Assembly (NCBI GenBank): GCA_022771205.1
Contig: JALFCF010000001.1
Coordinates: 194,663-258,662, forward strand
Source: Mycoplasmatota bacterium
GTDB taxonomy: Bacteria; Bacillota_I; Bacilli_A; RF39; UBA660
Length of the DNA stretch: 64,000 bases
Direction of reading: 5' to 3'
In this document: in pieces, positions 1 through 64,000 of the stretch
Layout: the number at the start of each line of letters is the position of its first letter
How positions within the stretch are numbered: position 1 is the first letter of the stretch
Notes under the pieces: generated by a model
What the model was told of the DNA's origin: nothing
Databases searched by the model: none
Seen by the model: only the letters and a program-made list of their open reading frames with translations
Translations under genes and position numbers: made by a program

Positions 1-201
1 GAAGATATAGTAAAAGAAAGACTAGCTAAAAGAGTAGTAGATGAAAATAATGCCAGTATTGCAGCTTTTGATAACTATTTATGGTTAAAAAAGAATTATC
101 CTAGAGTACCAGAAAAACTAGTAGATTTTGTGATACATACAGAAGATAATATAGAAAATCAAGTAATAGAGTTTTTAAATAAATATCATATTAACAAATA
201 A
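1..201 (+). CDS. C-terminal fragment of a protein, possibly a P-loop kinase
   Basis: The frame is open from the window edge to a TAA at 199-201 and encodes 66 residues. The tail is charged and helical, with a YLWLKKNYPRVPEKLVD stretch and a final ENQVIEFLNK helix. Tails of this kind occur in small AAA_33/zeta-like P-loop kinases, but the nucleotide-binding part lies outside the window, so the family is only a guess. It converges on the UgtP-like gene and shares a terminator hairpin with it. Confidence 0.5.
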   Translation, partial: EDIVKERLAKRVVDENNASIAAFDNYLWLKKNYPRVPEKLVDFVIHTEDNIENQVIEFLNKYHINK

Positions 202-202
202 A

Positions 203-230
203 AAAATAAAGCAATTTTGCTTTATTTTTT
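203..230. terminator. Bidirectional intrinsic terminator
   Basis: An AAATAAAGCAA / TTGCTTTATTT hairpin with a very small loop is followed by a T-run on the plus strand and preceded by an A-run that serves the minus strand. It lies between convergent genes. Confidence 0.8.
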
Positions 231-1301
231 TTGATTAAGAACAAATTCTACTAATGCTTTAGCAGAGTAAGTTTTAATATTTTCTTCTTGGTTTTTAATA
301 ATGGCATCTTGCAATGTTTTACTAGCAAGTAACTTTTTTGATTGAACAACTAAATCTGATACATTAGTTGCTTTAAGACACATTTGGTTATTAAGGAAGA
401 ATTTCATATTATAATCCTCAACTCCAGGAATTGGCATCATAAGAATTAAAGGCTTTCTAAGCTCAGCTACTTCGGTAGTAGTAACACCACCTGGTTTAGA
501 AATTACAATAGTACTAGCTTTCATATATTCACTCATATTATTAATAAAACCTTTAACAATCAATAATTCATTATCAATCTCTGAAAGTTCATTATACATT
601 TTACGGTTGTTGCCACAAATTACTACTATATAAGTATTAGGAATTTCCTCAAGCATTTGTTTAACAACTTTCTTAAGATTACCAAAGCCCATACTACCAG
701 AAGTAAGTAAAATCATATCTTTATCTCTTGGAATATCATCAGATATCTCTTGATCTAAGAATCTAGAAGAAATAGAAATACCAAATGGAAGAATTATTTC
801 TTCTTTAAAACCACCCTCGATAAATCTTTGTGTTAATAAAGGACTAGGAATTACAAAATAATCAGGATCTGTCTCAGACCAAAAAGGGATACATTCATAA
901 TCAGTTGCAACATTGATAAAATGAATTGGATGTTCTTTTTTTACAGCAGTAAGACCTAAACAAGGAAATAGGTGAGTACCAATAGCCAAATCATATTGAT
1001 TATATTTTAAAAAATTATATAATTTATCTTTTACTAATTTATTAAGTCCATAAACAGGACTAGGCATTTTAGTCTTACTATATAGTTCACCTAATTTATA
1101 AACACTACCAAAAACTTTACCATTTCCTTTAGTTGAATCTAAATAAATTTTTTCAGCAATATCAGAAGCATTTTTACCAACTAAATCAAAATAATCAACA
1201 ACATCACATGTAACATTATATTTTTCAAATTCTTCTTTAATATAATTGGCACAAGCATTGTGACCACCACCAGTTTTACAAGAAAAAACAACTATTTTCA
1301 C
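222..1301 (-). CDS. ugtP: UgtP-like diacylglycerol glucosyltransferase (GT28/MGDG synthase family)
   Basis: The 359-aa protein has the MGDG-synthase N-terminal GGGH motif at residues 11-14 and a C-terminal GT28 nucleotide-sugar site with the SKPGGVTTTE motif around residues 265-275. Family members move glucose or galactose from a UDP-sugar to diacylglycerol at the inner membrane face, making glycolipids and lipoteichoic acid anchors. The start is GTG at 1301, preceded by GGGGTGATAAATA. Its G is also the last base of the upstream gene's TAG stop, so the two genes are translationally coupled. Substrate specificity (mono- or processive glucosylation) cannot be read from sequence. Confidence 0.8.
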   Translation of the reverse strand: MKIVVFSCKTGGGHNACANYIKEEFEKYNVTCDVVDYFDLVGKNASDIAEKIYLDSTKGNGKVFGSVYKLGELYSKTKMPSPVYGLNKLVKDKLYNFLKYNQYDLAIGTHLFPCLGLTAVKKEHPIHFINVATDYECIPFWSETDPDYFVIPSPLLTQRFIEGGFKEEIILPFGISISSRFLDQEISDDIPRDKDMILLTSGSMGFGNLKKVVKQMLEEIPNTYIVVICGNNRKMYNELSEIDNELLIVKGFINNMSEYMKASTIVISKPGGVTTTEVAELRKPLILMMPIPGVEDYNMKFFLNNQMCLKATNVSDLVVQSKKLLASKTLQDAIIKNQEENIKTYSAKALVEFVLNQKK

Positions 1302-1942
1302 TATTTATCACCCCAACTATTATTGTACATATTTTTTAAATATTTTTGATTAAATGTTCTATCTAAAAACTTTTCATATTGATTTCCTGGAGGAATACCA
1401 TGTTCTACTTCTCTAGCTCTAACGAAAGCACTACAAGTAATTAAAATATCAAAACCAAGAAAGATAAGTAATCCAACCATTAGCTTTTTTCCAAAGTTAT
1501 AATCGAATTTATCAATAAGCTTAATTAGATAAGGATAAATCAATTTAACCCAAACTATAGCCAAAATTCCCCAGAAAATAGAATAGGTAAAACAAATACG
1601 TCCATTAATATTTAAAAATTTAGAGGAATAATCCCAAGCGGAAAATCCTAACACTAATTCCATTCCCCAACTCATAATGTATTCTAAAACAGAACCACCA
1701 ATAAAACCGATTAAAAATATTTTAAAATAATTATCGTTTTGATATTTAACAAGCAAAGCAGAAAGAAAGCAAGCAGAAAGTCCATAAGCAGCATTAAAAG
1801 GACCAATAACTAGAGCTGAATGATTCATGAATATACCATGTTTTAAAAATGAAAAAACTCCCTCAACAATCCAACCAACAAAACATCCGACAATAAAAAT
1901 CCAAAATAAATAATAAATTTTTTTTATAAACTCTTTTCTCAT
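1301..1942 (-). CDS. Putative polytopic membrane protein (CmpB-type 'ABC permease' family)
   Basis: About 213 residues with five or six hydrophobic segments. The sequence, with conserved GWIVEG near the N-terminus and later GGSVLEY, looks like the PF06541 family often annotated 'putative ABC transporter permease'. No ABC ATPase is adjacent, so a transport role is unsupported. I chose the ATG at 1942 because GGTGATGTTT lies just upstream; an ATG at 1948 has its SD too close. A TGATATACT extended -10 lies just upstream. It precedes the glycolipid glucosyltransferase and shares one base with it, which hints at an envelope-lipid role. Confidence 0.65.
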   Translation of the reverse strand: MRKEFIKKIYYLFWIFIVGCFVGWIVEGVFSFLKHGIFMNHSALVIGPFNAAYGLSACFLSALLVKYQNDNYFKIFLIGFIGGSVLEYIMSWGMELVLGFSAWDYSSKFLNINGRICFTYSIFWGILAIVWVKLIYPYLIKLIDKFDYNFGKKLMVGLLIFLGFDILITCSAFVRAREVEHGIPPGNQYEKFLDRTFNQKYLKNMYNNSWGDK

Positions 1943-2007
1943 AAACATCACCAGTAGTATATCATATTTTATCTTGAAAAGAAAGGTGTCACACCAACCG
2001 AAACAAC

Positions 2008-2036
2008 TTGGCAAATTAATTAGCAAGAGTTATAAT
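2008..2036 (+). promoter_or_regulatory. Sigma-A promoter for the HAD/ASCH genes
   Basis: TTGGCA at 2008-2013 and TATAAT at 2031-2036 are separated by exactly 17 bases, upstream of the HAD gene. Confidence 0.75.
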
Positions 2037-2063
2037 AGGAAAAATTAAGAAAAGAGGAAAATA

Positions 2064-2786
2064 ATGACAAAATATGAATTATTAATATTTGACTTAGATG
2101 ATACTTTAATTGACAATGATGAAAACGTACGATATGCATTCCAAAAGATGACGGAATTATTAGGATATTCATATAGCGATGAATTATTTAAGTCTTGGCA
2201 AAAATTTGATAAGCAATTTTGGTTGGATTTTTATAATGAAAAGATTGAAGTCCCTTATAAAAAAGATGATCAAAGATTCGTACCATTCATCCAAAGCCTT
2301 AGATACAATCAATTTTTTAGTCCAAATCTTTCTATGGAACAAGCACTAGAAATAAACCCTAAGTTCATTGATTGGTTAAAAGAAACTGTAGTAGCTGAAG
2401 AGGGCTGTTTTGAAACACTAGAACATCTTCATCAAAAAGGATATCGTTTAGTGGTTGCAACCAATGGAGCAAATCAAGCAATCGAAGCAAAATTAACAAA
2501 AATTAATTGTAGACAATTTATTAATAATACATTTTCTGCCGATATGACGAAAGAATGTGTGACAAAGCCTAATCCAATATATTTTGATGAACTATTAGAC
2601 TACTTAAATTATCATGATAGAAATAAAATATTATTAATTGGTGATTCCCTACATTCTGAAGTACAGGGAGGAATTAACGCAGGAATTGATACATGCTGGT
2701 ATAATAGAAATCAAAACATGACTCCGTCTGATTGCACCCCAACGATGGAAATATATAAACTAAAAGAATTAACAAAAAAATTATAA
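2064..2786 (+). CDS. YjjG-like HAD-superfamily nucleotidase/phosphatase
   Basis: The 240-aa protein carries all HAD motifs: DLDDT at residues 10-14 with nucleophile Asp10 and acid Asp12, the motif II ATNG stretch, a lysine in the TKPNP region, and the GDSLHSEVQGG motif with metal-binding acids. The helical cap and overall length match YjjG-type noncanonical pyrimidine nucleotidases, which remove phosphate from modified dNMPs and UMP-like substrates. RBS AAGAGGAAAATA precedes the ATG. The ASCH gene follows nine bases downstream, so the two are probably cotranscribed. The exact substrate is unknown. Confidence 0.8.
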   Translation: MTKYELLIFDLDDTLIDNDENVRYAFQKMTELLGYSYSDELFKSWQKFDKQFWLDFYNEKIEVPYKKDDQRFVPFIQSLRYNQFFSPNLSMEQALEINPKFIDWLKETVVAEEGCFETLEHLHQKGYRLVVATNGANQAIEAKLTKINCRQFINNTFSADMTKECVTKPNPIYFDELLDYLNYHDRNKILLIGDSLHSEVQGGINAGIDTCWYNRNQNMTPSDCTPTMEIYKLKELTKKL

Positions 2787-2795
2787 GGAGTACCA

Positions 2796-3188
2796 ATGAA
2801 AGTAATTAGTTTAACGGAACCTTTTGCCACTTTAATTAAAGAGCATAAAAAGCAAATAGAAACTAGAAGTTGGAAAACTTCATATAGAGGACAATTATAT
2901 ATTCATGCGAGTAATACAAGAATTCCAAAAGAGTGGAAAGAAAATAAAGAATTGATGAATCTTGTAAAAGAAGAATTATCTTTTGGCAAAATCATTTGTA
3001 AGTGTAATTTGGTCGATTGTATTGAGATGACAGAAGATTGGATTGATAAAATAAAAAAAGAAAAACCAGAAGAATACATGTGTGGCATCTATGAAAAAGG
3101 TCGTTACGCATGGATATTAGAAGATATAGAAGTATTATCTAAACCAATTGAAGTAAAAGGCCATTTAGGAATTTGGAATTATAAATAA
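2796..3188 (+). CDS. ASCH-domain protein
   Basis: A 130-residue protein consisting of a single ASCH domain. The N-terminal KVISLTEPFATLI and ETRSW motifs and the later GKIICKCNLVDC strand are typical. ASCH domains have a PUA-like beta-barrel and bind RNA; some hydrolyse N4-acetylcytidine. Its place directly behind a nucleotidase suggests a role in processing modified nucleotides or RNA, which is inference. RBS AAGGAGTACCA precedes the ATG. Confidence 0.75.
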   Translation: MKVISLTEPFATLIKEHKKQIETRSWKTSYRGQLYIHASNTRIPKEWKENKELMNLVKEELSFGKIICKCNLVDCIEMTEDWIDKIKKEKPEEYMCGIYEKGRYAWILEDIEVLSKPIEVKGHLGIWNYK

Positions 3189-3244
3189 AGACTTAAAAAA
3201 AATCAAGATTTGTGATAAAATAAACTCTTGGAAGGCGTGATAAT

Positions 3245-3658
3245 ATGAAAAACAACATAGTGGAATTTAGACAAGATCCAATGATTGAAATTGATAAACT
3301 CGATCAATTAGGAGATAAAATTTTATATTTAAATGAAACAGGAATGGATGAATTAAAAAGTTATTCTAGAATAATTTTAGATTTTCCTATACCAGAAGAG
3401 TTTAATAAACAGTTTCCAAATGCTAATGAAGAAAATACATTTTTCCTAAAATCAACAGCAGGTATAGATGACGAAGGAAGAGAATTTCCAGAAACATACT
3501 TTGTTATAGAAAACACTAAAAATGAAGATTTTCCATATAAGATATTAGGTTTATATTCATTTGGAAATTGCTATATATCTCCACAAGTAGGAGAAGAAAT
3601 TTATTTAAAAATGGTAAAAGGAAAAATGATGATAAGAGGAGAACATATAGGCAAGTAA
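3245..3658 (+). CDS. Hypothetical protein
   Basis: 137 residues with no family recognised. It is soluble, acidic and mixed alpha/beta, with no signal peptide or membrane segment. The start is supported by GGCGTGATAATATG. The last codons lie inside a hairpin (GCAAGT / ACTTGC) that also overlaps the start of the next gene. Confidence 0.6.
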   Translation: MKNNIVEFRQDPMIEIDKLDQLGDKILYLNETGMDELKSYSRIILDFPIPEEFNKQFPNANEENTFFLKSTAGIDDEGREFPETYFVIENTKNEDFPYKILGLYSFGNCYISPQVGEEIYLKMVKGKMMIRGEHIGK

Positions 3659-3671
3659 TAACTTGCTTTTT
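3651..3671 (+). terminator. Short hairpin spanning a stop codon, terminator-like
   Basis: GCAAGT, loop AATA and ACTTGC are followed by TTTTT. The hairpin contains the TAA of the upstream gene and runs up to the next gene's ATG at 3672. It would act as a weak terminator or attenuator. Confidence 0.5.
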
Positions 3672-4718
3672 ATGTATAGAAATTTTATGAACAACATAGT
3701 AGAAACGTTTTTAAACGAAAAAGGATACAGAGAAAGAAAAGATATTCTAGGAATAATTTTATATGGCAGTTCTATATATCATACTGCAACACATTTTTCA
3801 GACATAGATTTGTTGATAATAACAGAAAATGATAAAAATTATAAAGGATTAACATATATAGAAAATCAAAAAATAGAATATTTTGAAAGAAATATATATG
3901 ATATTTTACAAAAGATAGAAACACTAGATGAAAGTTTAGATCGCTCTTTAATTTCTATTTTTACAAACGGAAAGACTCTTTTCAGTAAATATAATACTGT
4001 AGAAAATATAACAGAAGATATTTTATGTCATGATGAAAATGTAATAAAGAAAAAAAGAACTACTCATTCTGCAAAATTTACAGAGTTTTATAACTTATTA
4101 CAAAAAACTTCTAAAGATTCTCCATTATTTAACTATTTTTATTACAATTTATTAGAAGAAATTAGAAAAGAATATCATAGAGAAAAAGGCTTTTCAAAAT
4201 TGCCAGCTACAAAGATTTTAGAATTATATTCAAATGAAGAGTATGCTACCAAGTATTATTGCGTAATATTACCATCACGAGAATTTAGAAATATTTATTT
4301 AACGCTATTAACTGATGGATATGAAGAAGAAACTTTTACCTCTTTATTATCAACTCTCTCACCTAAAGAAAACCAAAGAACCACTTCCTATCAGAAAAGT
4401 AGAGGAGAAATTAAGTATCAAAGTACAGTTGTAAATACTTCACTAGATAAATATTTAGCTCATAAAGAAGAAGGAAAGAAAGATAGCGCTAGTATTTATT
4501 ATTTGACGTTAGAAAAGATAAGAAGTCTTTATTGCAACATTCAAGGATTAGATAGTTGTGATATAATAGATAATGAATATGAAGAAGAATTTCAAATGAA
4601 GTTCCTGCAGTGTTTAACAACACCCAAAGAAGAACATATCAGAGAATTATTCCAATATGTAACAGAACCACTAAATATGAATTATAAAGAATATAAAGTG
4701 TATGAACTAACTAGTTAA
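3672..4718 (+). CDS. Nucleotidyltransferase-fold protein with long C-terminal domain
   Basis: About 348 residues. The N-terminal 100 residues hold the Pol-beta nucleotidyltransferase signature: LYGSS followed about ten residues later by DIDLLII, giving the two metal-binding aspartates. The rest is helical and unassigned, like aminoglycoside-adenylyltransferase-type or HEPN-bearing proteins. No Shine-Dalgarno is visible before the ATG at 3672 or the next one at 3687, so the exact start is uncertain. Substrate unknown. Confidence 0.65.
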   Translation: MYRNFMNNIVETFLNEKGYRERKDILGIILYGSSIYHTATHFSDIDLLIITENDKNYKGLTYIENQKIEYFERNIYDILQKIETLDESLDRSLISIFTNGKTLFSKYNTVENITEDILCHDENVIKKKRTTHSAKFTEFYNLLQKTSKDSPLFNYFYYNLLEEIRKEYHREKGFSKLPATKILELYSNEEYATKYYCVILPSREFRNIYLTLLTDGYEEETFTSLLSTLSPKENQRTTSYQKSRGEIKYQSTVVNTSLDKYLAHKEEGKKDSASIYYLTLEKIRSLYCNIQGLDSCDIIDNEYEEEFQMKFLQCLTTPKEEHIRELFQYVTEPLNMNYKEYKVYELTS

Positions 4719-4736
4719 TAGAAAGGAATCAGAAAT

Positions 4737-5363
4737 ATGTTAACAGTAAATTGTCAAAGTAGTATAAAAATATCTGAAGAAAAAACAGTGTATTTTGATC
4801 CTTTAAAAGTAGAAGAAAATCATGATGCAGATTTAATTCTTATTACTCATTCTCACTGGGATCATTTCTCAACAGAAGATATTTTAAAAGTAAAGAAAGA
4901 ACTCACCAAAGTTATTGGACCTAAGGATATTAAAAAGGATTTGTTAGAAATAGGATTTAAAGAAGAAAATATAATTATAATGCTTCCATATCAAGAATTA
5001 GCGATAGAAAACCTCATAATAAAAACTGTTCCAGCATATAACAAAGAAAAAGATTATCATCCAAAAGGAAATAATTGGCTAGGTTATTTATTAACAACAA
5101 ATAATAAAACATATTACATAATGGGAGATACAGATGCTTTAGAAGAAAATGAAAATATAAAATGTGATGTATTATTTATTCCTATTGGTGGTACTTATAC
5201 CATGGATGCAACAGAAGCAGCCATATTCACTAATAAATTAAATCCAAAAACAGTAGTACCAATTCACTATGGATTAGTTGTTGGAACAAAAGAAGATTTA
5301 AATACCTTTAAAGAAAATTTAAAAGAAGACATAAAAATAGAGGAAAAACTATTTATGTTATAA
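4737..5363 (+). CDS. Metallo-beta-lactamase-fold hydrolase (UPF0173/UlaG-like)
   Basis: A 208-aa MBL-fold protein. It has the zinc motif HSHWDH (His38, His40, Asp42, His43), a later MGDTDAL acidic ligand and a PIHYG histidine near residue 178. Length and order match UlaG/UPF0173-type metal-dependent hydrolases, which have varied substrates. RBS GAAAGGAATC precedes the ATG. It follows the nucleotidyltransferase by 18 bases and probably shares its transcript. Confidence 0.8.
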   Translation: MLTVNCQSSIKISEEKTVYFDPLKVEENHDADLILITHSHWDHFSTEDILKVKKELTKVIGPKDIKKDLLEIGFKEENIIIMLPYQELAIENLIIKTVPAYNKEKDYHPKGNNWLGYLLTTNNKTYYIMGDTDALEENENIKCDVLFIPIGGTYTMDATEAAIFTNKLNPKTVVPIHYGLVVGTKEDLNTFKENLKEDIKIEEKLFML

Positions 5364-5385
5364 GTTACCTCTTTTTTTGTTTATA

Positions 5386-5414
5386 TTGAAAAAAAACAGC
5401 AAATATGATAGAAT
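5386..5414 (+). promoter_or_regulatory. Sigma-A promoter for the AI-2E-family gene
   Basis: TTGAAA at 5386-5391, 17-base spacer, TAGAAT at 5409-5414 with an upstream TG (extended -10). Confidence 0.65.
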
Positions 5415-5444
5415 CATAACCAATCAAGAGTAGTAGGTGATAAT

Positions 5445-6614
5445 ATGTTAGATTTAGAAAAAAATAAAAAAACAATTATGGAATTAATATTCTTTACAAT
5501 AGTAGTTATTTTTCTCTTTATAAACATTTCTTATATTTGGACATTTATTAAATACATTATTACAATATTTATGCCTTTTATTATCGGAGCAATGATTGCC
5601 TTCGTCTTAAATGTATTATTAAATGTAGTAGAAAATAAATTATTTGCAAAACTTAACAAGAAAAGTTCTAAAACCTGGAAAAAACTAAAAAGACCAGTCT
5701 CATTAACAACAACGTTTATTATCATTATAGCCCTTCTAACTTTGGTTTCAGGTCTTGTAATTCCTCAATTAAAAAACACAGTAGAACTATTTACAGAAAA
5801 TTTTGATTCTTATCAAAAACAAAGTATAGAAGTATTAGAAAAAATAGGGATAAAAGATAAAGAAGTTAAGAAAATTGATAAAGAGTTATCTAATTTAGAA
5901 AAAGAAGTAACTACATATTTTTCTGAAAATAAACAAGAAATTATGCAAACTACTGTAGGTATAGCAAGTACTGTAATAGGAACTATAACATCTTTAGGAA
6001 TAGGAATTGTCTTTGCTATTTATGTCTTATTGAAAAAAGAAGATTTAAGTAGACAATTCAAAAAATTATCTAGAGCATATTTATCTGAAGATAAACAAAA
6101 GAAACTAGTAGAAATAAGTGAGTTATCCAATAAAACTTTTGGTAATTTTATAAGTGGTCAATTTTTAGAAGCTATCATTATTGGTATATTATGTTTTATA
6201 GGTATGATGATACTAAGAATACCATATGCTGCAACTATTTCTGTCTTAGTTGGCTTTACTGCCTTAATACCAGTTTTTGGAGCCTTTATTGGAACTATCG
6301 TTGGAGCATTTTTAATTTTGATGGTAGATCCAACCAAGGCGTTAATATTTGTCATTTTTATTCTAATATTACAACAATTAGAAGGAAACCTAATTTATCC
6401 CAAAGTAGTAGGAACTTCAGTTGGACTTCCTGGATTATGGGTCTTAGTAGCAGTAACTGTAGGAGCCAGTATAGGAGGAATCTCAGGAATGTTACTAAGT
6501 GTACCAATTTGTTCTATTATATATAGTATTGTAAGAACAAATGTAAACGATAAAATAGATAAAAAGAATACGGAAAAAATAAAAATAGAACAAAAGAAAA
6601 AGAGAGCTACTTAA
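5445..6614 (+). CDS. AI-2E/PerM-family transporter
   Basis: The 389-aa protein has two N-terminal membrane helices, a soluble coiled segment (about residues 115-170), then further helices including the conserved GFTALIPVFGAFIG-type stretch and a PKVVG motif near residue 320. This is the AI-2 exporter/PerM (UPF0118) architecture, whose members include small-molecule exporters and Na+/H+ antiporters. The start is supported by GTAGGTGATAATATG. The C-terminus is lysine-rich. The gene overlaps the convergent phosphatase gene by four bases. Confidence 0.82.
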   Translation: MLDLEKNKKTIMELIFFTIVVIFLFINISYIWTFIKYIITIFMPFIIGAMIAFVLNVLLNVVENKLFAKLNKKSSKTWKKLKRPVSLTTTFIIIIALLTLVSGLVIPQLKNTVELFTENFDSYQKQSIEVLEKIGIKDKEVKKIDKELSNLEKEVTTYFSENKQEIMQTTVGIASTVIGTITSLGIGIVFAIYVLLKKEDLSRQFKKLSRAYLSEDKQKKLVEISELSNKTFGNFISGQFLEAIIIGILCFIGMMILRIPYAATISVLVGFTALIPVFGAFIGTIVGAFLILMVDPTKALIFVIFILILQQLEGNLIYPKVVGTSVGLPGLWVLVAVTVGASIGGISGMLLSVPICSIIYSIVRTNVNDKIDKKNTEKIKIEQKKKRAT

Positions 6615-7075
6615 AAGTTCTCTTTTTTCTTTAAATAATCTAAAAAAGCTCGACAACCCAACTCGATTTCTTGATAAGTAAGAGAAAAATTTCCTGTATA
6701 CCAAGGATCAGCAATATCTTTTTTTAATGAAGTAAAATCCAAAATGCGATGTATTTTAAACTCATTATCATGGACAAATAAATTTCTCATCAAACGACAA
6801 TTTAAAGAATCTGCACTAATAAAATAATCAAAGTTATGATAATCATCTTTTACTAATTGAATAGCTTTTCTAGGAGTATATGGAATATGATGTTTATTTA
6901 GTTCAAAAATTGTACCAGAATGAATAGAGTTTCCTAATTCTTCATCACTAGTTCCGCGGGACTCTACACAAATCTGCGAATTTAAATTTTCTTTTTCTAT
7001 CATATCTTTAAAAACAAATTCAGCCATAGGACTTCTACATATATTACCAAGGCAGACAAAACATACTTTAATCAA
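6611..7075 (-). CDS. Low-molecular-weight protein-tyrosine phosphatase
   Basis: About 154 residues with the N-terminal P-loop CLGNICRS (nucleophile Cys, phosphate-binding Arg) and a C-terminal DP pair (IADPWYTG) that supplies the general acid. These are the complete LMW-PTP catalytic set. I prefer a TTG start at 7075, because AAAGGATGATAATA precedes it with the spacing usual in this genome; an ATG at 7084 would abut its SD. Family members reverse tyrosine or arginine phosphorylation; the target here is unknown. Confidence 0.85.
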   Translation of the reverse strand: MIKVCFVCLGNICRSPMAEFVFKDMIEKENLNSQICVESRGTSDEELGNSIHSGTIFELNKHHIPYTPRKAIQLVKDDYHNFDYFISADSLNCRLMRNLFVHDNEFKIHRILDFTSLKKDIADPWYTGNFSLTYQEIELGCRAFLDYLKKKENF

Positions 7076-7182
7076 TATTATCATCCTTTCACAAACAGAA
7101 TATCATATATTTTTAAAACAAGAAAGAAACTTATGTTATAATTAATATGGGAAGATATTAAAATAAGAGAGAGGCTAAATAT

Positions 7183-7698
7183 ATGAAAAATATTGAATTT
7201 GTAAAAGGAATACTAATAACACCAGATGGACAAAAACATCCATTTGGAAAGCAGAGTTATGAATCAGTAAAAAATCTAAAAAAAGAAAACTATCATGATT
7301 CAGCATTTAATGATGAAATATTACCACAATCATGGTTTCAAAAATTACAGGAAGAGTTAGGATTTGAATATACAACTGATACTATTCATCGACAATTAAT
7401 GACCATGGCTGCAAAAGGAATAATAGTTATGTTGAATGGAAGTAATCCCAACCAATATGGAGAATATAATGTCTACTGTATTCATACACCTAAAAAGTTA
7501 TCTTCAGCCCAAAAAGAAGTATTAGAAAACGATTATCTTTCTTTTAAAGAAGTAATAGAAAGAAAAAATGCCTATTTTGAAGCAGATGGCTTTGATGAAA
7601 ATGAAAACTATATTTGGAATGACTTTGTCTATAATTTAGATGAGTTTTATGATAGAATGAATTTAAATAGAGAAGAATACAAAGGGAAAGGAAGATAG
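7183..7698 (+). CDS. Hypothetical protein
   Basis: 171 residues, soluble, with no recognised family. It has an aromatic, acidic C-terminus and a central segment with TTDTIHRQLMTMAAKGI that could be a winged-helix-like unit, which is weak. It precedes the Ca2+-type P-ATPase gene by 11 bases, so it is likely cotranscribed with it. RBS GAGAGGCTAAAT precedes the ATG. Confidence 0.6.
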   Translation: MKNIEFVKGILITPDGQKHPFGKQSYESVKNLKKENYHDSAFNDEILPQSWFQKLQEELGFEYTTDTIHRQLMTMAAKGIIVMLNGSNPNQYGEYNVYCIHTPKKLSSAQKEVLENDYLSFKEVIERKNAYFEADGFDENENYIWNDFVYNLDEFYDRMNLNREEYKGKGR

Positions 7699-7709
7699 AA
7701 AAAGAAGAT

Positions 7710-10301
7710 ATGAAAGACAGTTATCAAAAAGATATAAAAACAATTATCAAGGAACTAAACAGCAATGAAAAAACAGGTTTAACTACTGTTGAAGTAAAAA
7801 AAAGACAAGAACAATATGGATTTAATGAATTAAAACAAAAACCTAAAAAGACAATTATGAAGATGATTATTGAACAACTAACAGACAAGATGATTATAAT
7901 TCTCTTAATTGCTTCATTATTATCTTTTGTGCTAGGAGAAACCCTAGAAGGAGTAGTTATCTTATTTATTATTGCGATTAATATAATAATTAGTGTAATA
8001 CAAGAAAAAAAAGCGAGTGACGCTTTAGAAGCTTTAAAAAATATGAACGCTCCTTATACTATAGTATTAAGAAATGGAAAAAAAGAAAAAGTATTAGCAA
8101 AAGATTTGGTTCCTGGAGACATTGTTTATTTAGAAGCAGGAAATATTATTCCAGCAGACATTAGATGGCTAGAAGAACATGATATTTTAGTTGATGAGTC
8201 GGCTTTAACAGGAGAAAGTGTTACAGTAGAAAAAGATAAAGATTATATTAGTGAAAAAGAAGAACCATTAGGTGAAAGAAAAAATATGGGATTTTCTTCT
8301 ACAATTATAAATAATGGTACTGGCATTGGAATCGTAACTAATATTGGAATGGCAACAGAGATTGGAACAATCGCTAAATTATTAGATAGTGAAGATAATT
8401 TAGAAACTCCATTAAAACAAAAATTAAACAAAATTGGAAAAGTATTAAGTATTTTAGGAATCATTATTAGTATCTTAATTTTTATTATAGGAATTATTCA
8501 CGGTCAAAATTTAATTAGCATATTAATGATTGCAGTATCACTTGCCATATCAGTAATACCGGAAGGACTACCAGCAACAGTAACAGTGGTAATGGCTATT
8601 GGTGTCCAAAGAATGGCTGAAAAAAGAGCACTGGTAAAACAGCTTCCAGCTGTAGAAACTTTAGGTAGTGCTACTGTAATTTGTACGGATAAAACAGGAA
8701 CATTAACCGAAAATAAAATGACGGTAACAGAATATTATACAGCTGATAATCTATTAGGTTCAGGAGAAAATAACTTAACAGATCTATTAGCTTATTGTGG
8801 TATATTATGTAATAATGCTAGTATTATAAAAGGCGAAATCCAAGGTGATCCAACAGAAGGAGCTTTATTACAATTTGCCGAAAAAAACAAATATAATATC
8901 GAAAAAATAATAAAAGAAAATAAAAAAGATTATGAAAAACCTTTTGATTCAGATAGAAAATTAATGACTGTAATATGCAAAGATGAAAAGGGTAAGAAAA
9001 CAGCATATATTAAAGGAGCACCAGAAGAACTAATAAAAAAATGTAGCTATGCACTTATTGATGGAAAAAAGAAAAAAATAACAGACAAAGATAAAGAAAT
9101 AATTAGTACAAAATGTGACTATCTTGCTGATAATGCATTAAGAAGTTTAGGATTTGCCTATAAAACTACTAAATTATCAGAAAAAGAAGTAGAAGATGAT
9201 TTAATATTCTTAGGAATTACTGGAATGATTGATCCACCAAGAAAAGAAGTAATGGCATCTATTAAAAGCTGTCATGAAGCCGGTGTAAGAGTAATAATGA
9301 TTACTGGTGATCACAAAAAAACAGCAGTAGCAATTGCTAAACAATTAGGAATTTATAATGATTCAGATTTGGCTGTAAACGTAGAAGAATTTCATGAAAT
9401 GACACGAGAAGAATTACACAAGAAATTACCAAAAATCAGTGTTTTCTCTAGAGTCAGTCCAAAAGATAAATTAGATATTGTAAATGCTTTACAAGAACAA
9501 CAAGAAATTGTAGGTATGACAGGAGATGGAGTAAATGATGCTCCAGCATTAAATACTGCTGATATCGGTATTGCTATGGGGAAAAACGGAACAGATGTTG
9601 CAAAAGATGCTGCTGATATGTTACTTTTAGATGATAATTTTAAAACAATTGAAGTAGCAATTAAAGAAGGAAGAAGAATTTATAGAAATATTCAAAAAGT
9701 AATCCAATTTTTATTAACAGGAAATATTGCTGAAGTATTAACAATTCTTCTAGCCATGGTATTTAATTTAAAAACACCAATACTTGCAGTACACATTTTA
9801 TTTGTAAACTTGATTACAGATACTTTACCAGCATTAGCATTAGGAGTAGATCCTGCTAATAAAAATACTATGAAACATCCACCAACTAAAAAAGGTACAT
9901 TATTTGAAAAAGGAATGATTTTCAATATTGCATATTATGGTGCATTATTAACATTACTTTCATTTACAGCATATTTTGTAGGACTACAAGAAAGCTATGA
10001 AACTGCAATTACTATGACATTCATTACCTTATGTTTATCACAAATTGTTCATGCTATGAATCAACATTCTAATACAATATCTTTCTTTTCAAAAGAACAG
10101 CCAAAAAACAAAATACTATTTTTAGCAATGCTAGCATCAGTTTTAATATTAATGACAATTATCTTTGTACCAGCACTAAGTAAGTTCTTCTCAATCGTAC
10201 CATTAAGTAGTACTCAATGGCTAATAGCGATAGGATTATCTTTCATGCCGTTAATGGTTTCAGAGATTATTAAATTATTTGCTCCAAAAGAAGAAAAATA
10301 A
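7710..10301 (+). CDS. Calcium-type P-type cation ATPase (P2A)
   Basis: An 863-aa P-type ATPase with an N-terminal cation_ATPase_N domain, actuator loop TGES at 167-170, PEGLP in M4 at 284-288 (the P2A Ca2+ site motif), phosphorylation site DKTGT at 327-331, GDGVNDAP hinge from 605, and a full C-terminal set of membrane helices. This is the bacterial SERCA/PMR1-like Ca2+ exporter type (as in Bacillus YloB), using ATP to move Ca2+ or Mn2+ out across the membrane. Length is normal and all catalytic motifs are present. A DUF2871 membrane protein follows 12 bases later. Confidence 0.92.
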   Translation: MKDSYQKDIKTIIKELNSNEKTGLTTVEVKKRQEQYGFNELKQKPKKTIMKMIIEQLTDKMIIILLIASLLSFVLGETLEGVVILFIIAINIIISVIQEKKASDALEALKNMNAPYTIVLRNGKKEKVLAKDLVPGDIVYLEAGNIIPADIRWLEEHDILVDESALTGESVTVEKDKDYISEKEEPLGERKNMGFSSTIINNGTGIGIVTNIGMATEIGTIAKLLDSEDNLETPLKQKLNKIGKVLSILGIIISILIFIIGIIHGQNLISILMIAVSLAISVIPEGLPATVTVVMAIGVQRMAEKRALVKQLPAVETLGSATVICTDKTGTLTENKMTVTEYYTADNLLGSGENNLTDLLAYCGILCNNASIIKGEIQGDPTEGALLQFAEKNKYNIEKIIKENKKDYEKPFDSDRKLMTVICKDEKGKKTAYIKGAPEELIKKCSYALIDGKKKKITDKDKEIISTKCDYLADNALRSLGFAYKTTKLSEKEVEDDLIFLGITGMIDPPRKEVMASIKSCHEAGVRVIMITGDHKKTAVAIAKQLGIYNDSDLAVNVEEFHEMTREELHKKLPKISVFSRVSPKDKLDIVNALQEQQEIVGMTGDGVNDAPALNTADIGIAMGKNGTDVAKDAADMLLLDDNFKTIEVAIKEGRRIYRNIQKVIQFLLTGNIAEVLTILLAMVFNLKTPILAVHILFVNLITDTLPALALGVDPANKNTMKHPPTKKGTLFEKGMIFNIAYYGALLTLLSFTAYFVGLQESYETAITMTFITLCLSQIVHAMNQHSNTISFFSKEQPKNKILFLAMLASVLILMTIIFVPALSKFFSIVPLSSTQWLIAIGLSFMPLMVSEIIKLFAPKEEK

Positions 10302-10313
10302 AGGAGTAAACAT

Positions 10314-10730
10314 ATGAAAAAATTAGTAAATACAGCATTTATCTATGCAATAATCGCAATGCTTTGCGGAGTAGTATATAGAGAAGGAAGTAAATTTCTA
10401 GAACTAACAGAGCCAACCACGTGGAGCCTAACACATACTCATTTCTTTGTACTAGGAATGTTTTTCTTCCTACTTGTATTGTTATTAGAAAAGAACTTTC
10501 ATTTAACAAAAGATAAAAAGTTCAAGATATTCTATATTACTTATAATATAGGATTAATAATAACAGGAATTATGCTATGGATAAGAGGAATCTTTGATAT
10601 TACAAAGAATGCGACTATTACATATGATAAGATGATTAGTGGTATTAGCGGTATAGGACACATGCTATTAGGAATAGGAATAATAATATTTTTTATCATC
10701 TTAAAAAATGCTACAAAAGAAAAAAGATAG
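10314..10730 (+). CDS. DUF2871 membrane protein
   Basis: 138 residues with four hydrophobic helices and the family's THTHFFVLGMFFFL segment in helix 2. It follows the P-type ATPase with RBS AAAGGAGTAAAC and ends in a strong terminator, so the hypothetical gene, ATPase and DUF2871 gene form one operon. The biochemical role of DUF2871 is unknown; the histidines in helix 2 could bind metal or haem, which is inference. Confidence 0.75.
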   Translation: MKKLVNTAFIYAIIAMLCGVVYREGSKFLELTEPTTWSLTHTHFFVLGMFFFLLVLLLEKNFHLTKDKKFKIFYITYNIGLIITGIMLWIRGIFDITKNATITYDKMISGISGIGHMLLGIGIIIFFIILKNATKEKR

Positions 10731-10747
10731 GAAACTATCTTTTTTTA
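10719..10747 (+). terminator. Intrinsic terminator after the DUF2871 gene
   Basis: AAAAGATAG, loop GAAA, CTATCTTTTTTT. Confidence 0.88.
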
Positions 10748-10756
10748 TTAGCCAAA

Positions 10757-10785
10757 TTGACTAAATATTAAAAATATGATACAAT
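10757..10785 (+). promoter_or_regulatory. Sigma-A promoter for the 527-aa protein gene
   Basis: TTGACT at 10757-10762, 17-base spacer, TACAAT at 10780-10785 with an extended TG. Confidence 0.75.
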
Positions 10786-10811
10786 ATGGCCCGTAAATTG
10801 GGGGGTATAAT

Positions 10812-12395
10812 ATGAATACATTAACAGAAGTAATTAATAAAGGTGTGCCAGTAGAAACTCCTATTACTTTAAGTACTAATGACATATTAAAAATTTGTGA
10901 AAATAAAAGTAGATTAGAAAGTATCATAAAAAGAAACTTTGAAAAATATATGGAATTTTTAAAGACTAAAACACCAACAGAAGATATCGAAATATTTAAT
11001 ACATTAGGAATCATAACCGATAAAAATTCTTTAGAAAAAAAGTTTTGTTTTGCTCCTTCGGGATTTGCGGCATCTATTTTTGTTAACTTAAATGTAGATA
11101 ATGTTTGTAGAACTCAGGAAATAGAAGCACCTATAATGAGTTTTACTCAAGAAGAACTAGAAAAATATATCCAAGAAAAAGCTAACCCTAGATTAGAAAA
11201 ACTTGCTCAAGTGCGAAGCGAAAAAGAATTACGAAAAGAGTTTCCTGCAATACATATAAAGTATAAAGAACAGGACAGATTAGTAAGGCAAATTGCTCAA
11301 AGTTTAAAAACATTGAAGAAAAGCAAGACTTCAATATTAACAAAATTAGAAGTAAATAAACAATTAATAGATTCTCTAAACATATTAGGTATTAAAAATG
11401 AAGAGGAATTACAAAAAAGTGGTGGCATATTATCGATAGAAAACTTTTGCACACGATATAGAACATGTCTACAAGGACTAGTAGATAATACCGAAGAGAT
11501 TATCAACTACATAGTTACTCATCCTATAAATTTAAATCAGCTATCTCAAGAAGACAGTGAAAAACTATCTTTATATGTTGCTAATCAATTTTTAAGAACT
11601 TGCGAAATGGTAGAAGAAAAAGATAAACAACGTTACTTATATTTAATAACTACATACTTTAACGAAAATAGTAAAAGAAAAACAGATGATAAAACTTCTA
11701 TTGTAATTGGCAAAGTAGAAAATGATGCTATAGGATTAAAAACTAAAGGACACATAATAACGCCAAAACAAGTATATGAAAGATATAAAAAACTTGTTAT
11801 AGAAAATCCAGAATTACATGTTGTAGATTTTGATACTATCGATTTTTCTGGAATGAGTTTACAACAAGTAGAAGAGTTCATGATAGAATATATGAAAGAC
11901 TTAAAAGCAAATTGGGAAATCATTCCAAACAGTCAAATGAAAGATAAATTGCCAACATATGCTCCAAAAACACCATCAAATCTAAGTGAAGAAGAAAAAG
12001 AAAGAAGACAACAAAAACTATTAGATTTATATATAGACAAAAAAGAGTTTTACGACTCTACTGATTCATTCTTTAGAATTGTAGGGAAAAATACTTTCGA
12101 AGGCTATGTAGGACATATATATACCAATGGAACAGTTGTATTAGATAAGTTTTTTGAAAACCAAGAAACTGGTAGAGTAGCAAATGGTGAAGCAATCTAT
12201 GTTATGAATATCAGTGATTTCTATCGCCTTTCAAATTTACCAAAACAAGAATTAATTTACAATCCAAACTGCAAAAGAATTTATCATAGTGGAGATTGGA
12301 AAGAGCGTGTTAAAGAAAAAATAGAGGGGACTACTGCAACTAAAACAGCAGAAGAATTAAAATGTTTAATTAAATCAGGTAAAGTTGGAGAATAA
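10812..12395 (+). CDS. Hypothetical 527-aa protein
   Basis: No family recognised. It is soluble and mostly helical, with a charged central region (residues about 160-340) and a C-terminal alpha/beta part (about 405-505) containing a YVGHIYTNGTVVLDKFF stretch. No signal peptide or membrane helix. The start follows GGGGGGTATAATATG. It has its own sigma-A promoter and a terminator. It directly precedes the CIRCE element of clpB; two other lineage-specific proteins also precede CIRCE elements in this window. Confidence 0.65.
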   Translation: MNTLTEVINKGVPVETPITLSTNDILKICENKSRLESIIKRNFEKYMEFLKTKTPTEDIEIFNTLGIITDKNSLEKKFCFAPSGFAASIFVNLNVDNVCRTQEIEAPIMSFTQEELEKYIQEKANPRLEKLAQVRSEKELRKEFPAIHIKYKEQDRLVRQIAQSLKTLKKSKTSILTKLEVNKQLIDSLNILGIKNEEELQKSGGILSIENFCTRYRTCLQGLVDNTEEIINYIVTHPINLNQLSQEDSEKLSLYVANQFLRTCEMVEEKDKQRYLYLITTYFNENSKRKTDDKTSIVIGKVENDAIGLKTKGHIITPKQVYERYKKLVIENPELHVVDFDTIDFSGMSLQQVEEFMIEYMKDLKANWEIIPNSQMKDKLPTYAPKTPSNLSEEEKERRQQKLLDLYIDKKEFYDSTDSFFRIVGKNTFEGYVGHIYTNGTVVLDKFFENQETGRVANGEAIYVMNISDFYRLSNLPKQELIYNPNCKRIYHSGDWKERVKEKIEGTTATKTAEELKCLIKSGKVGE

Positions 12396-12396
12396 T

Positions 12397-12427
12397 AATT
12401 CAATACCAAATAAGTATTGAATTTTTT
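12397..12427 (+). terminator. Intrinsic terminator before clpB
   Basis: AATTCAATAC / GTATTGAATT hairpin followed by TTTTT, separating the 527-aa gene from the CIRCE promoter. Confidence 0.88.
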
Positions 12428-12437
12428 ATACCTATAA

Positions 12438-12478
12438 TTAGCACTCTATATTGACAAGTGCTAAAAAATGAGTATAAT
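12438..12478 (+). promoter_or_regulatory. CIRCE operator overlapping the clpB promoter
   Basis: TTAGCACTC at 12438-12446, 9-base spacer, AAGTGCTAA at 12456-12464. This is the HrcA operator consensus TTAGCACTC-N9-GAGTGCTAA with one mismatch. The spacer's end and first base of the right arm form the -35 TTGACA (12451-12456); the -10 TATAAT is at 12473-12478. HrcA bound here would cover the promoter. Confidence 0.93.
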
Positions 12479-12499
12479 GAACAATGAAGGGGTGATAAT

Positions 12500-14602
12500 A
12501 TGTATAATAATTATAATGAACAACAAGAAGAAAATGTTCTTGAAAAATATGGCCGTAACATCACTGAAGATGCTAAAAAAGGAAAAATTGATCCAGTTAT
12601 TGGACGTGATGAAGAAATTCGTAGTATCACCAGAGTATTATCAAGGAAAACAAAAAATAATCCAGTTCTAATTGGTGAACCTGGTGTAGGAAAAACTGCT
12701 ATTGTTGAAGGACTAGCTTTAAGGATTATTAAGGGCGATGTTCCATCAAGCTTAAAAGATAAAACTGTTTGGGAATTGGATATGGCATCTTTAGTAGCTG
12801 GTGCTAAATATCGTGGTGAATTTGAAGAAAGATTAAAAAATGTCCTAAACGAGATTAAAAAAAGTGAAGGCGACATTATTATGTTTATTGATGAAATTCA
12901 CATGATTGTAGGTACTGGTAGAACAGAAGGCGCAATGGATACTTCAAATATCTTAAAACCAATGCTTGCTCGTGGTGAGATTCATGTAATTGGAGCAACA
13001 ACACTAAATGAATATAGACAATATATTGAAAAAGATGGAGCTCTAGAAAGACGGTTCCAAAAAATAAAAGTAGAAGAACCAAATGTTGAAGACACAATTA
13101 CAATTCTTCGTGGATTAAAAGAACGTTTTGAAATTCATCATGGTGTAACTATTCAAGATAAAGCATTAATAGCAGCAGCCACACTATCTAATAGATATAT
13201 TACAGATAGATACTTACCAGATAAAGCAATCGATCTAGTTGATGAAGCTTGTGCAACAATCCGAGTACAAATGGATTCTGTTCCTTTTGAATTAGATAAC
13301 TTAACTCATAGAATTATGCGTTTAGAAATTGAGCGCCAAGCTATAAAAAAGGAAAAAGATGAAATTTCCAAAAAACGTAGAGAAGATATTGATAAAAACC
13401 TAATCACAATGAAACAAAAAGAACAAGAATTAACAGAAGCTTGGAATAAAGAAAAGAACTTAAACGAAAATATTAAGAAAAAGAAAAAAGAAATTGAAGA
13501 AGCAAGATTTAAACTAGAACAAGCTGAAAATAAATATGATTTAGAGCAAGCTGCTATTCTAAGACATGGAACAATTCCAAAATTAGAAAAGGAGTTAGAA
13601 GATTTAAATAATACTGAAAAAAATAAAATATTAAGTGATACTGTAACAGAAGATGATATAGCTAAAATTATAGCTAAATGGACAAATATTCCTGTTGCTA
13701 AATTAGTAAGTAGTGAAAAAGAAAAGTTACTATTATTAGAAGATAATATGAAAAAACGTGTTATGGGTCAAGATGAAGCACTAGAACTAGTAAGTGATGC
13801 AGTAATTAAATCAAGAAGTGGTATCAAAGATCCAAATAGACCAATCGCATCATTTATGTTTTTAGGACCTACTGGAGTAGGTAAAACAGAAGTGGCTAGA
13901 ACTCTTGCCTATGAATTATTTGATGATGAACGTCACATGGTAAGAATTGACATGAGCGAATATATGGAAAAATTCTCTGTTTCACGATTAATTGGTTCTC
14001 CTCCAGGATATGTAGGATATGAAGAAGGAGGACAATTAACCGAAGCAGTAAGACGTAATCCATATAGTATTGTTCTATTCGATGAAGTAGAAAAGGCACA
14101 TCCTGAAGTATTAAACTTATTACTTCAAATATTAGATGATGGACGAGTAACTGATTCTAATGGTAGAACAGTTGATTTTAAAAATACTATCATCATCATG
14201 ACATCTAACTTAGGTAGTGAACATATTTTAGATGGTAATACGAATTTAGTAATGCAAGAAGTAAGAGAACATTTTAGACCAGAATTTATTAACCGTATTG
14301 ATGAAATAATTGTCTTCAATCCATTATCAAAAGAAGCTATTGGTAATATTTTAGATAAAATTATTAAAGAAATTGAAAATAGACTAAAAGACATTAATAT
14401 CAAAATTAATGTAACCGAAAGAGCTAAAGAACAATTAATTAATGATGGCTATGACATTAATTATGGAGCAAGGCCATTAAAAAGATTAGTCTCAAGAACA
14501 ATAGAAACAATGCTTTCTAAAAAGATAATAGCTGGACAAATAAAACCAAATGATACGGTAATAATAGACTATGAAGATGATAATTATATGATAAAAGAGT
14601 AA
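12500..14602 (+). CDS. clpB: ClpB-type disaggregase lacking the N-terminal Clp_N domain
   Basis: A 700-aa HSP100 ATPase. It has AAA1 with Walker A GEPGVGKT (59-66) and Walker B IMFIDE, a coiled-coil middle domain of about 120 residues (about 275-400) beginning with the ClpB-like [12 protein letters not shown], and AAA2 with Walker A GPTGVGKT (456-463) and Walker B IVLFDE, then the D2-small domain. The long middle domain marks ClpB rather than ClpC or ClpE. Normal ClpB has about 150 extra N-terminal residues; here only about 20 residues precede the AAA1 region, and the SD (GGGGTGATAAT) and promoter confirm this start. The protein works with DnaK to dissolve aggregates after heat shock. Confidence 0.9.
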
Positions 14603-14622
14603 TTTATTTACTCTTTTTCTAT
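14597..14622 (+). terminator. Intrinsic terminator after clpB
   Basis: GAGTAA / TTACTC hairpin with TTTTTC; it includes the stop codon. Confidence 0.82.
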
Positions 14623-14648
14623 TATATAAAAGAAAATCATGGCAAATA

Positions 14649-14657
14649 TGATATAAT
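14649..14657 (+). promoter_or_regulatory. Extended -10 promoter for folD
   Basis: TGATATAAT, with the -10 hexamer at 14652-14657; no clear -35. Confidence 0.6.
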
Positions 14658-14689
14658 AAATATATACAATCAAGAAATGAGGGTTAGGT

Positions 14690-15595
14690 ATGGATAAAAA
14701 AATAAATGGTTTAGAAGTAAGTAATATTTTATATGCAGAGTTAAACAAGTATTTATTAAAAAAACAAGCAATACCTAGAGTAGTTGATTTGTCAATTGGC
14801 CATGATTTTGGTGGAGAAATGTATGCCAAAATGAAAGAAAAAAACATTACAAGTAAAACAATGATTGATTTTATTAGTGTTCATTTTGATGAGATGACTA
14901 AAGAAGAATTAGAACAGTATATTATCAACATCAATAATGATAATACAATAAGTGGACTGATGATTCAGCTCCCATTACCAAAGCATTTACAAGCAGAAGA
15001 ACGTAGACTATTAGATTTAATTAATCCAATTAAAGATGTAGATGGGCTAACTTCTTTATCAGCTGGAAGGTTATCAACAGGAGATCACACTTTGATACCA
15101 TGCACACCAAGAGGTATAGAAATGTTATTAAAGGCTTATGATATAGATTTAGAAGGAAAAAAAGTCGCAATTATTAATCGCAGTAATATTGTAGGAAAAC
15201 CTTTAGCAGAATTAATGCTTCAAAATAATGCAACTCCAATCATTTGTCATTCAAAGACCAATAATCTAGCAAGTATTACTAGAACTTGTGATATTGTCGT
15301 TGCTGCTCTAAATAAACAAGAACATATAAATAGTGAATTTATTAAAGAGGGTGCCATAGTGATTGATGTTGGAGTTCATAAAAATGAAGCTGGAAAAACA
15401 GTAGGAGATGTCGCATTTGACGATGTTTATGACAAAGTGTCTTTAATTACTCCCTCAACAGGTGCAGTAGGTCCAATGACGATTTGTATGTTAGCTTATA
15501 ATTCTGCCAAAAGTATTTATGGTGAAGAAGTAGAAGAGGTATTAAAGCAAGGAATAGCAAAAGCAAAACAAAGAATAAAGACATATAATATGTAA
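14690..15595 (+). CDS. folD: FolD, methylenetetrahydrofolate dehydrogenase/cyclohydrolase
   Basis: A 301-aa protein with the FolD motifs. These include the N-terminal catalytic YAKMKEKN stretch with the Tyr/Lys pair, the GLMIQLPLP motif, DVDGLT, the NAD(P)-binding INRSNIVGKPLAELML segment, and a C-terminal TPSTGAVGPMT. It interconverts 5,10-methylene-THF, 5,10-methenyl-THF and 10-formyl-THF in the cytosol for purine, fMet and thymidylate synthesis. Length is typical. It is a single-gene unit between terminators. Confidence 0.93.
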   Translation: MDKKINGLEVSNILYAELNKYLLKKQAIPRVVDLSIGHDFGGEMYAKMKEKNITSKTMIDFISVHFDEMTKEELEQYIININNDNTISGLMIQLPLPKHLQAEERRLLDLINPIKDVDGLTSLSAGRLSTGDHTLIPCTPRGIEMLLKAYDIDLEGKKVAIINRSNIVGKPLAELMLQNNATPIICHSKTNNLASITRTCDIVVAALNKQEHINSEFIKEGAIVIDVGVHKNEAGKTVGDVAFDDVYDKVSLITPSTGAVGPMTICMLAYNSAKSIYGEEVEEVLKQGIAKAKQRIKTYNM

Positions 15596-15603
15596 AATAA
15601 AAA

Positions 15604-15642
15604 AAGAAACGTAATTCTTATCATAGAATTGCGTTTCTTTCA
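15604..15642 (+). terminator. Intrinsic terminator after folD
   Basis: AAGAAACGTAATTCT pairs with AGAATTGCGTTTCTT around a six-base loop. The T-tail is short because the next -10 element (TGATATAAT, 15643-15651) begins at once. Confidence 0.75.
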
Positions 15643-15651
15643 TGATATAAT
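15643..15651 (+). promoter_or_regulatory. Extended -10 promoter
   Basis: TGATATAAT with the -10 hexamer at 15646-15651, about 20 bases before the start of the membrane protein gene. Confidence 0.6.
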
Positions 15652-15670
15652 AAGAAAAAAAGGAGGAGTT

Positions 15671-16504
15671 ATGAAAACATTTATTAGAGGAATTCTTACT
15701 ACAGTATTAGTATTTTCATTCACTTTGATACCTACAATAATATACGCAGAGAAAACAATAAATAATGATTTAATTGGAGAGTATTTTAAAGAAGAGATTA
15801 CAAGTCAAATAACAGAAACCATGATAGATAACCTAGATGGTCTATCAACAGAAGAATATAATAAAGTAAAAAATGATATAGAAAACAACAAAGAAATTAA
15901 TGCTTTTATAGAAAAATATAGTAATCGTATCCTAGAGGATTTATCAAAAGAAAAGGTAGACGATGTTAATTTAGAAGAAGATATTAAAAATTTATTACAT
16001 GGTAACAAAGAATTAATAGAACAAGCGGTTGGAGAAAAAGTTACAGATGAAGAGTTAGATCAAGCTTTAGATACTGTTTTTACAGGTGAAGATGCAGAAT
16101 ATTCTTATCAAGAAATAATAAAAGAAGTACGAAATGAATTACCAGCTGATGCACAAGCTATGGTAGATGGCTATAACACCCTTACATCACAACAATTTGT
16201 TATTGTATCAATAATCATATCGGTAATTGCTATTGTAATAATCGCATTGTTGAAAAAACCATACTATAAATGGATAGTGAATGTAGGAATAGCAGGAATT
16301 ATCTCAGCACTATTTATAGCGTTAATAGGAGGCAGTATTTCCCTTCTTGTAAGTGTTGTAATTAATTCTATAAACCAAACTATAAAAGTAAGTGCAACAC
16401 CAATGTTAATAACAGCAGGAATTATGTTAGTAGTTAGTATTGGATTAATAGTTATAAACAACATTTTAGATAAAAAAATGGAGGATGATCATGTTATATC
16501 CTAG
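15671..16504 (+). CDS. Hypothetical exported membrane protein
   Basis: About 277 residues. A signal peptide or N-terminal anchor (residues 1-25) is followed by an acidic, helical extracytoplasmic domain (about 30-175) and then three hydrophobic helices in the last 95 residues. No family recognised. The start at 15671 follows AAAGGAGGAGTT; an upstream in-frame ATG at 15629 lies in the terminator and promoter. The end overlaps the LD-carboxypeptidase gene by 14 bases, so the two are coupled and an envelope role is likely. Confidence 0.7.
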   Translation: MKTFIRGILTTVLVFSFTLIPTIIYAEKTINNDLIGEYFKEEITSQITETMIDNLDGLSTEEYNKVKNDIENNKEINAFIEKYSNRILEDLSKEKVDDVNLEEDIKNLLHGNKELIEQAVGEKVTDEELDQALDTVFTGEDAEYSYQEIIKEVRNELPADAQAMVDGYNTLTSQQFVIVSIIISVIAIVIIALLKKPYYKWIVNVGIAGIISALFIALIGGSISLLVSVVINSINQTIKVSATPMLITAGIMLVVSIGLIVINNILDKKMEDDHVIS

Positions 16505-17474
16505 ATTTTTAGAAAAAAATGATATTATTGGTATTACAGCTCCATCACAAGGAGTTGGTGATCACTTAGAATCCTTTAAAAAATCTATAAAAACTTTAGA
16601 AGAATATGGATATAAAATTAAAGAAACTGCAAGTGTCAGAAATAAAGGTATGGTATCAACAACGGGAGAAAAAAGAAGCCAAGAACTAGATGAAGTAATT
16701 ACAGATAAGAATGTAAAGATGATTATTTGTGCTAGTGGAGGAGATTTCTTATTAGAAATGTTACCCACTATTAATTGGAAAAATATTAAACAAAACCCTA
16801 AATGGATAATGGGATATTCTGATCCAACAGCATTGCTATATATCACAACAACTAAATTAGATATTGCAACTATATATGGATGTAATGCTGGTAGTTTTGA
16901 TCAAACAAATCTGCATGAATGTTTAAAAAATAATTTGAAAATACTATCTGGAAATATTCTTACACAAAAAAGCTTTGATTTATATCAAAAAGGTTGGTTG
17001 GAAGAGTCTGACGGTTATAATTTAACAGAACCAGTATATTGGGAAGATTTAAATGGAGAAGTAAATATACAAGGAAGAATAATTGGAGGTTGCCTCGATT
17101 GTTTAAAAGATATAATTGGAACACCTTATGATTATACAAAAAAATTTATTGAAAAATATAAAGATGATGGATTTATTTGGTATTTTGATGTCTGCGAATT
17201 ATCAGTGGAAGAATTTTATCGTACTTTATTTCAAATGAAAGAGGCAGGATGGTTTGAATATATAAAAGGTGTAGTTGTGGGAAGAGTAGCAGTACCAAGA
17301 TGTTTTTATAAGGATTTTTCTTACCAAGATGCCTTAAAAAAAATATTCCCTAATATCCCCTTAATATTTAATGCCGATATCGGACATGTCCCACCAAAAA
17401 TGACTATAATTAATGGAAGTATTGCTAAAGTGACTTGCAAAGAGGGAAAAGGTGCAATCTCTCAGACTTTATGA
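16491..17474 (+). CDS. S66-family LD-carboxypeptidase (LdcA/MccF-like)
   Basis: About 327 residues. The N-terminal GITAPSQG motif and the nucleophile-elbow MGYSDPTALL (catalytic Ser around residue 110) identify peptidase family S66. The C-terminal half holds the family's IIGGCLDCLKDIIGTPYD and DIGHVPPK segments carrying the catalytic Glu and His. Members trim D-Ala from murein tetrapeptides during recycling, or cleave microcin C-type peptides. Start at 16491 is set by GGAGGATGATC. It ends in TGA, which also begins the next promoter's TGATATAAT. Confidence 0.85.
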   Translation: MLYPRFLEKNDIIGITAPSQGVGDHLESFKKSIKTLEEYGYKIKETASVRNKGMVSTTGEKRSQELDEVITDKNVKMIICASGGDFLLEMLPTINWKNIKQNPKWIMGYSDPTALLYITTTKLDIATIYGCNAGSFDQTNLHECLKNNLKILSGNILTQKSFDLYQKGWLEESDGYNLTEPVYWEDLNGEVNIQGRIIGGCLDCLKDIIGTPYDYTKKFIEKYKDDGFIWYFDVCELSVEEFYRTLFQMKEAGWFEYIKGVVVGRVAVPRCFYKDFSYQDALKKIFPNIPLIFNADIGHVPPKMTIINGSIAKVTCKEGKGAISQTL

Positions 17475-17480
17475 TATAAT
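17472..17480 (+). promoter_or_regulatory. Extended -10 promoter overlapping a stop codon
   Basis: TGATATAAT, whose TGA is the stop codon of the LD-carboxypeptidase gene. Confidence 0.6.
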
Positions 17481-17509
17481 AAGAAAGAAAAAGAAAAGAG
17501 GAGTAGTTT

Positions 17510-17752
17510 ATGTCAGAAGAAGAATTAGAAAAAACAGGAATCCTAAAGGATTTATTGAATAAAGAAGATGAAGAAGAAATGACTATCAATGAAATGATAG
17601 AAGAATTCTTAGAACAATTAGACTACTTAGATATGGACACAAAGAAAAAACAAAAATTAAAATCACTAGCAAAACAAATACAAGAAGAAAAAGAAGAAAA
17701 AGCAAAAGAATTTTTATTTGATGAATTAAAAAAGGTAGCTAACGAAGAGTAG
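17510..17752 (+). CDS. Small acidic coiled-coil protein
   Basis: 80 residues, almost entirely charged and helical (Glu/Lys-rich), with no Cys or Trp. No family recognised. RBS AGAGGAGTAGTTT precedes the ATG. It has its own promoter and terminator, so it is probably a real monocistronic gene. Confidence 0.65.
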   Translation: MSEEELEKTGILKDLLNKEDEEEMTINEMIEEFLEQLDYLDMDTKKKQKLKSLAKQIQEEKEEKAKEFLFDELKKVANEE

Positions 17753-17765
17753 CTATCTTTTTTAT
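17733..17765 (+). terminator. Intrinsic terminator, possibly bidirectional
   Basis: GGTAGCTA / TAGCTATC hairpin followed by a T-run, between convergent genes. Confidence 0.8.
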
Positions 17766-18424
17766 AATATTTCAATCATTGTTTTAACTAGTTGACTAGA
17801 TTTATATGCAGCAATCACTTCAAAATCTTCTTGGCCATCAGAAAAATCAGAAATAGTTCGAACAGCCAAGAAAGGTATACGATTTAATTTACAAATATGT
17901 CCAATCGAGGCACTTTCCATATCAACTGCATAAGCTCCAGTTGCTGTATAAATGCGATCACGCATATTAGCATCAGTAACAAAACAATCACCACTAGCAA
18001 TAGGAGCAATATAATAGTTTTTAACTTCAATCTTTGCTAAAGCTTCTTCAGCAACATGAATTAATTTAGTGGAAGCAGTTACTTTACCTTGCTCAGGAAC
18101 ACTATATTCCATAACTCTAGTAGGTTGAAAATCATGATAAGTAACATAATTACTAAGAATAACATCCATTATTTTAACTTTGCTAAGTAAGCTTCCAGCA
18201 CAACCAGAGTTGATAATTAAGTCAACATGAAAATGATCAATTAAATATTGAGTCATAGCACCACTATTGACTTTACCAATACCAGAACGACATACTACTA
18301 ACTGTTTTCCTTTATACTCACCTAAATAAATATTCCAAATAGAATCTTCTTCCTCTTTTAATTGAAAAGTTTCAATAAATTTTTCTACTTCTTCATCAAA
18401 TGCACCAATAATTCCAATAATCAT
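17762..18424 (-). CDS. mtnN: 5'-methylthioadenosine/S-adenosylhomocysteine nucleosidase
   Basis: A 220-aa protein with MTAN features: N-terminal IGIIGAFDEEV (substrate-site Glu), the NSGCAGSL phosphorylase-like glycine loop, AVDMESASIG for ribose binding, and catalytic Asp in RTISDFSDG. It cleaves MTA, SAH and 5'-deoxyadenosine to adenine plus the thioribose or ribosylhomocysteine, in the methyl cycle and in AI-2 precursor formation. No luxS is in the window. Confidence 0.92.
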   Translation of the reverse strand: MIIGIIGAFDEEVEKFIETFQLKEEEDSIWNIYLGEYKGKQLVVCRSGIGKVNSGAMTQYLIDHFHVDLIINSGCAGSLLSKVKIMDVILSNYVTYHDFQPTRVMEYSVPEQGKVTASTKLIHVAEEALAKIEVKNYYIAPIASGDCFVTDANMRDRIYTATGAYAVDMESASIGHICKLNRIPFLAVRTISDFSDGQEDFEVIAAYKSSQLVKTMIEIL

Positions 18425-18506
18425 AAAATTACTCCTCTCAAAGTGTAAATAATATGTCTAGTATAACATAGATTTAGATATATAACTTCAAAATTAAATA
18501 AAAAAA

Positions 18507-18515
18507 TGATATAAT
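18507..18515 (+). promoter_or_regulatory. Extended -10 promoter for mscS-like gene
   Basis: TGATATAAT, -10 hexamer at 18510-18515. Confidence 0.6.
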
Positions 18516-18539
18516 TATAACCCATAAGGGAGGGATAGC

Positions 18540-19427
18540 ATGGAATATTTTGATAATTTTTGTAAGTATTTAAGTGAATTGACAACTATTGATAAAACCT
18601 ATATTTCACTAGTTTTATCTACTACTATTGTAATAATATTATTTAGTTTTTTCAAACGAATCGGTAGAAAAACTATCAAGAAGAAAATAGAGGGAAGAAA
18701 AGAATATTTAATTAATCAAGCAATGCAAATTATTTTAAATGTTGCGGAAGTAATTTTCTTATTATTTATATGGGGAGATTATATTCAAAACTTAATGACA
18801 TTAATTAGTGTTACTTCAGCTGCAATGACCATTGCTTTACGTGAAATAATATTAAACTTTTTCTGTGGTATTTATATAAAAGTAAAAAAACCTTTTCAAG
18901 TAGAAGACAGAATAGAAGTAAAAGATATAAAAGGAGATGTAATGAATATTTCTTCTTTAAACTTTGAAGTACTAGAAATATCTAATAAAGAAGAACATGG
19001 TCAATCTACCGGAGTTATTGTAACATTTCCTAATTCCATAGTTTGTTCTGAACCAGTAAGAAATCTAAATAAAGGTTTTAAATATGTTTGGGATGAATTA
19101 ACTGTAAAAGTACCAATTGACTGTGATTTAGCAAAAAATAAACAGGAATTATATAAAATAGTAAATAATATTGAAATAATTAGAAATATCCCCAAAAAGA
19201 TGAAATCACAAATAAATGATATCAATACAACAAATAGAGTTTATTTTAATAAATATGACCCTACTATCTATACAAAAATTGTCGACGATCATATTGAATT
19301 AACTATTCGTTATCTAATGCATCCCAAAAAAGGACGATTTGTTGAGAGTGTAATTTGGAACAAGATATTAGAGGCCTACAAGGAAGGTAATATTGACTTA
19401 TTTCCAGCTATAACAAAAGAAAGCTAA
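18540..19427 (+). CDS. MscS-family mechanosensitive channel
   Basis: 295 residues. Three N-terminal hydrophobic helices lead into a TM3 region with a small-residue pattern, then the MscS beta domain (KPFQVEDRIEVKDIKGDV) and the C-terminal alpha/beta domain. Family members open under membrane tension and release solutes during osmotic downshock. RBS AAGGGAGGGATAGC precedes the ATG. The gene overlaps the convergent glycosyltransferase gene by four bases. Confidence 0.85.
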   Translation: MEYFDNFCKYLSELTTIDKTYISLVLSTTIVIILFSFFKRIGRKTIKKKIEGRKEYLINQAMQIILNVAEVIFLLFIWGDYIQNLMTLISVTSAAMTIALREIILNFFCGIYIKVKKPFQVEDRIEVKDIKGDVMNISSLNFEVLEISNKEEHGQSTGVIVTFPNSIVCSEPVRNLNKGFKYVWDELTVKVPIDCDLAKNKQELYKIVNNIEIIRNIPKKMKSQINDINTTNRVYFNKYDPTIYTKIVDDHIELTIRYLMHPKKGRFVESVIWNKILEAYKEGNIDLFPAITKES

Positions 19428-20503
19428 AAAGAGCTTTCTTTTTCTTTAAATATTTTTCTATTATTTAATAAACGTTCATCGTTAGGTAAATAAGTCAAAG
19501 CAATATCTACGAAATAAATAGCTTGAGAATATCTTTGTAAATGATAAGCACTAATAGATAATAAATCATAAATAGTACTATCCCAACTAAAAGGTTCATT
19601 GATATAAGTTTTTTCATGAGATTTAATCTCTAAAGCTTTAAAACATAAATCTTCAACACTTTTATAATTTTCTAATTCATACTCCATTAAAGCTTTTTCT
19701 ACAAAGGCGTCTCTTAAATGAGGGGCTTCTTTTGCTGCTAAGTCGTACCAGCACCTAGCTTCATCATAATTTTTTAGATTTTTATAACATCGTCCAATAA
19801 ATCTCATAGAGGCAGCACGTTCATCTTTCCAAATTGCTTTGGGCAGTGTTAAATGTTTTTTCAAAGTTTCAATAGATTTATCCCACATTTTATAATACAT
19901 ATACTCTCGACCCAAATAATGCATATTTCTATCATCATCAGGATTTTCAGCAACAGAAAGTTCTAAAAGAGGTAGATAACTACTTCTAGATTTAGAAAGA
20001 TCTGGATAATGTTTTAAAACTACATCAGGACAGGTAACAACAACTTCCTCTCCTAAAGAGTAGGATAAAACTTCATGTACTGGATGAGTCCATTGATATC
20101 CATCTCTTTTGTGAATTTGATTTAAAAAGAAACTAACAATTGGCTGGTCATCATTATCTAAACTCCAATGATAAGTATATTGAAAACGAGTAGTGTTTGG
20201 ATTCCAAGCATTTTCAATCTTTTCTCTCCAACCACTCTCAAACACCTCATCAAAATCCGTACAAACACAAATATCGCAATCTTTAGGAACTAAGTCTAAA
20301 GACTTGTTTCTAGCAACGTCAAACCGCCATGGAAAAATAACTTCTGAATAAACATGCACACCAGCTTCTTTTAATAAAGATACAGTATTATCTGTAGAAC
20401 CAGTATCTAATACATATATATCATCAGCTTCCTTCATGGAATTGACCCATTTTTTCACAAATTTTTCTTCATTTTTAGAAATTGCATAGACACATACCTT
20501 CAT
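19424..20503 (-). CDS. GT2 glycosyltransferase with C-terminal TPR-like repeats
   Basis: About 359 residues. The N-terminal GT-A domain has VYAISKNEEKFV and the DTGSTDNT nucleotide-sugar motif, then a DFDEVF metal-binding DxD-like site. The C-terminal half (about 190-355) consists of helical TPR-like repeats. The start at 20503 is set by GAAAGGGTGAATTT; an in-frame ATG at 20542 lacks a good SD. It is the next gene downstream of the collagen-like gene on the same strand, past a terminator. GT2 enzymes beside collagen-like genes glycosylate Thr in their repeats (for example SgtA with BclA3 in Clostridioides difficile), so the neighbour is a candidate substrate. That link is inference. Confidence 0.8.
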   Translation of the reverse strand: MKVCVYAISKNEEKFVKKWVNSMKEADDIYVLDTGSTDNTVSLLKEAGVHVYSEVIFPWRFDVARNKSLDLVPKDCDICVCTDFDEVFESGWREKIENAWNPNTTRFQYTYHWSLDNDDQPIVSFFLNQIHKRDGYQWTHPVHEVLSYSLGEEVVVTCPDVVLKHYPDLSKSRSSYLPLLELSVAENPDDDRNMHYLGREYMYYKMWDKSIETLKKHLTLPKAIWKDERAASMRFIGRCYKNLKNYDEARCWYDLAAKEAPHLRDAFVEKALMEYELENYKSVEDLCFKALEIKSHEKTYINEPFSWDSTIYDLLSISAYHLQRYSQAIYFVDIALTYLPNDERLLNNRKIFKEKESSF

Positions 20504-20551
20504 AAATTCACCCTTTCTATTAACTATATGAAGGAAGTTCAAAAAAAATAA

Positions 20552-21670
<1,119 letters not shown>

Positions 21671-21727
21671 TCAGAAAAAAGAGATAATAATTTACCTAAA
21701 TACATATATATAAAACTGAGGTGAAGT

Positions 21728-22549
21728 ATGAAAAACTATTATATAGTACAAAAAGGAGATACTTTATATGGCATTAGTAGACAATTCGGCATCCCAGTAG
21801 AAACTATTAAAAGAGAAAATAATTTAACAAACAATACAATCTCCGTAGGTCAAGAGTTAAAGATTCCAACAAGTATAGTAACATCCATTTATACAGTAGA
21901 AAAAGGAGATACCTTATATCAGATAGCTAAAAAATTTAATACTACAGTTGAAGAATTAATAGAATTAAACCAATTAAAAACAACTAATCTCTTTTTAGGT
22001 CAACAATTGAAAGTCCCAAGAGAGGGAAATGAAGAAGAATCCTACACAACCTATATTGTAAAAGGTGGAGATAGTCTTTATTCAATAGCAATGAAATATA
22101 ACACCACAGTAGAAACTATAAAACAAGCAAACGGTTTGTCATCTAATCTTTTATCTATAGGTCAGATTCTAAAAATACCCACCAAGAATATTTCGATAAA
22201 CTATAAAGAATATGAAGTGAAACCAGGAGACAGTCTTTATAGTATTGCGCAACTGTTTAATACTACGGTAGATGCCATCATGAAAACTAATAATTTACAA
22301 ACAACGATATTATCTGTAGGACAAATTTTAAAGATACCAACCGAAGACTCTACAACAATCACAGGGAAAGAGTGTTTTGGAGAAGGATATGTAGAACCAA
22401 AATATGAAACTTACACAGTAAAAAAAGGTGATAATTTATATGATATTGCCAGGCGCTACAATACATCTGTAATAACACTTATGGATTTAAATAATCTAAC
22501 TTCTACCAGCCTACAAATAGGTCAAGTATTGAAAGTGAGGGAATTATAA
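21728..22549 (+). CDS. Five-LysM-domain protein without signal peptide
   Basis: 273 residues made of five LysM modules at about 3-47, 53-98, 108-153, 161-206 and 226-272. Each begins YxVxxGDxLYxIA and ends with GQxLKIP. LysM binds N-acetylglucosamine in peptidoglycan. There is no signal peptide or membrane helix, so export is unexplained unless it acts from the mother cell during sporulation, as SafA-type coat proteins do (inference). RBS GAGGTGAAGT precedes the ATG. It starts a three-gene operon with overlapping or adjacent stops and starts, divergent from the collagen-like gene. Confidence 0.88.
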   Translation: MKNYYIVQKGDTLYGISRQFGIPVETIKRENNLTNNTISVGQELKIPTSIVTSIYTVEKGDTLYQIAKKFNTTVEELIELNQLKTTNLFLGQQLKVPREGNEEESYTTYIVKGGDSLYSIAMKYNTTVETIKQANGLSSNLLSIGQILKIPTKNISINYKEYEVKPGDSLYSIAQLFNTTVDAIMKTNNLQTTILSVGQILKIPTEDSTTITGKECFGEGYVEPKYETYTVKKGDNLYDIARRYNTSVITLMDLNNLTSTSLQIGQVLKVREL

Positions 22550-22959
22550 TGAATTTAGTAAGTTATGAAGAGTTTAAAAAAACTGACAGTTACCAGACTT
22601 TTATTAAAGAAAATCCATCTACTGGCACTCTAAAAGTCGAGGTTTTTACAGCTTATCAAGCAATACCGATATCAGATACAGATATCATAATAACTAAAGA
22701 TATCGATAATCAAAAAGTACTATTTTTTGTTGGTAAAACAGATTCAAGCGGAGTGATTAGTAATATTAAATTACCATCTCCCGAAGAAGATAAAGATTAT
22801 AAACCCGGATCTCCACCAAAATCTACAGTATATGATGTAACCGCCATTCATGAAGGATTTGAAAAAATTAAAAAGTATGATGTAGCAATTTATGGCAATA
22901 CGGGAGTTATTCAATATATAAAAATGATTCCTGAAGTAACCATGGAAGGAGAATCATGA
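22549..22959 (+). CDS. Small beta-sandwich protein like the N-terminal part of SleC-type proteins
   Basis: 136 residues. The GTLKVEVFTAYQAIPISDTDIII and SSGVISNIKLP segments look like a carboxypeptidase-regulatory/SleC-prepeptide beta-sandwich that precedes peptidoglycan-binding modules in clostridial spore proteins. The ATG shares its A with the upstream TAA stop (TAATG). It ends in TGA two bases before the next ATG. No signal peptide. The SleC comparison is from memory of the family pattern. Confidence 0.65.
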   Translation: MNLVSYEEFKKTDSYQTFIKENPSTGTLKVEVFTAYQAIPISDTDIIITKDIDNQKVLFFVGKTDSSGVISNIKLPSPEEDKDYKPGSPPKSTVYDVTAIHEGFEKIKKYDVAIYGNTGVIQYIKMIPEVTMEGES

Positions 22960-22960
22960 T

Positions 22961-24313
22961 ATGTTAACAAGAACACCAACCGTACCAAAGGAAATAACGG
23001 TACATTTAGGAGCACCAGATAGTGCAGCGAAAAATATTACAGTCTCTTTTCCAGAATATATTAAAAATGTGGCATCAAATGAAATCTATCCTTCCTGGCC
23101 AACTGATGCTATAAAAGCAAATGTTTTGGCCCAAATATCTTATGCATTAAACAGAGTTTATAATGAGTGGTATCCATCGCAAGGCTATAATTTTGATATC
23201 ACATCAATACCAGCATATGATCAAACATTTAAAGAAGATTCTCAATTTTTCGAAACCATTTCTCAAATAGTAGATGATATTTTTAATAATTATATTGTTA
23301 AGGAAAATCAAGTACAACCGCTATTTGCTACTTACTGTGATGGAGTAAATACAACTTGCGAGGGATTATCGCAGTGGGGAAGTGTGAATCTAGCAAAGCA
23401 AGGACTATCACCGACAGAAATATTAAAAAAATATTATGGAAATAATATTGAAATCGTATATAATGCTCCAGTGACACCTAATATCCCTTCATATCCAGGT
23501 TTTCCATTTCGCTTAGGCTCTGCTGGAAACTACATCAGACAACTAAAAATACAATTAAATAGAATCAGTAATAATTATCCAGCCATTCCTAAAATAGAAG
23601 AAGAAAATATCTTTTTTACAACAGATATGGAAGAAAGTGTAAAAAAATTCCAAGAAATATTTGATTTACCAATTACGGGTGAAGTAGATAAAGGGACTTG
23701 GTATGAAGTAAAGTATTTATATAATGCAGTAAAAAAAGTTGCTGATTTAACAGGTGAAGGAATAAATATAGAAGAAGTAGAGTTTCCGTATGGAGATACT
23801 CTAGAATTAGGAGAAAGCGGTCCATATATCCGAGCTTTAAATTACCTTTTAAATTTCATGTCTTATTTTAATACTAATATTCCTAAATTGAATTTAACCG
23901 GAGAAAATTTTACAGAAGATACAAAAGAAATGGTAATGTCATTTCAAATAGCGTATGAAAAAGAAGCAACTGGTATTGTAAATAGGGAAACATGGAATGA
24001 TCTAGTAACTGCATATAACCAAATAAAAGTAGAAATTCCATCAGAATATCTATATTATGAAGATAAACTTTATCCTGGGATTTTTTTATCTAAAGGAATG
24101 ACAGGAGATGATATAGAAAATCTTCAGAAATTTTTATATAACATATGTGACAAAACTCATCAAATACCCGGGGTAAGAATAAATTCTACATTTGATGACT
24201 TGACAGAAGAATCAATTAAATTTATTCAAAAAAAATATAATTTACCAGTAAATGGTATTGTAGGTCCAGCAACATGGAATAAAATAATATCATGGTCTGA
24301 AAGTTTAAAGTAA
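22961..24313 (+). CDS. SpoIID-like / triple peptidoglycan-binding-domain protein
   Basis: 450 residues. Residues about 125-170 contain a SpoIID/LytB-like stretch (ATYCDGV, LSQWGSVNLAKQG, ILKKYYG). Three PG_binding_1 modules follow at about 185-250, 270-345 and 370-448, each with a GxYIRxLxxxLN or LQKFL pattern and an xTGxVxxxTW-type end. No signal peptide or membrane helix. With the LysM and SleC-like partners it forms an operon of wall-binding proteins. Whether the SpoIID-like part still has lytic activity is unclear. Confidence 0.75.
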   Translation: MLTRTPTVPKEITVHLGAPDSAAKNITVSFPEYIKNVASNEIYPSWPTDAIKANVLAQISYALNRVYNEWYPSQGYNFDITSIPAYDQTFKEDSQFFETISQIVDDIFNNYIVKENQVQPLFATYCDGVNTTCEGLSQWGSVNLAKQGLSPTEILKKYYGNNIEIVYNAPVTPNIPSYPGFPFRLGSAGNYIRQLKIQLNRISNNYPAIPKIEEENIFFTTDMEESVKKFQEIFDLPITGEVDKGTWYEVKYLYNAVKKVADLTGEGINIEEVEFPYGDTLELGESGPYIRALNYLLNFMSYFNTNIPKLNLTGENFTEDTKEMVMSFQIAYEKEATGIVNRETWNDLVTAYNQIKVEIPSEYLYYEDKLYPGIFLSKGMTGDDIENLQKFLYNICDKTHQIPGVRINSTFDDLTEESIKFIQKKYNLPVNGIVGPATWNKIISWSESLK

Positions 24314-24391
24314 TTGTAAACTAAAGATTAACACTAAAAATGACAACTAAAATAAAAATCAATACAAAGATAGCAAAAAAATAAGAAAGCA

Positions 24392-24400
24392 TGCTATAAT
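24392..24400 (+). promoter_or_regulatory. Extended -10 promoter
   Basis: TGCTATAAT with the hexamer at 24395-24400, upstream of the 325-aa hypothetical gene. Confidence 0.55.
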
Positions 24401-24428
24401 AAAAATGTAGTAAAGAAAAGGGTTAGGT

Positions 24429-25406
24429 ATGCGTCATAAAAATAAAAAAGAACAAATAAATAAAATTTTAAAAAAGAAAAAAGAATATCCAGTAATAGAT
24501 TTGTATATTACGAACTATAATAATTCAAACTTTTATCTATCACTACTATATAATAATATGATTGATAAATTCAAGGTGTTATATGTTCCAATAGATGCCA
24601 TCGATACAGATAAAATTGAAGAATATTTTTGCTATCAATTTATAAATGTGAAAAGCGTATCTTATATTATAGATCAAATAAAAAATGTACTTCCAAAATA
24701 TGAACAAAAAGAGCTTCGAAATAAGAAAAATAAGAATATTGATAATTTTCAAATAGATTTAGAGATACATATAGAAAAGAAAATATATGATTTTCATATG
24801 ACTAGATATTTACCAAAAGAATGGAAGTTTCTGTTTGAACCTATAGCGTTATTGTTTGAACATGTACCAAACATTATGGGAGAACTAGCTATAGAGATAT
24901 TATCTGTTGTTATGAATACTAATGACTTAATAGAATATCAAAGAAGTTTAAACTGTGATTTATGGAAGAGCGACTTAATGGAATTTTTTCCTGTTTTAAA
25001 AGATGAAAAGAAAATAATGGAAGGAAATTTATCTTTCCTAGAAAAAGTAAATGGAAAGTATTACGCTATTATAGAAAATCATTTGTTAATTATTGAATAT
25101 AATGATTCTTCAAAAATATTAAATATTTTTTGTGATAATAAAGACTTAGTCTACAGTAGTTATACGTATCAAGTATTAAAAGCAATAAAAGAAAACAATG
25201 AGAAACCATTTTTTAAAGTTAAAATAATAGAAGAAAATGAAAAATATAATTATTTATGTCTTGGTGTTGAAAAACAAAAATTACTAGTTATTAAGAATAA
25301 TAAATTATCAACAATTTCACTTTCAAAAAAGAAAAAACAAGAAATTATAATACTAGAAGATAACACAAATACTTTACAAGAAAAATTAGATAAGGCCATG
25401 ATGTGA
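24429..25406 (+). CDS. Hypothetical 325-aa protein
   Basis: Lys/Asn/Ile-rich, soluble, no signal peptide, no recognised family. The C-terminal third (about 195-305) is beta-rich. Start ATG at 24429 follows GGGTTAGGT. It ends with TGA just before the CIRCE element of htpG. Confidence 0.6.
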   Translation: MRHKNKKEQINKILKKKKEYPVIDLYITNYNNSNFYLSLLYNNMIDKFKVLYVPIDAIDTDKIEEYFCYQFINVKSVSYIIDQIKNVLPKYEQKELRNKKNKNIDNFQIDLEIHIEKKIYDFHMTRYLPKEWKFLFEPIALLFEHVPNIMGELAIEILSVVMNTNDLIEYQRSLNCDLWKSDLMEFFPVLKDEKKIMEGNLSFLEKVNGKYYAIIENHLLIIEYNDSSKILNIFCDNKDLVYSSYTYQVLKAIKENNEKPFFKVKIIEENEKYNYLCLGVEKQKLLVIKNNKLSTISLSKKKKQEIIILEDNTNTLQEKLDKAMM

Positions 25407-25427
25407 TGGCTTTTTCTAAAAAAAAAG

Positions 25428-25469
25428 TTAGCACTCTGTATTGACAACTGCTAATTATAGTGCTATATA
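25428..25469 (+). promoter_or_regulatory. CIRCE operator overlapping the htpG promoter
   Basis: TTAGCACTC at 25428-25436, 9-base spacer TGTATTGAC, AACTGCTAA at 25446-25454 (two mismatches in the right arm). The -35 TTGACA is at 25441-25446 inside it; a -10 TATATA lies 17 bases on at 25464-25469. Same layout as the clpB element. Confidence 0.88.
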
Positions 25470-25494
25470 TAATCTATATAAAGGAGATGTTAAA

Positions 25495-27375
25495 ATGAAG
25501 AAAAAAGCATTTAAATCAGAATCTAAAAGATTGTTAGATTTAATGATTAATTCTATTTATACAAATAAAGATATATTTTTAAGAGAGTTAATATCAAATG
25601 CTAGTGATGCAATTGATAAATTATATTATCGTTCTCTAACAGATAAGAAAATAAAAGTCAAAGAAGATAAGTTAGAAATAAAAATTGACTATGATAAGGA
25701 AAATAGAACTTTAGTAATTGAAGATAATGGTATTGGTATGACCGAAGAGGAACTAGATAAAAACTTAGGTACTATTGCTGAATCTGGATCATTGAACTTC
25801 AAAGAAAATATGACAAAACAAGATAAAGTAGATATCATTGGACAATTTGGTGTTGGTTTTTATTCTGCATTTATGGTAAGTGATTGCATCGAAGTGGAAA
25901 CAAAATCTGTAGATAGTGAAAAAGGATATAAATGGATTTCTACTGGTGCAGAAGGATATAGTATTGAAGAATGTGAGAAAAAAGAAAATGGAACTAAAAT
26001 TTCTCTTCATATTAAACCGGATACGGAAGAAGAAAATTATAGTGAATATTTAGAAGAATATAATTTAAAAGAACTAATCAAAAAATATTCAGACTATATT
26101 CGTTATCCAATAAAAATGGAAGTAACAAAGCATGAGCTAAAAGATGAAGAAAAACATGAATATGAAGATAAAAAAGAAATAGAAACCGTTAACAGTATGG
26201 TTCCATTATGGAAAAAGAAAGAACAAGATGTAACAGAAGAAGAATATAATAATTTCTACATGGATAAATTTAATGATTTTGATAAACCATTAAAAGTAAT
26301 TCAAACATCTGTAGAAGGAATGTGTTCTTATAATGGATTGTTATTTATTCCAAGTCATGCACCATACGATTATTATACAAAGGACTATGAAAAAGGTTTA
26401 AGTCTTTATGCAAGCGGTGTTCTAATTATGGATAAATGTAGTGACTTATTACCTGACTACTTTAGTTTTGTAAAAGGAATTGTTGATACTGAAGATTTAT
26501 CACTAAACATTTCAAGAGAAATTTTACAAAAGTCAAAAAGTTTAGGTTTGATTGCTAAAAATATTGAATCTAAAATTAGAAAAGAACTAGAAACAATGTT
26601 AAAAGAAGATCGCGAAAAGTATGAAGAGTTCTTTAAGGCTTTTGGCGTTCAATTAAAATATGGAATCTACAATAACTTTGGAGCAGACAAAGATAAATTA
26701 AAAGACTTAATTATGTTCCATTCATCTAAAAAAGATAAATTGATTACTCTAAAAGAATATGTAGATAACATGCCTGAAGGACAAGAAAAAATCTATTATG
26801 CATCAGGAGCTTCTATTTCTAAGATTGACTCACTTCCACAGGTAGAACAAGTAAAAGAAAAAGATTATGATATCTTATATTTAACAGACTATGTAGATGA
26901 ATTTGCCATAACAGCAATTGGAGAATATGAAGAAAAGAAATTTGCAAATGTTGAAAATGGTGATTTAGACCTTGAAACAGAAGAAGAAAAAGAGAAAACA
27001 AAAAAGGTAAATGAAGAAAATGAAGAACTATTAAAAGAAATGAAAGAAGAAATAGGAGAAGTAAAAGAAGTAAGATTTACCAATAAATTAAAAACTCATC
27101 CAGTTTGCCTAACAAGTGAAGGTGATGTTTCTATCGAAATGCAAAAAGTATTTGATGCTATGCCAAATGATATGGGAATTAAAGCTCAAACAGTACTTGA
27201 AATTAATGAAAAACATCCTATCGCTAATAAATTAAAGAATTTATATAAAGAAGACAAAGAAGAATTAAAAAAATATGCTAAGATTCTTTATAGCGAAGCT
27301 AAAATGATTGCTGGATTGCCAATTGATAATCCAACAGAAATTTCAAATTTAATTTGTGAAGTAATTTCTAAATAA
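25495..27375 (+). CDS. htpG: Molecular chaperone HtpG (Hsp90)
   Basis: About 626 residues with the GHKL ATPase motifs ELISNASDAIDK, EDNGIGMT and GQFGVGFYSAFM in the first 120 residues, then the middle domain with the SLNISREILQ catalytic-Arg region and a C-terminal dimerisation domain. The start at 25495 is set by AAAGGAGATGTTAAA; an upstream in-frame ATG at 25441 lies within the CIRCE promoter. ATP-driven chaperone for late folding. HrcA control is indicated by the operator, unlike Bacillus subtilis htpG, which is HrcA-independent. Confidence 0.95.
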   Translation: MKKKAFKSESKRLLDLMINSIYTNKDIFLRELISNASDAIDKLYYRSLTDKKIKVKEDKLEIKIDYDKENRTLVIEDNGIGMTEEELDKNLGTIAESGSLNFKENMTKQDKVDIIGQFGVGFYSAFMVSDCIEVETKSVDSEKGYKWISTGAEGYSIEECEKKENGTKISLHIKPDTEEENYSEYLEEYNLKELIKKYSDYIRYPIKMEVTKHELKDEEKHEYEDKKEIETVNSMVPLWKKKEQDVTEEEYNNFYMDKFNDFDKPLKVIQTSVEGMCSYNGLLFIPSHAPYDYYTKDYEKGLSLYASGVLIMDKCSDLLPDYFSFVKGIVDTEDLSLNISREILQKSKSLGLIAKNIESKIRKELETMLKEDREKYEEFFKAFGVQLKYGIYNNFGADKDKLKDLIMFHSSKKDKLITLKEYVDNMPEGQEKIYYASGASISKIDSLPQVEQVKEKDYDILYLTDYVDEFAITAIGEYEEKKFANVENGDLDLETEEEKEKTKKVNEENEELLKEMKEEIGEVKEVRFTNKLKTHPVCLTSEGDVSIEMQKVFDAMPNDMGIKAQTVLEINEKHPIANKLKNLYKEDKEELKKYAKILYSEAKMIAGLPIDNPTEISNLICEVISK

Positions 27376-27402
27376 AAAGACTGAAAGTACAGTCTTTTTT
27401 TT
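27374..27402 (+). terminator. Intrinsic terminator after htpG
   Basis: AAAAGACTG / CAGTCTTTT hairpin followed by a T-run. Confidence 0.88.
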
Positions 27403-27442
27403 GCATTCATAAAAAAGATAACTAGTAAAAAAAGAAAGAAAA

Positions 27443-27451
27443 TGATATACT
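27443..27451 (+). promoter_or_regulatory. Extended -10 promoter
   Basis: TGATATACT with the hexamer at 27446-27451, upstream of the SDR gene. Confidence 0.5.
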
Positions 27452-27480
27452 AATAGTATCAGAATAAAGGGGAGAAATTT

Positions 27481-28263
27481 ATGAAATTAGATGGAAAAGT
27501 AGCTATAATTACAGGTGGAGCTATGGGAAATGGCTTGGGCATCGTAAAAGTATTTCTAAAATATGGAGCAGATGTTGTTATTATCGATTATTCTGATAAA
27601 TTACAACAAACCCTTCAAGAATTACAAAATCCAAAAGTAATGGGATATAATGCAGATATTAGAGATAAAAATATGTTAACAGCAATCGTAAATGATATTA
27701 TTACTAAAAAAGGTAAAATTGATATTTTAGTAAATAATGCCGGTATTGCTAAACTAGAACCATTTGTTGAAATGAAAGATGACGTAAGAGATAAACATTT
27801 TGATATCAATATTAAAGGTACATGGAATATGACTCAAGTAGTAGTACCTCATATGATAAAAAGTAATTATGGAAAAATAGTCAACTTATCTAGTGTAACG
27901 GGACCAATGGTAGCAGATACAGGTGAAGTAGCTTATGCAACAACAAAAGCTGCAATATTAGGATTTACTAAAGGACTTGCTATGGAATTAGTAAAAAATA
28001 ATATTAATGTAAATGCTATCATGCCAGGCTATATTATGACACCAATGGTTGAAGGAATTGCCAAAGACTCTAACGCAAGTAATCCACAAAGCGTAGTTGA
28101 TGGAATAGCATCAGGTATTCCAATGGGACGTTTAGGAACAATAGAGGAATTAGGAGAATTAGCAGCCTTTCTAGCCAGTGATGAGTCTACATATATTACT
28201 GGTCAAGGTATTGTCATTGATGGTGCATCAACTTTACCAGAAACAAAAAGTGTAGGAGTATAA
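27481..28263 (+). CDS. ucpA: UcpA-like short-chain dehydrogenase/reductase
   Basis: 260-aa classical SDR with TGGAMGNG cofactor loop (11-18), NNAG near residue 87-90, catalytic Ser in SSVTG, YxxxK with Tyr152 and Lys156, and PGYIMTPM. The DINIKGTWN segment, the SSVTGPMVAD stretch and the C-terminal STLPETKSVGV are strikingly like enteric UcpA. The physiological substrate is not established. Own promoter and terminator. Confidence 0.82.
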   Translation: MKLDGKVAIITGGAMGNGLGIVKVFLKYGADVVIIDYSDKLQQTLQELQNPKVMGYNADIRDKNMLTAIVNDIITKKGKIDILVNNAGIAKLEPFVEMKDDVRDKHFDINIKGTWNMTQVVVPHMIKSNYGKIVNLSSVTGPMVADTGEVAYATTKAAILGFTKGLAMELVKNNINVNAIMPGYIMTPMVEGIAKDSNASNPQSVVDGIASGIPMGRLGTIEELGELAAFLASDESTYITGQGIVIDGASTLPETKSVGV

Positions 28264-28286
28264 AGACATATAAATGTCTTTTTTAT
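28262..28286 (+). terminator. Intrinsic terminator after the SDR gene
   Basis: AAAGACA / TGTCTTT hairpin with a T-tail. Confidence 0.82.
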
Positions 28287-28359
28287 TCTAACAGATTATT
28301 TTGCTAAGAAATATTTATATCAATATAGTATAATTATTTGGAAATCTTATGGCATAAAA

Positions 28360-28368
28360 TGATATAAT
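28360..28368 (+). promoter_or_regulatory. Extended -10 promoter
   Basis: TGATATAAT with the hexamer at 28363-28368, upstream of the hemolysin III gene. Confidence 0.6.
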
Positions 28369-28388
28369 ATAGAAAACGAGGAGGAATT

Positions 28389-29039
28389 ATGAAGAAAGTA
28401 ACAATACCAAAATATACATTAGCAGAAGAATTGATTAATTCTATTTCTCATGGAATAGGAGTTTTATTAGGAATAATAGCTTTAGTGTTGACTGTTGTTT
28501 GTTCAGCAAGAAACCATAATACGATAGGAATTGTATCATCTTGTATTTATGGAAGTACTATGATTATTATGTATTTGGTTAGTTGCCTATATCATGCTTT
28601 AAGTCCTAAATTAAAGGCTAAAAAAGTATTTAGAGTATTAGACCATTGCGATATCTATTTATTTATTGCTGGATGTTATACTCCTTATTGTTTAAGTTTA
28701 ATTGGTGGAAAAATGGGATGGATAATCTTTAGTATTATTTGGATAAGTGCCATAGTTGGAGTGTTATTAAACGCAATCGATTTAGAAAAATTTCAAGTTC
28801 CCTCAACAATTATGTATTTAATTATGGGCTGGATGATTATCTTTTCATATAATAGTATTTCGACTTTGTTACCAAAAGCAGGCCTAGTGTTATTGATATC
28901 AGGAGGTATAGCTTATACAATAGGTGCAATTCTTTATGCTATTGGCTCAAAGAAAAGGTATTTTCATTCTGTTTTCCACTTCTTTGTATTAGCAGGAACA
29001 ACATTACAATTTTTTAGTATTTTACTTTATACAATTTAA
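28389..29039 (+). CDS. Hemolysin III-family (PAQR) membrane protein
   Basis: 216 residues with seven hydrophobic helices. It has the family's N-terminal EELINSISHGIG, the SCLYHAL motif, a DHCDIY segment and a C-terminal HSVFHFFV histidine pair. These conserved Asp and His residues form the PAQR zinc site. Family members act in membrane-lipid homeostasis; the haemolytic label is historical. RBS CGAGGAGGAATT precedes the ATG. Confidence 0.88.
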   Translation: MKKVTIPKYTLAEELINSISHGIGVLLGIIALVLTVVCSARNHNTIGIVSSCIYGSTMIIMYLVSCLYHALSPKLKAKKVFRVLDHCDIYLFIAGCYTPYCLSLIGGKMGWIIFSIIWISAIVGVLLNAIDLEKFQVPSTIMYLIMGWMIIFSYNSISTLLPKAGLVLLISGGIAYTIGAILYAIGSKKRYFHSVFHFFVLAGTTLQFFSILLYTI

Positions 29040-29040
29040 T

Positions 29041-29069
29041 GAGAAAACCCATCGTTTTCTCTTTTTTTC
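29041..29069 (+). terminator. Intrinsic terminator after the hemolysin III gene
   Basis: GAGAAAAC / GTTTTCTC hairpin with a T-run. Confidence 0.88.
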
Positions 29070-29078
29070 ATAAAATAG

Positions 29079-29087
29079 TGATATAAT
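29079..29087 (+). promoter_or_regulatory. Extended -10 promoter for the ABC transporter
   Basis: TGATATAAT with the hexamer at 29082-29087. Confidence 0.6.
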
Positions 29088-29111
29088 ACCAGTATAGATA
29101 GGAGGGATAAT

Positions 29112-29813
29112 ATGGCCTATATAGAGTTTAAAAATGTTAGTAAAATTTATGGAGAAAAAGAATCACTCGTAAAAGCATTAGATAATACTTCATTTTCTAT
29201 TGAAAAAGGAGAATTAGTTGTAATATTGGGACCATCAGGAGCGGGAAAGACTACTGCATTAAATATTCTAGGAGGAATGGATAAAGCAACTTCAGGAACA
29301 GTAACTATTGATAATAAGGATATTACAAAATTTTCAAACAAGGAGCTAATTAAATATCGAAGAACAGATATTGGTTTTGTTTTTCAGTTTTATAATTTAG
29401 TACAAAATCTTACTGCTAAAGAAAATGTAGAATTAGCAACAGAAATATGTAAAAAGCACTTATCGCCAGTAAAAACATTAAAAGCAGTAGGATTAGAAAA
29501 CAGATTAAATAATTTTCCATCTCAATTATCCGGTGGAGAGCAACAACGTGTTGCAATAGCTAGAGCAGTTGCTAAAAACCCTAAAATTCTACTAGCTGAT
29601 GAACCAACAGGAGCTCTAGATGATGAAACAGGAAAACAGATTTTAAAAGTATTAGAGAACTTATCAAGAAAAGATAAAATGACCGTAATCATTATCACTC
29701 ACAACAGTGCGATTGCTCCAATTGCAGACAAAATTATTAGATTTAAAAATGGTAAAGCTGAATCGACTACTATAAATAAGAATCCACAAAAAGTAGAGGA
29801 TATTAATTGGTAA
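29112..29813 (+). CDS. ABC transporter ATP-binding protein (MacB/LolD type)
   Basis: 233 residues with Walker [10 protein letters not shown]-loop FVFQFYNL, signature LSGGEQQR, Walker B ILLADEP and an H-loop in VIIITHN. The motifs and length fit the MacB/LolD/FtsE-like class that pairs with FtsX-type permeases. It overlaps the permease start (stop TAA and ATG share an A). Start follows GGAGGGATAAT. Confidence 0.9.
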
Positions 29814-32158
29814 TGAAAAAGTTATTAAAAGAAACCATTGTCTGCATGGTAAAAACGAGTAAAAGATTCATATCTATTCTAGTAATTGTATTACTAGGAG
29901 TAGGATTTTTTGCGGGTATTAGAGCTGTTGCTCCAGATATGAAAAACACATTAGATGATTATTACGAAAAGACTAATATGTATGATATTTATATTGCATC
30001 CAATTATGGAATAAGAGAAGATATAATTGATAAATTACAAAAAAAATATGACATAGAAGCTGTCTATAATTTTGATGCAATTACTACTAAAAAAGAAGAC
30101 TATGCTACGAAGATTATTTCTTATGATAAAAATAATCAAATAAATACTCCCAAACTAGTTAAAGGTAAAATGCCAGAAGCTATTGATGAAGTAGTAATAG
30201 ATAATCATTATAGAAATGAAATTAAAATGGGGGATAAACTTACAATAGATTCAGAACTAATAAAAAATAATACCGTTACAGTAACGGGATATGTAGAAAG
30301 TCCACTATATATTTCAGCAGAAAGAGATTCCACTAATTTATTATCCGGAACTATTGACTATTATTTATATATGAATGATGACAATATTATAAGTCCAGTA
30401 AAAACTGCCGCTTATATTAAATTAAATACAGATGAAAGTAGATTTAGTAAAAAATATGAAGAAATAGTCAAAACTGCTAAAAAAGATATTAAAAAGACTT
30501 TAAAAGAGGAAAAACAAACAGATGAAAAATGGTATGTTTTAGATATTGATTCTAATGCTGGATTTTATCAATATGAACAAGATACTCAAAGAATAGATAA
30601 TGTAGCTAAAGTCTTTCCGTTAGTATTCTTTATAGTTGCTGTCCTAATTTGTTTAACAACTATGACTCGTATGGTAGAAGAAGAACGTAGTCAAATAGGA
30701 ACATTAAAAGCTTTGGGATACAGTGATATTTCTATCATGTTTAAATATATTTTATATGCAGCTCTTGCTACAATTATTGGATCCATGATAGGTGTTGCAA
30801 TTGGTTATAGAATACTACCCGATCTTTGTTTTGAAATGTATAAAAACATGTATCGTCTAGGAAATATAAAATTAAGTTATTATTCATCTCTTACTTTTCA
30901 AGGTATGATGATAGCACTCCTTTGTACTCTTGGAGCAACAATTTATACTTGTAGAAAAACTCTAAAAGAATCACCTGCTAACTTACTAAGACCAGTAGCA
31001 CCACCTCCGGGGAAAAGAGTACTTTTAGAACGAATTAAACTTGTTTGGAATCATCTATCTTTTTCATATAAAGTGACTGTTAGAAATGTTTTTCGCTATA
31101 AAAAAAGATTTTTAATGACAATTATTGGTATTGCTGGATGTACAGGATTAATTTTAGCTGGTTTTGGTCTAAAAGATTGTATTGTAAAAATGGTACCACA
31201 TCAATATGAAGATATATTTAGTTACCAAGCAAAGATTAACTTAAATGAAGAAAAAACAAATGAAACTATAGACAAGATAAAAGAAAACAAGCAGATTAAA
31301 GATATATTAGAAGTTCACGAGGAGTCTATTACAATTGATAATAAAGATACTAATCAATCAGTGACCTTAGTTATTCCAAAGGATAATCCAAAAGAATTTA
31401 TTAAACTTCAAGACCGAAAAACAGAAGAACAATATAATTTAACAGATGGTCTAATTATTACAGAAAAATTAGCAAAACTTCTAGAAGTAGAAGAAAATGA
31501 TATTTTAAAGTTTAGTGGTACTGATACATATAAAGAAAAGGTAGCACATATTACAGAAAATTATTTATTTCATTATATTTATTTACCAAAATCTTCATAC
31601 AAACAAGATGAATATAATACTGTATTAATAAAAACAAAAAATATGACAGAAAAAGAAGAAAAAGAATTAGCAAATGAATTAAAGGAAATTCCAGGAGTAT
31701 CTAGTATAACTTTTACTTCATCAACAAGACATGTTTTTGATGATACTATGGATAGTTTTGCCTATGTTTCATTAATTTTGATTGTATCAGCTGGTGCTTT
31801 AGCTTTTGTTGTTTTATATAACTTATCAAGCGTTAATATTAGTGAGAGACGTCGTGAGTTAGCAACAATTAAGGTATTAGGTTTCTATGATAAAGAAGTT
31901 TATCAATATATTAATAGAGAAAATACTATTCTAACATTGATAGGAATATTATTAGGATTAGGAACAGGAAATATTTTAACAATGTATATTATTAAAACAT
32001 GTGAAATAGATATGTTAATGTTTGATACGACTATTGCTTGGCCTAGTTATCTATATGCAATTTTAATAACTATGTCTTTTGCAATACTAGTAAATATAAT
32101 CTTATATTTTTCTCTAAAGAAAATTGATATGATTGAATCACTGAAGAGTATAGAATAG
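29813..32158 (+). CDS. FtsX-family ABC transporter permease
   Basis: About 781 residues in two FtsX units. TM1 is near residue 20, followed by a large extracytoplasmic domain with several beta strands. Three helices lie between about 265 and 385, a second anchor near 430, a second extracytoplasmic domain, and three helices in the last 135 residues. Conserved RSQIGTLKALG and RRELATIKVLG coupling helices are present in the two halves. Such MacB-like exporters move lipopeptides, antibiotics or envelope factors. An in-frame TTG at 29807 has a better-spaced GAGG; the ATG at 29813 overlaps the stop (TAATG). Which is used is unclear. Confidence 0.88.
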   Translation: MKKLLKETIVCMVKTSKRFISILVIVLLGVGFFAGIRAVAPDMKNTLDDYYEKTNMYDIYIASNYGIREDIIDKLQKKYDIEAVYNFDAITTKKEDYATKIISYDKNNQINTPKLVKGKMPEAIDEVVIDNHYRNEIKMGDKLTIDSELIKNNTVTVTGYVESPLYISAERDSTNLLSGTIDYYLYMNDDNIISPVKTAAYIKLNTDESRFSKKYEEIVKTAKKDIKKTLKEEKQTDEKWYVLDIDSNAGFYQYEQDTQRIDNVAKVFPLVFFIVAVLICLTTMTRMVEEERSQIGTLKALGYSDISIMFKYILYAALATIIGSMIGVAIGYRILPDLCFEMYKNMYRLGNIKLSYYSSLTFQGMMIALLCTLGATIYTCRKTLKESPANLLRPVAPPPGKRVLLERIKLVWNHLSFSYKVTVRNVFRYKKRFLMTIIGIAGCTGLILAGFGLKDCIVKMVPHQYEDIFSYQAKINLNEEKTNETIDKIKENKQIKDILEVHEESITIDNKDTNQSVTLVIPKDNPKEFIKLQDRKTEEQYNLTDGLIITEKLAKLLEVEENDILKFSGTDTYKEKVAHITENYLFHYIYLPKSSYKQDEYNTVLIKTKNMTEKEEKELANELKEIPGVSSITFTSSTRHVFDDTMDSFAYVSLILIVSAGALAFVVLYNLSSVNISERRRELATIKVLGFYDKEVYQYINRENTILTLIGILLGLGTGNILTMYIIKTCEIDMLMFDTTIAWPSYLYAILITMSFAILVNIILYFSLKKIDMIESLKSIE

Positions 32159-32312
32159 GTACAAAATAGTATTAGATATATTTTAAAATTATCTCTTTTA
32201 ATTGACAGTATTATTTATAAATAACACAAGAAGAAGTTAGCCATTAGATGAGTAAGGATGGCTACTTTAACACCTTTTTTATAATTTTCATGACTTGTTT
32301 CAATAAATACTA
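32159..32312. other. Noncoding stretch with one hairpin
   Basis: After the permease stop this AT-rich segment has no convincing ORF. It holds one inverted repeat, TAGCCAT at 32238-32244 with ATGGCTA at 32258-32264, and a T-run 12 bases later. It could be a weak terminator for the ABC operon. Confidence 0.4.
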
Positions 32313-32594
32313 ATGAGATTTGAAAATGGAGAAGAAAGGTTTCAAGAAATGCAAGAATTCCGTTTTGAAAGAATATATGATAATACTAAAAAAGAAATAA
32401 ATTTTAAAAATAATAGGTTATCATTATGTACAAAAGCTGATTTTAGTTTTTTATACATATTGACTAGATTAAGTTAACAAGAAAAAGAAGTCTTTAATGA
32501 TAAAGGATACTTTAGAGCTAAGACTTCTATTGCTCATGAAGTATTAGAAACAACAAAAGAATCTCGTGAAAAAGTATTAGAATTATATAGATAA
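32313..32594 (+). pseudogene. Remnant ORF with an in-frame stop
   Basis: From ATG at 32313 one frame runs 93 codons to TAA at 32592-32594, with a single in-frame TAA at 32475-32477. Codon use and amino-acid content on both sides (FRFERIYDNTKKEINF, then FRAKTSIAHEVLETTKESRE) look protein-like. It reads as a decayed small gene. No family recognised and no SD at the ATG. Confidence 0.5.
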
Positions 32595-32606
32595 TATGCA
32601 ACCCCC

Positions 32607-32656
32607 AAGAAAAACAGTATAATATATTCCATCATTGATTACCGTTTTTCTTTTAC
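32607..32656 (+). terminator. Hairpin with A/T-rich stem, terminator-like
   Basis: AAGAAAAAC at 32607-32615 pairs with GTTTTTCTT at 32644-32652, enclosing about 28 bases. Confidence 0.5.
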
Positions 32657-32693
32657 AAAAAACAAGTATTAAATATATTTATACTTGTTTTTT
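32657..32693. terminator. Bidirectional terminator
   Basis: A perfect palindrome of AAAAAACAAGTAT and ATACTTGTTTTTT around an 11-base loop, downstream of the minus-strand sortase gene. Confidence 0.88.
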
Positions 32694-32710
32694 ATTAAAA
32701 TTATATAATT

Positions 32711-33571
32711 TTATTTTGGCTGTTGTTTTATTAGTTTTCCTTGAACTACTATTCTACCTCCGTTATTATTTTGACAAGTAGATAGAGTAATAACTTTATC
32801 ATTAATATTAATGTTAGTATTGATAGGAGTTATATTTCTTTCTTTCATAGTAGAAAGCCAAATTTCTTTTTTTTCGTTTGTTGAAAAAGCTGGAGTGATA
32901 TAGTAACTTTCACTTTCTATTGTATAAATAGAAAATATTTGATAAACAAAATTAGTGCTTGGCGTAGAAATTTGAATTACATAATTACTTTTATCACTTT
33001 GCCATTTATCGGTTAAAGTATCTTTTAAAGAGCCAAAAACAGTTTTATTAACTCTACCATGTCCATAAATAATTGTGTTATCATCAGAAAAATTACTAGA
33101 ATTACGATAATCCATATAGACCCAACCAGCATCATTTTTACTTTTATCAAAAGCATGATTTAAATAATATTGATTATCATTTGCTTGTACAATAGGATAG
33201 TTGATATTTGTGTTTGGTATATGAATAAAGGCAACAGTATCAGGATTTTTATTTAAAAGCTTAGAAAAATCAATATCATAGAATGGAATATTTATATAAT
33301 ACCAATAATCACTATCTGTTTCTGATGGAGGATTAATCAATTTACCTTGTTCTTTTTTTTCAACTGGTTGAACATTGTTTTCAATAATTTCTTCAATTTT
33401 TTTTACGTTCCTATTATCTTTGTTCCAATTAAAGAGTGTAGAACATGAGTATATTATCATGGTTATAAAAACAATTAATAATACTATAAAAAACCAAAGA
33501 CGTGGTCTTAATCTTCTTTTTTTTCGCCTTAATTTCTGTTGATATTGTTCACGATTTATATATGCTTTCAT
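32711..33571 (-). CDS. srtB: Class B sortase
   Basis: 286 residues. A single N-terminal membrane helix (about 25-47) leads to a sortase domain with catalytic His in IYGHGR, Cys266 in TLSTC and Arg273 in GGRIVV. The extra N-terminal helices and long loop between the catalytic His and Cys fit class B (SrtB). Sortases cleave a C-terminal sorting motif and join the protein to peptidoglycan. It is divergent from a protein with an NPDTA sorting signal, which is its likely substrate. RBS GGGAGGTGGACT precedes the ATG. Confidence 0.9.
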   Translation of the reverse strand: MKAYINREQYQQKLRRKKRRLRPRLWFFIVLLIVFITMIIYSCSTLFNWNKDNRNVKKIEEIIENNVQPVEKKEQGKLINPPSETDSDYWYYINIPFYDIDFSKLLNKNPDTVAFIHIPNTNINYPIVQANDNQYYLNHAFDKSKNDAGWVYMDYRNSSNFSDDNTIIYGHGRVNKTVFGSLKDTLTDKWQSDKSNYVIQISTPSTNFVYQIFSIYTIESESYYITPAFSTNEKKEIWLSTMKERNITPINTNININDKVITLSTCQNNNGGRIVVQGKLIKQQPK

Positions 33572-33585
33572 AGTCCACCTCCCAT

Positions 33586-33596
33586 AAATTATATCA
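33586..33596 (-). promoter_or_regulatory. Extended -10 promoter for the sortase gene
   Basis: On the minus strand TGATATAAT lies 17 to 22 bases before the start codon; the -10 hexamer is at 33588-33593. Confidence 0.55.
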
Positions 33597-33677
33597 CGAC
33601 TGTAAAGAAAAGATTATAAAAATGACAAAAGAGTAATAAAAGACAAAATTAGACGTTTTTTTTATAGAAATAGATGG

Positions 33678-33683
33678 TATAAT
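33678..33683 (+). promoter_or_regulatory. -10 element for the NPDTA surface protein
   Basis: TATAAT about 28 bases before the ATG; the -35 region is a poor T-run. Confidence 0.5.
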
Positions 33684-33710
33684 TAAAATAGCCAAAGAAA
33701 GGATGATGAT

Positions 33711-34973
33711 ATGAAAAAGGCAATATTTTTTGTTATTATGATGGTTGCTAGTATGTTTATCGCGCCAACTATATATGCGTTAGATAATGCAGTTGCTAAA
33801 GTTGGTGATGTAGAATATACTACAGTGCAAGAAGCTATCAACAACGCAAACGGCAAAACAGTAACATTATTAAAAGATGTTACAGAAAGTGTAACAATTG
33901 CTAAGGATTCTACAGTTACTTTAGATTTAGCTGGATACACTTTAACAAACAAGGAAGGAAGTCATACAGTTACTAATAAGGGTACACTTACCATTACCGG
34001 AAATGGTACATTAGATAATGTATCTCATGGAAAAGGGGCTTTAGTAAATAACGGAACAGCTACTTTAGTAAATGGTACATTAACTCGTTCTAAAGAAGCC
34101 GGTACTGATCCAAAAACTAGTGGTGGAAATTCATGGTACGTATTAGACAACAATGGTGGAACATTCAATATGGAAGGTGGTAAAGTTTTAGGAACTTCTG
34201 GATTTAGTTCAGCAATTCGTAATCTAGAAGCTACTTTCAATATGAAAGGTGGAGAAATCGTTAATGGTTTCATAGCTTTAAAGAATGATGACAACGGTAT
34301 TATTAATATGACTGGTGGAATAATTACTACAGAAAATGAAACTGGTAGTGCTATTCAAAACTGGGGTCAATTAGCAATGACTGGTGGAACTTTAAATGCC
34401 AAATCAGAAGGTTCAAAAGCAATTTATACATTAAGTTGGGATGACAAATATAATCAAGTAAGTACTGTTATTTCCGATAATGCAATCATTAATGGTGATG
34501 TAAAAATTGACTATGATAGAAGTTTTAATCCAACTAAAATGCCTGAATTCACTGTAAATGGTGGAACTATCAATGGTGATATTGAAGATGTTGTAGGTGG
34601 GAAAATTACTATTACAGCAGGTAAAGTTACTGGTGAAGTAACAGGAAAAGGCGAAGTTGCAATCGCTAAAGCTGATTATACTAAAATTAATGCTTTAATT
34701 GATAAGGCAAACAAACTTAATAAAGATTTATATACAGAAGAATCATTAAAGAAATTAACTGTAGCAATTAATGCAGTTCAATATGATAAAACAATTTTAG
34801 AACAAGACGAAGTAAATAAAATGGCAGCAGATATAGAAAGTGCTTTGGCTGCACTAGAAGAAGTAAAAGCTGCAAACCCTGATACAGCAGATATTAATAT
34901 AGTAACATTATTAGTTATAATGATTACTGGAACATTTGGATTAGGGTATACAATTAAAAAAAGATTTAATTAA
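33711..34973 (+). CDS. Sortase-anchored beta-helix surface protein (NPDTA signal)
   Basis: 420 residues. A signal peptide (1-23, ending near IYALD) is followed by a short beta unit with VGDVEYTTVQEAINNANG, then repeated NMEGGKV / NMTGGII / AMTGGTL strands (about 60-300), a pattern of right-handed beta-helix adhesins. A helical stalk follows (about 320-385). The C-terminus is a sorting signal: NPDTA at 389-393, a hydrophobic segment and KKRFN. NPxT motifs are class B/D-type sortase substrates, and a class B sortase is divergently adjacent. Start after GAAAGGATGATGAT. Confidence 0.85.
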   Translation: MKKAIFFVIMMVASMFIAPTIYALDNAVAKVGDVEYTTVQEAINNANGKTVTLLKDVTESVTIAKDSTVTLDLAGYTLTNKEGSHTVTNKGTLTITGNGTLDNVSHGKGALVNNGTATLVNGTLTRSKEAGTDPKTSGGNSWYVLDNNGGTFNMEGGKVLGTSGFSSAIRNLEATFNMKGGEIVNGFIALKNDDNGIINMTGGIITTENETGSAIQNWGQLAMTGGTLNAKSEGSKAIYTLSWDDKYNQVSTVISDNAIINGDVKIDYDRSFNPTKMPEFTVNGGTINGDIEDVVGGKITITAGKVTGEVTGKGEVAIAKADYTKINALIDKANKLNKDLYTEESLKKLTVAINAVQYDKTILEQDEVNKMAADIESALAALEEVKAANPDTADINIVTLLVIMITGTFGLGYTIKKRFN

Positions 34974-34994
34974 TAAATCATAATAACAAGTAGA

Positions 34995-35017
34995 AAAGGT
35001 TGAAATACCTTTTTTAT
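34995..35017 (+). terminator. Intrinsic terminator after the surface protein
   Basis: AAAAGGT, loop TGAAAT, ACCTTTTTT. Confidence 0.78.
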
Positions 35018-35076
35018 TTTAGTCTTTAAAAATACCTTGTTTTGATATATAATGATTAAGATAGGAGAGATATGAT

Positions 35077-37413
35077 ATGGCAACACTTACAAAAAAAGAA
35101 TTAAAATTAATGGATGAATATTTCCGTGTATTAAACTATATATCAGTAGGACAACTATATTTATTAGATAATCCACTATTAAAAAAACCACTAGCAAATA
35201 GTGATGTAAAACCAAATGTAGTAGGGCATTGGGGTACTGCACCTAGTCAAAACTTTATTTATATGCATTTAAATAGAATAATAAAAAAATATAACTTAAA
35301 AATGATTTATATATCAGGGCCAGGACATGGTGGAGAAGCAATGATTGCTAATAACTATGTAGATGGAACTTACACAAAATTTTATCCAAATATTACAGAA
35401 GATGAATTAGGTTTAAAAAGATTATTTAAACAATTTAGTTTTCCTGGTGGAGTATCTTCACATGTTGCTCCCGAAACACCAGGATCTATCCATGAAGGTG
35501 GAGAATTAGGGTATAGTTTAGCTCATGCAGCAGGTGCAGTATTAGATAATAAGGGATTAATTGCTGCATGTGTTATTGGAGATGGTGAAGCAGAAACTGG
35601 ACCACTAGCAACATCATGGAATATTAATAAATTTTTAAATTTAGAAACAGATGGTTATGTATTACCAATTCTTCATAGAAATGGTTATAAAATTTCAAAT
35701 CCAACTGTTCTTGGTAGAATGACAGAAGAGGAATTAGAAGATTTCTTTTATGGTCATGGATGGAAACCTTATTTTGTTACTGCAACAGATACTCAAAAAG
35801 CCCATGAAGAAATGGCAAAAACTCTAGATAAAATAGTAAAAGAAATTAATAGTTTAAAGGGAAGAGCAACTACTGATCATGAGTGGCCAATGCTTGTATT
35901 AACAACGCCTAAAGGCTGGACTGGACCAAAAGAAATAGAAGAAAAACAAATTGAAGGTAGTTTTAGAGCTCATCAAGTACCAATAACAATTACAAGAGAT
36001 AATCCGATGAATCTTCCTTTATTAGAAAAATGGTTAAAAAGTTATCATCCTGAAGAATTATTCGATGACAAAGGAAGAGTAAAAAAAGAAATAAGAGAGC
36101 TTGCCCCAACACCATCAAAATGTATGGGAAAAAGTGAGTTTGCAAATGGTGGAGTATTGCTAAAAGAAATTATTACACCAAATTGGGAAAACTATACTGT
36201 AGCAGTACCAACACCAGGTAGCACCGAAAAACAAGATATGATTGAACTTGGAAACTATATTAGAGATTTATTTGTATTAAATAAAGAAAATAAAAATTTC
36301 CGTATTTTTGGACCAGATGAAGCGCTTTCTAATCGCCTAAATCATATCTTTGAAAAAGAAAATAGAACTTGGAACTCTAAAATTTACAAAACAGATGAAT
36401 TCTTATCTCCAACAGGAAGAGTGATGGATTCCTACTTATCAGAACATGTTTGTGAAGGGATGCTAGAAGGATACTTACTAACTGGAAGATTTGGAATGAT
36501 TCATAGTTATGAAGCTTTTATTCGTATTGTTGATTCTATGATTTCACAGCATGCTAAATGGTTAAAAGTAACAAAAGAAATTGCTTGGAGAGCACCAATT
36601 GCTTCCCTAAACGTTTTATTAACATCACATGTCTTCCAACAAGATCACAATGGTTACACTCACCAAGATCCAGGATTTTTGAACCATCTAGCAACCAAAA
36701 AAAGCGATATTATAAGAATTTATTTACCACCAGATACTAATTGTTTATTATCTTGTTTTGATCACTGTATAAAAACAAAGAATAAAATAAATGCTATTGT
36801 AGCCAGTAAACATCCACGTCCTCAATGGTTAACAAAAGAACAAGCAAAAGTTCATTGTACAAAAGGAATTGGTATCTGGGACTTTGCTAGTAATGATAAT
36901 GGAAAGCCTGATATTATTATGGCTTGCTGCGGAGAGACTCCAACATTAGAAACGATGGCTGCAGTTGATATTTTAAGAAGTTGTGTAAAAGACATTAAAA
37001 TTAGAGTAATTAATGTAGTAGATTTAATGAAACTAGCACCAAGAATAAAGCATCCTCATGGACTAACAGAAGAAGAATATGACAAGTTATTTACTAAAGA
37101 TACACCAGTAATATTTAACTTCCACGGATATCCATCATTAATTGAACAATTAACCTATAGAAGAACAAACAGAAATATGTATATCCACGGATATATGGAA
37201 GAAGGAACTATCACTACAACCTTTGATATTAGAGTCCAAAATGAAATAGACCGCTTCCACTTAGTTATGGATGCTATAAGACATATACCAAGATATGAAA
37301 AAACAAGAGATGTTTTAATTAAATGGTGTGAAGATATGTTAAAACAACATAAATCATACATTAGGCAAAATGGTGAAGATATGCCATATATTAAAAATTG
37401 GAGATGGAAATAA
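35077..37413 (+). CDS. xfp: Phosphoketolase (Xfp)
   Basis: 778-aa thiamine-diphosphate enzyme. It has the N-terminal GHWGTAPS motif, SGPGHGG, FPGGVSSHVAPETPGSIHEGGELGYSL (split across the family signature), CVIGDGEAETGPLA with the GDG-type ThDP site, and a C-terminal FNFHGYP. It cleaves xylulose-5-phosphate or fructose-6-phosphate with phosphate to acetyl-phosphate plus glyceraldehyde-3-phosphate or erythrose-4-phosphate, yielding ATP through acetate kinase. Length is standard (about 790). It is a stand-alone gene with a terminator behind it. Confidence 0.95.
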   Translation: MATLTKKELKLMDEYFRVLNYISVGQLYLLDNPLLKKPLANSDVKPNVVGHWGTAPSQNFIYMHLNRIIKKYNLKMIYISGPGHGGEAMIANNYVDGTYTKFYPNITEDELGLKRLFKQFSFPGGVSSHVAPETPGSIHEGGELGYSLAHAAGAVLDNKGLIAACVIGDGEAETGPLATSWNINKFLNLETDGYVLPILHRNGYKISNPTVLGRMTEEELEDFFYGHGWKPYFVTATDTQKAHEEMAKTLDKIVKEINSLKGRATTDHEWPMLVLTTPKGWTGPKEIEEKQIEGSFRAHQVPITITRDNPMNLPLLEKWLKSYHPEELFDDKGRVKKEIRELAPTPSKCMGKSEFANGGVLLKEIITPNWENYTVAVPTPGSTEKQDMIELGNYIRDLFVLNKENKNFRIFGPDEALSNRLNHIFEKENRTWNSKIYKTDEFLSPTGRVMDSYLSEHVCEGMLEGYLLTGRFGMIHSYEAFIRIVDSMISQHAKWLKVTKEIAWRAPIASLNVLLTSHVFQQDHNGYTHQDPGFLNHLATKKSDIIRIYLPPDTNCLLSCFDHCIKTKNKINAIVASKHPRPQWLTKEQAKVHCTKGIGIWDFASNDNGKPDIIMACCGETPTLETMAAVDILRSCVKDIKIRVINVVDLMKLAPRIKHPHGLTEEEYDKLFTKDTPVIFNFHGYPSLIEQLTYRRTNRNMYIHGYMEEGTITTTFDIRVQNEIDRFHLVMDAIRHIPRYEKTRDVLIKWCEDMLKQHKSYIRQNGEDMPYIKNWRWK

Positions 37414-37434
37414 AGATACTTTGTGTCTTTTTTT
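37412..37434 (+). terminator. Intrinsic terminator after the phosphoketolase gene
   Basis: AAAGATAC, loop TTT, GTGTCTTT plus a T-run. Confidence 0.75.
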
Positions 37435-37454
37435 TAGAGATTCTCCTAATAATT

Positions 37455-37463
37455 TGTTATAAT
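37455..37463 (+). promoter_or_regulatory. Extended -10 promoter
   Basis: TGTTATAAT with the hexamer at 37458-37463, upstream of the phasin-like gene. Confidence 0.55.
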
Positions 37464-37502
37464 AGAAATATAGATAAGAAAATAAAAAAGGAGATGGAAT
37501 TT

Positions 37503-37811
37503 ATGAAAGAAGAATTAAAAAATATTTTTTTAATGGGATTAGGGGCAATGTCTATGACAAATGATAAGGCTCAGGAATTAAAGAAAGAATTATTAGCTAA
37601 AGGGGAAGAAATGTTAGAAAAAGGTAAAGTTGCTAATGAAGAATTAAAACATAACATCAAAGAAACATTAAAAGAAAATGTAACAGTAGTAGTGGAAGAA
37701 GATATCACTAAAGAAAAATTACAAGAAAAAGTAAAATCATTAAGTAAAGAAGAAAAAGAGGAGCTACTAAAATTATTGAAAGAAGAAACTAAAAATAAAA
37801 ATGAAAAATAG
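37503..37811 (+). CDS. Phasin/PhaF-like coiled-coil protein
   Basis: About 102 residues. A short hydrophobic N-terminus (IFLMGLGAMSM) is followed by a long amphipathic, Lys/Glu-rich helix, as in the small 'PHA granule-associated' proteins of Bacillota. RBS AAAGGAGATGGAATTT sets the start at 37503. It overlaps the UbiB-like gene by 11 bases, so they are a coupled pair. A PHA role is doubtful because no PHA synthase is nearby. Confidence 0.7.
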   Translation: MKEELKNIFLMGLGAMSMTNDKAQELKKELLAKGEEMLEKGKVANEELKHNIKETLKENVTVVVEEDITKEKLQEKVKSLSKEEKEELLKLLKEETKNKNEK

Positions 37812-39360
37812 TCCTAGTAGATTAAGTGAAATAATAGCTGTTATAAAAAAATACAGACTAACAAAAGATATTACACCAGAAAATGTTCGTCTAGCGTTAG
37901 AAGAATTAGGCCCAACGTTTGTAAAAATGGGACAAATATTATCTTCAAGAGATGATTTGATACCAAAAGAATTTTGTAATGAATTTCAAAAATTAAAACA
38001 CTCTGTAAAACCTATGCCATATGAAACAGTAGAAGAAATATTAACTAGAGAATATGATTGTCCACCTAGTGAAATCTATCAAGAAATTAATAAAATTCCA
38101 GTGGGATCTGCATCTATCGCACAAGTACATAAAGCAGTGTTGAAAACTGGTGAGGTTGTTGCGATTAAAGTACGAAGAGAAAATATTGAAGAGTTAATGG
38201 AAAGAGATGCAAGATTATTAAAAAAAGTTATTAGTCTTTTACATTTAAATAAAATCTTTGGTGATATTATAAACTTGACTCAAGTAATAGATGAAATGTA
38301 CGACCGAGCTAAAGAAGAAATGAATTTTCACACTGAAAAAAAACATATAGAAGAATTTCGTGAAAATAATAAAGAATTAGTATATCTTAAACCATTAAAG
38401 GTGTTTAATAAGTATTCGACTAATAATATCTTAGTTATGGAATATATTGATGGATTTAATATTTCTGATACAGAAGAGTTAAAAAAAGCTGGATATGACA
38501 TGGATGAGATTGCCGAAAAATTAGCACATAATTACCTAAAACAAGCAATTGATGATGGCTTTTATCATGCAGATCCACATTCAGATAATATCAAGGTGGT
38601 AGAAGGAAAAATTGCTTATTTAGATTTTGGCATGATGGGTAGATTATCAAAAAGAAATAGAAATCTTTTAGAAAAATGTATTATAGCTATTGTAAAAAAT
38701 GATATTAACGAAGTGGCTCATATCTTAACATTACTAGATACATCAAACAACACACCAGATTATATGCAATTAAAGAATGATATCAGAAAAGTTTTAGACA
38801 AAAATAAAACAACAGAGATTATAAATATAGATATCAAAGAGTTTGTAACAGAGATGTTTATTTTATTAAGGCAAAATGAAATAACTCTCCCAAAAGAAAT
38901 TACAATGCTAATAAGAGGAATTGTTGTTTTAGAAGGGACACTAGAAAAGATTAGTCCAAATATTAATTTAATTAATGTATTAGAAAAAAAAGTAGAACCT
39001 CAAGATGTTTTACTTGATAAAGAAAAAGTATCTTCTTTTGCTTTGTCTACAGTAAAGAGTGGAGCTAATTTATTATTACTTCCAAGTGAAGCATTAACAA
39101 CCTTAAAGGGAATTAATAATGGTGAATTACGCTTTAATATTGAACTAACAGATTCTAAACACCAGATTGATAGAATTGAAAAAATTGTGCATTTAGTAAT
39201 TGTCAGTGCATTAGATGTTGCTTTTATCATAGGAACAAGTCAAATAGTAAAGGCAGAAAATACACTTCCTTTTATATTTTATTTATATTTATTTGGTGCA
39301 ATTATTTGTACTTTATGGTTATTATATAAATTAATTATATCTAAATTTAAAAAATTATAG
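37801..39360 (+). CDS. UbiB/AarF/ABC1-family atypical kinase
   Basis: 519 residues. The ABC1 domain has the KxGQ motif region GPTFVKMGQILSSRDDLIP, the A-rich loop GSASIAQVHKA, VAIKVRRE with the catalytic Lys, HADPHSDNI and DFGMMG. Two membrane helices lie at the C-terminus. Family members are ATPases/kinases supporting isoprenoid-quinone metabolism or lipid homeostasis. The overlap with the phasin-like gene indicates joint function. Confidence 0.88.
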   Translation: MKNSPSRLSEIIAVIKKYRLTKDITPENVRLALEELGPTFVKMGQILSSRDDLIPKEFCNEFQKLKHSVKPMPYETVEEILTREYDCPPSEIYQEINKIPVGSASIAQVHKAVLKTGEVVAIKVRRENIEELMERDARLLKKVISLLHLNKIFGDIINLTQVIDEMYDRAKEEMNFHTEKKHIEEFRENNKELVYLKPLKVFNKYSTNNILVMEYIDGFNISDTEELKKAGYDMDEIAEKLAHNYLKQAIDDGFYHADPHSDNIKVVEGKIAYLDFGMMGRLSKRNRNLLEKCIIAIVKNDINEVAHILTLLDTSNNTPDYMQLKNDIRKVLDKNKTTEIINIDIKEFVTEMFILLRQNEITLPKEITMLIRGIVVLEGTLEKISPNINLINVLEKKVEPQDVLLDKEKVSSFALSTVKSGANLLLLPSEALTTLKGINNGELRFNIELTDSKHQIDRIEKIVHLVIVSALDVAFIIGTSQIVKAENTLPFIFYLYLFGAIICTLWLLYKLIISKFKKL

Positions 39361-39385
39361 TCTCGATAAGAGACTTTTTATTTTG
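39359..39385 (+). terminator. Intrinsic terminator after the UbiB-like gene
   Basis: AGTCTC, loop GATAA, GAGACT followed by TTTTATTTT. Confidence 0.82.
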
Positions 39386-39410
39386 TAAAAACAACAAAAT
39401 ATGGTATAAT
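39383..39410 (+). promoter_or_regulatory. Promoter for the gene with an early TGA
   Basis: TTGTAA at 39383-39388, 16-base spacer, TATAAT at 39405-39410 with an extended TG. Confidence 0.6.
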
Positions 39411-39519
39411 ATAAGCATTTTAAGGGGAAAATATGGAGCCTTGAACTAAAAATGATGCTAGTAAAGAAGAATTAGAGGCATCTCTAAATCAATCTTTAGT
39501 AAATTATATAGATAATAAT

Positions 39520-40425
39520 TTGCCAGAATTAGAAGGAAAACTAGAACAAGCAATAGGAATTTATATATTATTAAATTCTATTTTATGCTATGATGACCGT
39601 TATATAAAAAGTAAAAGTTTTAAAGAAATAGAAAAAATAAATAATATAAACGAAGAAAACCCATATTCTGTTTATAGACAGTGGGCTATTATATATCAAA
39701 AATTATTAGATTACTATAATATTAAATCTTCTGTTCATGGGAATTATCACTTATCAACAGTTATATTTATTAATGATGTAATCTATCATACTGACGGTTT
39801 TAACATGGAAGATTTATCAGATGTTGCAAGAACGCATTTTGGATTACGAATTAAAAAATTTAACGTATTAGATATAAAAGATTGGAATATACTAAAAGAG
39901 AGAATAAAAGAAAAAGAGTTAGAAAATAAAATAGATATTGTATATCAAAAACTACATATAAAGACCAAAACAGAAGAAGAACTAGAAACCAGGTTAGAAA
40001 AATTAACGACATATTTAGCAAGTAGAAAAAACTTCAACACAAAACAAGAGATACAAAAAAGAATTAGAATATTGAATTGGTTTTATCAACACTATTCCAG
40101 AACAAACATAGAAAAATATCAATTTACTAAAAAATATGATCATTACTTATTTGATGATTTTCCAAAAGATGCGATAGAAAGTACCTCAATTTATGATTCG
40201 TCAAATGAAAATATTAGGCTGTTAAAGGCATATAAAATAAAGGATATTGGAAATAATATGCACTTTTATATTCAGGGAACAGATGGTTTTCGAGAATATA
40301 ATATTTCAGAAATAGAAGCAAACTTAACAAATGAAATGTGCATTTTAAAGCATCCGATGCAAAGAGAACATTTTTTTGGTCTTGAAAGAATTCAATATTT
40401 AAAAACAAAACGTATAAAACAATAA
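39520..40425 (+). CDS. Hypothetical protein, transglutaminase-like core, N-terminus broken by TGA
   Basis: The best start by SD (AAGGGGAAAAT) is ATG at 39433, but its frame reads Met-Glu-Pro-TGA; the stop at 39442-39444 is in frame with the long ORF, which then stays open to 40425. The first start-like codon after it is TTG at 39520, with no SD. Residues about 45-95 from that TTG resemble a transglutaminase-like fold (YRQWAIIYQKLL, GNYHLSTVIF, DVIYHTDGF), but the position of the catalytic Cys is occupied by other residues. It is either a fresh nonsense mutant or uses a non-standard start. It precedes the CIRCE element of hsp20. Confidence 0.6.
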   Translation: MPELEGKLEQAIGIYILLNSILCYDDRYIKSKSFKEIEKINNINEENPYSVYRQWAIIYQKLLDYYNIKSSVHGNYHLSTVIFINDVIYHTDGFNMEDLSDVARTHFGLRIKKFNVLDIKDWNILKERIKEKELENKIDIVYQKLHIKTKTEEELETRLEKLTTYLASRKNFNTKQEIQKRIRILNWFYQHYSRTNIEKYQFTKKYDHYLFDDFPKDAIESTSIYDSSNENIRLLKAYKIKDIGNNMHFYIQGTDGFREYNISEIEANLTNEMCILKHPMQREHFFGLERIQYLKTKRIKQ

Positions 40426-40443
40426 AAATAAAAAATAATAAAA

Positions 40444-40485
40444 ATAGCACTCTCTATTGACAAGTGCTAAAAATAGTGGTATAAC
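40444..40485 (+). promoter_or_regulatory. CIRCE operator overlapping the hsp20 promoter
   Basis: ATAGCACTC at 40444-40452, spacer TCTATTGAC, AAGTGCTAA at 40462-40470. The -35 TTGACA is at 40457-40462 and the -10 TATAAC at 40480-40485, 17 bases apart. Same layout as clpB and htpG. Confidence 0.9.
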
Positions 40486-40515
40486 ATAATTGTAATCGAA
40501 AGGAAGATGATAAAT

Positions 40516-40911
40516 ATGGATTTAATGCCAAGAAAATTTTATTTAGATGATATTTTTGATGACTTTCTTACAACAAGAAAGGAACAACACATGAAATGTG
40601 ATATCTATGAAAAAGGTGGCGATTATCATATAGAGATGGATATTCCAGGATTCAATAAGGATGAAATTTCAGTTGAAACCAATGATGGATATCTAAAAAT
40701 AACAGCAGAGAAAAAAGCAGAAAATAATGAACAAGATGAGGAGAAAAATTACATTCGTCGTGAAAGAACTTATGGTAAATATGAAAGAAGTTTTTACCTA
40801 GGTGATTTAGATGAAGACAAAATTGATGCATCATTTGAAAATGGAATGTTAAAAATTGTTGTTCCAAAAAAAGAAGAAAAAGATACCAAAAAAGTAATCG
40901 AAATCAAATAA
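40516..40911 (+). CDS. Hsp20/alpha-crystallin small heat-shock protein
   Basis: About 131 residues with a complete alpha-crystallin domain (about 28-118). It starts with KCDIYEKGGDYHIEMDIPG, has RRERTYGKYERSFYLG and ends with the GMLKIVVPK strand. There is a short N-terminal arm (MPRKFYLDDIFDD) and a C-terminal VIEIK that supplies the I-x-I docking motif. ATP-independent holdase; client transfer to the ClpB/DnaK system is expected. I prefer the ATG at 40516 to 40507, which lies too close to AAAGGA. Confidence 0.9.
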   Translation: MDLMPRKFYLDDIFDDFLTTRKEQHMKCDIYEKGGDYHIEMDIPGFNKDEISVETNDGYLKITAEKKAENNEQDEEKNYIRRERTYGKYERSFYLGDLDEDKIDASFENGMLKIVVPKKEEKDTKKVIEIK

Positions 40912-40942
40912 TAAAAAACTCTCTAAATAGAGAGTTTTTTAT
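40912..40942 (+). terminator. Intrinsic terminator after hsp20
   Basis: AAAAAACTCTCT, loop AAAT, AGAGAGTTTTTT. Confidence 0.9.
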
Positions 40943-41000
40943 TTGTATAAAGTTTTCTAAAAACCTTGGATTAAAAAAGGAACAAGAAGCAAGTCTGTAC

Positions 41001-41029
41001 TTGACGAGAGTGTACAAATAGGGTAAGAT
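41001..41029 (+). promoter_or_regulatory. Sigma-A promoter
   Basis: TTGACG at 41001-41006, 17-base spacer, TAAGAT at 41024-41029. A TGTAC inverted element flanks the -35. Confidence 0.6.
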
Positions 41030-41051
41030 AAGCATATAAAGAGGTGATAAT

Positions 41052-41579
41052 GTGATTCTAAAAAAAGGAAGAGTCTTTCCAATGATTTTAACAATTATAT
41101 TAATAATTATTATTATCTATTTATTTGCAACTATTAAGCAACCATACGTCGTATGTAACAAGACTACAACAAATGAATCAGGAATAGAAGTAGATGAAAA
41201 AATACAAGTTACATTAGACGGTAATAACATTAAAAAAATGGATTTGACAAAGACGATAATCCTACCAGAAGAATATTTAAGTGAAGAAGATAATTATTTG
41301 AACGCTATGAAATTTATTCTAAAAGAATCTTACGCTTATCTACCAAAAAAAACAGTGTCAATTAGCCAAGAATCAGATAGAATTATTGCCCATATCGTAG
41401 TAGATGATGATGAGACATTAATATTAAACAATATAGAATTTACAAATAATGATAAATTGGAATTAAAAGTCAATGCCAATACGAAGGCAAAAGATGTAGT
41501 AACGTTAAAAATAAAAGATTCATATTCTGAAGGGGAGTTTATGACACACATGAAAAACAATGGATATTCATGTAATTAA
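41052..41579 (+). CDS. Hypothetical membrane-anchored protein
   Basis: 175 residues. An N-terminal anchor helix (about 8-26) is followed by an extracytoplasmic domain with two Cys residues and alternating beta strands, somewhat like YehR/DUF1307 proteins. Start is GTG at 41052, after GAGGTGATAAT; the overlapping ATG at 41050 is followed directly by a stop. Its stop overlaps the next gene's ATG (TAATG). Confidence 0.65.
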   Translation: MILKKGRVFPMILTIILIIIIIYLFATIKQPYVVCNKTTTNESGIEVDEKIQVTLDGNNIKKMDLTKTIILPEEYLSEEDNYLNAMKFILKESYAYLPKKTVSISQESDRIIAHIVVDDDETLILNNIEFTNNDKLELKVNANTKAKDVVTLKIKDSYSEGEFMTHMKNNGYSCN

Positions 41580-41851
41580 TGTCAGAATATAAAATTGAAG
41601 AGTTATTAAATGCCATAGACTTTGAACAGAATAAATTACAGAAGACAAAGCAAGATTTATTTTTGACGAATTATGAAATAGCAGTACTAAAAAAATATCA
41701 TATTGATTATGATAATTGTAAAACGGCCAAAGAAATTCTACAGAAAGTAGAAAATATCATATCAGATTTGGATGAACTAGAACAAGAAGAACTAGATCAA
41801 GTGGAAATGAGTATTGCTGAAAGAGACTACTATCAAAACACTAATAAATAA
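41579..41851 (+). CDS. Small coiled-coil protein
   Basis: 90 residues, acidic and helical, with no family recognised. It shares one base with the upstream stop codon and ends before a strong terminator, so it forms a two-gene operon with the membrane-anchored protein. Confidence 0.65.
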   Translation: MSEYKIEELLNAIDFEQNKLQKTKQDLFLTNYEIAVLKKYHIDYDNCKTAKEILQKVENIISDLDELEQEELDQVEMSIAERDYYQNTNK

Positions 41852-41868
41852 TACTCAACAAAAGATAT

Positions 41869-41898
41869 GAAAAAGGCTATTATAGCCTTTTTCTTTAA
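41869..41898 (+). terminator. Intrinsic terminator
   Basis: GAAAAAGGCTA, loop TTA, TAGCCTTTTTC. Confidence 0.85.
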
Positions 41899-41912
41899 TT
41901 AAGGAGGAAGCA

Positions 41913-42551
41913 ATGAGTACAATCAATGAAAATGAATGGGACAAAATGTTATTAAAATATAAATTTGCTAAAACTATATTAGAAGCAGAATTAGAAATAT
42001 TACTAAAAGAATATGAATATAGAGCAGGAAATAGCCCAGTAGAACATATAAAATCAAGGTTAAAAAGTGAAAAAAGTATTTTAAAGAAACTAGAAGATAA
42101 AGGATATGACAAAACCGTGGAAAATGTAGAAAAACATATTCACGATATTGTTGGTTTTAGAATAGTATGTTCTTTTCTATCGGATGTTTATGATATTGTT
42201 AACATTATAAAATCTTCTAAAAATTTCAAACTAAAAGGAGAAAATGATTACATTAAAAATCCTAAAGAAACAGGATATAGTAGTTATCATTTAAATATTT
42301 TAGTACCTATCTACTTAGAAGAAAAATTAGAATATGTAGAAGCAGAAATTCAAATAAGGACTGTTGCAATGGATTTTTGGGCATCCCTAGATCACAAATT
42401 ACAATATAAACTACCAGAAGATATTCCTGTATATTTAGAAAGAGAATTATTGTCATGTTCAGATGAAATAAAAATAATGGATTTAAAAATGCAAAATCTA
42501 TATGATATTGTAAAGAAGTATACAGATAAAAAGCAGGAGGATAAAAAATGA
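41913..42551 (+). CDS. relQ: Small alarmone synthetase RelQ/YjbM
   Basis: 212 residues of the RelA/SpoT synthetase type without a hydrolase domain. Recognised parts are the N-terminal helix pair, KSRLKSEKSILKKL, the DIVGFRIVCSF motif, the GYSSYHLNI substrate loop, EIQIRTVAMDFWASLDHKL, and a helical C-terminus that mediates tetramerisation in Bacillus RelQ. It makes (p)ppGpp from ATP and GDP/GTP. RBS AAGGAGGAAGCA precedes the ATG. The next small gene overlaps by four bases (ATGA). Confidence 0.92.
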   Translation: MSTINENEWDKMLLKYKFAKTILEAELEILLKEYEYRAGNSPVEHIKSRLKSEKSILKKLEDKGYDKTVENVEKHIHDIVGFRIVCSFLSDVYDIVNIIKSSKNFKLKGENDYIKNPKETGYSSYHLNILVPIYLEEKLEYVEAEIQIRTVAMDFWASLDHKLQYKLPEDIPVYLERELLSCSDEIKIMDLKMQNLYDIVKKYTDKKQEDKK

Positions 42552-42748
42552 AATATATGATGGACAAAATAAATTTATTAGAAAACAAGAATGCCATCAT
42601 AGAAGGCGCAGAAGAAATTGTTAAATTGTTATTAAAAAGTGAAAAACTAGATGATAGTGAAAAGTTGATGACAATAGAATTAGCAGTTGCAAAACTAAAT
42701 TATGAATTATACCACATTAGCGGGGATTCTCCAGAAAAAAATGCTTAA
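42548..42748 (+). CDS. Small helical protein coupled to relQ
   Basis: 66 residues, helical, no family recognised. RBS AGGAGGATAAAA lies in the relQ end and the ATG overlaps its stop. A terminator follows. Tight coupling suggests a function linked to RelQ, which is inference. Confidence 0.6.
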   Translation: MKYMMDKINLLENKNAIIEGAEEIVKLLLKSEKLDDSEKLMTIELAVAKLNYELYHISGDSPEKNA

Positions 42749-42765
42749 ATAGCATTTTTTCTTTT
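42738..42765 (+). terminator. Intrinsic terminator after relQ operon
   Basis: AAAAATGCT, loop TAAA, AGCATTTTTT. Confidence 0.85.
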
Positions 42766-42805
42766 TTAAAACCATGCTAAAATAAAGTGTGAAAGAAGGG
42801 ATAAG

Positions 42806-43939
42806 ATGATTTATTTAGATTATAGTGCAACAACACCAGTGAATGAAGAAGTATTAAACAGTTATATAGAAACAACAAAAAAAATGATAGGTAATCCTAA
42901 TTCACTACATAAATTAGGGGTAGAAGCTAAAAACTTGATTGATGCAGCCACAAGACAAATAGCAAACATTTTAAAAGTTAAGCCGAATGAAATAGTCTAT
43001 ACCAGTGGAGCCAGTGAAGCTAATAACACCGCTATTAAAGGAATTTGCTTAAAGTATCAAAATCGTGGAAAACATATAATTACAACTCCATTAGAACACT
43101 CATCTATTATTGAACCATTAAACTATTTAAAAAAAGAAGGTTTTGAAGTGGAATATGTTAATTTAGACGAGAATGGAATTATTGACTTAAAAGATTTAGA
43201 AAGAAAAATCCGTAATGATACAATATTAGTCACAATTGCCAGTGTAAATAGTGAAATAGGTATTATTCAACCAATCAAAGAAATAGCACAAATTGTAAAA
43301 AAATATCCCAAAGCATATTTTCATACTGATATAACCCAAAGTTTAGGAAAAGAAAGAATTGACTTAACAAATGTAGATTTAGCTAGCTTTTCTGCTCAAA
43401 AATTTTATGGCATGAAAGGAATAGGGGGATTAATAAAAAAAGAAAATGTAGAAATCGAACCACTAATTCATGGAGGTAAATCAACAACCAAAAATCGAAG
43501 TGGAACACCAGCTACGGCATTAATTGTTTCTACTGCTAAGGCATTACGTTTGGCATATGAAAATATAGAACAAAAAGAAGAACATGTGAAAGAACTTAAT
43601 AATTACTTAAGAGAAGAATTAACAAAAAATAAGATAATAATAAATAGCCCTAGAACAGCTATTCCTAATATACTAAATATTAGTATAGAGAAAATAAAGC
43701 CAGAGACAATACTTCATGCTTTAGAGAAAAAGGAAATCTATATTTCTACTAAAACAGCATGCTCTACCAATAATTTATCGGATGCTGTATACGCTGTTAC
43801 AAAAGATGAAGAAAAAGCAAGTCACAGCCTAAGAATAAGTATATCTTATTTAACTACAAAACAAGAAATAGAGATATTTATAAAAGAACTAGTGAATATA
43901 AGAAATGAGTTGGGTAGTCTATATGATAAAAAAAATTAA
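42806..43939 (+). CDS. Cysteine desulfurase (NifS/IscS class V aminotransferase fold)
   Basis: 377 residues. It has N-terminal LDYSATTP, TSGASEANN, the HTDITQSLGK PLP contact, SAQKFYGMKGIGG with the Schiff-base Lys, and catalytic Cys in KTACSTNN on the flexible loop. It takes sulfur from cysteine for Fe-S clusters, thiamine or tRNA thiolation. No IscU or ThiI neighbour is present. It overlaps the CPHC membrane protein by 17 bases. Confidence 0.9.
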   Translation: MIYLDYSATTPVNEEVLNSYIETTKKMIGNPNSLHKLGVEAKNLIDAATRQIANILKVKPNEIVYTSGASEANNTAIKGICLKYQNRGKHIITTPLEHSSIIEPLNYLKKEGFEVEYVNLDENGIIDLKDLERKIRNDTILVTIASVNSEIGIIQPIKEIAQIVKKYPKAYFHTDITQSLGKERIDLTNVDLASFSAQKFYGMKGIGGLIKKENVEIEPLIHGGKSTTKNRSGTPATALIVSTAKALRLAYENIEQKEEHVKELNNYLREELTKNKIIINSPRTAIPNILNISIEKIKPETILHALEKKEIYISTKTACSTNNLSDAVYAVTKDEEKASHSLRISISYLTTKQEIEIFIKELVNIRNELGSLYDKKN

Positions 43940-44987
43940 GTATATAATCATTATTTTACTAGTTTTTTTGATGGCTCCCAATGTAAATGCTAAAGAGCAA
44001 GTAAATTTATATTTATTTTGGGGTGATGGCTGCCCACATTGTGAGGCTGAACAAAATTATTTAGAAGAATTAGAAGATGAATTTAGAAATTTAAAAATAA
44101 CTAAATATGAAGTTTGGTATAACAGTGAAAATAATCAATTTATGAAACAGATTGCCGCAGAAACGAATGAAAGTTTGACAGGTGTACCAGTAACAATTAT
44201 AGGACAAACAATAATTACTGGATTTTCAGAACCAACTAAACAACAGATTAGAAGGGCAATTAATTATTATAGTGAAAATAAACATGAGGATATGGTAAAA
44301 CAAATTAAAGAAGGCAATTATGAACCGTCAGAAAACATTTCTGATGAAGAGTTTATTAAACAAGAAAAAAAACTAAACAAAAAAACAACAATAAAATTAC
44401 CAATTATTAAAGAATTAAATTTAAAAAATTTTGAATTATCAACAGCAGTACCAATACTTGGTATTTTAGCTGGTCTATCACTACCTATCATATGGTTAAT
44501 CATTACTTTTGGTAGTATGGTAAGCATGCAAAAAAATGAGAAGACAAAACTCAAATTATTATCACTAGGACTAGTACTAATTATAACTGGTAGCGCTATA
44601 GCAGTTTTACTAAATGTAGAATATTTAAACTGGATTTTTAAAGGCTTTATACTACTAATCTTTGTAATATTAATCATAAATAAATTTCAAAATTTCAAAT
44701 TATCCAATACAATGATAAAAGTATTTACTATCTTATTAGCAATTATGATAGGATGGCTTACACCGATTCAATATTGGCAAGTATTAACAGAATTAATTAA
44801 TATGCAAGAAACTTCTATAATAATGAAGATATTGTTTAATGTTTATTATTACTTATCATATTTAATACCATGCATTTTAATATTATTAATTTATTACGCC
44901 ATATGGAAGAAACTATCAGAAAAAAACAGAGAATTAGTACAGGTAACTGTATGGTTAATAACAATTTTAATTATAATATTTGTTTAA
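43923..44987 (+). CDS. Thioredoxin-like domain fused to membrane helices (CPHC motif)
   Basis: About 354 residues. A signal-like N-terminal helix (1-23) precedes a thioredoxin-like domain with the redox motif CPHC at 37-40 and a cis-Pro region (TGVPVTII). About six hydrophobic helices follow (about 165-352), resembling CcdA/DsbD-type electron carriers in a reversed order. I chose the ATG at 43923, which fits the signal helix; an upstream ATG at 43905 gives a short extension. It overlaps the cysteine desulfurase end. Expected role: thiol transfer at the outer membrane face (inference). Confidence 0.75.
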   Translation: MIKKIKYIIIILLVFLMAPNVNAKEQVNLYLFWGDGCPHCEAEQNYLEELEDEFRNLKITKYEVWYNSENNQFMKQIAAETNESLTGVPVTIIGQTIITGFSEPTKQQIRRAINYYSENKHEDMVKQIKEGNYEPSENISDEEFIKQEKKLNKKTTIKLPIIKELNLKNFELSTAVPILGILAGLSLPIIWLIITFGSMVSMQKNEKTKLKLLSLGLVLIITGSAIAVLLNVEYLNWIFKGFILLIFVILIINKFQNFKLSNTMIKVFTILLAIMIGWLTPIQYWQVLTELINMQETSIIMKILFNVYYYLSYLIPCILILLIYYAIWKKLSEKNRELVQVTVWLITILIIIFV

Positions 44988-45025
44988 AATATCAAAGTAA
45001 TATTTACTAAGAAAAGAAACTCGTG

Positions 45026-45031
45026 TATAAT
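45026..45031 (+). promoter_or_regulatory. -10 element for the DUF1292 operon
   Basis: TATAAT preceded by TG, 27 bases before the ATG. Confidence 0.5.
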
Positions 45032-45057
45032 AAAAAATAGAATAGAGAGGTTGCGCT

Positions 45058-45330
45058 ATGGATAATAAAGAAATGGCAGAATTAATAGATATTGATGGTC
45101 TATCTTCAGATGTAGAAATAGTAACATATTTAAACTCAGAAGATAATAAAAGACAATACGTAGTATATACAAAAGAAGAAATTCAAGAACAAACAGGAAA
45201 TCAAGTTATCTACATAGCTAAAATAATTCCAGAAGGTAATGTTTTGAGATTAGAAGAAATTACAGATGATTTAGAATGGATTGATGTTCAACATTTATTA
45301 AAAGCTATTGCTAATGCGCAAGTAAATTAG
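45058..45330 (+). CDS. DUF1292 protein
   Basis: 90 residues, acidic, one compact alpha/beta domain with IVTYLNSEDNKRQYVVYT and a YIAKII strand, as in the DUF1292 (YrzB-like) family. Function unknown. RBS GAGAGGTTGCGCT precedes the ATG. Confidence 0.75.
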   Translation: MDNKEMAELIDIDGLSSDVEIVTYLNSEDNKRQYVVYTKEEIQEQTGNQVIYIAKIIPEGNVLRLEEITDDLEWIDVQHLLKAIANAQVN

Positions 45331-45347
45331 ATAGGGGGTGAGCGCTA

Positions 45348-46241
45348 GTGGATGATGTTTATGAATTTGAAAATAGTGAGTATCGCTTGGCTTCCATGCA
45401 AATAAAAGCTATCGCTTACGACGTTATGACAGGGATTACAAGAAAAAAAGGAGTACTAAAGAATAAAGATATTCCAACAGAAGTATTAAATCGGTTAACA
45501 TTAATTAGTGATAGAATTGTAGAATTAACAGATTCGTTAGAAGAAGAATTACAAAAGTTAGATCAAACAATAGAAAATACAAATGAAAAGCAACTAGAAA
45601 CAACATTAAATAATATGAATCAATCGACGATAGAAGTGAAAGAAACACCAGAAGAACTACCAAAACCAGAGGCAATAATACAAAAAGAATTCAAAGAAGA
45701 AAATAACATAACGCCTCTGCAACAACCTAAGGTAGAAATGAATAATGTTCAAGAAAATGAACCCGTGGAAGAACCACAAAAGATAGATAAAAGCATAACA
45801 ACATCAAAAAGTGGTTTGACAGAAAATCAAGAATCAGAGATTTCACATTCACCAGAAATGAATGAAGTTGAAGAAACAGATTCCCCTATGAATGCAACAA
45901 CAGTACAAGAACCCATAAAAGAATTTGCTAAAAAAAGATTACAAAAAACTACAAAAAGTCTTTCAAAAGCAATTATGGTTAGACCTAATCAATTACAAAA
46001 TCTAAGGAAATCAAGAAGGTTTCAAGAACAATTATTAGCAAAGCAAGGAGTTTTTGAAAAGGCAGATCAAGCAGAAGAAATAATTCCTATAACTCAAGGA
46101 TCACAACAATTACCAGATGAAATAGAAAGACAAATTGAGGATTTGACAGTAAAAGCTAATATCTACTACAACGAAGGAGAGGTAGATAAAGCTCAAGAAC
46201 TATATGATAAAATAAGAAAATTGAATGAGCAGTATCGATAA
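45348..46241 (+). CDS. Hypothetical acidic protein with low-complexity middle
   Basis: 297 residues. The N-terminal 80 and C-terminal 70 residues are helical, while the middle (about 80-200) is Glu/Pro/Thr-rich and probably disordered. No family recognised. Start is GTG at 45348, supported by GGGGGTGAGCGCTA. It follows DUF1292 and precedes a TM-tailed protein by a few bases, forming one operon. Confidence 0.65.
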   Translation: MDDVYEFENSEYRLASMQIKAIAYDVMTGITRKKGVLKNKDIPTEVLNRLTLISDRIVELTDSLEEELQKLDQTIENTNEKQLETTLNNMNQSTIEVKETPEELPKPEAIIQKEFKEENNITPLQQPKVEMNNVQENEPVEEPQKIDKSITTSKSGLTENQESEISHSPEMNEVEETDSPMNATTVQEPIKEFAKKRLQKTTKSLSKAIMVRPNQLQNLRKSRRFQEQLLAKQGVFEKADQAEEIIPITQGSQQLPDEIERQIEDLTVKANIYYNEGEVDKAQELYDKIRKLNEQYR

Positions 46242-46253
46242 GGAGTGATAGAA

Positions 46254-46799
46254 TTGTCAGAAATAGAAATATTAGACGCAGAAAGTAATGTTACCCCTAA
46301 AGATTATTTGAATCATCTGTTGGAATTCTCTAAACAATCTACACAAGAAAACTCAATAATCTTTGATTTTGAAGTAGATGCTAATTATTGCCATTGTAAA
46401 ATTACAAAATATGAAATTGATGGAACAAGAAAAGAAGAAAGGCAAGAAACATTCAATAATATAGAAGAAGTAATAGAAGAAATATTAGAACCATTTCTAA
46501 AAAAATTTGCCAATGATAATAAAATAGTTATCAATAATATTTCTTCATATAAAGAAGATACAACTAGTCTAAAAATCATAAGTGAGTCAAATGACATGTG
46601 TAACATTTATGGAATAGACGAAATAATTGCAACGAAACTGTCAGAGTTGGTTAATAAACTAGAACAATCAGCAGATATTAGTTTAGAACAACAAAAAATA
46701 GACAATCGAGGAGTAGGAAATGTTTTTGCCTTTGTCATTAGCATTTTAGTTTTAGGTGTTGTTGTGTTGGGATTATTAATACCAAATTTTATAAAATAA
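46254..46799 (+). CDS. Hypothetical protein with C-terminal membrane anchor
   Basis: About 181 residues. A soluble alpha/beta part is followed by one membrane helix at the extreme C-terminus (FAFVISILVLGVVVLGLLI). No family recognised. A TTG start at 46254 is preferred, as AAGGAGTGATAGAA precedes it with the genome's normal spacing; a GTG at 46245 sits inside the SD. Tail-anchored topology is inferred. Confidence 0.6.
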   Translation: MSEIEILDAESNVTPKDYLNHLLEFSKQSTQENSIIFDFEVDANYCHCKITKYEIDGTRKEERQETFNNIEEVIEEILEPFLKKFANDNKIVINNISSYKEDTTSLKIISESNDMCNIYGIDEIIATKLSELVNKLEQSADISLEQQKIDNRGVGNVFAFVISILVLGVVVLGLLIPNFIK

Positions 46800-46821
46800 G
46801 ACTTATCAAAGTCTTTTTTTT
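46797..46821 (+). terminator. Intrinsic terminator
   Basis: AAGACTT / AAGTCTT hairpin with a long T-run. Confidence 0.82.
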
Positions 46822-46833
46822 TATTTATAAATT

Positions 46834-46842
46834 TGATACAAT
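46834..46842 (+). promoter_or_regulatory. Extended -10 promoter
   Basis: TGATACAAT, hexamer at 46837-46842, upstream of the zincin gene. Confidence 0.5.
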
Positions 46843-46866
46843 AAAAAAGTAAAGTAGGAGGCGCAC

Positions 46867-47901
46867 ATGACAAAAAATAGTAAAATGAAATTAGCTAAAG
46901 TATTAATAGCCTTCTCTTTAGTATTTATCTTTATAGGAATAGGCTTAAATCTCAATAATAAGGCTGTAATTAATCCTGTAACCGGTACTCATGTAATTAG
47001 TAATGGTAAAGATAATGATATTAGTATTACGACAACAAATATTCCAATAACAACAGATTCTGGACAACAAAACGATAATAACCAAACAGATGAAGAACAT
47101 GATTCCTCTAATAATGCTACTCCCAGCACAGGAGTAAATAAAGATCCTGCAACATCAAGTGGAGGAAATTCATCTAATTTACAAGTAAAAGAATCACAAG
47201 TTTCTAGCATAGGTGAAATAAATAATAATTTAAGAAACAGCATTCAAAATAAATATGGAATCACTGTAAGGTATGGGGCAGAAACTAATGGTTATACAAT
47301 CGCTGGATTATCAAGTATCATGTTGAATGATGAAAATAGAATCAATGAGGTATTAAGTTCCTTAAATTATAATTTATCATTATATCCTAATGGTTTTTTT
47401 ACAGAAACCAAACAAGCTAACTATTCATTAACTATTTATTTAATAAAAAGGTATTCTCAAGAAAATGTAACAGGAATTACTGATTCCACCACAAAAAATA
47501 TAGTGATATCTTTAGCGACAGACTACAGTTTTGTAGATAGTCTGCATCATGAATTATATCATTATATAGAAAAATATTTGTATTACAAAGGCGCTAATTA
47601 TACGACGTGGAATACATTAAACCCTCAAGGATTCAACTATGGTGCAGCAAACACTTCATTATCTTATGCTAATACAAACGATCCCTACGCTTTCTTTGTA
47701 AACACATATGCTCAAACAGATGAGTATGAAGATAGAGCATCAACGTTTGAATACTTAATGGCTAACACAGAAGCAAATTGTTTAATAACTGGTACAACTA
47801 TTTGGAAAAAAGCAAAATATATGTGTGAACAAATAGATGCAGTATTCCAAACTGTATCACCAAGTGTAACAGAATATTGGGAAAGATATGTATATAATTA
47901 G
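46867..47901 (+). CDS. Secreted or anchored zincin-type metallopeptidase
   Basis: 344 residues. An N-terminal hydrophobic anchor (about 8-28) precedes a Ser/Thr/Asn-rich linker to about residue 110 and a catalytic domain. That domain contains HELYH at 228-232 (zinc ligands and catalytic Glu) and EDRASTFE from 288, which supplies the third ligand. The pattern fits putative zinc-binding peptidases of Gram-positive surfaces. No propeptide is obvious. RBS AGTAGGAGGCGCAC precedes the ATG. Confidence 0.75.
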   Translation: MTKNSKMKLAKVLIAFSLVFIFIGIGLNLNNKAVINPVTGTHVISNGKDNDISITTTNIPITTDSGQQNDNNQTDEEHDSSNNATPSTGVNKDPATSSGGNSSNLQVKESQVSSIGEINNNLRNSIQNKYGITVRYGAETNGYTIAGLSSIMLNDENRINEVLSSLNYNLSLYPNGFFTETKQANYSLTIYLIKRYSQENVTGITDSTTKNIVISLATDYSFVDSLHHELYHYIEKYLYYKGANYTTWNTLNPQGFNYGAANTSLSYANTNDPYAFFVNTYAQTDEYEDRASTFEYLMANTEANCLITGTTIWKKAKYMCEQIDAVFQTVSPSVTEYWERYVYN

Positions 47902-47913
47902 GAGAGTGATAAT

Positions 47914-48435
47914 ATGAAAAGAGTAATTATTAATGAAGAAAAGATAGATATTATGAATGTAGAAAGTACAGTAATTAGAGTAAAAGCTTTAATGGTAAAC
48001 CCGAAAGATGAATTATTAATAGTGCATAATAATTATACTTATCAATTTCCAGGTGGACATTGGAGACAAAGTGAATCTTTAGAAGAAAGTCTAAAGCGAG
48101 AAATCAAAGAGGAGACTGGCATTGCTAGTACACTTGAAAATGGACCATTTATGGTAATAGAAGAATATTATAAGAATTATCTAGATACTGGAAAGTCTAG
48201 ATGTAATAAAATGTATTATTATATTGTACACAGTAATGATAATCCAAAGGTAGAAGAAATGAGTCTTTCTGAATTAGAAAGAGAAACAGATTTTAACTTG
48301 TTCTATATACCTATCAAAGATATGGAACAATTTTTAAAAGAAAGCATTGCTAATAATACAATTGAGGAAGTTATTGGTAAAGAAATGTTATCAGTAATGG
48401 AAGAATATAAAGAAAAACATATGGGGAGGAAATAG
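47914..48435 (+). CDS. NUDIX hydrolase
   Basis: 173 residues with a NUDIX box from GGHWRQSESLEES through KREIKEETGI, including the REIKEE core that binds Mg2+. Substrate unknown; family members hydrolyse nucleoside diphosphates linked to another group. RBS GGAGAGTGATAAT precedes the ATG. It sits just upstream of galE and could share its transcript. Confidence 0.85.
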   Translation: MKRVIINEEKIDIMNVESTVIRVKALMVNPKDELLIVHNNYTYQFPGGHWRQSESLEESLKREIKEETGIASTLENGPFMVIEEYYKNYLDTGKSRCNKMYYYIVHSNDNPKVEEMSLSELERETDFNLFYIPIKDMEQFLKESIANNTIEEVIGKEMLSVMEEYKEKHMGRK

Positions 48436-48438
48436 GTT

Positions 48439-49446
48439 ATGAAAATATTAGTAACGGGTGGTTTAGGTTATATTGGAAGCCATACTTGCGTAGAATTATT
48501 AGAAGAAGGATATGAAGTGGTTGTATTAGATAATTTATCTAATTCCAAAGAAGAAGTAAAAGATAAAATAAAGGCAATTACTGGAAAAGATATTAAATTT
48601 TATTTAGGTGATATGATTGATGAATCACTATTAGATAAAATTTTTGCAGAAGAAAAAATTGATGCTGTAATAGATTTTGCAGCATACAAAGCAGTAGGAG
48701 AATCAGTGCAAAAACCAGTAGAATACTACACTAATAATATTTCTACAGTGTTAGTTTTACTAAAAGAAATGAAAAAGCATAATGTTAAAAAGTTGGTATT
48801 TTCATCAAGTGCAACTGTATATGGAAATCCGGAACATGTACCAATTAAAGAAACTGATAAAACAGGTGGAACAACAAATCCATATGGTACTTCAAAACTT
48901 TTTGTAGAACAAATATTAAAAGATTTATATAAATCTGATAGTTCATGGGATATTGCGATTCTTAGATATTTTAATCCTATCGGAGCTCATAAAAGTGGAT
49001 TAATTGGTGAAGAACCCAATGGAATTCCAGCAAATTTAATGCCATATATTGCCAAAGTAGCAAGCGGTGAATTAGAATGCCTTTCTATATTTGGAAATGA
49101 TTATCCAACTAAAGATGGAACTGGAGTAAGAGATTATATTCATGTGGTAGATCTTGCTAAAGGTCACATTAAAGCCCTAGAAAAATTAGCGAAAGAAAAT
49201 GAAGGTTTATATATCTACAATCTAGGAACAGGAGTAGGTTATAGCGTTTTAGATATAGTAAATGCTTTTGAAAAAGTAAATCAAGTAAAAGTAAACTATA
49301 AAATTAGTGAACGTCGTCCTGGTGATATTGCGGAATGTTATTCAGATCCTAATAAGGCAAAAAATGAACTAGGTTGGATTGCAGAGCTGACTATCGAAGA
49401 TATGTGTAAAGATGCATATAATTTTATTTTAAAAAACCAGAAATAA
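48439..49446 (+). CDS. galE: UDP-glucose 4-epimerase
   Basis: 335-aa extended SDR. It has N-terminal GGLGYIGSH, DFAAYKAVGES, catalytic SSSATVYG and YGTSK (Tyr and Lys), an NPIGAHKSG loop and GTGVRDYIHV, all typical of GalE. It interconverts UDP-glucose and UDP-galactose (and sometimes the HexNAc forms) for envelope polymers. ATG at 48439 follows GGGGAGGAAATAGGTT. Confidence 0.93.
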   Translation: MKILVTGGLGYIGSHTCVELLEEGYEVVVLDNLSNSKEEVKDKIKAITGKDIKFYLGDMIDESLLDKIFAEEKIDAVIDFAAYKAVGESVQKPVEYYTNNISTVLVLLKEMKKHNVKKLVFSSSATVYGNPEHVPIKETDKTGGTTNPYGTSKLFVEQILKDLYKSDSSWDIAILRYFNPIGAHKSGLIGEEPNGIPANLMPYIAKVASGELECLSIFGNDYPTKDGTGVRDYIHVVDLAKGHIKALEKLAKENEGLYIYNLGTGVGYSVLDIVNAFEKVNQVKVNYKISERRPGDIAECYSDPNKAKNELGWIAELTIEDMCKDAYNFILKNQK

Positions 49447-49471
49447 AACTATATTAACAATAGAAACAATA

Positions 49472-49501
49472 TAAGCTATCACTAAATGTGATAGCTTTTT
49501 A
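49472..49501 (+). terminator. Intrinsic terminator after galE
   Basis: AAGCTATCAC, loop TAAAT, GTGATAGCTT with a T-tail. Confidence 0.88.
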
Positions 49502-49594
49502 TGACAATACAGTGTAAAGTTATGATAATAATCATAATAAAGAAAGTAAAAGATGATATACTGAAAATAAGGTGAGAAAGTAGTGGTGATAAAC

Positions 49595-50977
49595 ATGCGA
49601 AAATGTCCAAACTGCGGAGAAACATTACAAAGTCATGATAGAGTATGTAGAAATTGTGGTGCTTTTTTAGATGTGGTTCCAACAGATGAACCAATGATGT
49701 TTGACAATGATAATCTTGATACGAAAAAGGATAAAGATCAAGATCAAGATTTCATAAACATCCCTAGTTATGACGAAATAAGTACACAAAAAGAAAATGT
49801 TAGTTCAAAGAGAAAATTCTACTGGAAGCCCCCATTGCTATTTTTAATACTGGGAATCATTTGTATACTAACAGCAGTTATAATAAAGTCTTTTGAAAAC
49901 ACCCAAGAATTACTATTGAAAGTATTTAATATGCTTAGTATGGGATTTGGAGCTTTAGCAGTAGTATCTGCCATCATTATAATTATTTTATATGCAGTAA
50001 AAAAAGAATTTCATTATACAATGACCCCAAGAGAGATAATTGATAGTAATGCTTCACCTCGTGAACAAAGAAGAATGGCATTTGTAGGTAAAAATTATGT
50101 AAAACTATCCAAAAAAGGTTTCTCTTTTTCAGCTTTTTTCTTTAATTTTTATTATCTATTATATAGAAAAAGATATTTAACTGCACTAGTAGGGATGTTT
50201 ATTATTGCTATTTTAGTATTCCTATCAAACTACTTATCAATACTAAAATACATCATAGCTATTATCATGATTGTGTTCTCTATCATTTTAGGATTGTTTT
50301 TTAATAAACAATATATCAAATTCATCAATAATAAAACTAAAGTATTAAAAGAGAAAAACTCAAATTTAGATGTAGAAAGTTTCTTACAGTTATGTCAAAA
50401 AAAAGGAGGAACTTCACTATTTTCAGCCACGATTATTTATACTTTATTTCTAATAATTATAATCTTAATTTCTAACTTATCTATATTTAAAGTAGATGCA
50501 GCAAAGAAGCCAAAACAAAAAGAAGAAAATCTTGATGTAGAAGTAACGGTAATTGATAGAGACTATCAAAAACGGAAAGCACAATGTAAAAATTATGCAT
50601 CAGCAATATATCAAAGTTATTTATCAGCAAATTTAGAAATCACCTATATTGGTTGTAATATGGGAAAGGATAATTACATAATCCTAAAAGTTAAAAATCC
50701 TAACGACCAAAGTACTTATATCGCTAAATATGAGGTTAATAAAAAGAAAGAAGAATTAAAGTTAGCAAACACAACACTAGAAATAGAAAAGTTAAGAGAA
50801 AAACAACAACAAACAACATTAACGAATAAAGAGATTGAAGATTTAACAGAAAAAGAAACAATAGAAAGAGAGTTCAATTCATTTGATAGTCAGGTAGAAG
50901 AAGATAAAGTGGCTTATAAAGAAGATCCTACATATATTAGAAATTATATAAAAATAGACATAGATTTACTATCATAA
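49595..50977 (+). CDS. Zinc-ribbon membrane protein (DUF2628-like)
   Basis: About 460 residues. An N-terminal zinc ribbon CPNCG...CRNCG (residues 4-22) is followed by a linker and two helices (about 80-125). A DUF2628-like segment (GFSFSAFFFNFYYLLYRKRYLTA) and two or three more helices come next, one anchor near residue 275, and a charged C-terminal domain. The start at 49595 follows GTGGTGATAAAC. Function unknown; zinc-ribbon membrane proteins of this kind are common and poorly studied. Confidence 0.7.
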   Translation: MRKCPNCGETLQSHDRVCRNCGAFLDVVPTDEPMMFDNDNLDTKKDKDQDQDFINIPSYDEISTQKENVSSKRKFYWKPPLLFLILGIICILTAVIIKSFENTQELLLKVFNMLSMGFGALAVVSAIIIIILYAVKKEFHYTMTPREIIDSNASPREQRRMAFVGKNYVKLSKKGFSFSAFFFNFYYLLYRKRYLTALVGMFIIAILVFLSNYLSILKYIIAIIMIVFSIILGLFFNKQYIKFINNKTKVLKEKNSNLDVESFLQLCQKKGGTSLFSATIIYTLFLIIIILISNLSIFKVDAAKKPKQKEENLDVEVTVIDRDYQKRKAQCKNYASAIYQSYLSANLEITYIGCNMGKDNYIILKVKNPNDQSTYIAKYEVNKKKEELKLANTTLEIEKLREKQQQTTLTNKEIEDLTEKETIEREFNSFDSQVEEDKVAYKEDPTYIRNYIKIDIDLLS

Positions 50978-51003
50978 ACCATAACAACTGTTATGGTTTT
51001 TTC
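50976..51003 (+). terminator. Intrinsic terminator
   Basis: AAACCATAAC, loop AACT, GTTATGGTTTTTT. Confidence 0.88.
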
Positions 51004-51016
51004 TGTAATTAAAGTA

Positions 51017-51025
51017 TGTTATAAT
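51017..51025 (+). promoter_or_regulatory. Extended -10 promoter for an ABC exporter
   Basis: TGTTATAAT, hexamer at 51020-51025. Confidence 0.55.
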
Positions 51026-51043
51026 AAAAAAAGGAGGAGTAGT

Positions 51044-51751
51044 ATGCAACTAACAATAAAAAATTTGACAAAAACATATGGAGAAAAAGTCGTATTACAA
51101 GATATAGATTTTACTTTTGAAGAAGGGAAAATCTATGGACTGATTGGACGTAATGGAGCTGGAAAAACTACATTTTTTAACTGTTTAAATGAAGATGTAG
51201 AAATAGACAAAGGAGAAGTTATTTTAAATGATGATTATGGACAAAATAAGTTAAAGACAGATGATATTGGATATGTAATTTCAACTCCAACCGTACCAGA
51301 GTTTTTGACAGGAAAAGAATTTTTATCATTTTTCTTAGAAATTAATAAAGACAAACTTGAAAAGCCAAAAACAATAGAAGAATATTTTGATTTAGTAAAA
51401 ATTAATGAAGAAGACCAAGATAAATTATTAAAAGAGTATTCACATGGTATGAAAAATAAAATGCAAATGCTAATAAATTTTATTGCCCACCCTAAAGTTC
51501 TATTATTAGATGAACCATTAACATCTTTAGATGTAGTAGTTCAAGAGGAAATGAAACAATTATTAAAAAATATGAAAAAAGGACATATCCTAATTTTTTC
51601 TACTCATATATTAGAACTAGCACTAGATTTATGCGACGAAATAGTGATACTAAATAATAAAAGACTAGAATTAATAGAAAAAAATCATTTAAATACTAAA
51701 AAATATAAAGATAAAATAATTGAAAATTTAAGGGATGAGAAAAATGATTAA
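51044..51751 (+). CDS. ABC transporter ATP-binding protein
   Basis: About 235 residues with Walker A GRNGAGKTT, a degenerate signature YSHGMKNK, Walker B VLLLDEP and a THILE H-loop. The start at 51044 follows AAAAGGAGGAGTAGT; an in-frame upstream start lies in the terminator. It overlaps the permease gene by eight bases. It belongs to the type with one large membrane partner. Confidence 0.88.
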   Translation: MQLTIKNLTKTYGEKVVLQDIDFTFEEGKIYGLIGRNGAGKTTFFNCLNEDVEIDKGEVILNDDYGQNKLKTDDIGYVISTPTVPEFLTGKEFLSFFLEINKDKLEKPKTIEEYFDLVKINEEDQDKLLKEYSHGMKNKMQMLINFIAHPKVLLLDEPLTSLDVVVQEEMKQLLKNMKKGHILIFSTHILELALDLCDEIVILNNKRLELIEKNHLNTKKYKDKIIENLRDEKND

Positions 51752-53303
51752 TACCTTAAAAATGTCATTTAAAATAGATATTACTTATGCTATTAATTCA
51801 TTTATTTATAATATAAAGCGTTTTCCAATTTTAAAAGATTTATTTCCAGGAGATAGTCTATATAAAAGTACAAAAGTAAAAGCTTTTGTAAGAGTACTAG
51901 CTCTAATTTTATCAACTGCTAGAATAATTTTTTTTAAAGCATTATATTTTTGGATTATTTATTTAATAGCTAGTGCTTTAACCCCTAAGAATATAACAAC
52001 AGGTCTACTACATATTTATTTTATTTTTACAATCATTGGCTTATTTTTTAACAATAAAGTTTTAACAACAAGCACTAAAAAATACTTTTCTATTGTATTA
52101 TTTAATATGAATGCCAAAGAATTTATGAAAGCAACTCTTTGGATAGAAGCATTAATTAACTTATTAACTCACAGTATTTTTCTATGGTTAGTAATACAAA
52201 AACCAGCAGTGTTAGTATTTACTGCATTTGGTTTTTTAGGTCGATTTATAGGTGAAAGATTAAATCTATGGCATTACAATAAGTATAAAATATCACTTAC
52301 ATATAATTATCCATTATATTGGACAATAGTTCTTATAAGTTTTGGTCTATGTCTTTTACCATTAATAAATATAACCGTAAATCCAATAATCGTAGGAATA
52401 ATAGATGTAATCTTTTTACCATTAGCAATCATTAGTTATATTGGATTAATGAAAATAAATAATTATAAGTTAATTTATAAAAGACTAAATACAAAAGTGG
52501 CCGCACTAAATAGTAATCAAGCAAAAGAGTATTCACGCCAAGCTATGGTTGATATCAAAGATAAAGATAAAAAAATAGATGAAAAAAAATTAAAAGGCAA
52601 AAAGGGTTATGATTTATTTAATACCATCTTTTTTGAAAGACATAAGGAAATATTGTTGCGTAGTGCTAAAATGTTTGCAATCATCTCTTTTGTGGTAATA
52701 GTAGGGATGGGAATATTGATTATGCTCATACCAGAGTCAAAAGTACGTATAAATGATTTCCTATCCAATAATATTGCTTGGTTTGTAATTATTATGTACT
52801 TTATTAATCGTGGTTCAATCATAACACAAGCAATGTTTTATAATTGTGATCATTCTATGTTAACTTTTAATTTTTATAGAAATCCAAAAGTAATATTAAA
52901 TATTTTTAAAACAAGAGTATTAACAGTATCAAAAGTAAACTTAATTCCAGCAGCGATTATTGCTTTAGGAGTACCAGTATTATTATATTTATCAGGAGGA
53001 ACATCCAATGTAATGGATTACATATCTATTCCAATATTTATTATTGCTTTAAGTATATTCTTTTCTATTCACTACTTAGTAATCTACTATTTATTCCAAC
53101 CCTACGATAAAAATATGGCTATGAAAAGTATTACATATTCATTGATTTCAGCTGGAACTTATTTAGTAGCTTATTCATTTACTGATTTTAGAATGTCTAC
53201 GACAGCTTTTTCACTAATAACTATAATAGCAACAATAATATATTGTATCATTGCATTGATAGCAGTTTATAAAAAAGCTCCAGTAACATTTAAAATAAGG
53301 TAG
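51744..53303 (+). CDS. ABC transporter membrane protein
   Basis: About 519 residues with roughly 10-12 hydrophobic helices and a charged cytoplasmic loop near residues 255-300. No export signal. Position directly after the ATPase, with overlapping reading frames, marks it as the permease. The ATG at 51744 has AAGGG about nine bases upstream; one at 51735 abuts it. Substrate unknown. Confidence 0.75.
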   Translation: MINTLKMSFKIDITYAINSFIYNIKRFPILKDLFPGDSLYKSTKVKAFVRVLALILSTARIIFFKALYFWIIYLIASALTPKNITTGLLHIYFIFTIIGLFFNNKVLTTSTKKYFSIVLFNMNAKEFMKATLWIEALINLLTHSIFLWLVIQKPAVLVFTAFGFLGRFIGERLNLWHYNKYKISLTYNYPLYWTIVLISFGLCLLPLINITVNPIIVGIIDVIFLPLAIISYIGLMKINNYKLIYKRLNTKVAALNSNQAKEYSRQAMVDIKDKDKKIDEKKLKGKKGYDLFNTIFFERHKEILLRSAKMFAIISFVVIVGMGILIMLIPESKVRINDFLSNNIAWFVIIMYFINRGSIITQAMFYNCDHSMLTFNFYRNPKVILNIFKTRVLTVSKVNLIPAAIIALGVPVLLYLSGGTSNVMDYISIPIFIIALSIFFSIHYLVIYYLFQPYDKNMAMKSITYSLISAGTYLVAYSFTDFRMSTTAFSLITIIATIIYCIIALIAVYKKAPVTFKIR

Positions 53304-53307
53304 AAAA

Positions 53308-53336
53308 TTGACAATTTTTGTGAAATAGGCTACAAT
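53308..53336 (+). promoter_or_regulatory. Sigma-A promoter
   Basis: TTGACA at 53308-53313, 17-base spacer, TACAAT at 53331-53336. Confidence 0.82.
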
Positions 53337-53370
53337 ATTAGTGTTACAAAAAACATTTGAGGTGACTAAT

Positions 53371-54060
53371 TTGAAAAGAGAAAAACTAATCAGCTCTGTT
53401 TTAGCAACACTTGGAATAGTTATGATATCTATTGCTTTAGTAATCGAACAAGACAATGGATTACAACAAGATAAAGTAATAGAAACAAAAAATAGTACAA
53501 TACAATTAAAAAATATGGCGACTTCTGCCAATAATATAATAAATACAGAGTCAGAAACTACAGAGATTAATACAAGTGCCGAAGTGATTCCTATTGAAAT
53601 GGAAGTGGCACCAGCCTCTGTAATTATCCCTCCAAGAATAGAAGTGTATGAGGGAATGACAATTGATGAACTAGCAGAAAAATTAAATAGAAGTTTAGGA
53701 ACTGGTTACATTGCTGGTAAAGGATATTTAATTGCTAGTCAATGCATTGAAAAAGGAGTAGATCCTTATGTAGCCGTAGCAATTATGTTACATGAAACTG
53801 GCTGTAAATATAATTGTTCGACATTAGTAAAAACATGCAATAATGTTGGAGGACAAAAAGGTTCACCAGGATGTAATGGAGGATCATATAAAGCTTTTGC
53901 GACATTAGATGATGGAATTATTGGATTTATTGATAATCTTCAAAGAAATTATTACTCAAGAGGATTAAATACAATAGAGAAGATTGCTCCTAAATATGCA
54001 GCAAGTTCTGCATGGCCAACAAAAATCAGAAACTATGTAGATCAAATTAGAGCTAGTTAA
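53371..54060 (+). CDS. Exported glucosaminidase/lysozyme-like wall hydrolase
   Basis: About 229 residues. An N-terminal anchor (about 5-25) and a linker precede a lysozyme-fold domain (about 100-229) with IAGKGYLIASQCIEKGVDPYVA, a catalytic-Glu candidate in HETGC, NNVGGQKG and a C-terminal IRNYVDQI. It fits GH73-type glucosaminidases or related transglycosylases. Start is TTG at 53371, preceded by GAGGTGACTAAT; an upstream in-frame GTG at 53341 is too close to the -10. Confidence 0.75.
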   Translation: MKREKLISSVLATLGIVMISIALVIEQDNGLQQDKVIETKNSTIQLKNMATSANNIINTESETTEINTSAEVIPIEMEVAPASVIIPPRIEVYEGMTIDELAEKLNRSLGTGYIAGKGYLIASQCIEKGVDPYVAVAIMLHETGCKYNCSTLVKTCNNVGGQKGSPGCNGGSYKAFATLDDGIIGFIDNLQRNYYSRGLNTIEKIAPKYAASSAWPTKIRNYVDQIRAS

Positions 54061-54084
54061 CTACCTAAAAAGGTAGTTTCTTTC
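54059..54084 (+). terminator. Intrinsic terminator before the OLE-like RNA
   Basis: AACTACCT, loop AAAA, AGGTAGTT with a TTTCTTTC tail. Confidence 0.75.
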
Positions 54085-54085
54085 A

Positions 54086-54660
54086 ATTCTTGGCGCGTTA
54101 TTCTAGTCCAAGGACTTATTAGGAAGACGGGATTAAACAACCGTTAAGGGCATATCTATGAAACCTTTGGTGTTTGCTTCTTGCGCCCAGCTTGGGGTGA
54201 ATGCTGGAGATGTAAGGATACTGGGCGACCGTAATGGCATACGACAATCGACCCACTATTCGCTGGAGACCTAGCCTTGTGGTCAGCCTACACGGACAAC
54301 TCTGACGGACCGACTACGACCTAGGATGAACCTATACGTGGCGAAAGTTATGTATAGTGTAGCCTGCCTTGAGTGAAAATCCGGGAATTAATGATCTTAA
54401 TTCTTTCACAGGCCAGTGAAAGTCTTATTGCGTTATGAAACGATTTTTGCAAAAAAGAACTAATAATAAGAAATTGGTGAGGAAATCTCCTAGAACGTAA
54501 ATAGAATGGGATTGCAGTGAATACTAAGTGGTAATCAAGTCATACAAATGGTGACATTGTATTGATTCTTTGAAAGGGGAACCACATTCTTGGTAACGAG
54601 GATGCAAGAATCAGAGAAACTCTACTTGACCTAAGATTCAAAGTTTACCATTCTATAGCC
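54086..54660 (+). ncRNA. OLE (ornate large extremophilic) RNA candidate
   Basis: About 575 bases without a sustained ORF, clearly richer in G and C than the surrounding DNA, directly before an OapA-like gene. Paired segments can be read by eye. CGCCCAG (54184-54190) pairs with CTGGGCG (54221-54227) and CTATAC (54332-54337) with GTATAG (54352-54357). A long arm is built from GCCTG (54362-54366), GTGAAA (54373-54378) and GAATTAA (54385-54391), with partners at 54397-54413. ATTCTTG (54586-54592) pairs with CAAGAAT (54605-54611), and a nine-base ATAGAATGG (54501-54509) / CCATTCTAT (54648-54656) helix closes the 3' domain. Length, ornate folding and the adjacent OapA-type protein match OLE RNA, known from Bacillus halodurans and anaerobic Bacillota. 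Identity rests on context and length, not on a covariance search. Confidence 0.85.
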
Positions 54661-54685
54661 AAATATCTATTTTAGAGAGGAATTT

Positions 54686-55324
54686 ATGTTATTTAAAACA
54701 AAAAATAGAAAAGAAAAAGCCAAAGAAGAAATAAGAAATTTAGAGGTACAGACAAGAAGAAAAGAAAAAATAAACAAGGAGAAAGTGAATGTAAAATGGG
54801 TAAGTCAAATTACTGTAGTAGCCTTTACTTTATCCTTTTCACTATCATTTATATCTGAAACAACTATTCCTAATTTATCATTAATATTTGGTATAATTTT
54901 AACATTAGCCTTTGTCTTTTTAGGAGTGTTATTTGATATAATAGGTGTATCAGTAACATCAGCAGATGAAAAAGTTTTTCATTCAATGAATTCTAGAAAA
55001 GTACGCGGATCTAATATAGCTGTAAAAATGGTAAAAAATGCTGAAAAAGTATCAAACTTTTGTTGTGATGTAATTGGTGATATTTGTGGTATTATATCAG
55101 GAGCATCAGCAGCCAGTATAGCTGCAATATTATCAATGAATTTAAAAACAAATCCATTATTTACAAGTTTATTTGTAGCTGCTACTATTGCGGCATTAAC
55201 AATAGGTGGAAAAGCATTAGGCAAAACATTTGCCATCAATAAAAGTAATATTATTATATATGAGTCATCAAAATTTATTTCATATTTTTATCATCCTAAA
55301 AAGAATACAAAAAAGAAAAAGTAA
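54686..55324 (+). CDS. oapA: OLE-associated membrane protein (OapA/CorB-DUF21-like)
   Basis: 212 residues. A very basic N-terminus (about 1-40) and C-terminus (KKNTKKKK) flank four hydrophobic helices (about 43-63, 68-90, 125-150, 155-180). Between helices 2 and 3 is a conserved stretch with DIIGVSVTSADE, FHSMNSRKVRG and CDVIGDICGIISGASA, reminiscent of CorB/CNNM DUF21 domains but without CBS domains. OapA in B. halodurans is a four-helix protein of about this size encoded directly after OLE RNA, binds it at the membrane, and is linked to magnesium homeostasis and stress growth. RBS GAGAGGAATTT precedes the ATG. Confidence 0.85.
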   Translation: MLFKTKNRKEKAKEEIRNLEVQTRRKEKINKEKVNVKWVSQITVVAFTLSFSLSFISETTIPNLSLIFGIILTLAFVFLGVLFDIIGVSVTSADEKVFHSMNSRKVRGSNIAVKMVKNAEKVSNFCCDVIGDICGIISGASAASIAAILSMNLKTNPLFTSLFVAATIAALTIGGKALGKTFAINKSNIIIYESSKFISYFYHPKKNTKKKK

Positions 55325-55348
55325 TAAGATAAACTTATTACTTTTTTT
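55320..55348. terminator. Bidirectional terminator
   Basis: AAGTAATAAG, loop ATAAA, CTTATTACTT with T-runs on both strands, between the convergent oapA and rodA genes. Confidence 0.88.
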
Positions 55349-56474
55349 ATCGATATTTATAATGTCTAGCTTTTTCCATAGAAATATTTAAGATAATACC
55401 TACAATGACCATGTAAGATAAGAGACTAGAACCACCATAAGAAATAAATGGTAAAGTAATACCGGTAATTGGTAATAGTCCTACGGTCATACCAATATTT
55501 TGTACTTGCTGAAACAATAACATGCCCAGAATACCAGCTAAAATATATTTATCAGTGTCCACTAACTTTCTTTTAGCAAGCAATATAATTTGAGAATCAA
55601 AATAAACAATAAGTGTAAGTAAAATAATAACCCCTAAAAGCCCAAAGTTAGAAGCATAAACAGCAAATATAAAGTCAGTAGATGATTCTGGAAAGTAAAT
55701 AGGAGTATGATTAAAGCCATGTCCAAAGAATCCTGCTGATCCAATAGCTGCTAGTGCATTTTCAAGTTGTAAGCCTGTACCACTTTGCCAATTAAAAATA
55801 CGTTCAAAACGATAAAATAAATCAGTACCAAATAAGTTAATAAACAAATCTTGTTGTAAAAAGAAAATACCAAAAATAATTGCTAACAAAAGTAAAAATA
55901 CACCACCAGCAATTAAAAACCACCGAATCCTAATACCAGATGCAAACATCATACAAAAATAAATAATAAAATAAATAATAACAGCTCCCGTATCTGGTTG
56001 TAAAAAGGTAAGAATAGAAGGAATTAAAACAATTACTAGAGTTTTTAAAATAAAGATAAATTCTTGCTTTAAAGTAGGATTTGTATAGTCACTTCTAAAA
56101 TTATGAATCATAGTAGCTAACATTAACATAATAAATATCTTCATAAATTCGCTAGGTTGCAGGCTACCAATCCCCGGAATGGTGAACCAACATTTACTAT
56201 TATTAACTGGTTCTGCAAAAAGAAGTAACCCAAGTAACAAAAGATTACCCAAAATATAAAGAAAAATGGTATGTCGATATAAATATTCATTTTTCATATG
56301 AATTAAAAAAGCTACCAAAAAAGAGCCAATAATATACCATAAAGCTTGTTTCAAAGCTAGATTTCCAAGTTCACTGGATGTATAAGTAAGAGCACTATAG
56401 ATAGTAACGATACTAATAGCAGCCATAATACATATAGGAATTAGAATCTTCTTGTTTAATTTTTTTACAGTCAT
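55347..56474 (-). CDS. rodA: RodA/FtsW-type SEDS peptidoglycan polymerase
   Basis: About 375 residues with about ten membrane helices. SEDS hallmarks are QPSEFMKI, QPDTGAVIIY with the catalytic Asp loop, the HGFNHTPIYFPESSTDFIFAVYASNFG loop (long, split across the motif), and a C-terminal LPITGITLPFISYGGSSLLSYM. SEDS proteins polymerise glycan strands from lipid II with a class B PBP. RodA, FtsW and SpoVE cannot be told apart with certainty by eye. Start at 56474 follows GAGGAGATTATT. Confidence 0.88.
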   Translation of the reverse strand: MTVKKLNKKILIPICIMAAISIVTIYSALTYTSSELGNLALKQALWYIIGSFLVAFLIHMKNEYLYRHTIFLYILGNLLLLGLLLFAEPVNNSKCWFTIPGIGSLQPSEFMKIFIMLMLATMIHNFRSDYTNPTLKQEFIFILKTLVIVLIPSILTFLQPDTGAVIIYFIIYFCMMFASGIRIRWFLIAGGVFLLLLAIIFGIFFLQQDLFINLFGTDLFYRFERIFNWQSGTGLQLENALAAIGSAGFFGHGFNHTPIYFPESSTDFIFAVYASNFGLLGVIILLTLIVYFDSQIILLAKRKLVDTDKYILAGILGMLLFQQVQNIGMTVGLLPITGITLPFISYGGSSLLSYMVIVGIILNISMEKARHYKYR

Positions 56475-56558
56475 AATAATCTCCTCGCTATATATTATAC
56501 CAAAAATGTGCAAAAATTATATCTAAAAAACATAAAATATCTTAAAGGAGAGAAATTT

Positions 56559-56849
56559 ATGAAAAAATTGCCGGAGCTTTACAAAAATTTAAATAGTAAA
56601 CCAAAGGATAATAATAAAAAAGTATATTATATGGAAAATGATATAAGAAGTGCAGAAAAGAATATAATAGAAAAAGAGATAGAAAATATTTTTAATACAC
56701 TAGGATATTCATACAATATACCAGTTGAAATAAAGACAACAAAAGAAGTTTATCATACAAGTCTAGTATCTAAAACTAAAGAAAATGTATTAACACTAGA
56801 TAATCAAATCATCCCAATCAAAGAAATTATCCAAATTACTCGTAAATAG
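56559..56849 (+). CDS. Small hypothetical protein
   Basis: About 96 residues with a basic N-terminus, an acidic helix and a C-terminal beta segment (TSLVSKTKENVLTLDNQIIPI). No family recognised; the end could be a small SH3/Sm-like barrel. Start at 56559 is set by AAAGGAGAGAAATTT. Confidence 0.6.
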   Translation: MKKLPELYKNLNSKPKDNNKKVYYMENDIRSAEKNIIEKEIENIFNTLGYSYNIPVEIKTTKEVYHTSLVSKTKENVLTLDNQIIPIKEIIQITRK

Positions 56850-56873
56850 AAGCAATATTTCTATTTACTTTTT
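56842..56873 (+). terminator. Intrinsic terminator
   Basis: GTAAATAGAA pairs with TTCTATTTAC, followed by TTTTTTT. Confidence 0.85.
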
Positions 56874-56915
56874 TTATTTTTATCGATAGAATAAATATAT
56901 AAAAAGGAGGGAAAT

Positions 56916-57485
56916 ATGAAAAAAAACTATATAATATTTGGAATAGTAATAGTAATTATTTTAGCAATTATACTTTTCTTTGTAGGTAAGTATAATAATT
57001 TAGTTACACTAGAAGAGGGTGTAGATAACAAATATGCAGATATTGATGTACAATTAGAAAGAAGAGCTGACTTAATACCCAATTTAGTAAATACAGTAAA
57101 AGGATATATGCAACACGAAGATGATATCATCGAACAGGTAACAACTGCTCGTGAAAATTTAGTAAATGCAAAAAATATAGAAGAAAAGGCAATCGCTAAT
57201 AACGAACTATCTAGTGCCTTAAATAATTTAATGGTAATCGTAGAAAATTATCCTGATTTAAAATCAAGTACTAACTTTATTAATTTGCAAGATGAATTAG
57301 CTGGTACCGAAAACCGAATTTCAACAGCAAGAAGAGATTACAATAATGCGGTAAAAGAATATAATGCGACTATCAAAAAAATACCTACTAATATTATTGC
57401 TTCTATGAGTGGCTTCGAAAAGAAAAATTATTTTGAAGTAGAAGCAGCAAAAACAAAAGTACCAAGTGTAGATTTTAACAATTAA
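56916..57485 (+). CDS. lemA: LemA-family protein
   Basis: 189 residues. An N-terminal anchor helix (about 5-24) is followed by a helical bundle with ERRADLIPNLVNTVKGYM, LEEGVDNKYADIDVQ and a C-terminal NYFEVEA. Architecture and length match LemA. It is followed by a TPM-domain protein gene, a common pairing. Function unknown, probably membrane or envelope stress. RBS AAAGGAGGGAAAT. Confidence 0.9.
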   Translation: MKKNYIIFGIVIVIILAIILFFVGKYNNLVTLEEGVDNKYADIDVQLERRADLIPNLVNTVKGYMQHEDDIIEQVTTARENLVNAKNIEEKAIANNELSSALNNLMVIVENYPDLKSSTNFINLQDELAGTENRISTARRDYNNAVKEYNATIKKIPTNIIASMSGFEKKNYFEVEAAKTKVPSVDFNN

Positions 57486-57516
57486 AATATTTACATTCTT
57501 CTTTTTAGAGTAATAA

Positions 57517-58407
57517 ATGAAAAAGATAATGAAATTATGTATAGTAGGTATTTTTATAGGTTTATTGATACCGCTCAAAGTTCAGGCTTTGGTAAGTCCA
57601 ACAAGTGATTTCTATATAAATGATTATGCAAATATTTTGTCGGAAGAGACAAAGAATTATATATTAAATAAATCTGTGGCTTTAGAAAAAGAAACAACAG
57701 CACAAATTGTAGTGGTTACAGTTCCCGATTTAGAAGATAAGAGTCTAGAAGAATATGCAACAGAACTTTTTAGAAAATTTGGTATTGGAGATAAAGAAAA
57801 AAATAATGGTTTACTACTGTTGTTAGCCTTAGAAGAACGACAATTTAGAGTAGAAGTAGGTTATGGCCTAGAAGGAGTATTACCCGATGGACTAACTGGT
57901 AGATATCAAGATGAATATATCATTCCATATTTAAAAGAAAATAACTGGGACGAGGGAATAAAAAATGGATATAATGCTTTCTATAAAAAGGTAGCAGAAA
58001 GTTATAACTTAGATGCAAGTGATATTGCAGTTACCCAGATAAAATCAGCTAGTCAAAATCAAGACTTTGACTTTACATCTATGATTTTTCTATTCTTAAT
58101 ATCAGGAGTTCTATGGGGAACAACCGTATTCAATAAAAGACTAAGAATTGTTTCTCTAATAGTAATTATCTTCGCTTTGATTTTTAATATGATACCAATT
58201 ATAATATGTTATTTTAATAGTATTCCAGTATTAATACTTGGATTGATATTAGAAATAATAAGTTTGGTGTCATCTAGAAATTCTAATGGTAGTTCCTTTT
58301 TCTTCATCAGTGGTGGAGGATCAGGAGGCAGTGGTTTTTCTAGTGGTGGAGGCTTTTCAGGCGGTGGAGGATCGTCTGGAGGCGGAGGAAGTTCTAGAGG
58401 TTTTTAA
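57517..58407 (+). CDS. TPM-domain (YgcG-type) membrane protein
   Basis: 296 residues. A signal peptide (about 1-23) leads into a TPM domain (about 30-165) with DYANILSEETKNYI, QIVVVTVPDLEDKSLEEYA and EVGYGLEGVLPDGLTGR. Two or three helices follow, and a Gly/Ser-rich C-terminus. Pairs with LemA upstream. The Gly/Ser tail is typical of TPM proteins in this family. Confidence 0.88.
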   Translation: MKKIMKLCIVGIFIGLLIPLKVQALVSPTSDFYINDYANILSEETKNYILNKSVALEKETTAQIVVVTVPDLEDKSLEEYATELFRKFGIGDKEKNNGLLLLLALEERQFRVEVGYGLEGVLPDGLTGRYQDEYIIPYLKENNWDEGIKNGYNAFYKKVAESYNLDASDIAVTQIKSASQNQDFDFTSMIFLFLISGVLWGTTVFNKRLRIVSLIVIIFALIFNMIPIIICYFNSIPVLILGLILEIISLVSSRNSNGSSFFFISGGGSGGSGFSSGGGFSGGGGSSGGGGSSRGF

Positions 58408-58413
58408 ACAAAA

Positions 58414-58441
58414 TAAAAGTCCTAAAAGGACTTTTTTTATT
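58414..58441. terminator. Bidirectional terminator
   Basis: AAAAGTCCT / AGGACTTTT hairpin with A and T runs, between convergent genes. Confidence 0.85.
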
Positions 58442-58847
58442 AACATAAATCAATAAATGTATCTGGAAGGCAACGAAGAGCTCCAACACAATCTAAATTG
58501 ATAGTGAAAAATTCAGAAGTACCAACATATCTATTATTAGTAGTGTCTAAATATAGAATACGACATGTGCAGCAGCAATCATCGATTGCTTCAATACGGA
58601 ATACATTAGAAGTAGAAGTCTGGTTATTAGCAGTGTAAGAGAAACTCCAAGGAGTACCAGTACAACAATTGTATAACATAATAGGACGAGTATTATAACA
58701 AATAGTATTACAAATTGGACCTAAATATGGTTTGTCACAACCACTATAGTTTTCATTATCATAATCTTGTCTTTGAAGTAATAATATTTTTTTTAGTATA
58801 TCCGCAAGGCAACCACAATCTTTTTGGTTAGTATCTCCACAACTCAT
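58440..58847 (-). CDS. CotY/CotZ-like cysteine-rich spore-coat protein
   Basis: 135 residues with about 19 Cys. A CGCLADILKKILLLQ start, the NVFRIEAIDDCCCTCRILYL strand pair and a C-terminal ...NLDCVGALRCLPD resemble the Bacillus CotY/CotZ/ExsY family, whose Cys cross-link into coat or exosporium crystals. No signal peptide. RBS AAAGGAGGAGATGAT precedes the ATG. It lies 15 bases after the second CotY/Z-like gene, in one operon. Whether this organism sporulates cannot be told here. Confidence 0.8.
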   Translation of the reverse strand: MSCGDTNQKDCGCLADILKKILLLQRQDYDNENYSGCDKPYLGPICNTICYNTRPIMLYNCCTGTPWSFSYTANNQTSTSNVFRIEAIDDCCCTCRILYLDTTNNRYVGTSEFFTINLDCVGALRCLPDTFIDLC

Positions 58848-58862
58848 ATCATCTCCTCCTTT

Positions 58863-59219
58863 CTATAAACAGGTGATAGAAGTATCTGGAAAACAGCGAA
58901 TAGCACAAAAACAATTAGAAGAAATTGTAACGAATTCTCCTGTTGCAGTAAAATTAGGACTAATTCCATTTAATGCCTGCAAAGTAACACAATTATTATC
59001 GATATTTTCTACTCGAAAAACTGTGTAATTAGAAACTTCAAATACAGTACCATCCTTTTTATATAAAGAAATAGGTCTTGTATTAAAACAAAGCATAGTA
59101 GGATTAGGACCTAAATAAGGCTTAGAACAACTAATATCTACTGGACAATTATTAGAAGAATTTTTTTGAAGTAAATCAATTACTTTTAACAAATTTAGAA
59201 TACAATTATTATTTCTCAT
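58863..59219 (-). CDS. CotY/CotZ-like cysteine-rich spore-coat protein
   Basis: 118 residues with eight Cys. It has the VFRVENIDNNCVTLQAL strand pair and the VTISSNCFCAIRCFPD end, closely matching the CotY/CotZ pattern (FRVE...C.TL...CFCAI.C), and shares SKPYLGPNP with its neighbour's KPYLGPIC. It is upstream of and cotranscribed with the first; the pair look like diverged duplicates. RBS AGAGGTGATTGC precedes the ATG. Confidence 0.82.
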   Translation of the reverse strand: MRNNNCILNLLKVIDLLQKNSSNNCPVDISCSKPYLGPNPTMLCFNTRPISLYKKDGTVFEVSNYTVFRVENIDNNCVTLQALNGISPNFTATGEFVTISSNCFCAIRCFPDTSITCL

Positions 59220-59341
59220 GCAATCACCTCTTAATCTTTATCTAATATAAGGTATTCCAAAAATAGTAAATGGTGTTTATATATACCTATAAAAATAATA
59301 TGTCAAAAACCAGTAAAAAATGTTAAACTTTGTAAACTAAC

Positions 59342-59371
59342 TTGACTAAAACAAACTAAAATACTTATAAT
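59342..59371 (+). promoter_or_regulatory. Sigma-A promoter of the type VII cargo operon
   Basis: TTGACT at 59342-59347, 18-base spacer, TATAAT at 59366-59371. A CTTATAA / TTATAAG inverted repeat lies over the -10 and start region, a possible operator. Confidence 0.72.
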
Positions 59372-59429
59372 AAGCTTATAAGAATATAAAGGGTAGGAAT
59401 ATTCTTAACAAATTTAGGAGGTGAAAGAT

Positions 59430-59744
59430 ATGGGATTTGGAGACATGACTAATTATAGTAAAGAAAGAATGGAATCTCTATCAGACGAAATTAGAAGAGA
59501 CAAAGAAAGATATAATGATCTTGTTGCTCAATTGAAAAGCAGAATCAATGAAATGCATAATTACTGGGTAGAAGATCCAGCTGCAGAAGCAGTATATCAA
59601 CAATTATTAACACAATTTAATACATTCAAAACTAGTATGCAAGAAGGATATGACACAATGACTCAATTTGAAAAACAAGTATTAACTCAAGTTGATAGAT
59701 ATACAGATGCAGAACAACAAACAATGAATGCAATTAATGGATAA
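59430..59744 (+). CDS. WXG100-like type VII secretion protein (WVE variant)
   Basis: About 104 residues, two long helices with a Trp-Val-Glu turn at residues 46-48 in place of Trp-X-Gly. Length and layout match WXG100/EsxA-type proteins secreted by type VII systems. Start is ATG at 59430, after TTTAGGAGGTGAAAGAT. It is the first gene of the operon, 13 bases before the second WXG100-like gene. The missing Gly in the turn is unusual. Confidence 0.78.
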   Translation: MGFGDMTNYSKERMESLSDEIRRDKERYNDLVAQLKSRINEMHNYWVEDPAAEAVYQQLLTQFNTFKTSMQEGYDTMTQFEKQVLTQVDRYTDAEQQTMNAING

Positions 59745-59757
59745 GGAGGAATGAGGA

Positions 59758-60030
59758 ATGGCTCTTAATTATAGTGAATTAACTAGAATCAAAGGAGAAA
59801 TCAGTACAAACTTAGATGAATTAACATCTTTATTTAGTGATTTTACAAATCTAGTAAACGAAAATGTTAACAACCAACAAGTATGGTATGGTACATCTTC
59901 AGCAACATTCAAAAATAAATGGGATGACTTCGCAGATACAAAATTCCCAGAATATAGAAGAATGTTTAATAAAGAAATTGATAATACTATGGCTGCTATC
60001 CAAAACTGGAGCAGATCAGAAAACAATTAA
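59758..60030 (+). CDS. WXG100-family protein (WYG turn)
   Basis: 90 residues, helix-turn-helix with Trp43-Tyr-Gly45, the canonical WXG turn. No signal peptide. A C-terminal YxxxD/E-type export signal is not clear. Start follows AAGGAGGAATGAGGA. Cotranscribed with the WVE variant; the two could pair as in EsxA/EsxB. Confidence 0.82.
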   Translation: MALNYSELTRIKGEISTNLDELTSLFSDFTNLVNENVNNQQVWYGTSSATFKNKWDDFADTKFPEYRRMFNKEIDNTMAAIQNWSRSENN

Positions 60031-60031
60031 T

Positions 60032-60085
60032 AATACACTGCAAATGCAGTGTATTGTAAGTAAAAGGAAAGCTTTTTACTTACAA
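60032..60085 (+). promoter_or_regulatory. Twin intergenic hairpins between operon genes
   Basis: AATACACTGCA (60032-60042) pairs perfectly with TGCAGTGTATT (60045-60055). A second arm TTGTAAGTAAAA (60054-60065) pairs with TTTTACTTACAA (60074-60085). Neither has a proper U-tail, so they are more likely RNA-stabilising or attenuating than terminating. Confidence 0.7.
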
Positions 60086-60113
60086 TGCATTGCATTAGAT
60101 AAGGAGGAGTAAT

Positions 60114-60707
60114 ATGCCAATAAAAACTTCAGAAATCACATATAAAAATGAATTAAGTGATTTTATAGATTATAATACAATTAAATCAGAAGTGGATAAT
60201 GTAAAAGAAAACATCAAGAAAATAGAAAGCGGAGATATAGAAGTATTAAGAAAAGAAATAACAAGCGGAGGATTAGACTTATATGCTGTTAATATAAATG
60301 GCGTACCGATTTTTCATAATGAAGGAATAGATATATATACTAAAATTAGTACAGTTGTCTCAGAATGCAGTAGTACATTAGATACTATTGTAAAAAATGC
60401 AAAAGCACACAGGACAGATGAGTTAAACTGCTTTGTAACAGCCATAGAAAATAGGATAAACAATTTGGAAACACAAATAGCAGACTATAGAGAACTAGCG
60501 GATAAGAATTATAATAAATGGAAAAATACCCCAGGAAGAGGTAGAACAACAGAGGGAAGCGATGCGTATGATGATTATGTAAAGTATAAAAGTAAAGCGG
60601 ATGAAATGCAAAAAGAACTAGATGGTGGGTGGCTTTCAGCATACAATGGTGGATTATATAGCAAATTAAAAGATGCTACAAGAGCTCAAAAAGAAATGGA
60701 AAGTTAA
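60114..60707 (+). CDS. Helical type VII-associated protein
   Basis: 197 residues, mostly helical, with an N-terminal helix (about 30-60), a short beta insertion (GLDLYAVNINGVPIFH) and two long coils. No family recognised. RBS AAGGAGGAGTAAT precedes the ATG. Its place in the operon and helical form suggest a chaperone or secreted partner of the WXG100 proteins (inference). Confidence 0.62.
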   Translation: MPIKTSEITYKNELSDFIDYNTIKSEVDNVKENIKKIESGDIEVLRKEITSGGLDLYAVNINGVPIFHNEGIDIYTKISTVVSECSSTLDTIVKNAKAHRTDELNCFVTAIENRINNLETQIADYRELADKNYNKWKNTPGRGRTTEGSDAYDDYVKYKSKADEMQKELDGGWLSAYNGGLYSKLKDATRAQKEMES

Positions 60708-60719
60708 GGTGGTGAACAT

Positions 60720-62603
60720 ATGGGAGAGTTAAATAGTTGCTTTGATCATAAGCGAATAAAAGAAACTAAAGATAATATTGAAGGCATCTATGATAATGCA
60801 GTTTTTAGTTGCTTTAATCAAAACCTTGAAAATCTAATTGCAAGTTTACCATACTATGATGAAAATCACGACGTAATAAGTAAAAATATAGAAACATTAG
60901 AAACATATACTTCTAAAATAGAAAAATGTTCTTCTGATTTTGAAAATTTATATACGGCCATTGAAAGCTCAATAAAAGCATATGATGATGCAGAATCTGC
61001 GACTCTGCTATTTTTAACGGATTTGGCAAAAATCATTTCTGACGATTTAGGAAATAAACAAGTGGCAGGATATATAAATGATGGAACCGTTAATAAAAAT
61101 ACATTAGCAGATGATACTTCTGAATTTATGGAAAATGTTACAGAAGCAGTAAAAAAACAAATATCTAGCTATGCTATGTATTTGGATGAAACATGTCCAG
61201 AAGGCTACTCTTCTGCAGAAAAATGGAAAGAAGCATTAGAAGCAAAATATGAAGCATTAGGTTATTCGAGTTATGATGCTAGTGATTTAGCATATGCGGA
61301 AATGGCAAAATGGAGAACTGCACAAACTGGAGCAAAAGTAACTACCAATGCAATTTCAGAGTTTGCAGAAGAAACATATACAGATATGGAAGAAACAGTT
61401 AAAACAGAGTATAATGAACTAGTAGATAAATATAAAGATCTAGGTGCAACAGAAAAACAAGCTAAAGAATTAGCAACAGCAGAATCAGAATACATTGATG
61501 CTAGTGATTTAGCAAAAGAAAGCCCTGATAATTGGGCATACAGTGACTCAAGTAAGAAATATAGTGAATGGCAAAAGTTAAAAGAAGAATATGGAATTAC
61601 CGAAGAAAGTTCAAATAATAGTGGAACAGCAAGCGAGCAAAACACCGATCCAGGCACAAAAGAACCAACTACAGATTCTGGAAATGGTGGTGGTGGAGGA
61701 AACTCATCCGGCAATGACATTCAACCTCGAAAGACAAGTACAGGTACTGGCAATTCATCAAGTGGTACTAATTCTTCTTCTCAAAACAATAATTCAAGTT
61801 CACCTTCTGAAAACAATTCCTCAAGCCAAAGTCAAAATACTCCTTCTAATGGAACAGAAGAGAAACCATCTAATGGAAATGAGAATTCAGTAATTAGTGA
61901 GGGTGAAGAACAAGTTCCCGAAACACCAAATGAAGAAAAACCAAGTACAACACCGGAACCTAACAATCCACCAGCAGATAACAATAATAACAATAACAAT
62001 AACACCAATAATGGTGGTAGCATAAACAATAATCCATCTAATGGCGGTAACAATAGTTACTATCCACCAAGCAATAATGGAAATAGTGGTGGCTCAAGTA
62101 GTGGTGGAAACTACACAGGTGGTGGAAGTTCTAATGCTCCATCAACAGGAACAGGAACTCCAAATGATAATGTTTCTACAACAACACCATCAGCACCTGA
62201 AAGTGATGCAAATATAACTGACAATACTGGAGAAACTTTAGATGTTATAAGTATTGATAAAAATTCAGGAACATCTTCTGCTAGTACATCTTCTAATGAT
62301 GGTGGAAGTGTAATACCTACTATTTTAGGTGTTGGCGTAGCCGGAGCTGCTGCGGTTGCTGGAGCCAAAATTATCCATGATAAAAAGCAAAAAGAAAATG
62401 AGTATTCATATGAAGAAGATACAGAAAATAATAGTAGTTTTTCTGAATTAGACCCATATACTGAAGATGCTAGTGTTACAATGACCCCAGGAAGTTACAA
62501 AGCAGGAAGTGCCAACAATTTAGTGTTAGAAGGTACTCCAGAAGACATTAAAATTGATGAAAGTATAGCAAACATTCCGAATAAAAATGAAGAACTTGAA
62601 TAA
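60720..62603 (+). CDS. Type VII-locus protein with helical head, disordered spacer and C-terminal membrane helix
   Basis: 627 residues. About 1-290 is helical and acidic; about 295-510 is low complexity, rich in Asn, Ser, Gly, Thr and Pro; one membrane helix lies at about 531-553 (PTILGVGVAGAAAVAGA), then an acidic tail of about 75 residues. No signal peptide. Such a shape would place the head outside the cell with the spacer crossing the wall if exported by the type VII machine (inference). Start ATG at 60720 follows AAGGTGGTGAACAT. Confidence 0.68.
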   Translation: MGELNSCFDHKRIKETKDNIEGIYDNAVFSCFNQNLENLIASLPYYDENHDVISKNIETLETYTSKIEKCSSDFENLYTAIESSIKAYDDAESATLLFLTDLAKIISDDLGNKQVAGYINDGTVNKNTLADDTSEFMENVTEAVKKQISSYAMYLDETCPEGYSSAEKWKEALEAKYEALGYSSYDASDLAYAEMAKWRTAQTGAKVTTNAISEFAEETYTDMEETVKTEYNELVDKYKDLGATEKQAKELATAESEYIDASDLAKESPDNWAYSDSSKKYSEWQKLKEEYGITEESSNNSGTASEQNTDPGTKEPTTDSGNGGGGGNSSGNDIQPRKTSTGTGNSSSGTNSSSQNNNSSSPSENNSSSQSQNTPSNGTEEKPSNGNENSVISEGEEQVPETPNEEKPSTTPEPNNPPADNNNNNNNNTNNGGSINNNPSNGGNNSYYPPSNNGNSGGSSSGGNYTGGGSSNAPSTGTGTPNDNVSTTTPSAPESDANITDNTGETLDVISIDKNSGTSSASTSSNDGGSVIPTILGVGVAGAAAVAGAKIIHDKKQKENEYSYEEDTENNSSFSELDPYTEDASVTMTPGSYKAGSANNLVLEGTPEDIKIDESIANIPNKNEELE

Positions 62604-62620
62604 TGAAAAGAGGTTAGAAA

Positions 62621-62959
62621 ATGAAAAAAGAAATTTTACCCCTAGGTAGTGTAGTACTTTTAAATGGTGGTACTAAAAAAGTAATGATTATTGGTTATTG
62701 TATGAAAACTCCTGAAAACCCAAACAAGATGTATGATTATTGTGGTTGCGTTTTTCCTGAAGGAGTTCTTCGCTCTGATGTAACTTGCGTCTTTGATCAT
62801 GAGCAAATTAAAGAAATTTGCTTTTCCGGTTTTAAAAATGAAGAAGCAAATAAGTTTATTGATAGAGTAATAACTTTAACAGAACAAGAAGATAATGTTC
62901 AACAAGAACAACAAAAAGAAGAACCAAGATTCCAAATAGAATCTTTGGAAACAGAATGA
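62621..62959 (+). CDS. DUF4176 type VII-associated protein
   Basis: 112 residues. The N-terminal LPLGSVVLLNGGTKKVMIIGY and YDYCGCVFPEGV stretches match DUF4176 proteins found beside LXG/WXG toxins and effectors in Bacillota. It ends in TGA inside a terminator hairpin. Function unknown. Confidence 0.78.
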   Translation: MKKEILPLGSVVLLNGGTKKVMIIGYCMKTPENPNKMYDYCGCVFPEGVLRSDVTCVFDHEQIKEICFSGFKNEEANKFIDRVITLTEQEDNVQQEQQKEEPRFQIESLETE

Positions 62960-62981
62960 TTCTAGAATCGTTCTGTTTTTA
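62951..62981 (+). terminator. Intrinsic terminator after the DUF4176 gene
   Basis: CAGAATGATTC pairs with GAATCGTTCTG, followed by TTTTTA; includes the stop codon. Confidence 0.78.
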
Positions 62982-62986
62982 TTAAT

Positions 62987-63460
62987 ATGAACATTAATTG
63001 CGATACCCCTATCGAAAACTTATTAAATTTAAAAGCGGTCAAAGAATTAGCAAATGAATACTATAATACAATAAAAAAAGCAATAGATGAATTAACTTCA
63101 ATAATTAGCAATGAACAAAATAAAGGCTTATCAAAAGAGGCTTTTAATATCAATGGAGATAACATGATATATGAAAAAGCAAATGCTATTAATATAAATT
63201 TATCTATAATTCTTCTTGTAGCAGAAGTTCAAAAAAATAATATTATAAAAACAGCAACAGAAAAAAGAGGAGAGGAATTAACTACACTAAAAAAAGCTGT
63301 TTATAATAAACTAATAGAACTATCAAGCGAAATTTCTAGCTTAAATATGAAAAAAATTGTAAACAACAATCAAAATATAGTTACAGAATTAAATCAAATA
63401 ACCGAAATTTACAAAAAATATAAGAAAAAATATGATCAATTATTAATTATGAAAGAGTGA
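62987..63460 (+). CDS. Helical type VII-locus protein
   Basis: 157 residues, three or four long helices, no family recognised. It lies just after the terminator and five bases before the C40-type gene, so it is probably coupled to it, perhaps as a chaperone for the exported enzyme (inference). No SD is clear for the ATG at 62987. Confidence 0.58.
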   Translation: MNINCDTPIENLLNLKAVKELANEYYNTIKKAIDELTSIISNEQNKGLSKEAFNINGDNMIYEKANAININLSIILLVAEVQKNNIIKTATEKRGEELTTLKKAVYNKLIELSSEISSLNMKKIVNNNQNIVTELNQITEIYKKYKKKYDQLLIMKE

Positions 63461-63464
63461 AAGT

Positions 63465-64000
63465 ATGTCAAAAGTTTTAATAGATTATACATTATTATTA
63501 GCATCAGCACTAATCATAGAAAATGGAGTAGAAGGTGTTCGGGAGAATATCTACAAACTGCCAGATATAAGAGAAAATATACAGAATCTTGGTAAAGAGC
63601 ACGATAATTGTTTTTCAAAAATGTCAGATGATATTGAATATGATTTAACTAAGAACTTAGAAAAATTATTACAACTATCAGATGATATGATAACAACAGT
63701 TAATCTGTTCTCACAAGCCGAAATTGCTACCATAAAAAATATGAATATTACTTCAAAAGGATTAGATAATGCATTACAATTTCAATATTCCAATACATTT
63801 AATGAAAAACTAACAGGCTACGATTACGATTATTATCAAAGTTTATTTAACAAAACCATGTCTTTAGCAACAGATAATAGAACAAGAACTACTATGGCAG
63901 CCCTTTTTTTAGCAACCTCATTTCCTCATATGAACTATTTTTGGGGAGGAGGTCATGAGTCGATTTGTGAAGGATTAGATCCAACATGGGGTGATCCTAG
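63465..64000 (+). CDS. Partial: helical type VII cargo fused to C40 (NlpC/P60) peptidase
   Basis: At least 178 residues, running off the window. The N-terminal 110 residues are helical and signal-free, as in LXG/WXG-type cargo. Around residue 155 the motif NYFWGGGHESICEGLDPTWG begins, as in C40 peptidases (usual form ...YFWGGGH...WG...GLDCSGFV). The catalytic Cys would lie beyond the window. Likely a peptidoglycan hydrolase exported by the type VII system (inference). Confidence 0.7.
   Translation, partial: MSKVLIDYTLLLASALIIENGVEGVRENIYKLPDIRENIQNLGKEHDNCFSKMSDDIEYDLTKNLEKLLQLSDDMITTVNLFSQAEIATIKNMNITSKGLDNALQFQYSNTFNEKLTGYDYDYYQSLFNKTMSLATDNRTRTTMAALFLATSFPHMNYFWGGGHESICEGLDPTWGDP

Follow-up and report, generated by a model that had tools for sequence, protein, structure and literature searches.

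Organization of the OLE locus

We analysed a stretch of 64,000 nucleotides (hereafter the window) from the genome of an uncultured member of the Mycoplasmatota. In an Rfam scan of the whole window, OLE (RF01071) was the sole family above its gathering score. The match lies at positions 54074–54678 on the + strand (605 nt; E = 2.7e-105; 370.6 bits, with the gathering score at 50), covers the model completely from position 1 to 616 and contains every stem of the model, including P7, P8 and P9. The ole gene is followed on the same strand by oapA (54686–55324), the ATG of which opens 8 nt 3′ of the end of the OLE match and which encodes the 212-aa OLE-associated membrane protein A, with a DxxxD motif, four predicted membrane helices and a predicted CNNM fold. 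On the left flank is a gene for a glucosaminidase-like secreted protein (53341–54060, + strand; Pfam Glucosaminidase, E = 1.2e-6, just under the cut-off), and on the right flank is a gene for a RodA/FtsW-family protein (55347–56513, − strand; Pfam FTSW_RODA_SPOVE, E = 2.3e-69). OLE RNAs are among the largest and least understood bacterial RNAs, and their biochemical function is unknown.

The locus is almost certainly an OLE RNA gene with its partner gene oapA. An OLE/OapA arrangement had been proposed from the sequence alone, together with an Rfam covariance search as a check, and this original prediction is borne out by the outcome of that search as well as by co-occurrence, synteny, the DxxxD motif and the fold of the protein.

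Structure and covariation of the OLE RNA

The original prediction of a structured, GC-richer noncoding segment was correct, but the 575 bases allotted to it fall short of the 605-nt Rfam match. The G+C content is 0.43–0.47 across positions 54050–54499, the 5′ part, versus 0.25–0.31 in most intervals flanking OLE, and the longest open reading frame lying wholly within OLE on the + strand has 38 aa. The conserved core of the RNA starts at ~54091. A terminator-like hairpin (54059–54078, + strand) stands directly 3′ of the upstream gene and overlaps the first bases of the OLE match; a similar hairpin follows the same glucosaminidase-like gene in G013, a congener that lacks OLE. A promoter scan at the locus found sites no more often than in shuffled sequences.

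When the Rfam structure was mapped onto the window, 136 of the 150 modelled pairs were canonical. When 23 OLE RNAs drawn from the host's genus and family were aligned, 93.4% of the pair cells were paired versus 38–44% in slid controls, in which the partner was moved by 1–3 columns, a control that leans towards the real pairs because those counted are the ones canonical in the window RNA. Changes on both sides were seen at 91 of these 136 pairs, and pairing with compensatory changes exceeded that in all 500 shuffles and in every slid control. The compensatory changes are stronger evidence for the OLE structure than the slid control.

Stems were named from their order and from a comparison with the short variants. 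The P5 hairpin (54164–54210, + strand) has 20 modelled pairs, 17 of them canonical, and 100% of its cells are paired in the 23 RNAs, while the P6 hairpin (54216–54261, + strand) contains two G-C pairs that are invariant in the 23 relatives. P7 and P8 (54270–54357, + strand) occupy columns that the short OLE variants in this family (L027–L030) lack; these forms of ~500 nt match the published ‘variant 2’, and the window copy differs from them in retaining P7, P8 and P9. In the 3′ region (54542–54605, + strand), the structure mapping and the alignment of 23 RNAs place hairpins with GNRA-type loops (G-GUGA-C and G-GUAA-C). In H. halodurans, OapB binds the 3′ part of OLE, to which these hairpins are the counterpart, and they are retained in the window RNA although no OapB was found. 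P6 is the bS21-binding region in H. halodurans OLE (PMC12054373), and a k-turn near P5 is induced there by OapC or bS21 (PMC9723947, PMC12054373).

The neighbouring protein and its predicted fold

As originally predicted, the 212-aa protein has four helices and basic tails at both the N- and C-termini; in the AlphaFold2 model (mean pLDDT 85.8), long predicted membrane helices span residues 36–60, 66–92, 119–153 and 157–185. Foldseek and VIA-align gave the archaeal CNNM protein MtCorB as the best structural match to this model (Z 14.7, rmsd 2.2 over 130 residues), followed by the transmembrane domain of a bacterial CorC (Z 12.9). Unrelated helical bundles scored well below both (Z 8–9), and the matched region comprises mainly residues 64–201. 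The earlier description of the protein as CorB/DUF21-like was thus right by fold. At the level of sequence, the Pfam CNNM model gave only E = 0.5 for the window protein and found the OapA loci of many family relatives with a best E of 5e-10; a PDB sequence search with OapA returned no relatives up to E = 10, NCBIfam held no model fitting it, and Pfam detected neither a CBS nor a CorC_HlyC domain in its 212 residues.

The DxxxD motif of the window protein reads DVIGD, and residues D128 and D132 are invariant in 23 homologues with identities down to 31%. This motif has been reported as distinctive of OapA versus CNNM domains (PMC11332333). Homologues of the window protein follow OLE in relatives, and those of Papillibacter cinnamivorans and other Clostridia outside the family likewise adjoin OLE; the comparison outside the family used loci from Papillibacter, Anaerosolibacter and others rather than the H. 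halodurans OapA. The window protein therefore shares with OapA, a protein of about 21 kDa, its size, four membrane helices, DxxxD motif, and linkage and co-occurrence with OLE. With the CNNM transporters MpfA, CorB and CorC, it has in common the predicted transmembrane fold (7m1t, 7cfg), whereas it differs from them in lacking the tandem CBS domains and the CorC_HlyC domain that come after the CNNM domain in MpfA, in having four rather than three membrane helices and in carrying the DxxxD motif. The neighbouring protein is OapA, with a predicted CNNM-type fold.

OLE and OapA occur together across the family

We surveyed 291 genomes of the family to which the host belongs; the host genome itself (1.36 Mb, 8 contigs, 94% complete) contains one copy of OLE. 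OLE was detected in 186 of the 291 genomes and a strong OapA match in 188. With three borderline OapA matches set aside, 182 genomes carried both, 4 OLE only, 6 OapA only and 99 neither (p = 1e-64 by Fisher's test, with no correction for shared ancestry). Among the family genomes that are at least 90% complete, OLE was present in 138 of 207, and therefore its absence elsewhere is not mainly a matter of incompleteness. Beyond the family, the 39 genomes surveyed from the rest of the class contained no OLE.

In 114 of the 128 family genomes for which both coordinates are listed, oapA is encoded on the strand of OLE and at most 400 nt 3′ of it, and in the remaining listed genomes the two are separated by 0.5–3 kb or lie on separate contigs. 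OLE and oapA are on different contigs or ~3 kb apart in G018 (C3/C12), G304 (C39/C20), G339 (C29/C12) and G173 (C21), so adjacency is not strictly required. Two examples of OLE with no detected OapA are G049 and G295. G049, which is 93% complete, has a full-length OLE (359 bits) at 4094–4662 on the − strand of locus L136 (G049:C19:38000-46000), and no OapA was found in the genome or in the 8 kb around OLE, where the surrounding genes are unrelated to OapA; oapA adjoins OLE in G222, its sister by genus code. In G295, a low-scoring OLE (E = 2.2e-34) coexists with a full-score CNNM protein, which may represent decay with replacement.

Joint absence of ole and oapA within the genus

The genus comprises 16 genomes including that of the host. 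OLE is present in seven of them and was found nowhere in the other nine, some of which are 92–94% complete. The glucosaminidase-like flanking gene was found in 15 of the 16 congeners, so the locus could be inspected in eight of the nine that lack OLE. None of the eight has ole or oapA at this otherwise conserved locus. The gene immediately after the glucosaminidase-like one is the RodA-like gene in G013, G012 and G007, a PrsW-like gene in G004 and G006 and, within the limits of the contig or locus, in G011 and G014, and an unrelated gene in G001. In the OLE-containing congeners G009 and G015, the order is glucosaminidase-like, ole, oapA, PrsW-like and RodA-like, and therefore loss of ole–oapA is likelier than gain, as we infer it. 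On the tree of the flanking gene, at least three changes between presence and absence are needed, of which the well-supported branches force only one. These comparisons indicate that ole–oapA was likely lost repeatedly within the genus.

Partner proteins of the OLE complex

In H. halodurans, OapA binds OLE in the vicinity of P2 and P4a and tethers it to the membrane, and the OLE complex helps the cells to grow under Mg2+, cold or alcohol stress. Further partners there are OapC, an L7Ae-family k-turn binder, OapB, a KOW protein, and bS21. The original prediction that this lineage carries a full ribonucleoprotein was not supported by the searches for OapC and OapB. No match to L7Ae (PF01248), the family of OapC, was obtained in the host genome at E = 1, and no L7Ae-type protein scored above the cut-off in any of the 291 family genomes, while B. 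subtilis, the control for this search, gave a positive match. The generic KOW model, which is short and weak, returned only two matches in the host, NusG and uL24, the latter encoded in the ribosomal operon, and thus did not find OapB in this 94% complete genome; judged by this model, OapB is probably absent from the host. bS21 is encoded in the host genome (PF01165, E = 5.9e-16).

The window RNA resembles H. halodurans-type OLE in its full-model sequence and structure, in its single copy per genome and in having oapA directly downstream. It differs in its host, an uncultured organism with a 1.36-Mb genome in which OapC and OapB were not found, and in its glucosaminidase-like and RodA/FtsW-family neighbours. 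Fernando and Breaker described OLE in the reduced-genome gut clades RF39 and TANB77, largely without OapB and OapC (PMC11332333), and the present locus agrees with these clades and is of this already known kind. Small genomes, the lack of OapC and the probable lack of OapB are shared, and the same family has the short forms, whereas the OLE of the window has P7, P8 and P9; the published bit-score classes rest on another model (PMC11332333).

No visible substitute accompanies the absence of OLE

MpfA proteins have been proposed in the literature as all-protein equivalents of OLE–OapA. We found the CorC_HlyC domain typical of MpfA in none of the 291 family genomes. A frame of 316–431 aa with a full-score CNNM domain occurs in 20 of them (for example, G111:C47:15971-16546 and G030:C10:15874-16404); these frames are possibly CNNM-CBS proteins shorter than MpfA. 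They were present in 14 of 186 genomes with OLE and in 6 of 105 without it, which is no difference (p = 0.64). MgtE did not score above the cut-off in any of the 16 genomes of the genus. Across the CorC_HlyC and CNNM searches in the family and the MgtE search in the genus, genomes without OLE show no visible substitute for it, and the idea that MpfA replaces OLE gains no support inside this family. What is new here is the joint absence of ole and oapA at a conserved locus within a genus, together with the absence of CorC_HlyC from the family.

A proposed two-part OLE ribonucleoprotein

The minimal OLE ribonucleoprotein of this lineage would consist of the OLE RNA and the membrane protein OapA. 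By homology with H. halodurans, OapA would bind OLE and hold the RNA at the membrane. OapA may act as a CNNM-type divalent-cation transporter or sensor that is controlled by the RNA bound to it, in which case OLE would stand in for the CBS and CorC_HlyC domains found in MpfA proteins. For H. halodurans, too, a cation-transport role of OapA is a published proposal (PMC11332333, PMC12265935), and we consider the chances of such a mechanism operating in this lineage to be roughly even. Without OapC, a switch from P5/P6 to the k-turn would be driven by bS21 alone or would not be used, and the 3′ domain, without OapB, would fold either by itself or with the help of some other partner.

It is a little less likely than not that OLE RNA and OapA, possibly joined by bS21, form a two-part device that can do without OapB and OapC and that this lineage lost as a unit, more than once, with no MpfA-type replacement; sister species with and without OLE would then offer a natural comparison for OLE function. 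A complete ribonucleoprotein of the H. halodurans type (OLE, OapA, OapB, OapC and bS21), with partners that were missed or fell into assembly gaps, would fit the retention of the k-turn region near P5, of P6 and of the 3′ GNRA hairpins, and a 94% complete genome searched with a short, weak KOW model leaves some room for it. Gaps, however, cannot explain the lack of an L7Ae protein above the cut-off in all 291 genomes, the two KOW matches are uL24 and NusG, and the partners are reported as largely missing in RF39 and TANB77 (PMC11332333), which makes this reading very unlikely.

The absence of OLE from 9 of the 16 congeners and the existence of shortened forms in the family would also suit a decaying relic, in which OLE and OapA persist without function during genome reduction. 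Yet the many compensatory changes and 93% pairing across the lineage, the intact oapA frame with its invariant motif and the near-complete coupling of RNA and protein point to current selection, and we regard a relic as highly improbable. With an open reading frame starting 8 nt further on, the structured segment resembles a cis-regulatory leader of oapA; alternatively, it could belong to another large RNA class. We rejected the cis-regulatory reading because OLE alone scores in the Rfam scan, and a leader acting purely in cis is further at odds with the relatives in which OLE and oapA are 0.5–3 kb apart or on different contigs; the probability left to either form of this explanation is negligible. 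Lineages that have OLE and lack OapC and apparently OapB help to show which part of the complex is indispensable, and the clean absence of ole–oapA from some close relatives provides a comparative handle on OLE function.

Other features of the window

Two adjacent genes at 58440–59219 on the − strand of the window encode spore coat CotZ-like proteins (E = 8.9e-13 and 1.2e-11); sporulation genes have been reported to correlate with OLE (PMC11332333). At 59421–59744 on the + strand, a gene encodes a WXG100-family protein (E = 2.8e-7), which suggests a type VII-like secretion system nearby.
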